Assembly (NCBI GenBank): GCA_021813745.1
Contig: JAKAJO010000134.1
Coordinates: 62,001-126,000 of the forward strand
Direction of reading: 5' to 3'
Length of the DNA: 64,000 nucleotides
Source of the DNA: Acidobacteriota bacterium
Lineage (GTDB): Bacteria; Acidobacteriota; Terriglobia; Terriglobales; Acidobacteriaceae
Shown: piece after piece, positions 1 through 64,000 of the stretch
Layout of the letters: every line of letters starts with the position of its first letter
Numbering within the stretch: the stretch's first letter is position 1
Program-made: the position numbers and the translations under genes
Notes under the pieces: generated by a model
Seen by the model: the letters and a program-made list of their open reading frames with translations, nothing else
What the model was told of the DNA's origin: nothing
Database searches by the model: none

Positions 1-1855
<1,855 letters not shown>

Positions 1856-1892
1856 CCGTGTCCGACCCGGACTCAAATCTTTACATTGCCCG

Positions 1893-1912
1893 GATGAACA
1901 TTTTTGTTCATC
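1893..1912. promoter_or_regulatory. Perfect 8+4+8 palindrome, possible operator
   Basis: GATGAACA-TTTT-TGTTCATC is a perfect inverted repeat about 105 bases before the DUF6580-like gene and 38 bases after the YdjM-like stop. It is AT-rich with no following T-run, so an operator is likelier than a terminator. The GAAC-N6-GTTC core is close to, but two bases longer than, the GAAC-N4-GTTC LexA box of Gram-positives; the binding factor is unknown. Confidence 0.4.
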
Positions 1913-2017
1913 GCGTATGCATCCTGTGGTTGACCCACCTGCAACTGACCCTCAGAATAAGGAGAAGCATCTCAGCCCCGGTTCCAATCCCAGGGACACC
2001 CTGCACGTGAGGATTTC

Positions 2018-2548
2018 ATGCCCGCATATCTGCTGATTCTGGTCGCCGTTCTCAGCCGCCTGTTGCCACATCCTGAGTGGTTGAACTTTACCGCAGTGGG
2101 CGGCGCTTTGCTCTACTTTGGCGCGCGACGCTCCTGGCGTGAGATGCTGGCCCCGCTGGCTGCCCTCATGGTCACGGATTACTGCCTTACAGTTTTCACG
2201 TATCACTACGCATTCATCTGGTCAGCCTACGTCACCACCTGGGCGTGGTATCTGGCAGTTATGGCGCTTGGCCACATCCTGTTGCATGCGCGCACAACAT
2301 TTGTCCGAGTCGCCGCGGGCGTGGTTTTGGGACCGACTTCATTTTTTATCGTGTCGAATTACGCGGTCTGGGCTGGCAGCGTCATGTATCCGCGCAGCTG
2401 GGCGGGGCTAACGGCCTGCTATACCGCGGCCATTCCCTTCTACCGCAACGACCTCGCCTCGACGGCCATTGTCTGCGCGCTCGCGTTTGGCCTGCCGGTG
2501 CTGGTGCGCCGCTACTCTGCCGAGCACGCTGTGCAAGCCAGCGCATAA
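2018..2548 (+). CDS. DUF6580-like multi-pass membrane protein
   Basis: A 176-residue integral membrane protein with about five hydrophobic segments. It begins MPAYLLILVAVLSRLLPHPEWLNFTAVGGALLYFGAR. This N-terminal pattern (a helix, LLPHPxNFTAVGALALFGGA-like, then a helix with a cytoplasmic Arg/Trp loop) matches the DUF6580 family, which resembles substrate-binding (S) components of ECF transporters. The WAGSVMYPRSWAGLTACYTAAIPFYRNDLAST segment near the C-terminus is also characteristic. No substrate can be inferred from the context. It is monocistronic between a palindrome upstream and a shared terminator downstream. Confidence 0.7.
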   Translation: MPAYLLILVAVLSRLLPHPEWLNFTAVGGALLYFGARRSWREMLAPLAALMVTDYCLTVFTYHYAFIWSAYVTTWAWYLAVMALGHILLHARTTFVRVAAGVVLGPTSFFIVSNYAVWAGSVMYPRSWAGLTACYTAAIPFYRNDLASTAIVCALAFGLPVLVRRYSAEHAVQASA

Positions 2549-2566
2549 GCGTTTTCGTAAAGACGA

Positions 2567-2601
2567 AAAGCCGCAGCGGCGCTTCTGCCGTCTGCGGCTT
2601 T
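2567..2601. terminator. Bidirectional intrinsic terminator
   Basis: AAAGCCGCAG and CTGCGGCTTT form a 10-bp perfect stem with a 15-base loop, A-rich on one side and T-rich on the other. It lies between two convergent genes (stops at 2548 and 2628), so it can end both transcripts. Confidence 0.8.
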
Positions 2602-2627
2602 CCTATTGAGCGAGAGATTGGTTCAGC

Positions 2628-3245
2628 CTACGCGGGCTCCTGTTTCTCCTGCCGCTTTTTGATCCAGAAGCCGGCAAAGGCCAGCGCCACCAGCAGCGCC
2701 ACCAGGGCCAGTGCGGTCACCGCATGATGCGCCACCAGGTTCACCGCGCCCGGTCCCAGCTTCAGCACCAGCAAGGCCAGCAGCATCCAGCGCACCAACC
2801 GACCTGCAAAGACCGCAACCATGTACGGCAGCACGCGCATCTCAAAGACGCCCGCCGCAAAGACAAAAATCTTCCACGGCGTCGGTGGCGGCAACATCGA
2901 GGGGATCATAACGGCCAGAAACTCCTGCCGCTCAAAGCGGTCCCGGAGTTCCTCAAAGCGTGCCCGGTTCACCCGCTTCAGCAGAAACAACTCGCCGCCC
3001 GCCCGTCCCAGCCCGTACGGCACCAACCCGCCTATTGCGGAACCCGCTGCGGCCAGCAGGCAATACACCCAGAAGTGGCCTTTGTTCTGCCAAACAAAGA
3101 CCGCCAGAATCGCGTCCATCGGCACCGGCAGGCTTGAGGAGTCCAGCAGCGCCACCGCTCCCGCACCCCAGAAGCCCAGCTTCAGAATGGCCGGCAGGGC
3201 CGCCAGCTTCCACCAGCCCAGTAATTTCACAAAAAGCGGCTTCAA
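2628..3245 (-). CDS. DedA/SNARE-associated (VTT-domain) membrane protein
   Basis: A 205-residue DedA-type inner-membrane protein. Members of this superfamily act in phospholipid or undecaprenyl-phosphate flipping and in envelope homeostasis. The motifs visible are LDSSSLPVPMDAILAVFVWQ near residue 35, the GSAIGGLVPYGLGRAGGE glycine-rich re-entrant segment near 70, and FERQEFLAVMIPSMLPPPTPWKIFVFAAGVFEM, which fits the conserved F-x-R-x-P-P-x-x-G-x-x-M pattern in altered form. Hydrophobic helices fill the C-terminus, which ends in a basic tail (WIKKRQEKQEPA). It is divergent from the TonB-like gene, with about 160 bases between starts. Confidence 0.85.
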   Translation of the reverse strand: MKPLFVKLLGWWKLAALPAILKLGFWGAGAVALLDSSSLPVPMDAILAVFVWQNKGHFWVYCLLAAAGSAIGGLVPYGLGRAGGELFLLKRVNRARFEELRDRFERQEFLAVMIPSMLPPPTPWKIFVFAAGVFEMRVLPYMVAVFAGRLVRWMLLALLVLKLGPGAVNLVAHHAVTALALVALLVALAFAGFWIKKRQEKQEPA

Positions 3246-3408
3246 CCGGGTTCCTTTCCGTCTTCCTGTCCGTCCATTCCAAAAGATTCATTGTACGTTC
3301 CGGCTGCGCTCCACAGATGAGTTGCCTCTTTTGCTGGGGATGAGAGAATAGAAAGGAAGGATCCAAGAGGGGAAGTGTGCCTGTGCGCTGGCCGCTCCCA
3401 CGGTACGC

Positions 3409-4509
3409 ATGCCACCCAGCGAAACGCCCACTCCATTGAACGCAACGAACAGGCCGGACGGGCTCCCTGCGCAGCCTGAGACTGCCTCTGTGACCGCGAC
3501 TGCCGACGTTTCCCAGGAGTCCGCAGCGCCGCGTCTCGTGCGCTCCACCTCCCGCTGGGTCGACTACGACACCCACGAACTTCTCGAAATGATTAGCGAG
3601 CTCGAAGACGAGCGCCGCTGGTCCCGCCTCCGCGAGGGTATCTGGCTCGCTATCCTGATCCACATCCTGCTGCTCTCGGCCATTACCTGGATTCCCCGGT
3701 ATGTCTTCAAAGTGCCGCCAGTTATCGATCCCTTTGATGCCATCAAGCAGCGCAAAGATCTGAGTTATCTGGATTTGCCACCGGATGCTCTCCGCCAAAT
3801 CCAGCCCAAAGTCAAGGTCAAGCCCGTCCCGGAAAAGACCCCGCAGATTGACAGGAAGACGCTGGAGGAATTGAAGAAATCCGAGGCCGCGCCAACACCG
3901 CCTCCACCGCCGCCCGCGGAGCAGCCAAAGGCCGAGACGCAGCCGCAGGCCCCGCCGCCCATTCCACCCAGCCAGCAGTCGCAATCGCAGATCAATGCAC
4001 CGCGGCCTCAGGCTGTGCCCGCGCGCCCCAACTTCGCCATGCAGTCTGCCAATCCGGCGGACCAGTTGCGCGATGCGATGCGAGGCGCGGCCCAAAATCA
4101 TGGCTTTAACGGCAATAACCTGCCTGCGGGTGGAGGCCTCTCAATGCACCCCGGAGCAGGCACCGGCGGCGTCGAGATTCTCTCCGATACCCAAGGCGTT
4201 GACTTCAACTCCTGGCTGCTGCGGTGGCACCGTGAGACTGAGCGCACCTGGGACCCGCTGATCCCCGACGAAGTCAATCCACCCATCCTCAAGTCTGGTG
4301 CCGTCGTCATCCGCTTTAAGGTTCTCCCCAACGGCCGCGTCATGGACGGCAGCATGGTCCTCGAGGGACGCTCCGGCGATACTGGCCTTGACCGCGCCGC
4401 CTGGGGAGCCATCACCGGATCGAATTATCCCCCGCTTCCCCACGACTTCCACGGGCCCTATCTTGAACTGAGGGCAGTCTTTCTCTACAACATGCAGCCC
4501 CCGCAATAG
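3409..4509 (+). CDS. TonB-like energy transducer with proline-rich linker
   Basis: A 366-residue protein with TonB layout. It has an N-terminal cytoplasmic stretch of about 75 residues, one membrane helix (about 77-96, GIWLAILIHILLLSAITWIP), then a Pro/Gln/Lys-rich periplasmic linker (about 135-200, including PPPPPPAEQPKAETQPQ). It ends in a TonB/TolA-type C-terminal domain (about 255-366) with GAVVIRFKVLPNGRVMDGSMV and a late LDRAAWGAI helix. TonB proteins carry proton-motive-force energy from ExbBD to outer-membrane receptors; no exbB or exbD lies nearby. The long cytoplasmic N-tail is unlike classical TonB. It precedes TPR and ClC genes in the same direction. A short GC stem (4510-4533) follows its stop. 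Confidence 0.8.
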   Translation: MPPSETPTPLNATNRPDGLPAQPETASVTATADVSQESAAPRLVRSTSRWVDYDTHELLEMISELEDERRWSRLREGIWLAILIHILLLSAITWIPRYVFKVPPVIDPFDAIKQRKDLSYLDLPPDALRQIQPKVKVKPVPEKTPQIDRKTLEELKKSEAAPTPPPPPPAEQPKAETQPQAPPPIPPSQQSQSQINAPRPQAVPARPNFAMQSANPADQLRDAMRGAAQNHGFNGNNLPAGGGLSMHPGAGTGGVEILSDTQGVDFNSWLLRWHRETERTWDPLIPDEVNPPILKSGAVVIRFKVLPNGRVMDGSMVLEGRSGDTGLDRAAWGAITGSNYPPLPHDFHGPYLELRAVFLYNMQPPQ

Positions 4510-4588
4510 CCCCCGCGGGCAACCGCGCGGGAGCAGCGCGCTATCATAGAACAAGTAGTTCCCCGCCCACACTCGCCCGGGAAGAAGG

Positions 4589-5749
4589 ATGACTGCACAA
4601 TCCAACAACTTGGATCTCTCGCAGTATTTGCGGCGCGAGCCCGCGATGCTCGCCATCCTTTCATTCATCGCCATCGTGTTTTTCCTGGTGGTCACGGCGA
4701 TCTCGCATCTCTATTTTGGACAGCAGGACGCGCTGGCACAGCGCTGGTCTTCGCGTGGTCTGGCGGACCTGAACTCTCACCACTATGACGCGGCCATCCC
4801 TGAATACCGTGCCGCTTTGCTCTATTCTCGCGACAACTTCGACTACCGGCTCGGTTTGGCTCAGGCTCTGATGGGCACCCACCGCACCGCTGAAGCCTAT
4901 GCCTACTTCATCAATCTCTGGGCCCGGCACCCGGAGAATGGCGTCGTGAACGTCGAGCTGGCACGCATTGCCGCGGAACGGGGTGACACCGCCGAGGCCC
5001 TCCGCTACTACCACAACGCGATCTACGCCAACTGGCCAGCCGGCCAGGAAAACCAGGCTCGGGAGACCCGCTTTGAACTGGTAGAGTACCTGCTCAGGAT
5101 CAACTCCAAGACCCAGGCGCAATCCGAGCTCATCTCACTTGCCGCCTACGTGGATGATGACGCAACCCAGCAGGATCGGCTCGGTGCGCTCTTTCTGCGC
5201 ATCTCAGACAACGAACACGCCTTCGCCGCCTTTCACCGCGGCCTCACCGCCAATCCGCGTGACGTGATCGCTCTGACCGGCGCGGGCGATGCGGCCTACG
5301 GAATGGGTCGCTATGCCCTTGCGGTGCGATACCTCCAGCAGGCCGTCGATCTCAACCCGCATGATTACATCAGCAATGACCGCCTCAGGACCGCCCGTTT
5401 TGTGATGGAGATGGATCCCTTCCGCCCGCAGATTCGAGTCGCAGATCGCAATCGGAAGGTGATTGAGGCCTTTGCTGCGGCCGGGGACCGGCTCAAGGCC
5501 TGCCCCGTCGCGGCCAGTTACGGCGTCAAGGCGGGAGCACCCGGAAAGCCCGCCCAGGACCTGGGCGCGCAGTGGGCCAGTTTGAAGTCGCAGATCACCC
5601 CTGGGGGCCTGCACCGCGATCCGGATCTCGTAGATACCGCCATGAATCTGGTCTTTACTGTCGAGCGCCAGGCAAGTGAGTGGTGTGGCACGCCAAGCGA
5701 CAAAGACGCAGCACTGCTGCTGATTGCAAAACTCCATGAGGGGAGCTGA
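4589..5749 (+). CDS. Membrane-anchored tetratricopeptide-repeat protein
   Basis: A 386-residue protein with an N-terminal membrane helix (about 17-42, LAILSFIAIVFFLVVTAISHLYF) followed by TPR-like helical pairs, most clearly near 60-85 (LADLNSHHYDAAIPEYRAALLYSRDN), 93-125 and 215-280 (ALTGAGDAAYGMGRYALAVRYLQQAVDLNP). TPRs mediate protein-protein binding; the partner is unknown. A likely SD (GAAGAAGG) precedes the ATG. Its stop lies two bases before the likely GTG start of the ClC gene, so the two are probably co-translated. Confidence 0.8.
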   Translation: MTAQSNNLDLSQYLRREPAMLAILSFIAIVFFLVVTAISHLYFGQQDALAQRWSSRGLADLNSHHYDAAIPEYRAALLYSRDNFDYRLGLAQALMGTHRTAEAYAYFINLWARHPENGVVNVELARIAAERGDTAEALRYYHNAIYANWPAGQENQARETRFELVEYLLRINSKTQAQSELISLAAYVDDDATQQDRLGALFLRISDNEHAFAAFHRGLTANPRDVIALTGAGDAAYGMGRYALAVRYLQQAVDLNPHDYISNDRLRTARFVMEMDPFRPQIRVADRNRKVIEAFAAAGDRLKACPVAASYGVKAGAPGKPAQDLGAQWASLKSQITPGGLHRDPDLVDTAMNLVFTVERQASEWCGTPSDKDAALLLIAKLHEGS

Positions 5750-5750
5750 A

Positions 5751-7529
5751 GTGGGCTCGATCCCAGAGGCGCACAAATCGACGACGGTGGCAGAGACCGT
5801 CAGCCCATCCCAGGCGGTCTCCGTGGAGGGACTCACCCCTGCCCGCGTCCTGCGCTCTGTCTTTCGAGAAGAGCGGTTCTTCCTTATCCTTTCGGTTTTC
5901 ATTGGCGTCTTTTCCGGCCTGGCTGTGGTTTGCTTCCGCTTCGCGATCGATTGGTGCCGCATTTATCTGCTTGGCACCGGTGCCGAACTTTCGCCCTGGC
6001 GTTTAATTCTGGCGCCGACGCTGGCAGGGCTGGTCATCGCTGTCCTCGCGATTCACGTCTTTCCTGCGGCGCGCGGCAGCGGTGTCAATCAGACCAAAGC
6101 GGCACTCTACATTTACGACGGCTACATCCCCTTCAAGACTGCAATCGGAAAGTTCATTGCCTCCTCCGTTGCAATCGGTGCCGGCCATTCGCTCGGCCCC
6201 GAGGACCCATCCCTGCAGATTGGCGCCACGCTGGCTTCGGCCATTGGCCGCCGCATGAAGCTCTCGCGAGACCGCATGCGTCTGCTGGCTCCCATCGGCG
6301 CGGCTGCCGGCCTCGCCGCAGCTTTCAATGCGCCCATCTCAGCCGTGCTGTTTGTCATTGAAGAGGTCATCGGCCGCTGGACAGCGGGCATTCTTGGCTC
6401 CGTCGTGCTTTCAGCCGTATCCAGTGTTGTCGTCATGCGTTGGTTCCTGGGCTCGGAGTCGCTTTTTCGCATTCCTCCCGTGGAGTTACGCCGCCCCTCC
6501 GAGCTGATCGCCTACGCCATCCTGGGCATCATCGGCGGTTTCGCCTCGGTCGCATTTTCCACCGGCATCAGCGCGCTGCGTCCCCGCTGCCGCAATATGC
6601 CCCCATGGACGCAGTATTTTCAGCCTGCCGTTGCAGGACTGCTGATTGGGGTCATCGCGATGCTGGGCGCGCCGCAGGTGATGGGCGCGGGCTACGAATA
6701 CATGGACGAGGCGATGCACGGCCAGTTCACCTGGCAATTCCTGGCGATTCTTGCCGCACTGAAGATCATCGCGACCCTGTTGTCGTTTGTCAGTGGGACG
6801 CCTGGTGGCATGTTCGCTCCCACGCTCTTCGTTGGCGCCATGCTGGGCGCGGCTGTGGGCGGCGCGGAACATGCCCTGCTGCCCCACTTCCATTACGCAG
6901 CCGGAACCTATGCCCTGGTGGGCATGGGCGTGCTCTTTGCCGGCTTCCTCCGGGTTCCCATGACCTCCGTCTTCATGGTGCTTGAGGTGAGCCAGAACTA
7001 TACGATTATTGTGCCCGTCATCGTGGCCAATACCTTTGCCTACGTCATTTCCCGTACCCTGCAGCCGACGCCGATCTTCGATCTGCTCAGCCGCCAGGAC
7101 GGACTCGATCTGCCCTCCATGGAAGAGATTCGCGAGGAAAACATCCTCCGTGTAGAAGATGCGATGCAGCCCGTTTCCGGTCCAGTGCTCAACGCCAAGG
7201 ATCCGTTGGATAGCGCTATTCTGGCTTTCCAGGGCTGCGCTGCGTCCGTCCTGATGGTTCGTATGCCCGGCCATTCCTGGGCCTGCATCGAGCGTGAGCA
7301 GGCCCAGACCCTGTTGAATGAAGGAAAAGGCGCTGAAACCCTCGGTACATTGCTCAAAGAGTGCGAGATTCCCTATGTGCATCCCGACCAGCCTCTCGAC
7401 ACGGTGCTCCGGTATGTGGACCGCTGGCCGCAGGTGCCTGTGGCCAATCGCGCCAACCTCAGCAAACTCGATGGCATGATCTCCCAGCGCGATGTCCTGG
7501 AACGGTATCGGGATCTGGGCCGCGAGTAG
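5751..7529 (+). CDS. ClC-family chloride channel/transporter with C-terminal CBS region
   Basis: A 592-residue ClC-type anion channel or Cl-/H+ antiporter. About ten hydrophobic helices come first, then a cytoplasmic tail (about 460-592) that looks like a CBS pair ending PYVHPDQPLDTVLRYVDRWPQVPVANRANLSKLDGMISQRDVLERY. The signature regions are present: GSGVNQTKA (109-117, where GSGIP is usual), GHSLGPEDPSLQIG (145-158, holding the gating-type Glu151) and GTPGGMFAPTLFVGAMLG (about 348-365). I chose the GTG at 5751 because AGGGGAG ends six bases before it. An ATG at 5736 and a TTG at 5724 are in frame but overlap the preceding gene. Confidence 0.88.
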   Translation: MGSIPEAHKSTTVAETVSPSQAVSVEGLTPARVLRSVFREERFFLILSVFIGVFSGLAVVCFRFAIDWCRIYLLGTGAELSPWRLILAPTLAGLVIAVLAIHVFPAARGSGVNQTKAALYIYDGYIPFKTAIGKFIASSVAIGAGHSLGPEDPSLQIGATLASAIGRRMKLSRDRMRLLAPIGAAAGLAAAFNAPISAVLFVIEEVIGRWTAGILGSVVLSAVSSVVVMRWFLGSESLFRIPPVELRRPSELIAYAILGIIGGFASVAFSTGISALRPRCRNMPPWTQYFQPAVAGLLIGVIAMLGAPQVMGAGYEYMDEAMHGQFTWQFLAILAALKIIATLLSFVSGTPGGMFAPTLFVGAMLGAAVGGAEHALLPHFHYAAGTYALVGMGVLFAGFLRVPMTSVFMVLEVSQNYTIIVPVIVANTFAYVISRTLQPTPIFDLLSRQDGLDLPSMEEIREENILRVEDAMQPVSGPVLNAKDPLDSAILAFQGCAASVLMVRMPGHSWACIEREQAQTLLNEGKGAETLGTLLKECEIPYVHPDQPLDTVLRYVDRWPQVPVANRANLSKLDGMISQRDVLERYRDLGRE

Positions 7530-7797
7530 CCGTATCGGCCAACCCGACGCGCATAGCTGGTTCCCCGCAGAGCGCCTGCCACGATAAAATTCCAGCGGAG
7601 ACAATGCGCAGATACTTCGCCATTCCATCCGCACCGCCGCTCAAGCGCTTTCGTCGCGGGCGTCACGACCGTGGACGCTGACCCCGCCCGCTGAGTAATC
7701 TATATCCGCCGAAATTCCAGTTTCCGAGCTGCGCCCAGGGCCGGCCCGTGGAATTCACGCGGGGCAAATCCAAAGTTCTTTTCGAGTTGAAGAGCCC

Positions 7798-7815
7798 ATC
7801 CGCCCTCGGGTGGAT
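7798..7815 (+). promoter_or_regulatory. Short hairpin next to aconitase ribosome-binding site
   Basis: ATCCGCCC and GGGTGGAT can pair (one G-U) and end two bases before the AAAGG ribosome-binding site of the aconitase gene. It could affect translation, but the loop is tight and this is only inferred from sequence. The rest of 7530-7828 shows no convincing gene. Confidence 0.25.
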
Positions 7816-7828
7816 AGAAAGGTCCCCA

Positions 7829-10603
<2,775 letters not shown>

Positions 10604-10628
10604 GACCGCTTGAAGGACCACAATGCCT

Positions 10629-10657
10629 GAAGGCCACTCCGCACCGGAGTGGCCTTC
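10629..10657. terminator. Strong hairpin between convergent acnA and pyk
   Basis: GAAGGCCACTCC and GGAGTGGCCTTC make a perfect 12-bp stem with a 5-base loop (GCACC). It lies between the acnA stop (10603) and the pyk stop (10682). The T-run is poor, but position and symmetry fit a bidirectional terminator. Confidence 0.75.
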
Positions 10658-10681
10658 GTGTTGCACCGCGTGAGATGGATG

Positions 10682-12292
10682 CTACTTCCGGCGTGCAGGT
10701 GCCTTTGCCGGCTTGGCGGCAGGCCGCTTTGCCTTAGGGGCCGCTGGCGTCGGCGCTTCCTCCAAGGCAGATTGCGGAGTGGCAGCCAGCTTCGGTTCTT
10801 CTTCGTGAGTCGCGAAGAAGCGGCCACCCTCCAGGCTCTGCTCGCCGAGCACATGCAGGCGGAGGAAGTTGGTCGAGCCCGACTTGGTGCGTGTACCGGC
10901 GACGATGGCGATCACCTCGCGCGCGCGCACATAGCCCAGCTGCTCCAGAAGACTCTCCGCCACTTCGACCAGCGCTTCGGTCGTGGTGACTTTAGGACAG
11001 CGAATTGGCGTCGTTCCCCAAAGCAGATTCAGGCGATTCACCGTCACTTCAAGGGGGCTGAGTGCAAAGATCGGGGCAGCGGGGTGATATTTCGAAAGCT
11101 GGCGCGCCGTGGTTCCCGATTCAGTAAAGAGAGCGATGCCACGAAGGTCCAGATCCTCCGCTGCGTGCGCCGTGGCCTCACAAATGGTTTCCGCAATCGA
11201 CAAGTGTGTGGCCCGCGAGCGAAGTTCCCTGCGGGAGTCCTTGATGTGGCGCTCTGCTTCAGAGACGATGCGCGCCATCATGGCAACCGCGCCCACGGGA
11301 TATTTGCCCACGGCGGACTCACCGGAGAGCATCACGGCATCCGTCCCGTCGTAGACGGCGTTGGCGACGTCAGAGACCTCGGCGCGTGTGGGCCGGGGGT
11401 TTTCGATCATCGACTCCAGCATCTGTGTGGCCGTGATGACCGGCTTGCGATACTCTGCCGCGCGGCGGATGATGTGCTTCTGAATCGCAGGCACCTTTTC
11501 GGGAGGCACTTCGACGCCCAAGTCGCCGCGGGCCACCATGATACCGTCCGCGACTTGAAGAATATCGTCGAGGTGGCGAATGGCCTGAGGCTTCTCCAGC
11601 TTGGCAATAATCCAGGTCTCGCCGCCGTAGGCTGCTACGCGATTCCGCACCAGTCGCACGTCTTCTGCCGTGCGCACAAACGAAACGGCAATTGCGTCAA
11701 CGCCATTCTTAATGGCGAATTCTAGATCGGCCGCGTCCTTCTCTGTGAGTGAGGGGACACGCACCGGAATGCCAGGCAGGTTGATGCCCTTATTCTCCCC
11801 TAACATGCCGCCATTGATGATCTCGCAGACCACGTCCGCGCCATCCACTTCATGCACGCGCAATTCAATCAATCCGTCGGAAAGCAGGATGCGCGAGCCC
11901 TGTTCTACGTTTTCCGCCAACGTCTTGAAAGTGGTGCCAACGAGGGACGCGGTGCCGGGTACTTCACGCGGCGTGATGGTCAGGCGGCCGCCCGCCTTGA
12001 GCAAAACCGGCTGATGGTCCTTCAACTTCGAGGTGCGAATCTTTGGTCCCTGCAGATCGCCCAGAATGCAAAGGGGTTTGCGCTCGTCCCGGCTTACCTT
12101 GCGAATCATTCGGATGAGCTCGAGTTTCTCTTCATGGGTGCCATGCGAGAAGTTCAGGCGCACCACATCAACCCCTGCCCGGACCAGTTCACGAAAGGCG
12201 GGTTCAGTGTTGGATGCCGGGCCGAGAGTGGCAACGATTTTTGCACGGCGCTGGATTGGTGTTTCTGTCAGGCTTGATTCAATGAACGACAT
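10682..12292 (-). CDS. pyk: Pyruvate kinase with basic C-terminal extension
   Basis: A 536-residue pyruvate kinase, converting phosphoenolpyruvate and ADP to pyruvate and ATP. The motifs in order are KIVATLGPAS, LNFSHG, LGDLQGPKIR, the catalytic-lysine region WIIAKLEKPQAI, GIMVARGDLGVEVP and ITATQMLESM, then the regulatory C-domain (SGTTARQLSKYHP, TRTKSGSTNFLRLH). The last 50 or so residues are rich in Ala, Pro and Lys (ending AKPAKAPARRK) and lie beyond the usual family end (about 470-480 residues). That tail is probably disordered; its role is unknown. The start is the ATG at 12290-12292. Confidence 0.96.
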   Translation of the reverse strand: MSFIESSLTETPIQRRAKIVATLGPASNTEPAFRELVRAGVDVVRLNFSHGTHEEKLELIRMIRKVSRDERKPLCILGDLQGPKIRTSKLKDHQPVLLKAGGRLTITPREVPGTASLVGTTFKTLAENVEQGSRILLSDGLIELRVHEVDGADVVCEIINGGMLGENKGINLPGIPVRVPSLTEKDAADLEFAIKNGVDAIAVSFVRTAEDVRLVRNRVAAYGGETWIIAKLEKPQAIRHLDDILQVADGIMVARGDLGVEVPPEKVPAIQKHIIRRAAEYRKPVITATQMLESMIENPRPTRAEVSDVANAVYDGTDAVMLSGESAVGKYPVGAVAMMARIVSEAERHIKDSRRELRSRATHLSIAETICEATAHAAEDLDLRGIALFTESGTTARQLSKYHPAAPIFALSPLEVTVNRLNLLWGTTPIRCPKVTTTEALVEVAESLLEQLGYVRAREVIAIVAGTRTKSGSTNFLRLHVLGEQSLEGGRFFATHEEEPKLAATPQSALEEAPTPAAPKAKRPAAKPAKAPARRK

Positions 12293-12457
12293 GAATGTGA
12301 CTCCAGGTGGGCTTCAAATAGGAAGGGTTGGAATGAAATGCGGCCAGCTTCATTGTACACGGCGCTCAGGGCCCAAAAGCCTTGTGCGCTTCTCGCCAGG
12401 CGGAGCGCTCATATTGATGCGTGTGGCGCCGTCAACGCGCGTGCATCGGCAATTTCC

Positions 12458-13306
12458 CTATTTCGCCGGATCGTCTCCCCGGCGCTCACGAAAGAGGACT
12501 CCGTTCAACTCTGCGCCCAGCAACGCGCTGAAGAGGGTGATGTAAAGCCACACCAGTGTCGCGATCCCTGCGCCGAATGATCCGTAAAACATGGAATAGT
12601 CGGCAATGCGTGTGACATACCATCCAAAGGCAAGAGTGGCGGGGAACCAGACCACGGTCGCCGCGATCGCGCCGGGCATCACCCATACCCAGTGCTCGCC
12701 GCGTTTTGTGCCGAAGTGGTAAAGCGCAGCAAGCACCGTGACGCTGGTGACGAGCGCGACAGCCCAGCGCGTAAGGCGCCATGCAAGCAGGACAACGGGT
12801 CTCAGGTCATGGGTGGTTGCCACGATCATCCAGGCTTCAATCTGCCGGCCAAAGACCAGGACCAGCGAAGCCAGCGAAAGGGGTACAAGGACGATGGGCA
12901 CCAGCATGAGCGCGCGCATGCGCCGCTGCCAGAAGCCCCAGTCGCCCCGCGGCAGCCGATAGGCCCGGCGAAAGCCATCCATTAAGGAGAGCATCAAGCC
13001 AAGGCCCGCAAAGACCGCCAAACTGGCCGCGGAGAGGATCAGCTGCAGCGAGTGGATTCGCCGCGACATCATATAGGACTGCAAGAGGTCCAGCGACCCG
13101 GTAGGAATGAGGGGTTCAAACGCAGGGCGCATCTCTGCAACGATGCGGTTGCCCTCCGGGACCATCGCCAGAATCGTGGCCGTAACGATCATCGCGGGAA
13201 ATAGCATCAGCATCCCGGAGTACGCCGCAGCCTTTGCTGTATTGAGCACATCGTGTTCCAGCGCGAGCCAAAGTGCCTTGCGGATATGTGCAGCGAAACG
13301 AGCCAT
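12458..13306 (-). CDS. YihY/BrkB-family inner-membrane protein
   Basis: A membrane protein of about 282 residues with six hydrophobic helices in the YihY (once 'ribonuclease BN') pattern: AKAAAYSGMLMLFPAMIVTATILAM near residue 25, a Phe/Leu helix with GLGLMLSLMDGFRRAYRLPRGDWGFWQRRMRALMLV, then LYHFGTKRGEHWVWVMPGAIAATVVWFPATLAFGWYVTRIADYSMFYGSFGAGIATLVWLYITLFSALLGAELN. The last block is the family hallmark. Function is not established for the family. I set the start at the ATG read from 13306, just before the conserved region. A start up to 13396 is possible because an AAGGAGG lies immediately before an in-frame ATG-ATG-TTG there. Confidence 0.85.
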   Translation of the reverse strand: MARFAAHIRKALWLALEHDVLNTAKAAAYSGMLMLFPAMIVTATILAMVPEGNRIVAEMRPAFEPLIPTGSLDLLQSYMMSRRIHSLQLILSAASLAVFAGLGLMLSLMDGFRRAYRLPRGDWGFWQRRMRALMLVPIVLVPLSLASLVLVFGRQIEAWMIVATTHDLRPVVLLAWRLTRWAVALVTSVTVLAALYHFGTKRGEHWVWVMPGAIAATVVWFPATLAFGWYVTRIADYSMFYGSFGAGIATLVWLYITLFSALLGAELNGVLFRERRGDDPAK

Positions 13307-13561
13307 ATTCAGTCTCTTGAAGAGTAGAGCATGACCGCCTTCTGCGGCGATATGGTCCCCTTGTAGATCCCGGCCCGGGCCGTAAGCCAACATCATCCTC
13401 CTTGCATCAGCTCTTCAGTTTGCTTTTTCAGACCCTTCAATCCGCCTGAAGTTGCCCTCTGCGCCGGGGATTCGATCAACCACGACGCACGAATTGAATC
13501 GGATGGAGCACGGGCCATTCCGGTAGCCGCGTCGGCTCAAACGGTTTATTATGGCCGCGAG

Positions 13562-15949
13562 ATGAAAATGACAACCAGATTCCTTATGCCCGCCATTGGT
13601 GCTCTTTGCCTCGCAGTTCTCTTACCGGGTGTATTCGCCGGCAGCCAGGAGAGCCCTCATCCGAATCCGCAACTGATCTCCAGGGAGGTCAATGCGCGCG
13701 TGGATGCGCTGCTGAAGAAGATGACGCTGGAGGAAAAGGTTGGACAGCTCGTCCAGTTCTCGGCTGGTTTTGCCACCGGACCCTCCGCCTCCAAGCTCAC
13801 CTACGACGAGCTTGTGGCGCAAGGCAAGGTTGGATCCTTGTTCAACGTGGTCGGAGCCGACAAAACAAATCACTTCCAGCACATCGCAATGGAGCAGTCG
13901 CGGCTGCATATTCCGCTGATCTTCGGCCTGGATGTGATTCACGGCTTTCATACCACCTTTCCGATTCCACTGGCGATCGCTGCAAGCTGGGATACGAATG
14001 CCGCGGAAACCGTGGCGCGCACAGGAGCGGAGGAGGCGCGAGCGGATGGCATTGACTGGGTCTTTTCACCCATGGTCGATATTTCTCGCGATCCGCGTTG
14101 GGGGCGCATCGTCGAATCAAATGGTGAGGATCCTTATCTGAGCTCTGCGATGGCGCGAGCGTGGGTCAAGGGATACCAGCAGGACGACCTTTCGCGACCC
14201 GATTCTGTCGCGGCATGCGTCAAGCACTATGCCGCGTATGGCGCAGCCATCGCGGGGCGCGACTACAACGCAACCGACATGAGCGAGATCACGCTACGCC
14301 AGGTCTACCTGCCCCCGTATGAGGCAGCGGTCAAGGCGGGAGTGGCCACGGTCATGAGTTCCTTCAATTCCATTAACGGAGTCCCCGCAACGGCGAATCC
14401 ATTTACATTGACGCAGGTGCTGCGTAAGGAATGGGGCTTTGACGGCTTCGTGGTCTCCGACTGGGGGGCCGTGGCCGAGTTGCTGAATCACGCCATTGGA
14501 GCAAACGGCGCCACGGTGGCACGCAAGGCGCTGGAAGCCGGTGTGGATATGGACATGGAGGGCAACCTGTATGCAACGACTGTCGTTGAGCAGGTGCGCT
14601 CCGGCCAGATTCCCGAGAGCGTTGTGGATGAAGCAGTGCGAAGGATTTTGCGCGTGAAGTTTGCTTTGGGCCTCTTTGATCATCCCTATACCCAGCCCGG
14701 ACCTGCTTACGTGGCAACCCCTGCGCGGCGTGCGATTGCGCGCAAAGTGGCCGACGAGACGATGGTGCTTCTCAAGAATGACCCGGTGGAGGGCGTCGGC
14801 GCGTTATTGCCGATTTCGGCCAAAGCGAAGAAGGTCGCTTTGATTGGCCCCATGGCGAATGATCCGCAGGATCTGATCGGTGCCTGGTCTGCCGGCAATC
14901 CAAATGATGTCATCACCCTGAAGCAGGCTTTGCAGGAACGCCTTGGTGACCGGCTTCTGTTTGCCGAGGGTTGCGGATTGCTCGCGGGCAAGGACGAGAA
15001 CATCCTGAAACACATCATGCATGGAGGAACGGCCGCGGCTGCGGAAGGTGAGCCTTTGCCCGATGATGACAAGACCATTGCCGATGCGGTTGCCACGGCA
15101 AAGCAGGCCGATGTGGCGATTCTCGCGCTGGGCGAACCCACGCAGTGGATGGAAGGCGAAGCATCAAGCCGCGTCCGCCTTGGTTTCACAGGTTCACAAG
15201 AAAGGCTTCTTGAGGCAGTGGTGGCAACAGGGAAACCGGTCGTGCTGGTGGTCTTGGCTGGGCGTCCACTGGAACTGACCTGGGCAGCGGCGCATGTGCC
15301 GGCCATTCTGGAGGCGTGGAGCCCCGGCATCGAAGCCGGACCGGCTGTGATGGACGTACTATTTGGCGATGTGAACCCGTCCGGAAAGCTGCCAGCCAGT
15401 TTACCGCGTGCAGTGGGGCAGGAGCCGCTCTATTACGCGCAGATGCCGACGGGGCGTCCCGCGCACGGCGACCTGAGTCACATGCCGTACAACTCGGAAG
15501 AGAAATTCATGTCGCGCTATGTGGATGAACGGAACTCCGCGCTCTTCCCCTTTGGATGGGGGCTGAGCTATACGCGCTTTCGCTACTCCACGCCAACTGT
15601 GAGCCGCTCTGAAGTGCCGCTGCGTACGATCCTGAAAGATCACGGGCCTGCGCTGACCGTCGGGGTGGACGTGACCAATACCGGAAGTGTCGCAGGTGCA
15701 GAGGTGGTGCAGCTTTACATCCGTGACACGGTGGCAAGCGTAGAACAGCCTGTGCGCGAGTTGAAAGGCTTTGCGCGTGTGTCGCTGGCACCGGGTGAAA
15801 CGAAGCACATTACCTTCCCCCTCGGCTTTGACGAACTGAGCTTTTATAACGCGGCCGTGCAGAAGACGGTCGAGCCCACCACCTTTGATGTCTGGGTGGG
15901 TGGCAGCTCTCTGGCTACGGAGGAGACAAGCTTCAAAGTTGTGCAGTAA
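13562..15949 (+). CDS. Secreted glycoside hydrolase family 3 beta-glucosidase (first of two)
   Basis: A 795-residue GH3 enzyme of the BglX type that releases terminal beta-linked sugars from oligosaccharides, probably in the periplasm. A signal peptide (TTRFLMPAIGALCLAVLLPGVFAG) is followed by the TIM barrel (MTLEEKVGQLVQFSAG, DVIHGFHTTFPIPLA, VFSPMVDISRDPRWGRIVESNGEDPYL, CVKHYAAYG). The nucleophile Asp is in GFVVSDWGAV (about residue 300). The (alpha/beta)6 domain and a fibronectin-III-like tail (VDVTNTGSVAGAEVVQLYIRD) complete it. The LacI gene lies convergent right after it. A possible AAAC-G-GTTT half-site palindrome (13538-13546) sits just upstream. Confidence 0.95.
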   Translation: MKMTTRFLMPAIGALCLAVLLPGVFAGSQESPHPNPQLISREVNARVDALLKKMTLEEKVGQLVQFSAGFATGPSASKLTYDELVAQGKVGSLFNVVGADKTNHFQHIAMEQSRLHIPLIFGLDVIHGFHTTFPIPLAIAASWDTNAAETVARTGAEEARADGIDWVFSPMVDISRDPRWGRIVESNGEDPYLSSAMARAWVKGYQQDDLSRPDSVAACVKHYAAYGAAIAGRDYNATDMSEITLRQVYLPPYEAAVKAGVATVMSSFNSINGVPATANPFTLTQVLRKEWGFDGFVVSDWGAVAELLNHAIGANGATVARKALEAGVDMDMEGNLYATTVVEQVRSGQIPESVVDEAVRRILRVKFALGLFDHPYTQPGPAYVATPARRAIARKVADETMVLLKNDPVEGVGALLPISAKAKKVALIGPMANDPQDLIGAWSAGNPNDVITLKQALQERLGDRLLFAEGCGLLAGKDENILKHIMHGGTAAAAEGEPLPDDDKTIADAVATAKQADVAILALGEPTQWMEGEASSRVRLGFTGSQERLLEAVVATGKPVVLVVLAGRPLELTWAAAHVPAILEAWSPGIEAGPAVMDVLFGDVNPSGKLPASLPRAVGQEPLYYAQMPTGRPAHGDLSHMPYNSEEKFMSRYVDERNSALFPFGWGLSYTRFRYSTPTVSRSEVPLRTILKDHGPALTVGVDVTNTGSVAGAEVVQLYIRDTVASVEQPVRELKGFARVSLAPGETKHITFPLGFDELSFYNAAVQKTVEPTTFDVWVGGSSLATEETSFKVVQ

Positions 15950-15955
15950 GGAAAG

Positions 15956-15996
15956 GGGCCGCAATCCGAAACGCATCGCGATTGGCTTAGCGGCCC
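15956..15996. terminator. Hairpin between convergent GH3 and lacI-type gene
   Basis: GGGCCGC and GCGGCCC pair around a loop that contains a second stem (AATC with GATT). It starts seven bases after the GH3 stop and overlaps the last codons of the opposite gene. It has no long T-run; probably a compact bidirectional terminator. Confidence 0.5.
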
Positions 15997-17051
15997 GGCT
16001 GAACCTCGCACGTCGATTCGCGTACAATCAGCTCCGGTTCCACGATCAGGTCCTCGGACTTGGCACCACGTTGCGCGATGAGCTTCAGCAGCTGGCGACT
16101 TGCCAGCGCTCCCATATGTTGCAAAGGCTGACGAAGGGTGGTTAATCCTGGCAGGTGGTAGGCCGCAGAGGGAATGTCGTCAAAGCCAACGACGGAGATG
16201 TCTTGGGGGATACGCAGGCCAGCTTCATGGAAAGCGCGCATCGCGCCCAGCGCCGTCAAGTCGTTGAAGGTCAGCAACGCCGTGAAAGAGAGCCCGTGGC
16301 TCAACAGAGTTTTGGCGGCGCGATAGCCTTCTTCAGGAGTTGCCTGCTCCCGTAATGAGGTTTGCGCCTGAAGTTGGATCACGAGCTTTGGGTTAACTTG
16401 CATTCCATGGGCCTCAAAGGAATCGACGATCCCGTTCCATCGTTCCTGGCTGGCCGGCCGCCATGCATGTCCTTTGATGACTGCAATCCGCCGATGGCCG
16501 AGTCCGATGACATGTTCCGCTCCTGCGCGCGCTCCGCGGTAGTTGTCGAGCAACACACGCGTCGTTTCCCCAACTGCGGGATAGCCGCCGATCGAAACAC
16601 TGGGAAGCCCGAGTGGCTCCTCTAGGGGAGTATTCAGCAGGATGACACCTTCCACAGCCCGCTGCTCAAGACGGCGCAGATACTCGCGGATGCGTTGCTT
16701 ATCTCCGTGATGAATGGCGAGAAAGACCGCGTAGTTCTGATCAAAGAGAACCTCATCCACACCGCCGAGTACTGCGGTTGAGTAACCTTCGCCGATGGCC
16801 GGCAACAGGATGGCAACGGTGAAGCTTCGGTTCGAGGAAAGATACTTCGCATACAGGTTGGGCCGATAATCAAGCTCCTGTGCAGCTCGAAGCACACGAT
16901 CCTTTGTCTCCTGTGGGATGGCCTTTGCCAGGGGCGCGTCGTTGAGCACCAGCGAAACGGTGCTGGGATGAAGCCCGAGACGAGCAGCGAGCTCTTTCTG
17001 CGTAATCCGCGGACGCAGTGGGGCGGCGCTGCGATCAAGCTTTCTGACCAT
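15987..17051 (-). CDS. LacI-family transcriptional regulator
   Basis: A 354-residue DNA-binding repressor-type protein. The N-terminal helix-turn-helix is RITQKELAARLGLHPSTVSLVLNDAPLAKAIPQETKDRVLRAAQELDYRPN (about 15-65), followed by a sugar-binding periplasmic-protein-like core (FTVAILLPAIGEGYSTAVLGGV, then ITQ..VVGFDDIPSAAYHLPGLTTLRQPLQHMGALAS). The ligand is unknown but the neighbours (GH3 and GH79 enzymes) suggest a sugar or uronide. I chose ATG 17051 because the DNA-binding domain starts there; GGAGAG lies eight or nine bases upstream. GATCATGATC, a perfect 10-bp palindrome, sits 36 bases before the start and may be an autoregulatory site. Confidence 0.93.
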   Translation of the reverse strand: MVRKLDRSAAPLRPRITQKELAARLGLHPSTVSLVLNDAPLAKAIPQETKDRVLRAAQELDYRPNLYAKYLSSNRSFTVAILLPAIGEGYSTAVLGGVDEVLFDQNYAVFLAIHHGDKQRIREYLRRLEQRAVEGVILLNTPLEEPLGLPSVSIGGYPAVGETTRVLLDNYRGARAGAEHVIGLGHRRIAVIKGHAWRPASQERWNGIVDSFEAHGMQVNPKLVIQLQAQTSLREQATPEEGYRAAKTLLSHGLSFTALLTFNDLTALGAMRAFHEAGLRIPQDISVVGFDDIPSAAYHLPGLTTLRQPLQHMGALASRQLLKLIAQRGAKSEDLIVEPELIVRESTCEVQPGR

Positions 17052-17173
17052 TGTGGAATCTCTCCGGCACAACCTGCGCACCCTGCGATCATGATCTCTT
17101 GCGTGATGCACAGGCTGCACAGGTTCAGTCGCCCCGTGAAGGATAGGGGATCCTGCACGGGCATGAATCAAAC

Positions 17174-18781
17174 TCAGTGGCAGGCCTGGTTCGACGCTCC
17201 CGGTATCTCCACAAAGGTGATGCTCGTTGGAGGCAGCGACATCTTTCCGGCGCGAGTCGATTCTCCATTCAAAGCAGGCAGATCCCCGTTTGCAGTCAAA
17301 GCCAGGTTCTTCCCGTTGAGCCGAACTGCAGTACCAAGCAGATCGGGTGCCGTCAGTTGGTAGCGCGATGAAGCGAGAGGCACGGCAATTTGACGCGACT
17401 CGGCCTTGTCCGTATTTAGCACTAGCAATGCCACTCCGCCTGGATGATGCCGCAGGCAATGCGCGTAGACATAGAGATTGGGCGTTGACGTGGAACCAGC
17501 ATCGAGCACCGTGGTGCCCATCAGTCTGCGCCAAAGCACAGCCGACCAGTAATTCGCCCGCGGCTGCAGCGTTGCCTCATCCAGAAGGCCGTAATCGCTC
17601 GCGTCGAGCGTATTGTGGATGACGACCTTTACTCCCAGCTTGGCAAGAATACCGAGCTGATTGAGATATCGGAAACTGTCAACGAAATCGCCAGCCCAGG
17701 GATTGCCGCCACAGGCGGTTTCAGCCGTTTCTGTGTTCCAGATCGGCGTGCCCGGCACAAAGCGATCGCGCAGCTTCGCGTAGAACTCCTCTTCATGCGC
17801 CGTGGCCATCAACCATTCTTCTGAGAGCGCATGATCCGGAGACGTCTTTGCTGCCGCTCCCATCATTGCCGAGCAGCGCTGCGAGACACCGCCATAGAAG
17901 TGGTACGCAAAGACATCCAGCCCGGGGCCCTCCGCCGCAAGCATGTCCTCGGTGCGGATCAACTTCATCGAAGGCGGCTGTTGACCGAGCGAGCCGCCTT
18001 CGCCAACCGAGTCGGGCCCGATAATTTTCGCCCCGGGAGCGGCCTTTTTGATAAACGCTGTGAAGATCTTGAAGTCGCGTCCGTACTGTGCGGCGTCGTA
18101 GCCCTTCGGTGCGCCACCCATCGTCGCAAATGTTGGCTCGTTGAAGTACTCCACTCCAGCGATATGCCCTCCAACGGCTTTGGTGTAATCCAGCACCTTG
18201 GCTGCCTCCGACGGAGTCCATTCTCCTTGAGCGTTGCGCACTCCTGGACTGATGGCGAAAGACGTGATGATCTCGTCATTCACAGCACTGGCAAAATCAA
18301 GCACACCGCGCCACTCTTTGCGCGTCAGAACATCGCCGAATCCCGCGGGTGGCTTGGACGGCGCCGGGCCGTCAGAATCATCAAAGTACGTCGAGTTGGC
18401 CCAGGTTCCGCTCACGCGCACATAGGCAGGGCTCAAGGCCGCGGCCAGCTTGCGCAACTCCGGACTGGAGAGGTCTACAGGCGCGCGATAGCGATAAAGC
18501 GACGGGTTCATGCCACCCGGCGTGCTGGCCGGTCTTGTGTCAGCAACTGCGGCGGGGCCGGTCTTCGCTTGCTTGTAGGGGGCCCAGAAACGTCCACCCG
18601 TCACTTCGACCATTTCAATGTTGTAAGACTGGTAGCGCTCGCTCACAGTGCCAATGCTCGGCAACTTGCCCGGCGCGATTGCGATCGGGCCTGCGGATTG
18701 TGCCAAAGATAGAGCTCCCGCTGAGAGAAGCAAAACCGCCGCACTCGCGCTGCAGCGCCTTAGGGTCTGGTGAGTCATCAT
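17174..18781 (-). CDS. Secreted GH79 heparanase-like glycosidase
   Basis: A 535-residue exported enzyme of the heparanase/beta-glucuronidase family GH79, expected to cut beta-linked uronic acids from glycans. Signal peptide: SASAAVLLLSAGALSLAQSA. The acid/base Glu is in GVEYFNEP (Glu215) and the likely nucleophile is in PIWNTETA (Glu351). The stretch GDFVDSFRYLNQLGILAKLGVKVVIHNTLDASDYGLL is a family hallmark. A beta-sandwich (YVYAHCLRHHPGGVALLVLN...) ends the protein. I chose ATG 18781 (AGGATGG upstream); 18814 is an alternative. GH79 beta-glucuronidase has been described from Acidobacterium capsulatum (established knowledge), which fits the host inference. The LacI regulator gene is downstream on the same strand. 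Confidence 0.88.
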   Translation of the reverse strand: MMTHQTLRRCSASAAVLLLSAGALSLAQSAGPIAIAPGKLPSIGTVSERYQSYNIEMVEVTGGRFWAPYKQAKTGPAAVADTRPASTPGGMNPSLYRYRAPVDLSSPELRKLAAALSPAYVRVSGTWANSTYFDDSDGPAPSKPPAGFGDVLTRKEWRGVLDFASAVNDEIITSFAISPGVRNAQGEWTPSEAAKVLDYTKAVGGHIAGVEYFNEPTFATMGGAPKGYDAAQYGRDFKIFTAFIKKAAPGAKIIGPDSVGEGGSLGQQPPSMKLIRTEDMLAAEGPGLDVFAYHFYGGVSQRCSAMMGAAAKTSPDHALSEEWLMATAHEEEFYAKLRDRFVPGTPIWNTETAETACGGNPWAGDFVDSFRYLNQLGILAKLGVKVVIHNTLDASDYGLLDEATLQPRANYWSAVLWRRLMGTTVLDAGSTSTPNLYVYAHCLRHHPGGVALLVLNTDKAESRQIAVPLASSRYQLTAPDLLGTAVRLNGKNLALTANGDLPALNGESTRAGKMSLPPTSITFVEIPGASNQACH

Positions 18782-19206
18782 GATTCCATCCTGCATGCTG
18801 CGTAATGAATTCATTTCTTCATATTCAAGCGATTGAATAGATATGTACGTTATCTTGGTCTCCATCTCGCCGATTGTCAAGAGGATTCTTTGTGGAGTAT
18901 GCGACGGATCAGAAGCGAGGCGTCCGCAAGGACGCAATCGGCTTCGAAACCAGAGAGGGCTCACGGCTGTGCAGGTTGATCGCATCGCGACGCAGGGCAT
19001 CGTCCGATACGAACGCAAGTCTCCAACCCATCCAGATCGAATGAGATAATAGGTGTGACGTTCTGCTTCATCTCTGGTTCAGTGCATGCCTGCTCCGGCT
19101 CGCGAAGAGCACAGCCCCAACGAGCGCATTCCCCGCTTCCTTCTCAGATTGCAGGGCTCGACGACAGAGCAGATTGCAGGCCGCCAGTGACGGAAAAGTG
19201 ACCGTG
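18782..19206. other. Divergent 425-base spacer between GH79 gene and metH
   Basis: This region must hold promoters for both genes. It contains the 18822-18839 palindrome on the GH79 side, a 6-bp stem with a GCAA (GNRA) tetraloop at 18920-18935 (GCGTCC/GGACGC), and GAGATAATAG near 19043, which could be a -10 element leaving a metH leader of about 150 bases. I looked for SAM, SAH and cobalamin riboswitch cores there and found none I could support. Confidence 0.4.
18822..18839. promoter_or_regulatory. Operator-like palindrome upstream of GH79 gene
   Basis: TATTCAA-GCGA-TTGAATA has perfect 7-base arms. It ends about 40 bases before the GH79 start, a typical place for repression. The size and a central CG fit a LacI-family site, and a LacI-family gene is the next gene along, so it is the best candidate for that regulator. 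Confidence 0.5.
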
Positions 19207-22200
19207 ATGAGCAACCGATCGAACAATCCACTGAGCAAGATCCTCAATAGTCGTATCGCCATTCTCGACGGCGCCATGGGAACTACCATCCGCACCTATG
19301 GCATGAGAGAAGCGGACATTCGCGGCACGCGCTTCAAGGATGCTCCCAAGGAACTGCTCAACAATGGCGATCTATTCGTACTGACCCAGCCGGGGATGAT
19401 TGGCGATATCCACCGCCGGTTTCTTGAGGCGGGTGCGGACATCATCGAGACCAATACCTTTGGCGCCACCACCATTGCGCAAAGCGAGTTTTTTGTTGAG
19501 GACCCGCGGGAACAGGGCGGCAGAAAGGATCCAGACTTCTATCAGCGAGTCGTCGATGATTCCTTCCTGAAGAATCTGGCATGGGAGATCAACGAGCGTT
19601 CCGCGCAGATTTGCCGTGAATGGGCAGATCGTGTGGCGAGCGAGACCGGACAGCCGCGCTTTGTGGCCGGTTCCATCGGTCCATTGACGGTTTCGCTCTC
19701 CAACTCACCCGATGCTGACGATCCCGCCTTTCGCGTGGTGACCTTTGACCAGGTGCGCACGGTCTACAAGGAGCAGGTACGCGCGCTCATCGCCGGTGGT
19801 TCGGATCTGCTGCTGGTAGAGACCATCTTCGACTCGCTGAATGCGAAGGCGGCACTGGTTGCCATTCAAGAAGTCTTCCATGAAGATGGCCTGACCGCAG
19901 CGGGACGCGAATTACCGATGATGATCTCGGCCGCAGTCGGACGCGGCGGTGAGACGATGATCTCCGCGCAGACGATTGAAGCCTTCTGGAATGCGGTCAA
20001 ACACGTGAAGCCATTTTCCGTGGGTCTGAACTGCTCGCTTGGACCTGACCTGATGTATCCGTTCCTTGCGGAGCTGGCGGAGAAGTCTGATACGGCCATC
20101 TCGTGTTATCCCAATGCTGGCCTGCCAAATCCTCTGTCGCCAACGGGATTTGATCTTGGGCCGGACGAAATGGCGCAGCGCCTTACCGAGTTTGCGCGCG
20201 GCGGTCTCATCAATATTGCCGGCGGATGTTGCGGGAACACCCCGGAGCATATTTCAGCCATTGCGAAGTCGCTTCATGGAAAGCCGCAGCGCGAACGCCG
20301 TGCGACCTCGATTGGCACCGAGCAGAGTACGGTGCCGGCTTCAGAGTTCCGTCCGCTACGGCTCTCCGGGTCGCAGCCGTTTACCCAGCAGCAAGGCGTC
20401 TTCATCATGATTGGCGAACGTACCAACGTGGCCGGCTCGCCAAAATTCGCCAAGCTCATCAAAGAAGGCAAGTATGAAGAGGGCGTGAGCATAGCGCGTC
20501 AGCAGGTGGAGAACGGCGCCAACGTGATCGACATCTGCATGGACGAAGGCATGATTGATGGTGTCGCGGCGATGACGCGCTTCCTGCACCTGCTGGCCAG
20601 CGAGCCGGAAGTGGCAAAAGCGCCCTTCATGATTGATTCGTCGAAATGGGAGGTGATCGAGGCAGGCTTAAAGTGTCTGCAGGGCAAGGGAATCGTCAAC
20701 TCTATTTCGCTCAAGGAGGGCGAAGAGCGATTCCGCCAGAATGCGGCGACGATTCTCAAGTATGGCGCGGCTGCGGTTGTCATGGCCTTCGATGAACAGG
20801 GGCAGGCTGCAACCTACGAGGATCGAATTCGAATCTGCGAACGCGCCTACCGCATTCTTGTTGACGAAGTCGGCTTTGCGCCGGAAGACATCATCTTCGA
20901 CCCCAACATTCTCACCGTCGCCACGGGCATGGAGGAGCACAACAATTATGCCGTGGACTTTATCCGTGCCACCCGTTGGATCAAGGAAAACCTGCCGCAC
21001 GCAAAGGTGAGCGGCGGCGTTTCAAATATCTCCTTCAGCTATCGCGGGAATAACAAAGTGCGCGAGGCGATGCACGCAGCATTCCTTTATCACGCCATCG
21101 CCGCCGGCCTGGATATGGGTATCGTGAATGCCGGCATGCTTGAGGTTTACGAGGAGATTGAACCGGAACTGAAGACGCTTGTTGAAGATGTGCTGCTCAA
21201 CCGGCGCCCGGATGCCACAGAGCGACTGATTGAGTTTGGCGAAGCGCTCAAGACAAAGGATGCTGGAGCCGCAGCGACGGAGAAAAAGGCGGAGGAGTGG
21301 CGCAGCGGAAGTGTTGAAGAACGCCTCGCTCATGCTCTGGTCAAGGGCATCGATACCTACATCGATGTGGATACTGAAGAGGCGCGGGCGAAGCTCGGCA
21401 GGCCGCTCGCCGTGATCGAAGGTCCGCTGATGGACGGCATGGGCGTGGTTGGCGATCTTTTTGGCGCAGGCAAGATGTTTCTACCGCAGGTCGTCAAATC
21501 GGCTCGGGTGATGAAGAAGGCTGTTGCGTACCTGACTCCGTTTATGGAAGCCGAAAAAGCGGCTATGGCTGCGGCCGGGCAGGAGGTTCGCACGCAGGGC
21601 AAGATTGTGCTCGCCACGGTGAAGGGCGATGTGCACGACATCGGGAAAAATATTGTGGGCGTGGTGCTGGCTTGCAATAACTATGAGGTAATCGACCTTG
21701 GCGTGATGGTGCCTGCGGAGAAGATTCTTGAGCGGGCGCGACAGGAGAATGCGGATGTCATCGGATTGAGCGGCCTCATCACGCCGTCGCTTGACGAGAT
21801 GGTGCACGTGGCGCGCGAAATGGAGCGGATGGGCTTCAAGCTGCCCCTGCTGATTGGCGGCGCAACCACGAGCCGAGCACACACTGCGATCAAGATTGCA
21901 CCCCACTATAGCGAGCCTGTAGTGCATGTGCTCGACGCGAGCCGAGCCGTTCCCGTAACGACGACCCTTCTGAGTCAGGAGGGCAAAGAACAGTTCGTTA
22001 CGCAACTCCACATGGAGTACGACAGACTGCGCAGGATGCATTCCGCACCGCAGCAGAAGACAGTGGATATCGAAACAGCGCGGAGACGGCGCACCGCGAT
22101 TCATTGGCGCGCCGAGGATATTGCCGTGCCTTCATTCACGGGAATCCGCGTACTGGATGATTTCCCCCTCGCAACCCTGCGCGAGTACATTGACTGGACT

Positions 22201-23043
22201 CCGTTCTTTCACACCTGGGAGATGAAAGGCGTCTATCCGCGCATTCTGGATGATCCAGAGAAAGGCGCGCAAGCTCGCCAGCTCTTTCAGGAGGCTAATG
22301 TCCTGCTCGACCAGATCATCGGGCAGAAGCTTCTGCTTGCGCGCGGCGTGTATGGGTTCTTCCCTGCGAATGCGGTGGGGGACGATGTGGAGCTTTTTAC
22401 AGACGCATCCCGCACACAGGTCCTTCAGCGATTTCACTTCCTGCGGCAGCAGGCCAATCGGGAGGGCAATGAGCCTTGCCGCTCTCTGGCAGACTTTATT
22501 GCACCCAAGGAGACCGGGCTGCACGACTTCATCGGCGCCTTCGCCGTCACAAGCGGAATAGGGCTGAAGGAACTGCGCGAGAGCTTTCGCGCCCGGCATG
22601 ACGATTACAACGCAATCATGGCGGAGGCCCTCGCCGATCGCCTGGCCGAGGCATTTGCCGAGTGTCTGCACAAGCAGGCGCGTGATGCGTGGGGCTACGG
22701 CCGTGCCGAGAACTTCACTCCTGCCGAGTTGGTGCAGGAAAAGTATCGCGGGATCCGTCCTGCGCCCGGCTACCCAGCCTGTCCCGATCACACGGAGAAG
22801 GGAACGCTGTGGCGCCTGCTCGACGTTGAGAAGAATACCGGCATCCAGCTTACGGAATCCTTTGCCATGTGGCCGGGGTCGAGTGTCAGCGGGCTCTACT
22901 TCGCGCACCCGGAGTCGCGCTACTTCACGCTGGGTAAGATTGATCGCGACCAGGTGGAAGACTATCGCGTGCGCAAAGGCTTTTCGATGGCTGAAGCAGA
23001 GCGTTGGCTCAGCCAGAACCTGAACTACAACCCCGCGTCGTGA
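19207..23043 (+). CDS. metH: Cobalamin-dependent methionine synthase
   Basis: A 1278-residue MetH transferring the methyl group of 5-methyltetrahydrofolate to homocysteine through methylcobalamin. All modules are seen. The homocysteine domain starts [14 protein letters not shown] and carries its zinc cysteines in [15 protein letters not shown]. The folate domain has [14 protein letters not shown] and [15 protein letters not shown]. The cobalamin domain has the DxHxxG motif GDVHDIGKN with the cobalt-ligand His810. The reactivation domain ends with [30 protein letters not shown]. The ATG at 19207 is preferred; a GTG at 19204 and a TTG at 19174 are in frame. It is a single gene, divergent from the GH79 gene. 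Confidence 0.97.
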
Positions 23044-23111
23044 TGTCCCGATAGCGCGCCGTGTCTATCTTGTTCTAGACTTGCACCGTCATGAAGGGCG
23101 TGGGGACAATC

Positions 23112-24287
23112 ATGCAATCAAACGGAACAAGGAAGAATGAACTCTGCGCAAGACCTGCGATTCGCTTCAGGCATGCGATGCGATGCGTACTTGCCTCATG
23201 TCTGCTGGTTGCGGCGCAAGCAGGATGCAGCGGCGCAACAGGATCCAGCGCTGCATCAGGCGCAGCCAATATGCAATCTCCCATCATCTCGACCATGCCG
23301 GCGCAGAACGGAGCGCTGGTCGTCACGCTGAGTGACGGCGCAAAGCCGGCGGCGATTTACTACACATTGGATGGAACCACCCCAACCTCGAACTCGTCGC
23401 AATATTCTGGTCCGTTTCTCCTGGATTCAAACGCCACGATCAAAGCAATTGCGGCCGGCGCGAATGGAGAAGTAAGTGCGGTCGTAAGTCAAAGCATTCA
23501 GCTGAACATTCCCTCAGGTACGCTCGTGTGGTCCGACGAATTCACAAACGCAACAGGAGCAGTTGCGCAGCCGAACCCGCAGGTGTGGACGTATGACACG
23601 GGAAGCGGCGGCTTTGGCAACAATGAACTGGAAACTTATTGTGCGTGGGGATCTTCCGCCGCACCTTGTGACTCGGCTCAACCCAACGCCTATGTCGGCA
23701 CGGACGGCTACTTGCACATTGCTGCGCGCGAGCCCTCGCCCGGCGTCTACACCTCGGCGCGTCTCAAGACCGAAGGGCTATTCAACCTCCAATACGGGCG
23801 CATTGAAGTGCGCGCCCAGGTGCCTGAGGCGCAAGGCTTCTGGCCTGCATTCTGGCTGCTCGGTTCCAACGTTGAGAAAGTGAACTGGCCGGCATGCGGC
23901 GAGCAGGACGTTCTGGAGCGCGTGAACGCCGCAGCAAGCCCGGACTGGAATGAGGGTTCGATCCACGGCACTGGCTTCACGGGAACAAATCTTGGAACGC
24001 GTTTCTTCTTTCCAGCAGGCCAGACGGCGGCGGGCTGGCATACCTACGGGATGATCTGGACGCCGGGCAGCGTGGCCTATTACGTGGATGATCCTGCGCA
24101 CCCCTACGTGACCTACACCAGGTCCAGCATCGCGGGGCTCAGCGGCTCCGTCTGGCCGTTCGACTCGGGTAGCAACTTCATGATTCTGAATCTGGCTGTG
24201 GGAGGCTCGTGGCCGGGAAGCCCGAATGCTTCGACTCCATTCCCCTCGGAGTTCCTGATCGACTATGTCCGTGTCTACAAAAACTAA
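23112..24287 (+). CDS. GH16 endo-beta-glucanase-type lipoprotein with chitobiase-like domain
   Basis: About 391 residues. A signal sequence (MRCVLASCLLVAAQ) ends in a lipobox-like AGC (Cys39), so it is probably lipid-anchored. Residues about 60-135 resemble the chitobiase C-terminal/CHB_HEX_C_1 fold (GAKPAAIYYTLDGTTPTSNSSQYSGPFLLDSNATIKAIAAGANGEVSAV). The C-terminal two thirds are a GH16 jelly-roll. The catalytic ExDxxE motif is seen in CGEQDVLERVN, after RIEVRAQVPEAQGFWPAFWLLG. GH16 enzymes cleave laminarin-, lichenan- or agar-type glucans or galactans; the substrate is not clear. ATG 23112 has a GGGGA six bases upstream; ATG 23091 is also in frame. Confidence 0.9.
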   Translation: MQSNGTRKNELCARPAIRFRHAMRCVLASCLLVAAQAGCSGATGSSAASGAANMQSPIISTMPAQNGALVVTLSDGAKPAAIYYTLDGTTPTSNSSQYSGPFLLDSNATIKAIAAGANGEVSAVVSQSIQLNIPSGTLVWSDEFTNATGAVAQPNPQVWTYDTGSGGFGNNELETYCAWGSSAAPCDSAQPNAYVGTDGYLHIAAREPSPGVYTSARLKTEGLFNLQYGRIEVRAQVPEAQGFWPAFWLLGSNVEKVNWPACGEQDVLERVNAAASPDWNEGSIHGTGFTGTNLGTRFFFPAGQTAAGWHTYGMIWTPGSVAYYVDDPAHPYVTYTRSSIAGLSGSVWPFDSGSNFMILNLAVGGSWPGSPNASTPFPSEFLIDYVRVYKN

Positions 24288-24344
24288 GTACGCAAAGAGC
24301 GACCGCAAGGGGCCGGCAGAGGCATACCTCGTATAATCAGGCCC

Positions 24345-24836
24345 ATGGGTGAACCTCCATTGGTCGGTGTCGTGATGGGCAGCAAGAGCGACTACGAGAC
24401 GCTTTCCGGCGCCGTGGAGCTTCTGCGTGAGTTGCAAATTCCGCATGAGACGCGCATCGTGAGCGCGCACCGGACACCTGACCTGCTTTACAAGTACGCG
24501 GAGACAGCGCGCGATCGCGGCCTTCGCGTCATCATTGCCGGAGCCGGTGGCGCAGCGCATTTGCCTGGCATGCTTGCTGCCAAAACACTGGTGCCTGTGC
24601 TCGGGGTGCCTGTCGCAGCGACGCAACTGAATGGGCTCGATGCGTTGCTTTCAATTGTGCAGATGCCAAAGGGCGTGCCGGTGGGTACGCTGGCTATTGG
24701 CAAAGCAGGTGCTGCCAATGCCGCCCTGCTGGCTGCGGAAATGCTCGCCACCACGGACGCTGCACTCTTTGAGCGATTGTCCTGCTGGCGCACAGCCCGC
24801 ACGGAAGAAGTCCTCAAGCAGGAGTTGCCGGGGTGA
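24345..24836 (+). CDS. purE: N5-carboxyaminoimidazole ribonucleotide mutase
   Basis: A 163-residue class I PurE, which moves the carboxyl group of N5-CAIR to make CAIR in purine synthesis. [14 protein letters not shown] (substrate phosphate loop), SAHRTPD with the key His, and [25 protein letters not shown] are all present and full length for the family. The stop codon overlaps the GTG start of purK by four bases (GTGA), so the two are translationally coupled and make the usual PurK-PurE pair. Confidence 0.97.
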
Positions 24837-26011
24837 GCGGCGAAATCCTTTCTCCCCTTCAAACGGAGTCCAGGGTTGTGTTGCCAGGCGGAGTGATCGC
24901 CATCCTCGGCGGTGGCCAGCTTGGCCGCATGACGGCCATGGCGGCGCGCACCATGGGATACCGTGTACGCGTGATGGATCCGGAGGCGCATTGTCCTGCC
25001 AGCTTTGTGGTGGATGAAACGATTGTAGGCCGCTGGGACGATGCGGATGCCGCACGACATTTGGCCAGCGGTGCCGATGCCGTCACGCTGGAAATCGAAC
25101 AGATCGGCGTGGATGCGCTGCGGCGTGTGGCCCAATTGGCCCCTTTACGTCCCGGCGTGGAGCCGGTTCGCATTATCCAGGACAAGACACTGCAAAAGGC
25201 ATGGCTCGCGGAGAAGGGCTTTCCCGTCGGTCCCTTTCGCGTGGTGCGCACGGAGGCTGAACTGCAGGAGGCAGTGCCCGCTTTGGATAGCCGCGTCTTC
25301 CTGAAGATTGGCCGGGGCGGCTACGACGGCCGTGGTCAGGCCCGCATCGGCATGGAAGCACCTGCAACAGAAGAAGCGATTCGCGCGGCATGGCACGCGA
25401 TTGGCGCACAGCCTGCCGTGGCAGAGCGGGCGCTGGAGCTTGACCTTGAAATCAGCGTAATGGCGGCTCGCAATCCCGCGGGTCAGGTGTGCAGTTATCC
25501 CGCCGCGCGCAATCACCACGAGAATCAGATTCTGGAGTGGAGCGTGCTGCCAGCCGGAATCCCTGCTGCACTGGAGCGCCGTGCAGAGGAACTCGCGTCG
25601 TCCATCAGCGACGCGCTCGGCATCGAAGGGCTCTTATGCGTGGAGATGTTTGTGACGCGCTCCGGTGAGCTTTTTGTCAATGAAATGGCCCCGCGCCCTC
25701 ACAATAGCTACCACCAGAGCGAGCGTGGTTGCATGACGAGCCAGTTTGAACAATTGGTGCGCACGACGTGTAATCTGCCGCTGGGTGACACCTCGCTGGT
25801 TGCGCCTGCCGCGATAGTGAACCTGCTGGGCGAGGTCTGGATCGACCGCAAGCCGAACTTTGCAAAAGCGCTTGCCGTGCCCGGCGTACGGTTACACCTC
25901 TACGAAAAGCACACGCCGCGGATAGGCCGCAAGATGGGCCACTTGTCTGCAACCGGCGCAACGGCCGACGAAGCCCTGGCCCGCGTGCTGGAAGCCAAGC
26001 GTCTCCTCTAA
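24833..26011 (+). CDS. purK: N5-carboxyaminoimidazole ribonucleotide synthase
   Basis: A 392-residue ATP-grasp enzyme that carboxylates AIR with bicarbonate and ATP to give N5-CAIR, the substrate of PurE. Visible are the N-terminal Rossmann-like [31 protein letters not shown], the ATP-grasp glycine loop [17 protein letters not shown], and the metal/substrate end [30 protein letters not shown]. The start is the GTG overlapping the purE stop. The roughly 340 bases after it, up to the next gene, hold no clear terminator. Confidence 0.97.
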
Positions 26012-26354
26012 TCCTGACGCCGCTCCATCGCCGCGGTCTGGCTCGCAAAGGCCTTCGCAGACAGGGAATCCAGAAAGCTGAATGTCAGTTTCACCCAATG
26101 CAGCGCCGAGCTAAGCCTCTGAATTTGTGTGCGCTGGCAGCCTTGAGGGAGTGCCTCGCGAGTTCTAAATGCAGTGTCCCCACTTAGAGGGAGTGCCGTC
26201 GCCTTGTGACAGAAATCACTGCGCTTGCTCGTACTCCAAGGCATCCTGACCTAGATTGAGCGAGTAGGCGAGACTCCACTCCCAAACCTCCCCGCGGACC
26301 AGCCAGCACGATCAGCAGCCCCCCGGCGTCACTTGCTTATCTCAGGAGAACACC
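26012..26354. other. 343-base spacer before Met-rich lipoprotein gene
   Basis: No convincing gene. GAGGGAGTGCC occurs twice in direct orientation (26145-26155 and 26187-26197, 42 bases apart), which might be a paired regulator site. AGGAG six bases before 26355 is the ribosome-binding site of the next gene. Small open frames on either strand lack an SD and known motifs. Confidence 0.35.
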
Positions 26355-27806
26355 ATGTTTGCTGTCTGTCCTTCTTCGTCTGCTCTCAAGAAAGGCGCCT
26401 TGATTGTGATGCTCCTTGGCGCAACACTGACTCTCACATCCTGCGGCGGGGGCAGCAGTTCCATGACAACAGGGCCCGTAACCCCGCCGATTTCGACCGC
26501 TACCACGGCAGTACAAGTCAACATGGGAGACTCGCCCGCTGACTGGATGCTGGCATTTTCCATGAACATCAACTCCATGACGCTCACCGGAAACAATGGC
26601 AATGCGACGGTGGTTTCCACCTCCACACCCATGGAGATGATGCACCTCATGGGCTCGATGCAACCGCTTGCGATGGCCAGCGTGCCACAGGGCACCTATA
26701 CCGGCGCGACGGTCGCAATTGGATCGGAAACGGTGACCTATGTGGACCCAAACACAAAGGCCATCACGCAACAAACGATGCAGGGCCCGATGACCGGCAA
26801 TATTACATTCAGTTCTCCCATCACCGTGGGCACCACGCCGATGGCGATGGGCTTCGATCTCGATCTTGCAAATTCGATCACGCAGGGCTCCAACGGCAGC
26901 CTGATGATGACTCCGGTCTTTCACGTCACCTCCGGCCAGCAGGGCGTCGGGAATCCAATGGATTATGCCAATGGTGGCATCAATGAAATGATGGGTGCGA
27001 TCTCTGGCGTCTCAGGCAGCTCCTTCACCATGACCTCTATGCAGTCAGCTGGAACGTTCACCTTCGCCATGAACTCCTCGACGGTCTTCGATGGCACGAC
27101 GATGGGTGGCATGAGCAACGGCATGCTGGTGATGGTGGATGCCACACTGCAATCGGATGGGTCATTGCTTGCGACAAAGGTGCAATCGATGATTGGTTCG
27201 GGTGGCATGATGGGCGGCGGCATCATCACCGCTGAATCAGGACAGCCACCGACATCGCTCACCCTCGTAATGCAGAACGGCGCGGGCAACGGCATGATGT
27301 CGTCGTATTTTGCTGAAGGCGCCACCGTGAACCTGGCCACGGGCACAACTTACGAAATGAACGCGGATGAAGTGGATCTGTCTGGGCTGCCGTTCACGCC
27401 CACATTTGACGCGAATCATCTCTTCGTCGGCCAGAGTGTCATGCCGATCAGCTCCGGCGGTATGATGAGCGGTTCGGGCGGCATGGGTGGCGGCATGATG
27501 GGCGGCACGTCGATGGCAGGCACCATCACTGCCTCGGAAGTCGCGCTGATGCCGCAGGGCATCACGGGAACGGCGGCGGTATCGCTCAACAGCGGCACAG
27601 CCACCAGCTTCATGATGACTCTGCCTTCGGACTCCGCCTTCACTTCGCTGACGGGTGCAACCGGCGTCACGGTGTTTCAACAGGCGAGCACCATCATGGA
27701 AGGCGGATCGACGATTGCAAGCGGCACCGCCATGCATGCCTTTGGACTGCTCTTTTATGACGGTGGACAGTGGAAGATGGTGGCCATACGGATGGGGGCC
27801 AACTAG
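26355..27806 (+). CDS. Met- and Gly-rich lipoprotein, DUF4382/DUF5666-like
   Basis: A 483-residue exported lipoprotein: signal sequence ALIVMLLGATLTLTSC with lipobox LTSC. The first 150 or so residues (VQVNMGDSPADWMLAFSMNINSMTLTG..., PQGTYTGATVAIG) resemble DUF4382. The rest resembles DUF5666 beta-barrel repeats (GAISGVSGSSFTMTS, ATLQSDGSLLATKVQ). By my count 50 residues are Met (about 10%), many in Gly/Met clusters such as GGMMSGSGGMGGGMMGG. DUF4382/5666 proteins have no proven role. Met clusters can bind Cu(I), but no copper genes are near. AGGAG precedes the start by six bases. An intrinsic terminator follows. Confidence 0.75.
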   Translation: MFAVCPSSSALKKGALIVMLLGATLTLTSCGGGSSSMTTGPVTPPISTATTAVQVNMGDSPADWMLAFSMNINSMTLTGNNGNATVVSTSTPMEMMHLMGSMQPLAMASVPQGTYTGATVAIGSETVTYVDPNTKAITQQTMQGPMTGNITFSSPITVGTTPMAMGFDLDLANSITQGSNGSLMMTPVFHVTSGQQGVGNPMDYANGGINEMMGAISGVSGSSFTMTSMQSAGTFTFAMNSSTVFDGTTMGGMSNGMLVMVDATLQSDGSLLATKVQSMIGSGGMMGGGIITAESGQPPTSLTLVMQNGAGNGMMSSYFAEGATVNLATGTTYEMNADEVDLSGLPFTPTFDANHLFVGQSVMPISSGGMMSGSGGMGGGMMGGTSMAGTITASEVALMPQGITGTAAVSLNSGTATSFMMTLPSDSAFTSLTGATGVTVFQQASTIMEGGSTIASGTAMHAFGLLFYDGGQWKMVAIRMGAN

Positions 27807-27827
27807 CCTGGTGGTTGGGCAACGAGA

Positions 27828-27866
27828 CGGGCTTCAGTCCTCGCAGGGCTGAAGCCCGCGAGTTTT
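27828..27866 (+). terminator. Intrinsic terminator after Met-rich lipoprotein gene
   Basis: CGGGCTTCAG and CTGAAGCCCG form a perfect 10-bp stem with an 11-base loop, followed within a few bases by TTTTT. It begins about 20 bases after the stop codon. The CTGAAGCCC core is also the kind of short palindrome that can be scattered as a repeat; this window has only this one copy that I noticed. Confidence 0.8.
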
Positions 27867-27944
27867 TGCCGACTGGAGGAGCGCCTTCTGAAGCTGGATA
27901 CCCGTCCTCCGTCATACCCAGCGCGCTGGTAAAATTGAAGCTAC

Positions 27945-29222
27945 ATGATGCTGAAGGATTGGTATGCGCGGTGGATGTATGCGTGGGAGACACGCCTGAC
28001 CACCCGCGATGAGAACCGCGTCGTACGCCCGCTGGAGTGGGGCTTTGAGTGGATCGAGCCATTTCTCAGTGCGCATGGACATACCGCCGTACTCCCCGGC
28101 GCAGAGGTGTTGCACAATGATGCGGCTGCGGAAGCCGCCATGGTTCGCATCAATCAACTCCTTATCCGACACAGCGATCAGTTTTTTGGCTACAAGAAGC
28201 CGACAGATTTCCATCTGGAAGAGCGTCATCCGGAGCTGTATCCCACCAACGTGCGGCCCGAGACGCTTGCGAAAGATGCTGAGATTAAGCGGCGGGCGGC
28301 GGAAGGCCGGTCGAAGCCTGCGCAGTTTCTGCGCTTCACTTCACCGGAGCGGACGCCTTACCCAGAGAATGATCAGGTGAATGCGCGATGGTATCCGGCT
28401 CCCGCACACAAGGATCCTGACCGGCCTCAACAGGCCATCATTGTGCTGCCGCAGTGGAATGCTGATGCCTTCAGCCACAACGCGCTGTGCACGATCTTCA
28501 ACCGCATGGGTATCTCGGCCCTGCGTCTCTCCAAGCCTTATCACGACATTCGCAGGCCAGCCGAACTGGAGCGATCTGATTATGCTGTGAGCGCTAACAT
28601 TGGCCGCACACTTTCCGCCTGCCGGCAGGCGGTGGTTGATATTCGCTGCTGCGTGGACTGGCTTGAAGAGCAGGGCTACGAGCACTTCGGTGTGCTGGGA
28701 ACCAGTCTGGGCTCCTGCTACGCATTCCTCGCCAGCATGCACGATCCGCGGCTGCGCGTGAATGCCTTCAATCATGCTTCGACTTCATTTGGCGATGTCG
28801 TTTGGGCAGGGCAGAGCACGCGGCATATCCGCAAGGCTATTGAAGATGCGGGGCTCACGCAGGAGCGGTTACGCGAGCTGTGGTCGGCCATCAGTCCGGT
28901 GAGCTACTTCGATCGAATCATGTCGGCGGCATCCGGCGGGCGGGATAAAAGCGCTCTGCTGGTCTACGCCGAGTATGACCTGACATTTCCGAAAAAATAC
29001 TCCTTGCAGGTCGTGGAGGGCTTCCGCCAGGTAGGCTTCAACTTCGAGCCCCGCGTACTTCCCTGTGGCCATTACACAACGGGCGAAACTCCCTACAAAT
29101 ACATTGACGGCTGGTATATGGGCTCATTTGTGTATCGTGCCTTCAAGGCTCTGCGCCAGCAGAGGGTTGAGCGCTCCGTTGTTTCCCGCCAGGAAGCCGA
29201 AGAAGAGGTTGGAGTTCGTTAG
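27945..29222 (+). CDS. Alpha/beta hydrolase of ABHD18-like type
   Basis: A 425-residue hydrolase-fold protein. The nucleophile elbow GVLGTSLGSCYAFLA (Gly-x-Ser-x-Gly form GTSLG, about residue 250) follows a long N-terminal region containing IIVLPQWNADAFSHNALCTIFNRMGISALRLSKPYHD. After it come an Asp-type strand (ALLVYAEYDLTFP) and a late His in VLPCGHYTTGETPYKY, which would complete a Ser-Asp-His triad. There is no signal peptide, so it is probably cytoplasmic; the substrate is unknown. It is convergent with the pseudokinase gene (stop codons only six bases apart), so there is no room for a separate terminator. Confidence 0.75.
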   Translation: MMLKDWYARWMYAWETRLTTRDENRVVRPLEWGFEWIEPFLSAHGHTAVLPGAEVLHNDAAAEAAMVRINQLLIRHSDQFFGYKKPTDFHLEERHPELYPTNVRPETLAKDAEIKRRAAEGRSKPAQFLRFTSPERTPYPENDQVNARWYPAPAHKDPDRPQQAIIVLPQWNADAFSHNALCTIFNRMGISALRLSKPYHDIRRPAELERSDYAVSANIGRTLSACRQAVVDIRCCVDWLEEQGYEHFGVLGTSLGSCYAFLASMHDPRLRVNAFNHASTSFGDVVWAGQSTRHIRKAIEDAGLTQERLRELWSAISPVSYFDRIMSAASGGRDKSALLVYAEYDLTFPKKYSLQVVEGFRQVGFNFEPRVLPCGHYTTGETPYKYIDGWYMGSFVYRAFKALRQQRVERSVVSRQEAEEEVGVR

Positions 29223-29228
29223 AGCAAT

Positions 29229-30611
29229 TTACATCGCAAGCTTCGCGGGAACGATCTCAATGCCGCTTGGGCGATAAAGAAAATGCAGAAGCCATGCACT
29301 GCCTTCCGCTGCGGGCTTAAAGCGCCATTGTTGTGCCGCCTGCACAGAGATGCGCGAGAAGTATTTGCTTGGACCCGGCGAAACCAGCGTTGCAGCGATC
29401 ACATGCCCCGCTGCATCCACGGTGATCCTTACTGATACCGCCACTTTGCCCCGAATCGAAGCCATTGCGGCGGGCAACACCTCCGGCATGCTACGCCGCA
29501 ACACATCGCCCGCGGTTGCGCCAGATTCCATTCGCGCAGGAACCCCTTGTTGATCGTTGGCGCTGGCCGATGACGGGACCTGTCCTGGGCTGGAGTGCAT
29601 GCCGGTCACTGGTGCGGCCAGGGTCTGCTTCTGCTGCTGGGATGGAGCCACAGTCTCGGATTGCGATGCATGTCGAGGACGCATGTGCAGCACAGTGATG
29701 ACCGCGAGAAGGAGCGCGACCAGAGCCACGAATCCTTGCAGCACCCGTTGTGATGTCCATAGACGGTTGGGCGCTGCCTGCTTCGTGACGGGAGCGAGCG
29801 ATGATGAACGTGGTGTCTCCTGCACCTCTGCTTTGCCTTCGAGCCAGCTCTGTGCCTGGTGCAGGCTGCAGCGCAGTGCAGGCGTGGGATGAAGGCAGGC
29901 ACGCGCAATGCGGGCGAAAGGCTCCGGAATCGAAGAAGGAACCGCTGGCGCTGGCTGCGTTGCACGCTTCCAGACAGGGGGCGCCTGCGACATCGCTTCC
30001 ACGATGGTAGCGCCGAGCGACCAGAGGTCGGATGCGAAAGAAACACCCTCGGTTGCAACCTCAGGTGCCACGCTGGCGGATTCGGTTTCCGGAAAGCGCA
30101 CCATCGAGCCGGCGGGGCAGACCGTGTCCGATGAGATTTTCAGGTGATCATCCGCGACGAGTATGTTGGACGGCTTGAGTCTCGAATGCACGAAGCCGCG
30201 CGCATGAAGCGCAGCGAGCCCGTCCATGACCGGGCCAAGCATGGCGCGGGTCTCGTCGATGGTGAGGGCGCGTTCGGGAAGGATGGACGAGAGTACCTCT
30301 TCGGCGTACTCCATCACGACATAACGCAGCGCGACCCCATCCATTTCGCAAGATCCACGATCCAGGGTGCGCAAAAGATGCGGATGATCCAGTCCCTCTT
30401 GTATCCCTGCAAGAGGGGGCTCTCTCTCGGACCCCGTCGCATTGTCCCATGTCAGTTTGATGGCTGCTCTTTGCGAGGGATCACCCTGAAGTTCTGTCAG
30501 AAAAACGCTGCTGTGCGGAGACCCTCCGAGCCACGCTTTGAGAGGGTATCGACCCAGGACAATGCGGCCGATCCAATCATCGTGCCTGACAGCATTCATG
30601 CCGAGAATCAT
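29229..30611 (-). CDS. Kinase-like (degenerate) domain fused to TonB C-terminal domain
   Basis: A 460-residue protein with three parts. Residues about 15-262 are a Ser/Thr-kinase fold: VAIK-type Lys52 (AAIKLTW), VVMEYAEE hinge, catalytic-loop equivalent VHSRLKPSN (141-149), activation-segment APE (182-184) and SFASDLWSLGATIVEAM. The catalytic Asp of HRD is Arg144 and the DFG motif reads SDT, so it looks like a pseudokinase. One membrane helix follows (about 292-309), then a Ser/Gln/Pro-rich linker and a TonB-type domain (about 385-455, GKVAVSVRITVDAAGHVIAATLVSPG...AAQQWRFKPA). The kinase-like part would be cytoplasmic and the TonB part periplasmic. It is the third gene of a tight minus-strand cluster, 36 bases behind the M23 gene. 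Confidence 0.85.
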   Translation of the reverse strand: MILGMNAVRHDDWIGRIVLGRYPLKAWLGGSPHSSVFLTELQGDPSQRAAIKLTWDNATGSEREPPLAGIQEGLDHPHLLRTLDRGSCEMDGVALRYVVMEYAEEVLSSILPERALTIDETRAMLGPVMDGLAALHARGFVHSRLKPSNILVADDHLKISSDTVCPAGSMVRFPETESASVAPEVATEGVSFASDLWSLGATIVEAMSQAPPVWKRATQPAPAVPSSIPEPFARIARACLHPTPALRCSLHQAQSWLEGKAEVQETPRSSSLAPVTKQAAPNRLWTSQRVLQGFVALVALLLAVITVLHMRPRHASQSETVAPSQQQKQTLAAPVTGMHSSPGQVPSSASANDQQGVPARMESGATAGDVLRRSMPEVLPAAMASIRGKVAVSVRITVDAAGHVIAATLVSPGPSKYFSRISVQAAQQWRFKPAAEGSAWLLHFLYRPSGIEIVPAKLAM

Positions 30612-30647
30612 ACTCTGGACGCGTCTCTGCGGCCAGCGTGTGGCGAG

Positions 30648-31556
30648 CTATTGGAGCGCCCCGAGCTGAAGCTGCAACAGCTTGGCTGGATCGAGATATG
30701 CGTCTTCCCAACGCACAGCCCAATGCAGGTGCGGACCCGTGACGCGGCCAGTGGCTCCGCTGAGCCCAAGCAACTGGCCTTTCTGAACTCTCTGTCCCTC
30801 GCGCACGCGAATGCGGCTCAGATGCATGGAGATCGTAAAGAGACCCATGCCGTGATCCAGAATGACGCAGCTGCCTTCGTAATAAAGGGGTCTCGCCAGA
30901 ACAACGATGCCGGCATTGTCTGCGACGACAGGGGTTCCGGGGCGTGCACGGAAATCTAGTCCCTTATGGATGCTTGCCAGTTTGCCATCAAAGATGCGGC
31001 GCGTACCAAAGCTGTCGGTGGAGGCGGCACGCACGGGAGCCTGAAAGCTGCCGCGCCAGAGTCTTTCAGGAGCGCTCTTGGTGAAGAGACTCGCCTTCAG
31101 TTGCTTTTCTGCAGCAATGCGTCGCAGCGCGGCAGTGCCCGGCGCAACATAACGTGGCGCAACAGTTAGTGTACTTGTGCGGTAGTGCGCGGGCTCGATG
31201 AGAACACTCTGACTGAGATCAATTCTGGCAGAGCCTGCCGTGAGTTCAATCTCCAAGCGCGAAGGGCCGGTGGGCGCTTCCACGTCGACTCCGGCGAGAG
31301 CAAATTGGGCGCCGTCAGCGGGGCCGCGGAAGAACTCCAGCTTGTGCCCCAGCCACTCCCCTTGCAGGGTTGCGCCCCGGGGCGCAACCACACGAATGAG
31401 TTCCGGGGATCCGGCTTCAACGACAGAAGGTGTCAGTGTGACCGTTGGCGAAGTTGCTGCCGGCGCGGCACTGGCTATCGCGCAACACCAGGCTGCAAGC
31501 AGACTGCGGTAAAACGACGAAAAGCCGGTCATGCGTTCAGCATACCGGCTTCTCAT
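30648..31556 (-). CDS. Secreted M23 (LytM-type) peptidase
   Basis: A 302-residue exported zinc endopeptidase, or a relative that activates amidases, acting on peptidoglycan cross-links. A hydrophobic signal region lies near 15-32 (SLLAAWCCAIASAAPAA). After a beta-rich N-part, the catalytic domain shows FGTRRIFDGKLASIHKGLDFRA (His197 and Asp201 of HxxxD), SCVILDHGMGLFTISMHLSRI and TGPHLHWAVRW (HxH, His276/His278). All metal and catalytic positions are intact, so activity is expected. The start may instead be the ATG at 31532. It follows the repeat-protein gene by 22 bases and precedes the pseudokinase-TonB gene by 36. Confidence 0.9.
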   Translation of the reverse strand: MRSRYAERMTGFSSFYRSLLAAWCCAIASAAPAATSPTVTLTPSVVEAGSPELIRVVAPRGATLQGEWLGHKLEFFRGPADGAQFALAGVDVEAPTGPSRLEIELTAGSARIDLSQSVLIEPAHYRTSTLTVAPRYVAPGTAALRRIAAEKQLKASLFTKSAPERLWRGSFQAPVRAASTDSFGTRRIFDGKLASIHKGLDFRARPGTPVVADNAGIVVLARPLYYEGSCVILDHGMGLFTISMHLSRIRVREGQRVQKGQLLGLSGATGRVTGPHLHWAVRWEDAYLDPAKLLQLQLGALQ

Positions 31557-31578
31557 CCGATCGCAGGCGAGTCACGCC

Positions 31579-32190
31579 TCAGTGGCGCTGCCTGGCAGCG
31601 TTGTGCTTCTGCCGATAGATTTGACGGCTGGCGCCATTCTGGCGGCGATTGATATTCTGCCGCTCCTGCTGCGTCAGGCGCCCACCGTTGGCAGCGCGGT
31701 CTGCGGCGATGCTGCGGTTGATGTTCTGCTGCCGGCCCTCGGCGCGCGAGGCTTCACCGGCCGTCATCTGCCCGCTGCGAATGCCTTGTGCAATGCGATC
31801 CTGCTGGTTCTCCCGGCGCTGGCCAATTTCATTGTTGCCAAAGTGAGCCTGCGCTGCGTTGTGTTTGTCCTGGTAGATGCTGCGACTCAGGTTGTTCTGG
31901 CGGCGATCGATATTCTGCCGCTCCTGCTGCGTAAGCTTGCCGCCGTTCGCGGTGCGGTCCGCGTGGATCTGCTGGTTCAGGTTGGCTTCGCGGTTTTCGA
32001 GATTCTTGGTTTCGCCTGCGGTCAACTGGCCAGACTGCACGCCGTTTGCGATGCGATCCTGCTGGTTCTCGCGGCGGTTCCCGACTGTGTTCGGTGAGGC
32101 GCTGGGTGTCGGAGCAGGTTGCGCCTGCTGGGCGAAGGCCGGGACCGAAGCGGCCATGGCAACCACGAGCAAAAGAGATACCTTGGTCAT
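31579..32190 (-). CDS. Exported protein with two ~81-residue tandem repeats
   Basis: A 203-residue protein with a clean signal peptide (TKVSLLLVVAMAASVPAFAQ). Residues 34-114 and 120-200 are near-copies 86 residues apart: both start RRENQQDRIA.G..SGQ.TAGE and end NGG.LTQQERQNI.RRQN..SR.IY..KHNA. Within each copy the two halves also look alike (NG...LT..E...L..R), so it may have arisen from a unit of about 31-35 residues by two doublings. It is helical, charged and Gln/Asn/Arg-rich. I know this repeat from other soil bacteria but no function for it. GGAGG lies five bases before the ATG. It is the first gene of the M23/pseudokinase cluster. Confidence 0.8.
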   Translation of the reverse strand: MTKVSLLLVVAMAASVPAFAQQAQPAPTPSASPNTVGNRRENQQDRIANGVQSGQLTAGETKNLENREANLNQQIHADRTANGGKLTQQERQNIDRRQNNLSRSIYQDKHNAAQAHFGNNEIGQRRENQQDRIAQGIRSGQMTAGEASRAEGRQQNINRSIAADRAANGGRLTQQERQNINRRQNGASRQIYRQKHNAARQRH

Positions 32191-32343
32191 GCAAACCTCC
32201 AAAAATCGATCAGTTGTTTTGTGTGGGCTCTTCAACCCATGGCAATCTTAACCCCGGGTTTGACAAGAAAGTTGCGCGGGCTCAAAATTTCGGTGCATGC
32301 GCTTCTTTCCCGCGCTCTCGTTGCGCATCGCTCCAGACTCGAT

Positions 32344-33144
32344 ATGAGTGGACTCACTTCCTCTTCCGCGGCAGCCGCACAGCGGGCCGCCAGGCTCATG
32401 CTGATTGCGAGCCTTGCCGTCGGATCATCTTTTGGACAGGCTGCATCGAATCAGCCCGCGCACCGTCAACCTGTACTCGTGGAACTGTTTACCTCCGAAG
32501 GTTGTTCGGACTGTCCGCCGGCGGACGCGCTGCTGGCGCGACTCGACCGCGAGCAGTTCGTTCCGGATGCGGAGGCCATCGTGCTGAGCGAGCACGTGAC
32601 CTACTGGAATCATGAGGGATGGCGCGATCCCTTTTCCATGCCAGAGATCGACGAGCGGCAGCGGAGCTACGTCTACCGCTTCGGCTTGCAGGATAGCTAC
32701 ACGCCGCAGGCGGTGGTGGATGGATCTTTGCAGCTGGTCGGTAACAACGCTAACGCTCTGACGCAGGCCGTTGAACAGGCTGCGAGGCAGCCGAAAGAGT
32801 CTCTGACAATCGAGAATGCGCACTGGGTGAATGGGGGCGTGGATTTTTCAGTCCATGTTCAGCCCGAAAGTGGCGCAAAACTCGAAGCCGCTCTGGCACA
32901 GGATGCCACGCATCGCGAGGTGACGGGTGGCGAAAATGCGGGCCGTACCTTGCAGCATGTGGCAGTTGTGCGCGCAATGAAGGACTTCAGCACCAAGGCC
33001 CTCGACGGACGCACGCTGCGGCTTGCCGCTACGGATCTGTCTCAGAGCAATGACGCCAGGGGGCCACTGCGTCTGGTGGTCTTTGTCGCCGACCGCAAAT
33101 CAGGACACATCCTCGCAGTGGCGGGACAGACGCTGACTCCCTGA
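32344..33144 (+). CDS. DUF1223 secreted thioredoxin-like protein
   Basis: About 266 residues with a signal peptide (LMLIASLAVGSSFGQA). The mature part starts with the DUF1223 signature RQPVLVELFTSEGCSDCPPADALLARL, a thioredoxin-fold strand with a CxxC (Cys-Ser-Asp-Cys). LSEHVTYWNHEGWRDPFSMPEIDERQRSY and YTPQAVVDGSLQLVGNN are also diagnostic. Some family members are described as redox or methylamine-related, but the role here is unknown. The start is the ATG at 32344; longer in-frame starts lie inside the divergent spacer. It is divergent from the repeat-protein gene. Confidence 0.88.
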   Translation: MSGLTSSSAAAAQRAARLMLIASLAVGSSFGQAASNQPAHRQPVLVELFTSEGCSDCPPADALLARLDREQFVPDAEAIVLSEHVTYWNHEGWRDPFSMPEIDERQRSYVYRFGLQDSYTPQAVVDGSLQLVGNNANALTQAVEQAARQPKESLTIENAHWVNGGVDFSVHVQPESGAKLEAALAQDATHREVTGGENAGRTLQHVAVVRAMKDFSTKALDGRTLRLAATDLSQSNDARGPLRLVVFVADRKSGHILAVAGQTLTP

Positions 33145-33232
33145 GTCCAACTAAATCCAGAAAACAAAAGGGCTTGTCAGCTCCTGCATCTTCGCAACTC
33201 CGGTGCGGGGCAAAATGCCCTATCATCAAACC

Positions 33233-34513
33233 ATGACCGATCGCATGGCTCTTTCTCTTGCCCAGGCCGACCCTGAGGTCGCCGCCGCCATTGACCACGA
33301 AACCCTGCGCCAGCACGAAGGGCTGGAGATGATCGCCAGCGAGAACTTCGTCTCCGAGGCCGTGCTCGAGGCCGCTGGTTCGGTCTTCACCAACAAGTAT
33401 GCCGAGGGATACCCGGGACGCCGCTATTACGGCGGATGCGAATACACCGATGTGGTGGAGAATCTGGCGCGCGACCGAGCCAAGCAGATCTTTGGCGCGG
33501 AGCACGCCAACGTGCAGCCGCACTCCGGCTCGCAGGCCAACGCAGCCGCTTACATGGCTGTGCTCCAGCCGGGCGACACAATTCTTGGACTGGACCTGGC
33601 CCACGGCGGCCACCTGACACACGGCCATAAGCTGAGCTTCAGCGGCAAACTGTACAAGACAGCTTTCTACCATGTGAGCCGTGAGACCGAGGTCATCGAC
33701 TACGACGAGCTGGAGGCAATTGCTCTGCGCGAAAAGCCAAAAGCCATCATCGGCGGCGCCAGCGCCTATCCACGCCTGTGGGACTTTGCCCGCATGCGGC
33801 AGATCGCCGACAAGGTCGGAGCGTTTTACATCTTCGACATGGCGCACATCGCCGGCCTTGTGGCGGGAGATGCGCATCCCTCGCCCGTGCCGCACGCGCA
33901 TATCACGACAACCACCACGCACAAGACATTGCGCGGACCACGCTCCGGCTTGATTCTCTGCGGGCAGGAGCATGCCGCTGCCGTCGATAAGGCCGTCTTC
34001 CCCGGACAGCAGGGCGGGCCGCTGGTGCACATCGTCGCCGCCAAGGCGGTTGCCTTTGGTGAGGTGTTGCGGCCGGACTTCAAGACCTACGCAGCGCAGA
34101 TCGTCGCCAACGCGAAGGCTCTGGCCGCGTCGCTGCAGGAGGCTGGTTATCGGCTCGTCTCCGGCGGCACGGACAATCACCTGATGCTCGTCGATGTCTT
34201 CGAAAAGGGCATCCTCGGCTCGGAGGCGGAACTGGCTCTGGGCAAGGCCGGCATCACGGTCAATAAGAATGCCATTCCATACGACAACAATCCCCCGCTC
34301 AAGCCCTCCGGCATTCGCATCGGAACGCCGGCCCTCACAACGCGCGGCATGAAAGAGACAGAGATGCGCCAGATTGCCCGCTGGATTGATCAGGCTTTGG
34401 TGGAACGCAACAACGATGCCGCTCTCGCGCGCATCCGCGGTGAAGTGGCCGAGCTGGCCAATCATTTTCCTCTCTATGCATGGCGGCGCGCTGCGGTGGC
34501 GGTGGGCGCCTGA
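33233..34513 (+). CDS. glyA: Serine hydroxymethyltransferase
   Basis: A 426-residue PLP enzyme interconverting serine and glycine with transfer of a one-carbon unit to tetrahydrofolate. This feeds purines, thymidylate and methionine, all represented in this window. [64 protein letters not shown] and the PLP-lysine motif [14 protein letters not shown] are all present. I chose ATG 33233. CCCTATCATC lies just before it, so if TATCAT is the -10 element the mRNA would be nearly leaderless. Upstream in-frame GTG/ATG codons are not conserved. Confidence 0.97.
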
Positions 34514-34645
34514 GCGCCTGCCCGCATCGCTCTTTGCGCAACTTCGCCCTGCGCATGGGGTTTGTCTTCGTAACAGTCTCAGTCGGACACAATTGAAGTC
34601 TCTGGTGCAGCTTGTGATTGCCCTGGAAGCATGAAAGAGGAACGT

Positions 34646-35176
34646 ATGCGCGTTGCACATGGAATTTTGCTCGCAGCTCTTGCAATCCCGATGCCCGTTC
34701 TTGCAGAGGGCGGGGACCATGGGGATCACGGCAACCATGGGTGGTATGGGCAGGGTGCCCCGGAACATGGTCCCAAACCCTTCCACGGCAATCCACACCA
34801 GTACGGGCCGGACTATAACTACAGCGACGGCGAGGGCCATCCTGGCTATCCCCACGTCGATGGCGACCGCTGGATTGGGCACGACACCGGACGATTCGAT
34901 GACCACTACCACCTGGATCGCCCCTGGGAGTACGGACACTTTGAGGGCGGATTCGGGCGCGGTCACTTCTGGCGCATCGAAGGTGGCGGGCCTGGCCGCT
35001 TCTGGTTCCATGGATGGAACTGGTCCGTTGCGCCGTATGACGTGGGCTACTGCAACGGCTGGGACTGGGATGATGATGACGTCTCCATCTATCCCGATCC
35101 CGACCACATCGGCTGGTACCTTGCCTACAACATGCGCCTCGGCACCTACGTCCACGTAATGTATATGGGCCGATAA
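34646..35176 (+). CDS. Exported His/Gly/Trp/Tyr/Asp-rich protein of unknown role
   Basis: A 176-residue protein with a signal peptide (AHGILLAALAIPMPVLAEG). The mature chain is very rich in His, Gly, Asp, Trp and Tyr: HGDHGNHGWYGQGAPEHGPKPFHG, then RGHFWRIEGGGPGRFWFHGWNWSVAPYDVGYCNGWDWDDDDV. The second half repeats a W-x-x-G/W-x-D pattern of the kind seen in small cell-surface proteins. I do not recognise a named family. GAGGA precedes the ATG at 34646 by about five bases; ATG 34631 is an in-frame alternative. It is followed by a terminator hairpin and another His-rich secreted peptide. Confidence 0.65.
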   Translation: MRVAHGILLAALAIPMPVLAEGGDHGDHGNHGWYGQGAPEHGPKPFHGNPHQYGPDYNYSDGEGHPGYPHVDGDRWIGHDTGRFDDHYHLDRPWEYGHFEGGFGRGHFWRIEGGGPGRFWFHGWNWSVAPYDVGYCNGWDWDDDDVSIYPDPDHIGWYLAYNMRLGTYVHVMYMGR

Positions 35177-35182
35177 GCTCGT

Positions 35183-35223
35183 CCGGAACGGGAGCCGGAT
35201 GGAAAACGGCTCCCGTTCGGATT
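35183..35223 (+). terminator. Hairpin terminator after His-rich exported protein gene
   Basis: CCGGAACGGGAGCCG pairs with CGGCTCCCGTTCGG (14 bp with one bulged G), loop GATGGAAAA, then ATTT. It lies seven bases after the stop codon. A weak T-run but a very stable stem. Confidence 0.7.
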
Positions 35224-35337
35224 TGCAGGCACTTGGCAATCATGCCAGGCGGATTCTTTTACTCTTCCGCTCGGCGTGGCATAGGATGAATGGACGTGCT
35301 GCGACTGCCGGCATGAGGGGCGCAAGGGAGGACGACG

Positions 35338-35634
35338 ATGCGTGTATCGCGAATTGTACTGACGGTGCTTCTAGCGGCGGGGCTGCCGCTCTGGGCGCAG
35401 AATGGCAATCCCCATGGTGGCCCACCCGGCCAGATGAAGCCACACGGAAATCCCCACGGCGGGCCTCCGGGACAGATGAAGCCACACGGCAACCCCCATG
35501 GAGCTCCTCCGGGGCAGATGAAGCCGCACGGCAATCCGCATGGCGGAGCGCCGGGGCAGATGAAGCCGCATGGCAATCCCCATGGCGGTCCTCCGGGACA
35601 GATGAAGCCGCACGGCAATCCCCACGATCAATGA
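35338..35634 (+). CDS. Secreted 98-residue peptide of five 14-residue His/Gly/Pro repeats
   Basis: A signal peptide (MRVSRIVLTVLLAAGLPLWAQ) is followed by five tandem copies of NPHGGPPGQMKPHG (residues 24-93), varying only at two positions, and a NPHDQ end. It has 11 His and 6 Met in a low-complexity chain, so metal binding is possible but unproven. AGGGAGG lies six bases before the ATG, which supports this frame; the 42-base period leaves several other frames open. No family is recognised. It sits after the His-rich exported protein gene, separated by a hairpin. Confidence 0.65.
   Translation: MRVSRIVLTVLLAAGLPLWAQNGNPHGGPPGQMKPHGNPHGGPPGQMKPHGNPHGAPPGQMKPHGNPHGGAPGQMKPHGNPHGGPPGQMKPHGNPHDQ
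35407..35616 (+). repeat. Five tandem 42-bp direct repeats inside coding sequence
   Basis: The DNA encoding the 14-residue peptide repeats is five units of exactly 42 bases, mostly differing at third codon positions. Units are in frame and have no spacers, so this is a coding minisatellite, not a CRISPR array. Confidence 0.9.
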
Positions 35635-35677
35635 GCCGGACGATCACGTCAACCAGACGCGATTGGATGTGCAGATG

Positions 35678-35704
35678 AAAAAAGGGGCAGGCTGCGGCCT
35701 GCCC
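35678..35704 (-). terminator. Intrinsic terminator of lipA
   Basis: Read on the minus strand, GGGCAGGC and GCCTGCCC form an 8-bp stem with a CGCA loop, followed by CTTTTTT. This is textbook, about 40 bases downstream of the lipA stop. Confidence 0.85.
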
Positions 35705-35740
35705 TTCTGTATGCCGGAAGAGTGGATGGGAAGGCTGGTT

Positions 35741-36646
35741 TTAAACCGGCTGCGACACGAGCGTCGATGAAGCCTGCTCGTGAGCGTGATAGCTGGACCG
35801 CACCAGCGGGCCGGACTCCACGTGGCGGAAGCCCATCCGCAGCGCCTCTGCCTTGAGTTCGGCAAACTCGCGCGGCGTGTAGAGCCGCGTCATCGGCAGG
35901 TGGTCGCGCGAGGGGCGCAGATACTGGCCAATCGTCAGGATGTCGCACTGCACCGCCGCCAGATCGCGGAAGACCTCGAGCAGTTCGGCGGTCTCCTCGC
36001 CCAGGCCGACCATGACGCCTGATTTCGTAATGCCCGCCGGGTTCAGCTCTTTCGCGTAGCGCAGCAACTCCAGCGTCCGCTCGTAGCGCGCGCCTGACCT
36101 CACTGCCCGATAGAGCCGCGGTACCGATTCCGTATTGTGATTCAGGATTTCAGGCCGGGCATTCACGACGGCGCGAATCGCTTGGCGGTCGCCTTGAAAA
36201 TCGGGAATCAGCACTTCAACGCGGCATCCGGGCGCCTGACGGCGAATCTCTTCAATGACGAGAGCAAAGGCCTGCGCCCCGCCCAGGAGATCATCATCGC
36301 GATTGACGCTGGTAATGACGGCATATTCCAAGCCCAGGGTCGCCACCGCCTCCGCCACACGGCGCGGCTCGTCCATGTCAATCGGCTCTGGCCGGCCCTT
36401 GGGCACTGCGCAAAACCCGCAGCGCCGCGTGCAAAGGTTGCCAAGCATCATGAAAGTGGCGGTTTTGTGGTGCCAGCACTCGCCGATGTTGGGGCACTGG
36501 GCGCTTTCGCACACGGTGTGCAGCCCGAGCGAGCGCGCCAGGCGCTTGAGGGCATGGTAGTTCTCGCCCACAGGGGCGCGCGCCTTCAGCCATTCCGGCT
36601 TGGGAGCCGGGGCCTTGCGCGCCGGTTCGATCTGAACCAATTCCAT
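35741..36646 (-). CDS. lipA: Lipoyl synthase
   Basis: A 301-residue radical-SAM enzyme inserting two sulfurs into octanoyl groups on lipoyl domains. The auxiliary cluster Cys motif [12 protein letters not shown] (Cys-x4-Cys-x5-Cys) and the radical-SAM motif CTRRCGFC (CxxxCxxC) are intact. [33 protein letters not shown] and [12 protein letters not shown] are all standard. The ATG at 36646 has AGGAAGG five bases upstream; the minus-strand reading frame stays open far upstream across purL, which is a shadow. It is divergent from purL, with about 85 bases between starts. Confidence 0.97.
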
Positions 36647-36733
36647 GACCTTCCTATTGTAGCGGGCTGCGGGAATGGGGCGTCCCTTCCACTGAATCCC
36701 AGCGCGAATCATGCGACAATGGAGATACCCGCG

Positions 36734-39177
<2,444 letters not shown>

Positions 39178-39181
<4 letters not shown>

Positions 39182-40701
39182 GCCGGTTGCTCTACCAGGG
39201 TGTTGCGGGCATCATAGATCGCACCGTGGGGCTTTCAAGTGATTCGGCGATCGACCATTCGTTGCGACGCCAGTGGCAGGCAGCCCAGTGGGACAAGCTG
39301 CGCGAGGAATGCGGCGTCGTCGCTATTCATGGTCATCCGGATGCCGCTCGCCAGGCTTATCTCGGGCTCTATGCGCTGCAACATCGCGGGCAGGAGTCGG
39401 CCGGCATTGCCACGGCGGACGGCCATCATCTCGCGAACATCAAAGGCATGGGGCTTGTCAGTGAAATCTTTACCGACGACGTGCTCCAGAAGCTTCCTGG
39501 GCAGATGGCCATTGGACATACCCGCTACTCCACCACCGGCGACTCGGCCCTGCTCAATGCACAGCCCATCCGCGTCGATTCCACCAAGGGCCTCATCGCC
39601 ATCGCGCACAATGGCAACCTGGTGAACCTTGGCAATCTGCGCACGCGGCTGGAGCGCGAAGGTGCTTACTTCCAGACCACGTCGGATTCCGAAATTATTG
39701 TCCAGCTCATCGCGCACTCGCGCGCCAACACGCTGGTCGACGCCATTGCCGATTCGCTCTCGCAGGTCGAGGGCGCATTCTCCATCGTGATGATGACGCG
39801 CGATCGAATTTTTGCCGCCCGCGACCCACGCGGCTTCCGTCCGCTTTCCATGGGCCGCATCCGCAATGCCGACGGGCCGGACACGATCGTCTTTGCATCG
39901 GAGTCCTGCGCCTTTGACCTGCTCCGCGCAGAGTATGAGCGCGACGTGCTGCCAGGGGAACTGGTCATGGTCACAGGAGATGGCGTCACTAGCCGCTATT
40001 ACGCAACCGGTGTGCCACAGGCGAGCTGCATCTTTGAGCATGTCTACTTCGCGCGGCCCGACAGTCGCATCTTTGGCCGATGGGTGCAGGAGAGCCGCGA
40101 CCAGATGGGCCGGCAGCTCGCGCGCGAGTCCGGCGTGCCTGCAGACGTCATCGTGCCCGTGCCGGACTCCGGCGTGACAGCGGCGCTCGGCTACGCGGAA
40201 GAAGCCGGCGTCCCGTTCCGTCTCGGCCTCATCCGCAATCACTATGTGGGCCGCACATTCATTGAGCCCGAACAGCGGGTACGCGACTTCGGCGTGCGCC
40301 TCAAGCTCAACCCCGTTCGCAATCTACTGGAAGGCAAGCGCGTCGTGCTCATTGACGACTCGATCATCCGCGGCACCACCTCGCGCAAGATCGTACGCAT
40401 GGTGCGCGGCGCCGGCGCGAAAGAGGTTCATCTGCGCATCAGTTGCCCGCCGACCATCTCGCCGTGCTTTTACGGAGTGGACACGCCGCGCAAGCGCGAC
40501 CTGATTGCAGCCAACCAGTCCATCGAAGAGATTCGCCGCTTTATTGAGGCCGATTCACTCGCGTATCTCTCGCTCGACGGCCTGCTCCAGAGCTGCAACG
40601 GTGAAAAGCCCCAGGGATTTTGTACAGCCTGCTATACGGGTCAGTATCCTACGCAGTGGGTGGATGTGAACGAGATCTTACCGGCAACCGCAGGCGCGTA
40701 G
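39178..40701 (+). CDS. purF: Amidophosphoribosyltransferase
   Basis: A 507-residue enzyme for the first committed purine step, making phosphoribosylamine from PRPP and glutamine. The catalytic Cys is Cys45 in EECGVVA, after a 44-residue leader that would be cut off; Bacillus subtilis PurF has an 11-residue propeptide, so this one is long. The glutaminase motifs ([37 protein letters not shown]) and the PRPP loop [13 protein letters not shown] are intact. Later Cys residues ([23 protein letters not shown]) fit the Fe-S type of PurF. It starts inside the purL stop. Confidence 0.97.
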
Positions 40702-40738
40702 ACGTGCGCCCTTGATCTCCGCCTGTTGAGGGATAGGA

Positions 40739-42766
40739 ATGCCTAAACTCTGGCGTCTTTTTGCGGCCATCACCTTTCTGGCTGCGTTTCTCCTTTTCCT
40801 GGTTGAGCCCATCGCCGCCAAGCAATTGCTGCCGGTGCTGGGGGGCTCCGCAGCCGTCTGGATTACCTGCCTCGTCTTCTTCCAGACGGCACTGCTTGCG
40901 GGATACCTTTACGCGCACTGGCTCACTCAACGGGGATCCTGGCGCCTGCATCTGCTGCTGCTCGCTCTCGCGGCTCTCTCAGCCATCCTCTGGGCCGCGC
41001 GTCCTCTTGCGTCTGCCGGAGCCGCGGTGCATCCGGTGTGGGCGATCTTCGCAGCACTGAGCCTCTCCATCGGACTGCCTTTTATGCTGCTCGCCTCCAC
41101 AAGCCCCTTACTGCAAGTAGTGTGGGCGCGTCGGGAGACGGGTCGCGTTCCTTACAAGCTCTATGCTTTGTCCAACCTTGCGTCGCTTCTTGCGTTGGCG
41201 CTCTATCCCTCGGTGATTGAACCGCATCTCACGCTGCGTGCGCAGCGCATCACCTGGTGCGTTGGGTTTACGCTCTTCGTTGCACTTACCGCCGATTTGC
41301 TGCAACGGACAGCCAGCCAGACATCCGCGAGCGTGACCTCGACCAATGCGCATGAGGAAGCGGCAGCACCTTCTCCCCTGCTGAACAAGATCCTGTGGGT
41401 TGCGCTGCCCATGGGAGCGGCGATGCAACTCAGCGCGGTCACGGTCCATCTGACCGCAAACATTGCTGCCATTCCGCTGCTCTGGATTCTGCCTCTCGCC
41501 GTGTACCTGCTCACGCTCATTTTGGCGTTCCGGTTTACGTGGCTGCTGTCGCGGGGAATTCTCACCCGTGCTCTGGCTCTGGCACTGGGCAGCATCGGCT
41601 ACATGCTCGCCAAGGCCGACGCTTCGTGGCCCATCTCAATCACAATCCCTTTCTATCTGGCGGCCCTGTTCATTGCCTGCCTCTTTTGCCATAGTCAGGC
41701 CTTTCGCCTTCGCCCGCAGCGCGCGAGCGAAACCACACTCTACTATCTGCTCTTTGCCGCAGGCGGCGCCTTCGGCTCATTCCTGATTGGCGTTGCTTCT
41801 CCGCTTCTGTTTCGAGTCAACCTCGACCTTCCGCTCACTTTCCTTGTTACCGCTTTGCTCGCACTGGCCGCCACCTGGCAGACTCAATGGACGCAGCGGC
41901 TGCTCTGGTCTGCCGCCAGCGCTCTCATGCTGGCGGTGTTCTTCATGGTGCGCACCGCGTATCAGCATGACACCAAGCTCGCGGTGCGCAACTTCTACGG
42001 CAGCCTGCGCGTGACGGAGGATCATTACACCTTTCCCGGAGCCACCGTGCGAACCCTGCTCAATGGCTCCATCCAGCACGGCACGCAGATCTTCGGCACC
42101 GACGAACTGCGCCGCACGCCCACAACTTACTATGCGCCCGACTCGGGTGTTGGCCTCGCGCTCCGCTTCTGCTGCGCGGCGCGCGCACGGTCCATCGGTG
42201 TGGTCGGTCTTGGCGCGGGCACGCTGGCTGCATACGGCAAAGCGGGCGATCGCATCCGCTTTTATGAGATCAATCCCGCGGTCGAGCCCATTGCACGCAA
42301 TCTCTTCACTTATATCCGCGAGTCCAGTGCGCAGGTGCAGGTCATTCCCGGCGATGCGCGAGTCTCGCTCTCGCAAGAGCCCCCGCAACACTTCGACGTT
42401 CTCGCTATCGATGCCTTCTCAGGCGACGCCATTCCGCTCCATCTGCTCACGATGGAGGCCTTAGCACTGTATCGGCGTCATCTTGCTCCCGGCGGGATTC
42501 TTGCTTTTCATATTTCGAATCAGCACGTTGATCTGGCTCCGCCCATTGCCAGGATGGCGCAAGCATCTGGCATGCAGGTGCGCAGAGTGTCGAGCCTGGC
42601 CAACGACGCACATGGCGAGTTTGGAGCGACATGGATGCTGGTCTCGAACAACGCCGACTTTTTTTCCGATCCGCAGGTGGCATCACACGCTCATGTCCAG
42701 CCCGTTGATGCACGCGTGCCTCTGTGGACCGACGATTACTCTGCGCTTCTTCCCTTTCTCCATTGA
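40739..42766 (+). CDS. Fused MFS-like membrane / spermidine-synthase-like protein
   Basis: A 675-residue protein. The first 420 or so residues are hydrophobic, with about 10-12 helices starting AITFLAAFLLFLVEPIAAKQLLPVLGGSAAVW. This is the signature of the 'fused MFS/spermidine synthase' family. The C-terminal 250 residues are a Rossmann methyltransferase-like domain: GVVGLGAGTLAAYGKAGDRIRFYEINPAVE, then DVLAIDAFSGDAIPLHLLTMEAL. Whether it makes polyamines or something else is unknown for the family. It follows purF by 37 bases on the same strand but is functionally unrelated to purines as far as can be seen. Confidence 0.85.
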   Translation: MPKLWRLFAAITFLAAFLLFLVEPIAAKQLLPVLGGSAAVWITCLVFFQTALLAGYLYAHWLTQRGSWRLHLLLLALAALSAILWAARPLASAGAAVHPVWAIFAALSLSIGLPFMLLASTSPLLQVVWARRETGRVPYKLYALSNLASLLALALYPSVIEPHLTLRAQRITWCVGFTLFVALTADLLQRTASQTSASVTSTNAHEEAAAPSPLLNKILWVALPMGAAMQLSAVTVHLTANIAAIPLLWILPLAVYLLTLILAFRFTWLLSRGILTRALALALGSIGYMLAKADASWPISITIPFYLAALFIACLFCHSQAFRLRPQRASETTLYYLLFAAGGAFGSFLIGVASPLLFRVNLDLPLTFLVTALLALAATWQTQWTQRLLWSAASALMLAVFFMVRTAYQHDTKLAVRNFYGSLRVTEDHYTFPGATVRTLLNGSIQHGTQIFGTDELRRTPTTYYAPDSGVGLALRFCCAARARSIGVVGLGAGTLAAYGKAGDRIRFYEINPAVEPIARNLFTYIRESSAQVQVIPGDARVSLSQEPPQHFDVLAIDAFSGDAIPLHLLTMEALALYRRHLAPGGILAFHISNQHVDLAPPIARMAQASGMQVRRVSSLANDAHGEFGATWMLVSNNADFFSDPQVASHAHVQPVDARVPLWTDDYSALLPFLH

Positions 42767-42899
42767 TCCCATGGCTGTGATGGGGCGGAATGGAAAGCAC
42801 GAATCGGAATCAACCCTTTTTCTTTAGACACTGTGACAGCTTTTGATTCCCACCTGCCCTTTTGCCGTGTACAATTCAGGCCTCTGCGAGGTCACGAGG

Positions 42900-43955
42900 A
42901 TGAAGAGAAAGTATGCAAGCATCCTGGAGACGATCGGGAATACCCCGGTCATCAAGATCAACCGCCTTGCTCCACCCGACATCAATCTGTACGTGAAGAT
43001 GGAGGCGTTCAACCCGCTCGGCTCGGTCAAGGACCGGCTTGCGCTCGGCGTGATTGAGGAGGCGGAACGCACCGGCGCACTCAAGCCGGGGCAGACTGTG
43101 ATTGAAGCAACCAGCGGCAACACGGGAATCGGTCTTGCAATGGTTTGTGCTGCCAAGGGATATCCACTCGTCGTCACCATGGCGGAAACGTTCAGCATCG
43201 AGCGGCGCAAGCTGATGCGGTTTCTTGGCGCCAGGGTGATCATCACGCCAGCCTCCGCACGCGCCGTCGGCATGGTGGAGAAAACGGTCGAACTGGCCAG
43301 GAAGCACGGCTGGTATTTCACCCGCCAGTTTGAAAATGAAGCCAACGCCGATATGCACTCCCGTACCACGGCGCAGGAGATTCTCCGCGACTTTGAGGGC
43401 GAGCCGCTCGACTACTGGGTCACGGGTTTTGGCACAGGCGGCACGTTGAAGGGTGTAGCTCGCGTACTTGCGGCTGAGCGACCCGCGACCAAGATTGTCG
43501 TCTGCGAGCCCGAGGATGCCCCCATGCTTTACAGCGGCATTCAGCAGCAGCGCAATGCGGATGGGACTCCCGCCGCCGCACATCCTTCGTGGAAGCCCCA
43601 CCCGATGCAGGGTTGGAGCCCAGACTTTGTTGCCAAGCTGGCAGGGGATGCTGCCGCTTCCCGCGTCGTCAGTGAGGTGCTGCTCATCTCCAATGCAGAA
43701 GCGCTTCGCTGTAGTCAGCAACTGGCTCGGAAGGAAGGCATCTTCGTGGGTATTACGGCAGGCGCCACCTTCGCCGGAGGGCTGCAACTGGCGGCAAAGG
43801 CGCCAAAGGGATCAACCATCCTGTGCATGCTGCCCGACACCGGCGAGCGCTATCTGAGCACCCCTCTCTTTGCCGATATCCCCGTGGATATGACGGAAGA
43901 AGAGATTGCGATCTCCCGGTCAACGCCGGGCTGCTGGATGCCGGATCCGCAATAG
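42900..43955 (+). CDS. Cysteine synthase family PLP enzyme
   Basis: A 351-residue fold-type II PLP enzyme. IGNTPVIKINRL, the PLP-lysine motif FNPLGSVKDRLA (Lys about 42), ATSGNTGIGLAMVCAAKG and FGTGGTLKGVARVL are typical of O-acetylserine sulfhydrylase (CysK). It is some 30-40 residues longer than standard CysK, with a C-terminal tail (DMTEEEIAISRSTPGCWMP) and an insert near YSGIQQQRNADGTPAAAHPSWKPHPMQGWSPDFV; the CysK-specific tail is therefore not certain. I chose ATG 42900. GCGAGG is about eight bases upstream; there is no clear terminator before it. Confidence 0.9.
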   Translation: MKRKYASILETIGNTPVIKINRLAPPDINLYVKMEAFNPLGSVKDRLALGVIEEAERTGALKPGQTVIEATSGNTGIGLAMVCAAKGYPLVVTMAETFSIERRKLMRFLGARVIITPASARAVGMVEKTVELARKHGWYFTRQFENEANADMHSRTTAQEILRDFEGEPLDYWVTGFGTGGTLKGVARVLAAERPATKIVVCEPEDAPMLYSGIQQQRNADGTPAAAHPSWKPHPMQGWSPDFVAKLAGDAAASRVVSEVLLISNAEALRCSQQLARKEGIFVGITAGATFAGGLQLAAKAPKGSTILCMLPDTGERYLSTPLFADIPVDMTEEEIAISRSTPGCWMPDPQ

Positions 43956-44358
43956 ATTTCTCCTAGGCCACGCTGCAATTGCCGCATCCCTCGGGCGTTC
44001 CCGCGAGCGCCCGAGGTGCCGATCGTGGATCGGACCGGTGCCGTTGAGGTGCCCTGATCCGTGCCCCGTGTCACAGGACGTGCCCGGTCCGCGTGTGATA
44101 GCATCCGGTTTCTTAGAGGAAGACGCCGTGCGGTGTCGCATCCTTCACCGCCGGGCGCCTGCCGGAGAGCCTCCTGATGGACGAGGAAGACGGCAGACCG
44201 GGACCCGTATCCCGGCAAATCGGACCCGCTGACGCCCAGGTGGACGTCTCCGCGGGTTCCCTGCGTCCTCACCCTTTCTATGTAACTCAGCTCACCACGC
44301 CGGGGGCAACGTTGTGTGCCAGCCGGCCTGCATGCACTGCACATCAAGGAGAGATGCC
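43956..44358 (+). other. Hairpin-rich 403-base leader before EF-G-like gene
   Basis: No gene here. It holds at least three stems: 43989-44016 (9 bp), 44122-44137 (GACGCC/GGTGTC with a GTGC loop) and 44198-44215 (CCGGGA/TCCCGG). AAGGAG at the far end is the ribosome-binding site of the next gene. A structured 5' leader is possible. I could not match any known riboswitch. Confidence 0.4.
43989..44016 (+). terminator. GC-rich hairpin after cysteine synthase gene
   Basis: CCTCGGGCG and CGCCCGAGG make a perfect 9-bp stem with a 10-base loop, 34 bases after the stop codon. It lacks a T-run, so it could be a weak terminator or part of a structured leader. Confidence 0.45.
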
Positions 44359-46500
44359 ATGAAAACGTACCAGGGAAGTGAGATCCGCAACGTAGCTGTA
44401 GTCGGGCATGCGCACAGCGGCAAGACGACATTGATTGCCGCTCTGCTGCATGCCGCAAAGATGACGCCGACACAGGGAAGGGTAGAAGACGGTTCGGCCG
44501 TAACCGCCTATGACGAAGAAGAGGTTGCCCGCGGCACCACCATGCAGAACGCCGTGGCTTTTGCCGAGTGGCAGGGCGTGAAGATTAATTTCGTGGACAC
44601 TCCGGGCTTTCATATGTTTTCCCATGAGGCGCGCGCCGCGCTGCTGCCGGTTGAGGCAGCCCTCGTGGTGGTAAATGCGCAGAACGGCGTGGAGGCCGTG
44701 ACCGAGCGCGTGTGGAAGTATGCCGAGGAGGCGAACATTCCCCGCGTGGTTGTGGTCAACCAGATGGATCACCCGAAGGCTGGCGGCGGAGGAGGACTCA
44801 GCGCGCTCATCGACGACCTGCACGAGCGCTGGGGCCGCAATTGCGTACCGGTGCAGCTGCCCATCTCCGATGCGCAGGGATTTCACGGTGTAGTGGACCT
44901 GGTAACGATGGAAGCCTATCACTACACGCCGGGCGGCGATGGCCGCGGCAAAGTGACGGGAGAGATTCCCGCCAGCCTGGCAGCACAGGCCAAGGCCGCG
45001 CATGAAGCATTGGTTGAGCTTGTAGCCGAGGGCAAGGACGAACTAATGGAAGAGTTCTTCGCAGAGGGCACCATTCCAGAAGAGCATCTGATCGCTGCCC
45101 TGCATGAAGCGATTCGCGAAGACCGCATCTTCCCTGTGCTTTTTGCCAGCGGACTGGCTAACATGGCGGCCGATCATCTGCTGGACTTTATCAAGGTCTA
45201 TGGGCCGTCGCCTATCGAGCGCGCTCCCTTTGCCGTAAAGGCCCCTGCCGCACAAGCAGCCGCGGAAAGCGGAAGCACCAGCGATGCAAAATTGGCTCTG
45301 CGCCGCGTGGATGATGCGGAGCCTACGGCCCTGGTGGTCTTCAAGACGATGACAGACCCGTTCGCAGGCCGTATCAGCTTCTTCAAGGTGGTGAGTGGCA
45401 TCATCAAGAATGATGCGACACTCGATAATTACACGCGACGCGGCCAGGAGCGCTTCTCGCATCTGAGCGTGATGCAGGGGCGTAAAGCGGTGGAGGTGGC
45501 CGAACTGCACGCGGGCGATCTGGGCGCCGTGGCCAAGCTGCGCGAGACGCTCACTGGCGACACCCTGGGGCAGAAAGGCGCGGAGATTCAGATCGAGCTG
45601 GCGTCGATGCCGGAGCCGGCGATGACTTATGCGATTGAGCCGAAAACACGCGCCGATGAAGACAAACTAGCTCCCGCAATTCACAAGCTGATGGAAGAGG
45701 ATCTGCTGATTCGCTTCTTCCGCGATCCGCAAACCAGTGAATTCCTGATTGCAGGTGCCGGCCAGCCTCACATCGAAGCGATCGTGAGCCGGCTCAAGAA
45801 GCGCTACCACGCTGAGGTTACGCTGAAGGCGCCCAAGGTGCCGTATCGCGAAACCATCCGCGGGCGCGCCGACGCCCAGGGACGGCACAAGAAACAGACT
45901 GGAGGCCATGGTCAGTTCGGCGACTGCAAGATCCGTATGGAGCCATTGCCGCGCGGTGGCGGTTTCGAGTTTGCCAATGAAATCTTCGGTGGTGCCATTC
46001 CAAGGCAGTTCGTTCCCGCAGTCGAAAAGGGCATCGTCGAATCGGCCGCGCGCGGCTACCTGGCCGGATATCCGGTCGTGGACTTCAAAGTGACGGTCTA
46101 CGACGGCAGCTATCACGACGTGGACTCCAACGAAATGTCGTTCAAGATGGCTGGCCGTCTGGCCTTCCGCAAGTGCATGGAGCAGGCCAAGCCATGCTTG
46201 CTTGAGCCCATCATGAAAGTTGAAATCGAAGCGCCGGACGAATTTGCTGGCACCCTGATGGGCGACCTGAACAGCCGCCGCGGGCGCGTGCAGGGTATGG
46301 ATACGCGTGGCCGCACGACGATCATCAACGCTGAGGTGCCGATGGCCGAGATGCTGACCTATGGCACGCACCTGACCTCGATGACACAGGGCAAGGGCAA
46401 CTACCGCATGGAGGTGGACCACTACGACATCGTGCCGCAGCCGGTGGCCGAAAAGATTCTGGCCAACGCCAAGCGGCCGGTCGAAGTGGAAGAGGAATAA
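44359..46500 (+). CDS. EF-G-like translation GTPase (EF-G2 type)
   Basis: A 713-residue EF-G homologue, near the length of EF-G (about 700). GTP-binding motifs: G1 GHAHSGKTTL (about 14-23), G3 DTPGFH, G4 NQMD, and the switch region ARGTTMQNAV in place of the usual RGITI of EF-G. Domains III-V are present, including GRADAQGRHKKQTGGHGQFGDCKIRMEPLPRGGGFEF and PDEFAGTLMGDLNSRRGRVQGMDTRG. The switch change and divergence suggest the EF-G2/'FusA-like' group rather than the main translocase; its role is unknown. AAGGAG precedes the ATG by eight bases. No fusA, tuf or rps genes are near. Confidence 0.88.
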   Translation: MKTYQGSEIRNVAVVGHAHSGKTTLIAALLHAAKMTPTQGRVEDGSAVTAYDEEEVARGTTMQNAVAFAEWQGVKINFVDTPGFHMFSHEARAALLPVEAALVVVNAQNGVEAVTERVWKYAEEANIPRVVVVNQMDHPKAGGGGGLSALIDDLHERWGRNCVPVQLPISDAQGFHGVVDLVTMEAYHYTPGGDGRGKVTGEIPASLAAQAKAAHEALVELVAEGKDELMEEFFAEGTIPEEHLIAALHEAIREDRIFPVLFASGLANMAADHLLDFIKVYGPSPIERAPFAVKAPAAQAAAESGSTSDAKLALRRVDDAEPTALVVFKTMTDPFAGRISFFKVVSGIIKNDATLDNYTRRGQERFSHLSVMQGRKAVEVAELHAGDLGAVAKLRETLTGDTLGQKGAEIQIELASMPEPAMTYAIEPKTRADEDKLAPAIHKLMEEDLLIRFFRDPQTSEFLIAGAGQPHIEAIVSRLKKRYHAEVTLKAPKVPYRETIRGRADAQGRHKKQTGGHGQFGDCKIRMEPLPRGGGFEFANEIFGGAIPRQFVPAVEKGIVESAARGYLAGYPVVDFKVTVYDGSYHDVDSNEMSFKMAGRLAFRKCMEQAKPCLLEPIMKVEIEAPDEFAGTLMGDLNSRRGRVQGMDTRGRTTIINAEVPMAEMLTYGTHLTSMTQGKGNYRMEVDHYDIVPQPVAEKILANAKRPVEVEEE

Positions 46501-46511
46501 GCTGCAAACCG

Positions 46512-46551
46512 GATCATCACCGGGAGCTAGTCATAGCGCTCGGTGATGATC
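46512..46551. terminator. Long inverted repeat between convergent EF-G-like and FNR genes
   Basis: GATCATCACCG and CGGTGATGATC are perfect 11-bp arms with an 18-base loop. The right arm is the last coding stretch of the FNR gene, including its ITER codons; the left arm is intergenic, right after the EF-G-like stop. Likely a bidirectional terminator; no T-run. Confidence 0.6.
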
Positions 46552-47279
46552 TGCTTGCGATTCCATCCAAGCTCTTTCAGCCGCTCGCGCACCGCGTTGA
46601 TCATCGGACTCAGCCCGCAGACGTATGCATAGATGCCGAACTCGGCTCCAGCGCCCTCGGGATTGTGTTCCGTCGCGATTCGCACCGCATGCTCCTGCAC
46701 ATACCCGCGCAGCCCGTGCCAATCCTCTCCAGCGCGGCTTAAGGTCGGCAGGTAGTGGAAGTTTACTTGCCGTGCCGCGATGGCCTCAAACTCTTCGCGA
46801 TAGTACAACTCCGTCTCATGGCGCGTGCCATAGACCAGCCAGATCTGCCGTCCGCCGCTGCGATCAGGCCCGCCCTCAGGAAATAGCCATTGCAGAAAGC
46901 CGCGCATCGGCGCCACGCCGGTGCCGGTGGCGATCAAAATTGAGTCCGTCAGCGGTTGGTGCAATGTGAAGAATCCCAGCGGCTCCTGGAATTGCAGTGT
47001 GTCCCCTTCCTGCATGTCGGCAAGGCGATTGGAGAAGAATCCATCGTCCACACGGTTCAGGCAAAGCGCAAACCGGTTTCCACTGGGAGCAGAAGCAATG
47101 GAATAGGCGCGCATTTGCTGCTTGCCGCTCGCGTCCTCTGCCACGGCTGAGACGAACTGCCCCGGCGCGAATGCCAGCTCTCTTCGGTCTTCCAACGCAA
47201 ACTCAAGATCAAAACATTGCGCGCTTTCTGATAGGCACCGCTTGTGGATCAGTCGCGCAGTCAGCAGTTCTCGTGTCAC
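46527..47279 (-). CDS. Ferredoxin/flavodoxin-NADP reductase
   Basis: A 250-residue FNR-type flavoprotein moving electrons between NADPH and a ferredoxin or flavodoxin. The FAD-binding RxYS motif is MRAYSIAS (about 57-63), the GFFSNRLADMQEGDTLQFQEPLGFF stretch is in place, and the NADP-binding loop ATGTGVAPMRGFL follows. The C-terminus carries YAYVCGLSPMINAVRERLKELGW, typical of this family. The size is close to E. coli Fpr (248). The start is probably a GTG at 47279, since there is no ATG near the conserved start; longer starts at 47318 or 47321 are possible. It is convergent with the EF-G-like gene. Confidence 0.85.
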   Translation of the reverse strand: MTRELLTARLIHKRCLSESAQCFDLEFALEDRRELAFAPGQFVSAVAEDASGKQQMRAYSIASAPSGNRFALCLNRVDDGFFSNRLADMQEGDTLQFQEPLGFFTLHQPLTDSILIATGTGVAPMRGFLQWLFPEGGPDRSGGRQIWLVYGTRHETELYYREEFEAIAARQVNFHYLPTLSRAGEDWHGLRGYVQEHAVRIATEHNPEGAGAEFGIYAYVCGLSPMINAVRERLKELGWNRKQIITERYD

Positions 47280-47518
47280 AGGGCTCTCGCATCCGGGAAT
47301 TACGGCCCATGCAGGCACCACGTGCAGTATCGCGACCAGGCATCCAGGCTGGCAAGCGTTGGCTTGTCTGGGGTCCTTGCCCGCCGCGAAAGCCGAAGGC
47401 TGTCGTGACGCGCAGCGATGAGTTCCAATACCTTGGAAAGAAGGAAGTGAACTGATCGCTGCTTCGTGACCGCATCGTCCGTCGACGTGCATCAATCAAA
47501 GTGAGTTATGCTGTCTCT

Positions 47519-47758
47519 ATGGCATCCCAATCGATACTCGCCCAGATTGATGCGGAGATTGCAAAGCTGGTTGAAGCTCGCAAGATTCTCTCAAAAGTCA
47601 CCTTGCTCGGTGGCACGAACATTGCTCGAGTGGTGAAGAAAGCTTCGGCAAAGTCGCCAAGAAAGCGCGTCCTCAGTCCCGAGGCTCGCAAGCGTATTGC
47701 CGATGCGCAGCGCCGCCGCTGGGCCGCGCAGCGCGCCAAGAACAAAAAGGAAGCCTGA
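47519..47758 (+). CDS. Small basic protein, LSPEARKRIADAQRRRW type
   Basis: A 79-residue protein: an N-terminal helix (ILAQIDAEIAKLVEARKIL) followed by a strongly basic tail, KKASAKSPRKRVLSPEARKRIADAQRRRWAAQRAKNKKEA. The LSPEARKRIAxAQRRRWA motif recurs in many small acidobacterial proteins (recalled, not checked). The charge suggests nucleic-acid binding. The start is the ATG at 47519; an in-frame GTG at 47501 adds six residues. No SD was obvious. The 240 bases between it and the divergent FNR gene show nothing else. Confidence 0.65.
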   Translation: MASQSILAQIDAEIAKLVEARKILSKVTLLGGTNIARVVKKASAKSPRKRVLSPEARKRIADAQRRRWAAQRAKNKKEA

Positions 47759-47790
47759 TTTACTCTGCCTGCGCTGGATTTGAGTCACAC

Positions 47791-49074
47791 CTACCAGGTT
47801 TCGATAGCCAGGACGTTTGGCGGGCCTGAGTGGCCTTGAATGACCTGCGTTTCAATGACCGCCTCAAGATTCTTGTGAGCCCAGTCTGCAGGAGCCTTGG
47901 CCAAAAGTGAATCGAGATACACGGGGTTGTAGAGAATTTCGCCAGCTGCTTCCGTGCCTTCCTCTGAGATTCCGGCCGCGATAATCACCGGCTGTCCCGT
48001 GGTCTTGTCCTGAATGCGCGCGACAATCGCGTAGTCGCGCGCGAGCTTTTCATAGGGCAAATCCCATGCCGTTGCCCATGTGGTCTTTTTGTTACTCTTG
48101 CGGTCAACCAGCAACGCAACTCCATCCTGCGATTCAAAGCCGAAACGCAAATGCTGGGTCACGCGCAAGGTCCAGATATTGTCGAATGCCCCAATCAATA
48201 CGACCGGCCCTTCGCGCAACTGCTCAAATGTGGCTTCCGAAGCCGGCTCCACGCGAAAGGTTTTGCGCCGCATCTCCAGCGCGGCTGCCGTGCGCGTCAG
48301 GGTGATGACGTCGGCCAGCGCCAGGTTGCCGGAGTAATGAAGCCTGACGTAGAGCTTCTCCGGCTCGGAAGGCGGTACGGGCGCATTCATATCGTTGATG
48401 TCATCGAGATCGATATTTTTTGCGGGCTCACCCAGGCAGAAGGTTGCCGGGTTCGCGCTCGATGTTACCGGCTGCCAGAAGATGTCAATATTCGAGGGCT
48501 TCGGGGGTGGTGGAACCGGCGGATAGTGGCGTCCAACATCCACACCCGCTGCGCCGGCGAGGAGGACAAGCAGCACGACCAGCATCCACCGGAGCCTCAC
48601 TGCATGCACCGTCGTAGCTGGGTGGCTGCCGGGCACCTCGGCAGCCTGCAGCGTCTGGAGCGTGTTCTCCGGCTCTGGTTTTGCCGCGGAAGGCACCTCA
48701 GAAGCTCGAAACACCGGCACATAAGTCCCAATCGGCAGCTCGACTACCAGTTCTCCCGCATGGGCTGCGTCGTAGTAGTACTGGGAGAGACGCTTGCGGA
48801 CTTCCCCAGCCGTGATGCGAACCACCGGGTCGGCGTTGGCATCGTAACTCGGAGAGCGTCCGAAGACCTCGATACCAATCAGGCGCTCCTTCAGATCGGC
48901 GGTATTCCCCAGCAGGGTCTGTTCCACAACATACGTCAGCAACGCGGGGTAACGCTTGCTATTCGCAAATAAGGGGTGGGCGACGAGGCGGCTCAGCTGC
49001 TCGCGAACCCCAACCGGATCGACGAGACTTTCCAGGCCCTCATTGTCCTGCGCGGTCTTGGGCGCAATGGCCAT
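47791..49074 (-). CDS. Membrane-anchored regulator-like protein, winged-helix-like N-terminus
   Basis: A 427-residue protein. Residues about 20-125 (REQLSRLVAHPLFANSKRYPALLTYVVEQTLLGNTADLKERLIGIEVFGRSPSYDANADPVVRITAGEVRKRLSQYY, then ELPIGTYVPVF) form a domain that I have seen in front of membrane helices and TPR/TolB parts in acidobacteria. Its layout (helices, then a beta wing with GTYVPVF) resembles a winged helix as in CadC; DNA binding is inferred. One membrane helix follows at 163-181. The C-terminal 240 residues have no motif I recognise. It is divergent from a GH3 gene across a 628-base spacer. Confidence 0.6.
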   Translation of the reverse strand: MAIAPKTAQDNEGLESLVDPVGVREQLSRLVAHPLFANSKRYPALLTYVVEQTLLGNTADLKERLIGIEVFGRSPSYDANADPVVRITAGEVRKRLSQYYYDAAHAGELVVELPIGTYVPVFRASEVPSAAKPEPENTLQTLQAAEVPGSHPATTVHAVRLRWMLVVLLVLLAGAAGVDVGRHYPPVPPPPKPSNIDIFWQPVTSSANPATFCLGEPAKNIDLDDINDMNAPVPPSEPEKLYVRLHYSGNLALADVITLTRTAAALEMRRKTFRVEPASEATFEQLREGPVVLIGAFDNIWTLRVTQHLRFGFESQDGVALLVDRKSNKKTTWATAWDLPYEKLARDYAIVARIQDKTTGQPVIIAAGISEEGTEAAGEILYNPVYLDSLLAKAPADWAHKNLEAVIETQVIQGHSGPPNVLAIETW

Positions 49075-49331
49075 GCCCTGGCTCCTTCACACGGGCTCTC
49101 ACAGAGGCGGTTCGCCACTCCAGGGAGAGAGCACGTACGATTGCTGTTCGCCGGGTGAATTTTGGGCTGACTTGGCCCGCACACGAGCGTCATCCTGGAA
49201 GCGATGTTTTTACAATCCAACGCCGCCGTCGGTTATCCCCTTGCGGCAGCTTTCCCCACTCTTTCCAGCAGTTTTTGGATTGCAATAGGTATCATACGTC
49301 CACGTAATGCCGCTGTCTATACTGGATTAAG

Positions 49332-49344
49332 TTGAATCATTCAA
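49332..49344. promoter_or_regulatory. Palindrome TTGAAT-C-ATTCAA
   Basis: Perfect 6-base arms around one base. It lies between the regulator-like gene and the GH3 gene, where an operator would be expected. It differs from the GH79-side palindrome, so a different protein is likely to bind. Confidence 0.35.
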
Positions 49345-49481
49345 ATAAGTTACATTTTTTCACAGCGATTTGCTACCCGATGGAACCTATCTGCGCCCCT
49401 GAACGCACACTACATTGGTTGCGGTCCAGAAAAGGTGTCAGCGGCAGCCCTGTGCGAAGAAGAGATTCTTCAATCGGTCAG

Positions 49482-49497
49482 TGTGCATGATGGCACA
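49482..49497. promoter_or_regulatory. CRP/FNR-geometry palindrome TGTGC-N6-GCACA
   Basis: The arms and 6-base spacer match the geometry of CRP-type sites (TGTGA-N6-TCACA) with one changed pair. It lies about 205 bases before the GH3 start. One occurrence, so only suggestive. Confidence 0.3.
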
Positions 49498-49702
49498 TTT
49501 TCTTGTGATTGCGGCTCCTCGCCCCTCCGATTCGCCAGATCTGGATTCCATCCAGGCGGGACGTCTCGGGGGGCGCTTTTTTTTGCAACGAGGGTAGCGC
49601 AAGGGTGAGGGGCGTGCCAAGAGTGCGAATTGATGAAACTCCATTGGGTCTGCTGGGAGAGATCGTGGATTGGGCCATTGACTTAAGGAGAAATTCAGAA
49701 CC

Positions 49703-52006
49703 ATGGATATGAAGATGGGACGGAAGGGCATGGGTTTCGTGGCGGCGCTATTTTTGCTTGCCGTTGGGGCTGGCGCGCAGGCACCCATGTCACACGAGGA
49801 GGCGCATCAGCGCGCTGAGAGTCTGCTGAAACAGATGACGGTGGAGGAGAAGGTCGGCCAGATGAACCAGGCTTCTGGAGCAGCCCTTCCCATGCTTGGT
49901 GGCCAGAAGCCGGATTCCTTGATCGTTCAAGGCAAGGTTGGTTCGATTCTGTGGCTCACGGATGTGAAGGAGATCAATCGCCTTCAACACCTCGCGGTGG
50001 AAAAGTCCCGCCTCCATGTTCCCATTCTCTTTGCATTTGATGTGATTCATGGCTATCGGACAGTCTTTCCGGTGCCACTCGCCATGGCGTCCTCCTGGGA
50101 TCCCAGCGTTGAGGAGCAGGCACAGCACTTCGCAGCGGAGGATGCAAGGGCCGCTGGAATTGATTGGACATTCACGCCGATGGTGGATATTGCGCGCGAT
50201 GCCCGGTGGGGACGCATGGTGGAAGGCGCCGGCGAAGATCCCTACCTGGGCGCGGCGATGGCCCGCGCACAGGTGCGCGGTTTTCAGGGTGCGGCGATCG
50301 GCCCGGAGAGCATTTTGGCCTGCGTCAAGCACTTTGCGGGATACGGCGCAGCCGACGGCGGACGCGATTACGACTCCTCCTATGTGCCGGAAGAGCTGAT
50401 GCGCAACGTCTACCTGGTGCCGTTCCATGCGGCGGAGCAGGCTGGCGCCGCGACTTTCATGAGCGCGTACATGGACCTGAACGACGTACCCGCTTCAGGA
50501 AATCCCTGGCTGCTGACTGAGGTGTTGCGTAAGGACTGGGGCTTCAAGGGATTTGTGGTGTCAGATGCCTTTGCAGTGTCGAGCCTGCAGGTTCACGGCT
50601 ATGCCCGGGATCCCGAGGATGCTGCTTACAAGGCAGTCTCGGCCGGGCTGGACATGGACATGGCGAGTGAGACGTTTACCCACAATCTGCCGGGACTTGT
50701 GAAGAACGGCAAAGTGAGCGAAGCGCAACTGGACGCAGCAGTCCTGCCCATCCTGGAAGCGAAGTACGAGCTGGGGCTTTTTGATCATCCTTATGTGGAT
50801 GAGTCCAAGGTTGATGCCGTGCTGGATCGTCCTGAGGGCCTCGCGCTGGAGCGCAAGATTGCGGCTCGTTCCATGGTGCTGCTGAAGAACGACCATGCGA
50901 CCCTCCCGCTTTCCACTGGCATCAGGAAAATTGCAGTGATTGGCCCGCTTGCCTACTCGACCCGCGATATTGAGGGCGGCTGGACTGTCGAGGGTCTCTT
51001 CGGCGGGGCGAGCAAGAGCCATCCGGTGACGGTGCTGGCAGCTTTGAAAGAGCGCCTGGGAAGCGGAGCCGAGGTCAGCTATGTGCCTGGACCGGCTCTT
51101 TCGCGCCTGTATCCCTCGATGTTCGACCAGATGTCTGGCAAAAAGCCGTTGCCGCCGCCGACCGAAGCCGAAAAGGCGGACTGGCTGGCCAAGACCAAGG
51201 CCGCCGCAGAGCACGCCGACCTGGTCATCGCCGTAATGGGAGAGGCAGCGGACATGAGCAGCGAAGCCGCTTCGCGAGCGACTCTTACGCTGCCCGGCAT
51301 CCAGGAGCAAATGCTGGAGGCGGCGGCTTCAACCGGCAAGCCCGTCGTGCTGGTTCTCGAGAATGGACGGCCTCTGAATCTTCTTTGGGCATCGGAGCAT
51401 GTTCCGGCGATCCTGGAGGCATGGTATCCGGGCACTGAAGGCGGAGCTGCGGTCGCGGATGTTTTGTTCGGCGAAGTGAACCCCGGCGGCAAGCTACCCG
51501 TGAGTTGGCCCCGCATCGCGGGTCAGGAGCCGCTTTACTACAACCACAATCTGACCCATGAGCCGGAGGATCGTCCAGGCTTCACCTCGCGCTACTGGGA
51601 TATTTCGTCCAAGCCGCTGTTCCCGTTTGGCTACGGGCTCAGCTATACAACGTTCAAGTACTCTGACCTGAAGGTGAGCCAGAAGAGCATCCACGTGAAC
51701 GGCAGCACGGAAGTCAGCGTTGCGGTGACAAACACGGGCAATGTCACGGGCGATGCCGTGGCGCAGGTCTATATACACCAGCGTTACGGCTCGGCCTCAC
51801 GGCCGGTGCGCCAACTGAAGGGCTTTGAACGCGTAACGCTGAAGCCGGGCGAGACGCGGACCTTGACGTTTCCGCTTGGCCAGGCAGAACTGAGCTACTG
51901 GAATCCGCAGACGAAGGCGTGGGGGATGGAGCCAACGGAGTTTGACGTGTGGGCCGGAGGCGACTCGACGGCGAGCCTGCACACTGACTTCAGCGTGATT
52001 CAATAA
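49703..52006 (+). CDS. Secreted glycoside hydrolase family 3 beta-glucosidase (second of two)
   Basis: A 767-residue BglX-type GH3 enzyme with a signal peptide (KGMGFVAALFLLAVGAGAQA). KQMTVEEKVGQMNQASGAA, VIHGYRTVFPVPLA, FTPMVDIARDARWGRMVEGAGEDPYL and CVKHFAGYG match the first GH3 in this window. The nucleophile is in GFVVSDAFAV, where the usual aromatic or His neighbour is Ala. The (alpha/beta)6 domain (VIAVMGEAADMSSEAASRATLTLPGIQ) and a fibronectin-III tail (VTNTGNVTGDAVAQVYIHQRYGSASRPVRQLKGFERV) are complete. It is probably a paralogue with different sugar preference. A very stable hairpin follows. Confidence 0.94.
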   Translation: MDMKMGRKGMGFVAALFLLAVGAGAQAPMSHEEAHQRAESLLKQMTVEEKVGQMNQASGAALPMLGGQKPDSLIVQGKVGSILWLTDVKEINRLQHLAVEKSRLHVPILFAFDVIHGYRTVFPVPLAMASSWDPSVEEQAQHFAAEDARAAGIDWTFTPMVDIARDARWGRMVEGAGEDPYLGAAMARAQVRGFQGAAIGPESILACVKHFAGYGAADGGRDYDSSYVPEELMRNVYLVPFHAAEQAGAATFMSAYMDLNDVPASGNPWLLTEVLRKDWGFKGFVVSDAFAVSSLQVHGYARDPEDAAYKAVSAGLDMDMASETFTHNLPGLVKNGKVSEAQLDAAVLPILEAKYELGLFDHPYVDESKVDAVLDRPEGLALERKIAARSMVLLKNDHATLPLSTGIRKIAVIGPLAYSTRDIEGGWTVEGLFGGASKSHPVTVLAALKERLGSGAEVSYVPGPALSRLYPSMFDQMSGKKPLPPPTEAEKADWLAKTKAAAEHADLVIAVMGEAADMSSEAASRATLTLPGIQEQMLEAAASTGKPVVLVLENGRPLNLLWASEHVPAILEAWYPGTEGGAAVADVLFGEVNPGGKLPVSWPRIAGQEPLYYNHNLTHEPEDRPGFTSRYWDISSKPLFPFGYGLSYTTFKYSDLKVSQKSIHVNGSTEVSVAVTNTGNVTGDAVAQVYIHQRYGSASRPVRQLKGFERVTLKPGETRTLTFPLGQAELSYWNPQTKAWGMEPTEFDVWAGGDSTASLHTDFSVIQ

Positions 52007-52027
52007 ATCGAACCCGGCTTTGGAAAG

Positions 52028-52071
52028 CGGCCTGCTGGCTGCGGATGAAGGGTCCGCCAGCCAGCAGGCCG
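52028..52071. terminator. Very stable bidirectional hairpin
   Basis: An 18-bp stem with one bulge (CGGCCTGCTGGCTGCGGA against its near-complement) and a 7-base loop lies between the GH3 stop (52006) and the stop of the fusion gene (52081); TTTT follows at 52078. Confidence 0.75.
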
Positions 52072-52080
52072 TTCGCTGTT

Positions 52081-55000
52081 TTATGAATGCTCGGTGATGG
52101 CTTCTGTTGCTTTGCTCATCGTCGCCGTGCGTTCGAGCTTATCCCAGTTGAAGGGCTTGCCGTCGATGGCACGTTTGAGGGTTTTGAAGAGCACGATCGA
52201 GAAGACCTGCCGGTAGGCAAAGCGCTGCAGCCAGATATGGAAGAGCAGCCAGCCATCGCCTTTGTTTGCCGGGTGACGACGCTCCAGACTGAAGGCGACC
52301 GTCGACGTGACGAAGTCGATGAGCAGGAAGGCGAGGAAGTAGGCCACCAGTTTTTGCAGGCTGGCAATGGACGCGGCCTCCGGATGGTAGTGGCGGTCGA
52401 TGAAGTAGTTCACCGTGCTGTAGGCGAACATCAGGTCAATGAAGGGCGAGACCAGCGGCAGCAGCATCTGGAAGATGAGGATATTGGGCAGGGCAAAGAG
52501 GCCCATTGCCTTGTTGCGCACAAAGGCCAGGCGATGCTTCCAGACTGACTGGAGAATGCCAAACGACCAGCGGAATCGCTGACGCATGAGCCCCTTGGCG
52601 TCAATGGGAGCCTCGGTGAAAGCAAGAGCGCGATCCTCGTAGACGACCTTGTACTTCTGCTCGAGGAGATTCATCGTCAGGTCGGCATCCTCGGCCACGG
52701 TGTTCAGGGGATAGCCGCCAGCCGCTTTGACGGCCGCAGTGCGCCAGGCACCGATTGCGCCGGGGACGACCGTGACAACGTGGAAGAGGTCAAGGGCGCG
52801 GCGCTCGAAGTTCTGGCTCGTGATGTATTCCAGGGCTTGCCAGCGCGTCCACAGATTCACACGATTGCCGACCTTGGCATTGCCGGCGACCGCGCCGATC
52901 TGGGGATCTTCAAAATGCGGAAGGAGCTTGGAGATTGCGTCGGAGGCGATTACCGTGTCTGCATCGATGCCGACATAGAACTCCTCGTCAAGCTGTTCGA
53001 TGGCAAAGTTAAGGGCGGCCGCTTTGCCTCCGTTGGCCTTGGAGAGAACTGTGACGCGTCCGGCGGCAATCTCTTGGGCGTAGGCTTCGCGCGCCACATC
53101 GAAGGTGCGATCGCTTGAGCCGTCGTCGATTACGATGACGCGCAGGTTGTCGTAATCCGAGTGCAGCACCGAGCGAATGGTGCGCACGATGACCTTCTCT
53201 TCGTTGTAGGCGGGCACCAGAACGGCGATACGCGGATGAAAGCCGGGGGAGGCCTGGCGATGCGGCCGGCGCAGGCGGTCAATCACGGCGAAGAGGCCGA
53301 CGAGGATCAGGCGCGCGCTCATCAGGACATCGCCCACGAAGAAGACCAGCACGATGAAGTGACCAATCAGCGCAAGCGTCGTGAACGCGATGGAATCGGG
53401 AATGGAACGCAGGTATTGGCGGAAGGTGAGCCGGGGCATGACCTCGGCCGTCGTCTTGCCCATCAGCGCAGAGACGGGAACGACTTTGTAGCCATGCGCG
53501 CGCAGGGTGTCGATGAGCACAGGCAGAGCGGCGACCGTGGCGGAGCGGTTTCCGCCGCCGTCATGAAGCAGAATGACGGAGCCGCGGAACTGGGGCTTGG
53601 ACTTCATGACGTTGAGCTGCGACAGAACCGCATTGCAGATATCTGCGGGGGTCTTGTGGACACGCTCATCCCAGTCATTGGTGTCGATCTTGTTGCCGAT
53701 GATGATGAGCCCATCCTTCTGCACCTCGACAATTGGCTTGGCCTGGTCGTCGGTGTCAGGCTCCTCGTCAATGTCGTAGGGTGGGCGGAAGTAGAGCGGC
53801 TGCACGCCGAGCTTGCTGGCAAAGAGCCGCTCGGTCAATTTGACTTCGAGCTCGAGCTGGTTGCGCGAGATCTCGCTGATGTCCGGGTGACTATAGGTAT
53901 GATTGCCGATCTCGTTGCCTTCGCGGGCGGCCCGCTGCATGATGCCTACATTCTGCAGCGCCTGCTCCCCGATCATCATGAAGGTGGCTGTGGCATGCTT
54001 CTGCTTGAGGACGTCGAGAATCTGCGGGGTCCATCGAGGGTCGGGCCCATCGTCAAAGCTCAGCGCCACCTCGTTGGGGTGGTACCCGTAGTAATGGACG
54101 GTATAGGTTTGCGGATACACGTCCATGTGCTCATCCAGGATGAGCTTTTTGGTCGGGTCGGGCTCGCTGGTATCCACCTCGACGGTGCGTTTCCCCGCCT
54201 GGGGCAGGCCGGTTACCCGGAGGATGTCGCCCTCGCCCTCATTGTCGACGTCGTGGCCGGGAGGCACCGATGCGAGGGCTTGCAGCGCGGTGGACTCACT
54301 GGGGCGATCCCAGATTCTCCAGAGTGAACGGTCTTCCGACCCGAGCCGCCACAGGGCGAAGGTCTGCAATCCAAGCTCGCGGGCGGCGCGCATCTCATTC
54401 AGTACGGTGACTCCATCGAGGAACCAGACGACGTGGCGCTGGTTGGCGTCTTCATCGATGTACTCAAAGTGGGGATTGAGAGAGTTTTCATCGAGGTCAA
54501 GATCCGCGTCCGCGTCTGCCGCCCGCTGCCAGGCATCCGATACAGAAAGATCCTCGGTATCGACCACCTGTGCCGGAGGCGGCTTGCGGTGATGAGGACG
54601 GCGGGACGGAGGAATGGACATCGTCCAGTCATACCCGTAGCTGCCCAGAGCGCAGAGAATCTTTTGCTTTGGCACCACTTTGAGAGCCCGGCGCAGGTTC
54701 GCGATGAACCAGTCCTGACTCGCGATGGGACCGGGATTGCTCTCCACCTCGTGCTGGTCGTAGTTCATCAGCACGATACCGTCGGAGTTGGAGGCGATGG
54801 ACTTCAGGTCCGCATCCGGCGTGGAGGCCGCCACGTTGACATAGAGGCGGAGATTGCGCGGGTGCAGATCGCTGTACAGCTCATGGATAAAGGCGAGATA
54901 GCCGGACGTGTCCTGCTCGGGCAGGCTCTCAAAGTCGAGCGAGATGCCGTGATAGGCCGGCAGAGCTGTGAGCATACGGACGATCTGCTGACGCAACGTC

Positions 55001-55614
55001 ACGCGCTTGTCGGGATCCATGAGCATGTCGCCGACGGCCGCGTCCCAGCTTTGCGTGCGCAGGTTGTAATTGTTGATGTGAGGAAAGATTTCGGTGGATT
55101 CACGCGCTTCGCTGATGACACGCTTGACCTTGTTCAGTTCGTCCGGGTCATGGACGGTACCACCGGAAACGACCGGGTAGAGGCGAACGTCGTCGCTGCT
55201 GGCGGCAATGAGGACGGGGTCGCCGTTGTTGACATGGAGCCACTGGGGGAAGAGCATGTCCAGTTGGTGCACGTGCTCTTTCAAGGAGGAGTAGCTGGCC
55301 GCGTCGTCGGGCGCGTAGTAGGCTGCGCGCAAGCCCTCACCCGTGTTGAAGGGGATCTGAGAGGCGAGTCGATTGGTCTTGCGGCGAGCCGGCCGCGCGT
55401 GGGGTGCGTGCAGAGCAGGAGCGCGGTCGTTGAGCGGCCTGTAGTTGTGGCGCGGCGAGGGGAGCAGCAGCTCCGGCAATGGCGCCGAGCGAAGCACATT
55501 GAGGATAAAGATTGCCAGGACGAGCGTGGTGCCAATGGCGATGAAATCGAGAATGCGGCGCAGACGCTTCCAGCGCTTCCTCCCGGGATCAAAAAAAATC
55601 TGCTTCTCAGCCAT
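52081..55614 (-). CDS. GH18-like / polysaccharide deacetylase / family 2 glycosyltransferase fusion
   Basis: A 1177-residue membrane protein. A membrane helix at 22-40 is followed by a GH18-like domain (about 95-450) with HGISLDFES (222-230) and Glu229; two Asp of the usual DGxDxDxE are replaced. Then a CE4/NodB deacetylase (about 510-720) with SFDDGPD (Asp521, Asp522) and HTYSH (His572, His576). A membrane segment near 745-775 leads to a GT2 synthase (about 795-1110): VLVPAYNEE, VIDDGSSD, DAD, EDADLT and QRFRW (1012-1016), plus C-terminal helices. The three activities would polymerise, deacetylate and trim a GlcNAc-type polymer in one chain; that product is inferred from the domains. Confidence 0.9.
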   Translation of the reverse strand: MAEKQIFFDPGRKRWKRLRRILDFIAIGTTLVLAIFILNVLRSAPLPELLLPSPRHNYRPLNDRAPALHAPHARPARRKTNRLASQIPFNTGEGLRAAYYAPDDAASYSSLKEHVHQLDMLFPQWLHVNNGDPVLIAASSDDVRLYPVVSGGTVHDPDELNKVKRVISEARESTEIFPHINNYNLRTQSWDAAVGDMLMDPDKRVTLRQQIVRMLTALPAYHGISLDFESLPEQDTSGYLAFIHELYSDLHPRNLRLYVNVAASTPDADLKSIASNSDGIVLMNYDQHEVESNPGPIASQDWFIANLRRALKVVPKQKILCALGSYGYDWTMSIPPSRRPHHRKPPPAQVVDTEDLSVSDAWQRAADADADLDLDENSLNPHFEYIDEDANQRHVVWFLDGVTVLNEMRAARELGLQTFALWRLGSEDRSLWRIWDRPSESTALQALASVPPGHDVDNEGEGDILRVTGLPQAGKRTVEVDTSEPDPTKKLILDEHMDVYPQTYTVHYYGYHPNEVALSFDDGPDPRWTPQILDVLKQKHATATFMMIGEQALQNVGIMQRAAREGNEIGNHTYSHPDISEISRNQLELEVKLTERLFASKLGVQPLYFRPPYDIDEEPDTDDQAKPIVEVQKDGLIIIGNKIDTNDWDERVHKTPADICNAVLSQLNVMKSKPQFRGSVILLHDGGGNRSATVAALPVLIDTLRAHGYKVVPVSALMGKTTAEVMPRLTFRQYLRSIPDSIAFTTLALIGHFIVLVFFVGDVLMSARLILVGLFAVIDRLRRPHRQASPGFHPRIAVLVPAYNEEKVIVRTIRSVLHSDYDNLRVIVIDDGSSDRTFDVAREAYAQEIAAGRVTVLSKANGGKAAALNFAIEQLDEEFYVGIDADTVIASDAISKLLPHFEDPQIGAVAGNAKVGNRVNLWTRWQALEYITSQNFERRALDLFHVVTVVPGAIGAWRTAAVKAAGGYPLNTVAEDADLTMNLLEQKYKVVYEDRALAFTEAPIDAKGLMRQRFRWSFGILQSVWKHRLAFVRNKAMGLFALPNILIFQMLLPLVSPFIDLMFAYSTVNYFIDRHYHPEAASIASLQKLVAYFLAFLLIDFVTSTVAFSLERRHPANKGDGWLLFHIWLQRFAYRQVFSIVLFKTLKRAIDGKPFNWDKLERTATMSKATEAITEHS

Positions 55615-55793
55615 CCACCAACTCGCTTTCGGGGCTTTTATTGAGTGTATCGCGCCCTGGGTAAGGGGATGGTAAGTGTTTTATTTTGAATCAAATATGT
55701 CGCGAACTTAAGGCCGCGTATGGCGTGCGTCCAAGGCAAGTGGAGCAACAAATAGCCACCCGGTGGCGACCGGCACGATACAGTACGAATCGT

Positions 55794-57221
55794 ATGAAAG
55801 CTGAACCGCTTCGTCAATCGCAGCTCGAGGATCCGGGGCCATGGCGCAGGCTGGACTGGCTGCATGCTGTTCTGGCGATGGCGGCCGGTGGACTGCTGCG
55901 CGCGTGGATGCTCCAGCGCTACTTCCAGGTCAGCGAGGACTCGCTTCTTTATGGTGAGATGGCGCGGAATCTGCTCGAGCATGGCCGCTACGCACTGACT
56001 GCGGCCGGGGGAGCTCTACAACCCACGTTGATCCGCCTGCCGGGATACCCCTTGCTGCTGGCCGTGTGTTTCCGGCTCTTCGGGATGGAGCAGTACGGCG
56101 CCGTGGCCAAGGTGCAAATTGTGCTGGACCTGCTGGGATGCCTGTTGCTGGCGGATGTGGCGCGCCGGGTTGCGCCGCTGGGCATAGCGAAATGGGCGGG
56201 CCGGCTGACGCTGTGGCTGGCGGCGCTCTGTCCATTTACCGCAGTCTATGCCGCACAGCCGCTGACTGAAGCTCCGACGCTGTTCACAATTGCCCTGGCT
56301 TTGTGGGCGGCGGCGCGTTTTCAAATGCGGCCGGGTTGGGCTCCGGCCCTATACTTTAGTTTTGCGGTGAGCGTTGCCGCACTGCTGCGGCCGGATGGTG
56401 CTTTGGTCGCGGTGGCAATGGCTCCGGCGCTGATCTTTGGGGGGCGTGTTGCGGTGAGGCAACGCGCGAAGATGGCGGCGGTGTGCCTGCTGCTGATTGC
56501 GACACCATTTGCGGTGTGGGCCGTGCGCAACTGGAAGGTGTTCCACGTGGTGCAGCCGCTGGCGCCACGCTCGGCGACAGATCCGGGCAACCCGGTCTAT
56601 CCGGGCTGGGAAGACTGGGTGGGCACATGGACTCTGGATTTTGTCAGCACCTATGACGTGTACTGGAACGTGCCGGGTGACCGACTGGATGTGGGCCTGC
56701 TGCCAGCCAGGGCGTTTGATTCTCCGGCGCAACGCGCTGAGACAGCGAAGCTGGCCGACGAATATAACCGCAATGGCTACAATCTGACGGCGGCGATGGA
56801 CGCAGGATGGGCGCGGCTGGCCGCGGAGCGGAGGGCGGCTCATCCTTGGCGGACCAGTCTGTGGTTGCCGCTCGGACGCATGCTGGATATGTGGCTGCGT
56901 CCGCGGGTGGAAGTGCTGCCCATTGATCTGGACTGGTGGGTGTACGCGCACCACCACGTGGAGACAGAAATCAGCTGGCTCTACGTGGCACTGAATGCAG
57001 GGTATTTATTGCTTGGCGTGCTGGGACTGTGGCTTCGGCCGCGACTATGGGCTTGCATGCTGGCCTATTTCGTGCTGCGGAGTGCGCTTCTGCTGACGGT
57101 GCATGCACCGGAGGCGCGGTATACGCTGGAGTGCTTTCCGATGCTGTTTGTGCTGGACGGGGTGGCGCTGGCTGCCGCCGTGCAGAGAGTGAGCGCGCGG
57201 CGGGCGCGCCTCACCGGGTGA
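55794..57221 (+). CDS. GT-C-type multi-pass membrane glycosyltransferase-like protein
   Basis: A 475-residue integral membrane protein with about ten helices. The first loop after helix 1 contains VSEDSLLYGEMARNLLEHGRYALT, with an acidic pair of the kind conserved in PMT/ArnT (GT39/GT83)-like enzymes, which move sugars from lipid carriers. LRLPGYPLLLAVCFRLFG and PLTEAPTLFTIALALW are also typical. A periplasmic loop follows (about 255-360). The substrate is unknown. I chose ATG 55794; upstream in-frame codons lack an SD. It is divergent from the polysaccharide fusion, suggesting a shared envelope-glycan role, and its 3' end overlaps the next gene by 11 bases. Confidence 0.75.
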   Translation: MKAEPLRQSQLEDPGPWRRLDWLHAVLAMAAGGLLRAWMLQRYFQVSEDSLLYGEMARNLLEHGRYALTAAGGALQPTLIRLPGYPLLLAVCFRLFGMEQYGAVAKVQIVLDLLGCLLLADVARRVAPLGIAKWAGRLTLWLAALCPFTAVYAAQPLTEAPTLFTIALALWAAARFQMRPGWAPALYFSFAVSVAALLRPDGALVAVAMAPALIFGGRVAVRQRAKMAAVCLLLIATPFAVWAVRNWKVFHVVQPLAPRSATDPGNPVYPGWEDWVGTWTLDFVSTYDVYWNVPGDRLDVGLLPARAFDSPAQRAETAKLADEYNRNGYNLTAAMDAGWARLAAERRAAHPWRTSLWLPLGRMLDMWLRPRVEVLPIDLDWWVYAHHHVETEISWLYVALNAGYLLLGVLGLWLRPRLWACMLAYFVLRSALLLTVHAPEARYTLECFPMLFVLDGVALAAAVQRVSARRARLTG

Positions 57222-57903
57222 TGTACTGGGTTTTGCTATCGGTCTTGAATTTGAAAGCGTCCCCTGGCAGCGCCTGATTGACGCGAATATTGGTGTAGTG
57301 GCAGAGGCGGCTCTGGCCCTGTCCCTCGTCGAAATTCTGCTGGACGCTGACGCCGTGCTGGGTGTCGAGCCAGAGGGTGACTTTGGGCAGATTCCTGCGA
57401 ATCTCAGGGTCTTTGGGAACCAGTTCGAGCTTGTCGGTGCTGATGCCGTCGATGGTCTCTTTGCCCAGGTATTTCATGTTCCATTTTGCTTCCAGGTCCT
57501 TGCCGCTGGCGCCGAAGCCGAGCATAAACCACTGCTGATACTGGCCAAGTTTGGTGAGGGTGGTGACCTGGTCCGGCAACGCCTCATAGAGGCGGACGAT
57601 TCCGCCGGCGAGCGTCACGACCTTGGGCACGGGGCGGCCATTCACTTCCTGGATATGTACGCCCATCTGGAAGTTGTTGCCTGCGCGTTCGTAGTAGACG
57701 ACGCCCTTCTGCACATCTTTGTCGGGAATCGGGTCAGTCTGAATGGAGTCAAACTCAAAGTCGGCGGTGGTGGTGTGGAAACGGGCCGCAGCGGCATCGA
57801 GTTGACGGAGCACAGATTGCAGGTCATCGGCGCGAACGGAGCGCGTTGCGGCAAAACCGAGCGCGGCAACCGCGATCAAAACATAGGATTTCTTGAGCTT
57901 CAT
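57211..57903 (-). CDS. LolA-like periplasmic protein
   Basis: A 230-residue exported protein: signal peptide KKSYVLIAVAALGFAATRSVRA. The mature part resembles the LolA/LolB-type half-barrel of outer-membrane lipoprotein carriers (LRQLDAAAARFHTTTADFEFD, GNNFQMGVHIQEVNGRPVPKVVTLAGGIVRLYEA, TDKLELVPKDPEIRRNLPKVTLWLDTQHGVSVQQNFDEG). It is close to the 'outer membrane lipoprotein-sorting protein' group; the cargo is unknown. Its end overlaps the end of the convergent GT-C gene by 11 bases, which is rare for unlinked genes. Confidence 0.75.
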   Translation of the reverse strand: MKLKKSYVLIAVAALGFAATRSVRADDLQSVLRQLDAAAARFHTTTADFEFDSIQTDPIPDKDVQKGVVYYERAGNNFQMGVHIQEVNGRPVPKVVTLAGGIVRLYEALPDQVTTLTKLGQYQQWFMLGFGASGKDLEAKWNMKYLGKETIDGISTDKLELVPKDPEIRRNLPKVTLWLDTQHGVSVQQNFDEGQGQSRLCHYTNIRVNQALPGDAFKFKTDSKTQYITR

Positions 57904-57961
57904 GGACTTCCTGTTCTAACGATTGGATGCGCGGGCGTGCCGGAAAGAGCCAAAGCAATCG

Positions 57962-58333
57962 CTAGCGGCGTGCCCAGATCTTCCAGACGAGGCTTCCATC
58001 CCGGTCGCGAGTGGTCTCCCAGTGCTCAACAGCGACGGCATCGCCGGTCACGGGTTCGATGGCGTGACGCAGGGTTGCTCTCACTTCGGAAGTGGTTGCA
58101 CCGGGCGCGATTTGCACGTCTTCGGCCAGTACGGAGACGATGACGCCATGCCCGCCATCGCCGACGACCTGGATAGGGTGGCGTGGACCGGCTGCACGCG
58201 ATGGCTTGTCGCCATAGTCCCAGAGGTGCGGCGTGACGAAGATGAAGAGAAGAATGAGAGTCACCATCACGTCATAGTGGAAGCTGCCGCGCGGGTAGGT
58301 CCAGTAGAAATAGCTTTTGAGAATGCGGTTCAT
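57962..58333 (-). CDS. Small membrane protein of unknown function
   Basis: A 123-residue protein: a basic-aromatic start (MNRILKSYFYWTYPRGSFHYDV), one membrane helix (about 22-40, VMVTLILLFIFVTPHLW), then a soluble part with PGATTSEVRATLRHAIEPVTGDAVAVEHWETTRDRDGSLVWKIWARR. No family recognised. It lies six bases after the serS stop on the same strand, so it is probably co-transcribed with serS and then with the LolA-like gene. Confidence 0.65.
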   Translation of the reverse strand: MNRILKSYFYWTYPRGSFHYDVMVTLILLFIFVTPHLWDYGDKPSRAAGPRHPIQVVGDGGHGVIVSVLAEDVQIAPGATTSEVRATLRHAIEPVTGDAVAVEHWETTRDRDGSLVWKIWARR

Positions 58334-58339
58334 ACTGCG

Positions 58340-59683
58340 TTACTTTGTGATCCTTTCGAGGCCGCCCATGTAGGGACGGAGCGCCTCGGGAATGACAACA
58401 GAGCCGTCAGCCTGCTGGTAGTTCTCAAGAATCGCCAGCCAGGTGCGGCCCACGGCGAGCCCGCTGCCGTTGAGCGTGTGAACAAATTCAACCTTGCCCT
58501 TGGGGCCCTGGCCGGAGGCGCGGAAGCGGATGTTCGCGCGGCGGGCCTGGAAGGAATCGAAATTGGAGCAGGACGAGATCTCGCGATAGAGCTGCTGGCC
58601 GGGCAGCCAGACTTCGAGATCAAATGTCTTGGCCGAGGAGAAACCCGTGTCGCCGGTGCACAGCAAGACTCGGCGATACGGTAAGCCCAGAGCCTCCAGA
58701 ATCTCTTCGGCATCGCGGGTGAGCTTTTCGTGCTCGGCGTCGGAGTCTTCGGGACGGGTGAACTTAACCAGCTCGACCTTCTGAAATTGATGCTGGCGGA
58801 TGATGCCGCGCGTGTCCTTGCCGGCGGCTCCAGCCTCGGCGCGGAAACAGGGCGTGTAGGCCGTGAGGCAGATGGGAAGGCGGTCCTCGTCAAGAATCTC
58901 GTCGCGATAGAGATTGGTGACGGGCACCTCGGCGGTGGGAATGAGCCAGTGGTCTGCGTCTTTGAACTCGCCGCGCGTGACGGCATCGGCATCGGCGTCG
59001 GAGCAGCGGAAAAGATCTTCGGCAAACTTGGGCAACTGGCCGGTGCCGAAGAGCGATTTTGAGTTGACCATGAAGGGCGGCAGGACTTCGGTGTAGCCGT
59101 GGCCTCCATCGGAAACAGGCCGCGTGTGCCGGTCGAGCATGAAGCTGATGAGAGCGCGTTCGAGCCGCGCGCCGGCTCCCATGTAGACGGCGAAGCGCGC
59201 GCCGCTGAGCTTGGCGGCGCGTTCGAGGTCGAGGATGCCGAGAGCTTCGCCGATTTCCCAGTGGGGTTTGGGCTCAAAGTCAAAGGAGCGCTTTTCACCC
59301 CAGGTCTTGACGACGGGGTTGTCGGCCTCGGATGCGCCGATGGGCACCTCATCGCGGGTGAGGTTGGGAATACTGGAGAGCGCGAAGCGCATCTGCTCAT
59401 CGAGCGAAGAGGCGAGCTTGTCGAGTTCGTCGAGGCGGTCCTTCAGCGCGCGGGTTTCATCCATCAGAGCGGTAGCGTCTTTGCCGGCTTTCTTAAGCGC
59501 GCCGACCTGCTGCGAAAGCTCATTGCGGCGGGCCTTGAGCTGCTCAGATTGCGTGATGGCCTCGCGGCGCTTCTGGTCAAGGGAGCGGAAATTGCCGAGG
59601 AGAGTGGCCGGGTCTGCGCTGCGCGCGCGCAGTTTGGCTTCCACGAGGGGCAGATTTGCCCGGACAAAGTTCAAATCGAGCAT
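58340..59683 (-). CDS. serS: Seryl-tRNA synthetase
   Basis: A 447-residue class II synthetase charging tRNA-Ser with serine. The N-terminal long coiled coil is about 25-110 ([26 protein letters not shown]...), followed by the catalytic core: motif 2 [71 protein letters not shown] and motif 3 [38 protein letters not shown]. All are intact and full length. It starts at the ATG read from 59683. Confidence 0.97.
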
Positions 59684-59833
59684 GCTCCTCTATCTTATCG
59701 CGGCAATGGGCGCGGGGATGGAGCGGGGGCCGTCACGGGACGCTCTGCGGGGAGGACGGTTCCGGCGAGGGCGTCACCGGCCGCGGTTTGCTCGCATGAC
59801 TGGAGCCGCGTCCATGGCGGCGGGTCCAGTCGC

Positions 59834-60307
59834 CTATCGCAGGCTTGCCGTCTGCGCGGCGGCAGGCAGGGACTGTGCCCAACTGCAGAAGGCGTCCACC
59901 TGCTCCGGCTGCGGAGTGGAACCTGGATGCAGAGGGCGGTAGTACCAGAGCGGCATCTTGGCATCCCGCATCATCTGGCAGGCGCTGAGCAGGCGAATGC
60001 GGGCCATCTCCGGGCTGAGGTTGTTCCAGCTGGAGAAATCGAGACGGGCGCGGGCACGGCGAATATCTTTCTGAAGGAGGTGCGATGTGGGCCAGACATG
60101 GCCATACCAGGGGAGCTTGGCTTGTGCCGCGTGGCAGTTGTAGCAGGACTGATGCAGCGTGTCGCTGACTTGCTGGCTGGGATGCATGGTTGCATCGAAG
60201 CTGGCCGCTGCGTGGACCTTCGGCAAATCAAAGTTGGGGCGGCGTGCCTGCATCACGAGAACAAAGACAACGAGGAGCGCACCGGTAATCCAAAGGATGC
60301 GACGCAT
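59834..60307 (-). CDS. Membrane-anchored haem-binding domain protein
   Basis: A 157-residue protein with an N-terminal helix (ILWITGALLVVFVLVM) and one c-type haem motif, SCYNCHA (CxxCH). The following LPWYGHVWPTSHLLQKDIRRARARLDFSSW and DAKMPLWYYRPLHPGSTPQPEQVDAFCSWAQ are the hallmarks of the 'haem-binding domain' family (PF14376-like). It is probably anchored with the haem in the periplasm. Its start codon is two bases after the stop of the di-haem peroxidase gene, so the two are co-translated and probably partners in electron flow. Confidence 0.9.
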   Translation of the reverse strand: MRRILWITGALLVVFVLVMQARRPNFDLPKVHAAASFDATMHPSQQVSDTLHQSCYNCHAAQAKLPWYGHVWPTSHLLQKDIRRARARLDFSSWNNLSPEMARIRLLSACQMMRDAKMPLWYYRPLHPGSTPQPEQVDAFCSWAQSLPAAAQTASLR

Positions 60308-60309
60308 GG

Positions 60310-61521
60310 CTACTGTCCCTCCTTCGATGTGTTGAGGTCAACGAGCGCGCGCAGTTGCATGGAAGTGTTCCGCGTCAAAGCCATTCTGGCCGGTGGCGCT
60401 TTGGCGGATGGGGGCTGGATGTACTGCTGGGGAATTTCGCCTTTAAGCGATCCCAGGAAAAGGACGATGGAGTGCACGTCGTCTTCAGAGAGGCGGTTGC
60501 CCGCCTGGTAACGCCCCATTAGCCGGACGGCTTCGTCGATGGTCTTTACCTTTCCGTCGTGGAACCACGGGCCGGTTTCGGTGACATTGCGCAGCAGGGG
60601 AACCTTGAAGTAGAGCCGGTCGGCAGGTGCGTGGGTGACCGCCATACGACCCAGGTCAGAGGTCTGGTCGGGCCACTCGTGGGATGCGCCCAGCTTCTGA
60701 TAGGAATTACCGCCGAGCCCTTTGCCCGCGTGGCAGGAGGCACAGCCGGAGCGCAGAAAGACGCGCAGGCCTTCCTTCTCTCCATCCGAGAGGGCGTTCG
60801 TATTGCCCTGCAGATACTTGTCCCAGCGGGCGGGCGTGATGAGGCCGGATTCGAAGGATGCAATTGCGTCCGTCACGTTGTCCATGACGACGGGATCCTT
60901 GACGCCCGGATAGGCTTGCTGGAATTGCTTCTTATAGTCAGGGCTGGCCTGGAGGTAAGCCACTACGGCTTCAGGGCTGGGCATGCCCATCTCCACCGGA
61001 TTCATCATGGGACCGGCAGCCTGCTCGGCGAGCGTGGCGGCACGGCCATCCCAGAACTGCACGAATTGCAGAGCGGCGTTGTAGACCGTGGGCGAGTTGC
61101 GCCCTCCGGGCTTCTTGTCATGGCCGATGGAAACGGACTCGCCGGGGTCGACGCCATACGCCTTGAGCTTGTGGCAGGTGTCACAGGAAACTGAGTTGTT
61201 CACGGAGAGGTGCGTGTCGTAAAAGAGGCGCCGTCCGAGATCCACCCGCATTGCGCTCAGGCCCGTTGGGGGCGCGGGCGCCTGGATTGCGGTAAACATG
61301 AAGAGACTCTCCGGGGCAATGTCGGCGCTGGGCCGCGGGTCAAATGAAACGCGCTGACAGCCGGCGAGTAAGGTCACAGTTGCGGCAAGGGCCGCCACCA
61401 GGCAGGAACACCAGAGGGCAGGTTTCTTCCCGGCCTGAAAGGCACGGCGGAATGCAGCGGGATCGCAGTGAGGGGCCTGGCGTTTCGCGGGTCCGGCGAT
61501 GGGAATCTTCAAGATATTCAT
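60310..61521 (-). CDS. Di-haem cytochrome c peroxidase family lipoprotein
   Basis: A 403-residue exported protein of the CcpA/MauG family. The hydrophobic segment ends in the lipobox LLAGC (Cys55), so it is probably lipid-anchored. Two CxxCH haem motifs are present: SCDTCHKL (Cys113, Cys116, His117) and GCASCHAG (Cys260, Cys263, His264). LGRRLFYDTHLSVNNSVSCDTCH and NSPTVYNAALQFVQFWDGRAATLAEQAAGPM are typical of bacterial peroxidases reducing H2O2 with cytochrome electrons. Some members do other oxidations. I chose ATG 61521 with AGGCGG upstream. The haem-binding gene follows directly. Confidence 0.92.
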   Translation of the reverse strand: MNILKIPIAGPAKRQAPHCDPAAFRRAFQAGKKPALWCSCLVAALAATVTLLAGCQRVSFDPRPSADIAPESLFMFTAIQAPAPPTGLSAMRVDLGRRLFYDTHLSVNNSVSCDTCHKLKAYGVDPGESVSIGHDKKPGGRNSPTVYNAALQFVQFWDGRAATLAEQAAGPMMNPVEMGMPSPEAVVAYLQASPDYKKQFQQAYPGVKDPVVMDNVTDAIASFESGLITPARWDKYLQGNTNALSDGEKEGLRVFLRSGCASCHAGKGLGGNSYQKLGASHEWPDQTSDLGRMAVTHAPADRLYFKVPLLRNVTETGPWFHDGKVKTIDEAVRLMGRYQAGNRLSEDDVHSIVLFLGSLKGEIPQQYIQPPSAKAPPARMALTRNTSMQLRALVDLNTSKEGQ

Positions 61522-61926
61522 AGGCCGCCTTTCCTCTGCCGTGCCCATTCGACCCGCGTCGGCGCGGCGGAAGAGAAAGATGTATCTGCACACGTTGAAG
61601 GATTGTGAGCGGGATGGCAGTGACGAGGGGACCGGAGTGGTGTGATGGAGACCTGTTCGCGGCGGAACTCCACTTCCGGCACTACGAGGGTTGATCAACC
61701 ACTCCTCGGTGCGACCATCCGGGCTGAAGCGACATTGTCACTCCAGCCTCAGATGTGCGGGTCGCTGCCGGTTAGACGCGCGGTTCGGGGAAAGGTGAAG
61801 TTGGCCCAGGCCTTGACGAGCGAGGAACTGAGCGGCGGACAGGCCTCCAGCCGTCCCCGAGGATGCGCGCGCGCGAACAGGCTGTGGGCGGGGTGAGCGG
61901 AGTGGTGAGTGCTCCCATGCGCCGGA
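61522..61926. other. 405-base spacer upstream of the peroxidase gene
   Basis: GC-rich, with no supported gene. It holds the 12-base palindrome at 61689-61700. The peroxidase promoter should be in here; I could not pick a clear -35/-10 pair. No obvious terminator follows the DegP gene, whose stop is at 61927. Confidence 0.35.
61689..61700. promoter_or_regulatory. Perfect palindrome GGTTGATCAACC
   Basis: A 12-base perfect palindrome about 170 bases upstream of the peroxidase start. Possible regulator site. Only one copy was seen, so support is weak. Confidence 0.3.
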
Positions 61927-63078
61927 TCAGGTGTTGAGCTCCTGGGCTTCGCCAAGAGTCAGCTTAATGGTCATCTGCTTGCGTCCGCGAAGGATGGTGA
62001 TGGAGATGGTGTCGCCGGCCTGGTGCTTGTCCATGATGGCGCTGATGTCTTCAGGGCCGGTGACCTGCTGACCATCGATGGCGACGATGAGGTCGCCGCC
62101 GAGGACGATGGGCTGATTGCCGAGCCAGGCGGATTCATTGCCACCGCGGAGGCCGGCACGATCGGCGGCTCCGCCGGGGATGACCTTCTGAATGAGTACG
62201 CCGTAGTTTGCGGCGAGGCCCATCTGTTCTGCGAGATCGGGGCCGATGGCCAGTGAAACAATGCCCAGCGACGGACGGCGGACGCGGCCGTAGCGCGTGA
62301 GGTCGCCGAGAACGGCTTTGGCGGTGTTGATGGGAATGGCGAAGCCGATGCCTGCGTTCTGGTCAGCGTTGGAGAGAATCATGGTGTTGATGCCGATGAC
62401 GTCTCCGTGCGAGTTGAGGAGCGGCCCGCCGGAGTTGCCGGGATTGATGGCGGCATCGGTCTGGATGGCGTCTTCAATGGGCGCGCCGCTAGCGCCACGG
62501 ATGGAGCGGATGGAGCTGATGATGCCGCGGGTCATGGTGCCGCTGAGGCCGAAGGGATTGCCGATGGCATAGACCTCCTGTCCGACGGAGAGGCCCGACG
62601 AGTCTGCCAGGGTGACGGGCTGAAGACTGGGCGCATCAATTTGCAGTAGGGCGAGATCGTGGACCTTATCGGAGCCGACGACGGTGGCCTTGTAGCTGGT
62701 TTTGTTGCTGAGCGTGACCTGGATGCCGCGATTGGCGCCCTCGATGACGTGGTAGTTGGTGAGGACGTGCCCTGCCTTGTCGAGGATGAAGCCTGAACCC
62801 TGGCCCTCCTGCGGGACTGCACCGTAGAAAAAGTCGAAGACGACCTGGCGGGAGGTGATGTTGACGACCGAGGGCAGGACGCGCTTGTAGACCGCGATGT
62901 TATTCAGTTCGTCAGCATTGTATGCGGGCGCAGCTTCAGCCTCCGTGAGCTGGAGCGGCGAACTGGAACCGTGGCCGCCGAGGAAAGAGAAGTTGCCAAT
63001 GTGCGTGGGCAGATGGGTGGTGACATAGAGGAATCCACCCACAAGCAGAACGACCAGCAGAAACCGGCGCAGTTTCAT
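61927..63078 (-). CDS. DegP/HtrA-type periplasmic serine protease with PDZ domain
   Basis: About 383 residues. An N-terminal hydrophobic anchor or signal (FLLVVLLVGGFLYVTTHL) is followed by a trypsin-like domain with an intact triad: His110 (TNYHVIEG), Asp141 (DLALLQ) and Ser216 (NPGNSGGP). One PDZ domain (about 280-380) contains GVLIQKVIPGGAADRAGLRGG and GDLIVAIDGQQVTGPEDIS. It degrades or guards misfolded envelope proteins. The start is the ATG at 63078; a TTG at 63102 is in frame. The catalytic LADSSGLSVGQEVYAIGNPFG linker is typical of this family. Confidence 0.94.
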   Translation of the reverse strand: MKLRRFLLVVLLVGGFLYVTTHLPTHIGNFSFLGGHGSSSPLQLTEAEAAPAYNADELNNIAVYKRVLPSVVNITSRQVVFDFFYGAVPQEGQGSGFILDKAGHVLTNYHVIEGANRGIQVTLSNKTSYKATVVGSDKVHDLALLQIDAPSLQPVTLADSSGLSVGQEVYAIGNPFGLSGTMTRGIISSIRSIRGASGAPIEDAIQTDAAINPGNSGGPLLNSHGDVIGINTMILSNADQNAGIGFAIPINTAKAVLGDLTRYGRVRRPSLGIVSLAIGPDLAEQMGLAANYGVLIQKVIPGGAADRAGLRGGNESAWLGNQPIVLGGDLIVAIDGQQVTGPEDISAIMDKHQAGDTISITILRGRKQMTIKLTLGEAQELNT

Positions 63079-63167
63079 GATGCGTGATTTGACCTTTCTC
63101 AACGCAGATGCGGCTAGGCGCGGAACGATTCCCGTTGAAGAAAGTTCTGCGGCGGCCGCTTTCTATT

Positions 63168-63848
63168 TTAGAGAACGCCGGGGTTGCGGGCGTTGCTTCG
63201 GGATTTGAGAACGGCCCAAAGCTCTTCCACCTGAGCGCGCAGGGCGCCGAGATCGCTATCGTTTGCGAGGACGGCGTCAGCGCGGGCGGCTTTTTCGGAG
63301 TCGGGCATCTGGAAGGCGAGGCGTGAGCGGGCGTCGGCCTCGCCAGCGGGACCGGACTGTCCGGTGCGGGCGAGGTAGCGGGCGATTTTGAGGTCGTCGG
63401 GCGCGGTGACAACGATGAGGAAATCGATACGGTGGCGCAGGTCGGCGAAGATGGGGTTGCGGTCGCCGCGGGCATTGGCATCGCGCTCAACTTCAAGGAT
63501 GAGCGCGGAGACGACGACGGCGATCGCGTTGGGATTGCGCGCGAAGACCTGATCCATCCACTGGCGCTGGGCCTCAATGACGGCAGGATGGACGATGGCG
63601 TTGAGCTCGTCTATGCGGCCCTGGGCGAAGGCGAGTTTGGCGAGTGCGCCGCGGTTGAGGCGGCCATCGGGGCCGGCGACCTGCGGCCCAAAGGCGCGAA
63701 GAATCTGCTGGTAGACGGGCTGGCCGGGCTCCATGAGGGTCCGGCCGAAGTCGTCGGATTCGCTGACTTCGGCGCCGAGGGCGCGCAGCATCTCAGCAAC
63801 GGTGCTTTTGCCGCTGCCGAGACCGCCGGTGAGGCCGACGCGGAGCAT
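63168..63848 (-). CDS. coaE: Dephospho-CoA kinase
   Basis: A 226-residue enzyme phosphorylating dephospho-CoA to CoA, the last step of CoA synthesis. The Walker A motif GGLGSGKST (8-16) is followed by SDDFGRTLMEPGQPVYQQIL, RGALAKLAFAQGRIDELNAIVHPAV and the lid region RYLARTGQSGPAGEADARSRLAFQM. It is slightly longer than the family norm (about 200). The start is three bases after the folD stop, so the two form an operon. Confidence 0.96.
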   Translation of the reverse strand: MLRVGLTGGLGSGKSTVAEMLRALGAEVSESDDFGRTLMEPGQPVYQQILRAFGPQVAGPDGRLNRGALAKLAFAQGRIDELNAIVHPAVIEAQRQWMDQVFARNPNAIAVVVSALILEVERDANARGDRNPIFADLRHRIDFLIVVTAPDDLKIARYLARTGQSGPAGEADARSRLAFQMPDSEKAARADAVLANDSDLGALRAQVEELWAVLKSRSNARNPGVL

Positions 63849-63851
63849 GGG

Positions 63852-64000
63852 CTAGAGTCCCCGGCGCATTTTGGCGGCGCGGACGGTGTTGGCCATGAGC
63901 ATGGCGATGGTGAGCGGGCCGACGCCGCCAGGGACGGGCGTGTAGGCCGAGGCGAGCTCAAAGGCTTTGGGGTGCACGTCGCCGACGATGGTGGAGCCGC
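63852..64000 (-). CDS. folD: Bifunctional methylenetetrahydrofolate dehydrogenase/cyclohydrolase, C-terminal end (cut by window edge)
   Basis: Only the last 49 residues are visible: [13 protein letters not shown], then [31 protein letters not shown]. [15 protein letters not shown] is the FolD C-terminal signature. FolD oxidises methylene-THF to methenyl-THF and then formyl-THF, giving the one-carbon units used in purine synthesis; glyA, purL/F and metH in this window use the same pool. The stop lies three bases before the coaE start. Confidence 0.95.

Follow-up and report, generated by a model that had tools for sequence, protein, structure and literature searches.

The PASTA kinases PknB/Stk1 combine a kinase, one helix and a C-terminal part that faces the envelope, and PknB is an active kinase with PASTA repeats. 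A review of bacterial pseudokinases describes, in the sections cited here, seven bacterial families that consist wholly or largely of pseudokinases, the term covering kinase folds in which the beta3 Lys, the HRD Asp and/or the DFG Asp has been lost (PMC12599244). According to the same sections, the DYD pseudokinases of actinobacteria and firmicutes carry a beta3 Arg and a DYD motif, and the Asp of their DFG region has been proposed to pair with the beta3 residue and so make up for the lost alphaC Glu; a like compensation with other residues has been reported for POMK (PMC12599244).

Here we examine an acidobacterial protein of 460 aa in which a dead kinase fold is joined by a single membrane helix to a TonB C-terminal domain, together with its relatives. 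As the DYD pseudokinases are described in those sections, the family resembles them in being membrane-associated, in lacking the alphaC Glu, and in having the catalytic-loop Asn and an Asp in the DFG region. Unlike them, it mostly has a beta3 Lys (51 of 54 relatives) and S/A/T-D-x at the DFG site, its Asp comes one residue sooner, there is no HRD Asp, and the domain joined to the kinase part is TonB_C. MviN (ActPs3 family) is likewise a transmembrane protein with a dead kinase domain, which recruits a partner of envelope biology; this domain differs in that its three motifs are all degraded, ATP binding is reported to be absent and a TonB domain goes unmentioned in those sections (PMC12599244). 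By the descriptions given there, GLW proteins read GLW at the HRD site and have a bulky hydrophobic residue at the position of the beta3 Lys, where this family has H-x-R/H and Lys; DLHK proteins keep the HRD Asp and have no membrane segment, as against an Asp in 0/55 relatives and a hydrophobic segment in 56/56 proteins (window and relatives) here. This segment also separates the family from CP1, which is described with a COG3899 domain and no membrane segment. ActPs2 proteins have a beta3 Arg, an Asn for the HRD Asp and a DFG deletion; here the beta3 residue is the Lys already mentioned, Arg or His replaces the Asp in 53/55 and the DFG position is present in 55/55. These descriptions set the family apart from the DYD, GLW, DLHK, CP1 and ActPs2 pseudokinases.

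With TonB of E. coli (1xx3, 2gsk) and P. aeruginosa (6i97) the protein shares the fold of the C-terminal domain; unlike those TonBs, it has a pseudokinase part of 287 residues before the helix, and no His is seen in the helix. It is like PknB/Stk1 in the order of kinase part, one helix and envelope-facing C-terminal part, and unlike the active, PASTA-bearing PknB in these two features. A word search of the review's main text (PMC12599244) found neither TonB nor Acidobacteri, and one of a paper on TonB/TolA evolution (PMC12204202) found neither kinase nor acidobacteri. Judged by title, the open-literature matches listed, a scope that excludes subscription papers, include no description of a kinase-TonB fusion of this kind.

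Architecture of the fusion protein

The window, that is the whole stretch of 64,000 nucleotides analysed, belongs to a genome of 4.6 Mb in 136 contigs (G000, contig C20), and among named records Acidobacteriaceae MAGs give the best matches. The original prediction drew attention to three minus-strand genes spaced by 22 and 36 bases, a layout that the ORFs reproduce with the start codons used there. These genes, their plus-strand neighbour and the parts of the fusion protein are the following:

27945..29222, plus strand: alpha/beta-hydrolase-like gene (Pfam ABHD18 20.4 bits, cut-off 21)
29229..30611, minus strand: pseudokinase-TonB fusion, 460 aa (ORF, Pfam, alignment, AlphaFold)
29232..29510, minus strand: TonB C-terminal domain of the fusion, residues 368-460 (Pfam, NCBIfam, fold match)
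29511..29684, minus strand: linker, residues 310-367, pLDDT mostly low (AlphaFold)
29685..29750, minus strand: transmembrane helix, residues 288-309 (AlphaFold, hydrophobicity window)
29838..30569, minus strand: pseudokinase domain, about residues 15-258 (Pfam, alignment, AlphaFold)
30648..31556, minus strand: M23 peptidase-family protein, 302 aa, with metal-site motifs; a neighbour judged to lie outside the system
31579..32190, minus strand: two-repeat protein, 203 aa; a neighbour that adjoins the M23 gene in part of the genus

The kinase part of the 460-aa protein matches Pfam Pkinase at 6.8e-19. Its C-terminal part exceeds the cut-offs of both Pfam TonB_C (24.9 bits, cut-off 24.6) and NCBIfam tonB_Cterm (32.5, cut-off 27.1), and NCBIfam PknB_PASTA gives 45.1 bits against a cut-off of 450. 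The AlphaFold model places a single helix (residues 288-309) between two confident domains; the proposed order of kinase fold, one membrane helix and TonB C-terminal domain is thus upheld by Pfam, NCBIfam and AlphaFold. In the kinase part, a proper alphaC helix is absent from the model and confidence is low near residues 60-70. Lys52 (beta3) and Asn149 are retained. As originally read, Arg144 (VHSRLKPSN) stands in place of the HRD Asp and SDT (161-163) in place of DFG, with Ser161 replacing the Asp and a displaced Asp162 following it. The TonB_C domain has the TonB fold and corresponds to receptor-bound TonB structures; across the family, TonB_C is matched in 48/49 members at E 0.01. The linker measures 44-134 residues in 52 sequences (median 65.5), with a median of 16% Pro.

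Of the two neighbouring proteins, the 302-aa one matches Pfam M23 at 7e-29 and contains HKGLD and HLH motifs. The 203-aa one consists of two 78-residue units with 68% identity to each other, and reaches no cut-off in Pfam or NCBIfam. Both were judged by eye, from their N-termini, to be putatively exported.

Catalytic residues among relatives

Relatives were taken from 39 loci of a genome contig search and from loci of 60 related genomes, and the 55 with unbroken frames were aligned. Excluded were four of the 39 loci with broken frames (L033, L037, L046, L047), L053 and L056 (on contigs judged by length to be those of L009 and L010), the contig-end fragments L071 and L073, and the other kinases L072 and L074-L077. 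Alignment A1 holds the window protein and 48 of the 55 relatives; the 52-row sets used for the tree, the residue table and the linker further omit L030, L031, L040 and L044. In the four broken loci the reading frame is split, through decay or assembly error.

The HRD Asp position is occupied in the 55 relatives by Arg (29), His (24), Cys (1) or Gly (1), and the DFG Asp position by Ser (24), Ala (13), Thr (10) or others; neither position has Asp in any of them. The catalytic-loop Asn is retained in 51/55, as is the beta3 Lys at the frequency given above, and an Asp stands at the DFG Phe position in 53/55, which gives the family a motif set of H-x-R/H, Asn and K-L-x-x-D. The G-loop is degraded, its glycines 2 and 3 being mostly Ser. 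Three active kinases from the same genome, co-aligned, have HRD and DFG intact. With the SPOR-like proteins described below included, the HRD Asp is absent from 65/65 pseudokinase rows and Asp162 is present in 63/65. In 16 control kinases the HRD Asp is present in 16/16 and the DFG Asp in 13/16 in the aligned column, the remaining three (L074, L076, L077) having a DFG in their own sequence that is misaligned in that column. Kinase-domain trees (quick method) separate the pseudokinases from the 16 active kinases with SH-aLRT 100; since the root of the tree is not known, this is a split and not a proven clade.

Homologues that keep HRD and DFG would have spoken for a sequencing error at Arg144 and SDT, as the original prediction had recognised. 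The same losses are common to all aligned homologues, which rules out such an error and identifies a conserved pseudokinase family, in the sense of the review's definition. The reading of a dead kinase fused to TonB is therefore strengthened, the fusion itself being conserved.

The window copy lacks Trp68, which is found in 54/54 relatives that have a residue there, and its end branch amounts to about 0.8 changes per column. Judged from these features of its sequence, it is a derived member of the family.

Distribution and the SPOR-like branch

Within the genus, 21/35 genomes contain a relative at E 1.5e-53 or better, and two further ones (G012, G030) contain fragments at contig ends. In the family, a match at 1e-40 is present in 31/80 genomes, the window's own among them: 29 score >=394 bits, with catalytic residues checked in part, and two score near 145 bits. 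These two end like the SPOR type (L181 scores 20.7 against the SPOR cut-off of 21; L185 has no Pfam SPOR row). In the class, 16/81 genomes match at 1e-40, nine of them at >=507 bits, four SPOR-like and three odd, the last being L178 and L180 (TonB_C below cut-off) and L186 (TonB half only). These counts are lower bounds, up to 20 candidates having been scored per genome. In the phylum at least 4/396 genomes match at 1e-60, with up to four candidates scored per genome, so that this figure is no test of absence. Of the contig-search loci, 38/39 are labelled acidobacterial; L031 is labelled Xanthobacteraceae and is perhaps a misbinned contig. Among plasmids, 62 records have partial matches, all below 60% identity and none over 80% of the query, and the eight listed as best of the 62 fall on the kinase part.

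Nine related pseudokinases (L139, L141, L142, L143 and L181-L185), partly in near-complete genomes, end in a SPOR-like domain: five over the Pfam SPOR cut-off, three below it and one with no SPOR row. These counts leave out the G007 copy (L093), which contains a run of N. The type occurs in 4/60 relatives. All nine lack the HRD Asp and have Asp162, and in eight the beta3 Lys is replaced by Arg; only two of the nine reach the Pfam Pkinase cut-off, so the branch is more degenerate. Its rows form one group (SH-aLRT 100) on a long branch that sits among TonB-type rows with weak support, so that it may be either the sister group of the TonB type or an offshoot of that type. Elsewhere, two adjacent pseudokinase genes were observed at L179:1012-3731, the second of 616 aa with a C-terminal part of a different type, in which Cys residues and a hydrophobic stretch are seen by eye.

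Genomic neighbourhood

The closeness of the three genes makes an operon a tempting reading, which the comparison of neighbourhoods corrected. Close M23 orthologues (57-67% identity) are present in 18/22 other same-genus genomes searched, and in none of these 18 loci does a pseudokinase gene lie beside the M23 gene (flanks to 1.5 kb per side, less at contig ends). The M23 gene is instead convergent with the orthologue of the hydrolase-like gene, at most 120 bases apart, in 13 of the 18 loci; the distance is within about 800 bases in two further ones, and the hydrolase orthologue was not seen near M23 in three, one of them near a contig end. In the genus the two genes thus usually converge (hydrolase > < M23); the window differs by having the pseudokinase gene between them. 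The repeat gene adjoins M23 in four of the 18 loci, and lies past a DUF1223 gene in one. Thirteen of the 18 M23-bearing genomes have the pseudokinase elsewhere, 44 kb off in the case of G002. The best match to the window's pseudokinase, in G026 (L095), has the same hydrolase junction, with other genes between it and the M23 gene about 1.7 kb away. By eye, a MerR-like gene and mercury-transport-like ORFs occupy the stretch L095:11139-12600 between them.

Of the loci compared, only the window has all three genes directly adjacent; in G026 they share a neighbourhood. The operon reading is rejected on this lack of co-conserved adjacency, and the proposed link of the pseudokinase-TonB arm to the M23 enzyme or the repeat protein is not supported. 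A pattern scan of 29100-32450 found no promoter- or terminator-like site on the minus strand; since it is blank even upstream of the first gene, it is uninformative on co-transcription, either way.

More widely, the pseudokinase gene lies in 41 contexts across 68 loci at the thresholds used, a count inflated by short contigs. Broken and fragmentary loci are counted among the 68, as is one of the SPOR-like type; the window is not. ORF clustering within 7 kb found no neighbour common to the whole family, so genomic context supports no pathway. Each partner found is confined to one group, for example a convergent gene, RNA methyltransferase-like by eye, at 10/68 loci; apart from the pseudokinase cluster, the four largest clusters consist of ORFs on the opposite strand, most of them overlapping the pseudokinase gene. 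Large ORFs that look by eye like TonB receptors occur within 7 kb at 8/68 loci (L088, L089, L090, L099, L100, L104, L110, L114), in mixed orientation; no claim is built on this count. No ExbD-like ORF was found in the flanks of the 68 loci; the three ExbD matches of the window's genome fall on two contigs other than the window's, one of which carries the genome's own TonB close by.

Discussion

The alignments and the model show a kinase fold whose predicted catalytic base and metal-binding Asp have been lost in every aligned relative and whose pocket residues are kept, followed by a hydrophobic helix, a flexible linker and a TonB-type C-terminal domain. We give an even chance to the reading that the protein acts on its own, as a pseudokinase scaffold that spans the membrane and docks through its TonB domain on a partner in the envelope; the M23 and repeat genes would then be neighbours by accident. 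The kinase fold would lie in the cytoplasm and, as a scaffold, would bind a nucleotide or a protein but transfer no phosphate. The degraded G-loop, the lack of a proper alphaC helix and the low confidence around residues 60-70 make nucleotide binding doubtful. The TonB domain would lie in the periplasm and would dock most probably on a peptide of the TonB-box type in an outer-membrane protein, and this docking would alter where the pseudokinase sits or how it is assembled. By analogy with the DYD proteins and POMK, the role of the absent alphaC Glu may be taken by Asp162, paired with the beta3 Lys or Arg. Joint loss of the two residues would fit a pairing of Lys52 with Asp162 and is seen in L064, but L067 is without Asp162 only, and such cases are too few to bear the pairing out.

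The position of the TonB domain is taken in nine related proteins by a SPOR-like domain, and SPOR domains bind denuded glycan. It is conceivable, though we hold it improbable, that the TonB domain is similarly a peptidoglycan or general envelope anchor that merely positions the pseudokinase scaffold; the domain nevertheless has a TonB fold that matches receptor-bound TonB. The same fold, the length and Pro content of the linker and the three ExbD matches elsewhere in the genome would suit an energised TonB, with the helix coupling to ExbB/ExbD and pulling an outer-membrane receptor under regulation by the pseudokinase. An SHLS motif with an essential His has been described for motor binding in the portion of PMC12204202 cited here, and a His occurs in the best hydrophobic window of 0/56 proteins; the helix of the genome's own ExbD-adjacent TonB, a weak control, also has no His by eye, so that the lack of His is not decisive. 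The absence of ExbD-like ORFs beside the 68 loci also counts against an energised TonB, although E. coli tonB is unlinked to its motor genes and linkage is not strictly required. Energised action is less likely, and we consider it unlikely on the whole.

The kinase fold might have acquired another activity, such as AMPylation, glutamylation or phosphotransfer through a displaced metal ligand. Asp162, Asn149 and Lys52 are mostly retained, and new activities have been reported for SelO and SidJ in the cited sections of PMC12599244; the catalytic Asp is nevertheless absent from every one of the 65 rows, the second and third G-loop glycines are mostly Ser and Arg replaces the beta3 Lys in most of the SPOR-like branch, which leaves such an activity distinctly improbable. 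As to the operon first proposed, in which the three genes work together and the kinase-TonB arm controls the M23 enzyme, a common strand and short gaps speak for it. We regard it as very unlikely, given that the pseudokinase gene is not seen beside M23 in the 18 other genomes (flanks of up to 1.5 kb), that M23 usually adjoins the hydrolase gene and that other genes separate the two in G026.

Returning to the stand-alone scaffold, the occurrence of TonB or SPOR-like heads on the same dead kinase and helix suggests a cytoplasmic scaffold combined with an envelope-reading part. A broader and decidedly speculative reading would see in these proteins a class of outer-membrane-to-cytoplasm signalling in Acidobacteriota: dead-kinase scaffolds with exchangeable periplasmic reading heads, loaded receptors being read at their TonB boxes by the TonB domain and denuded glycan by the SPOR-like domain. 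Such proteins would need no ExbB/ExbD energy, and the displaced Asp would hold their pocket. What the family adds, namely a defined set of motifs, a topology in the membrane and a docking fold already known, makes its function directly testable. Should receptors be read by the TonB domain with no motor involved, this would be a new use of TonB.
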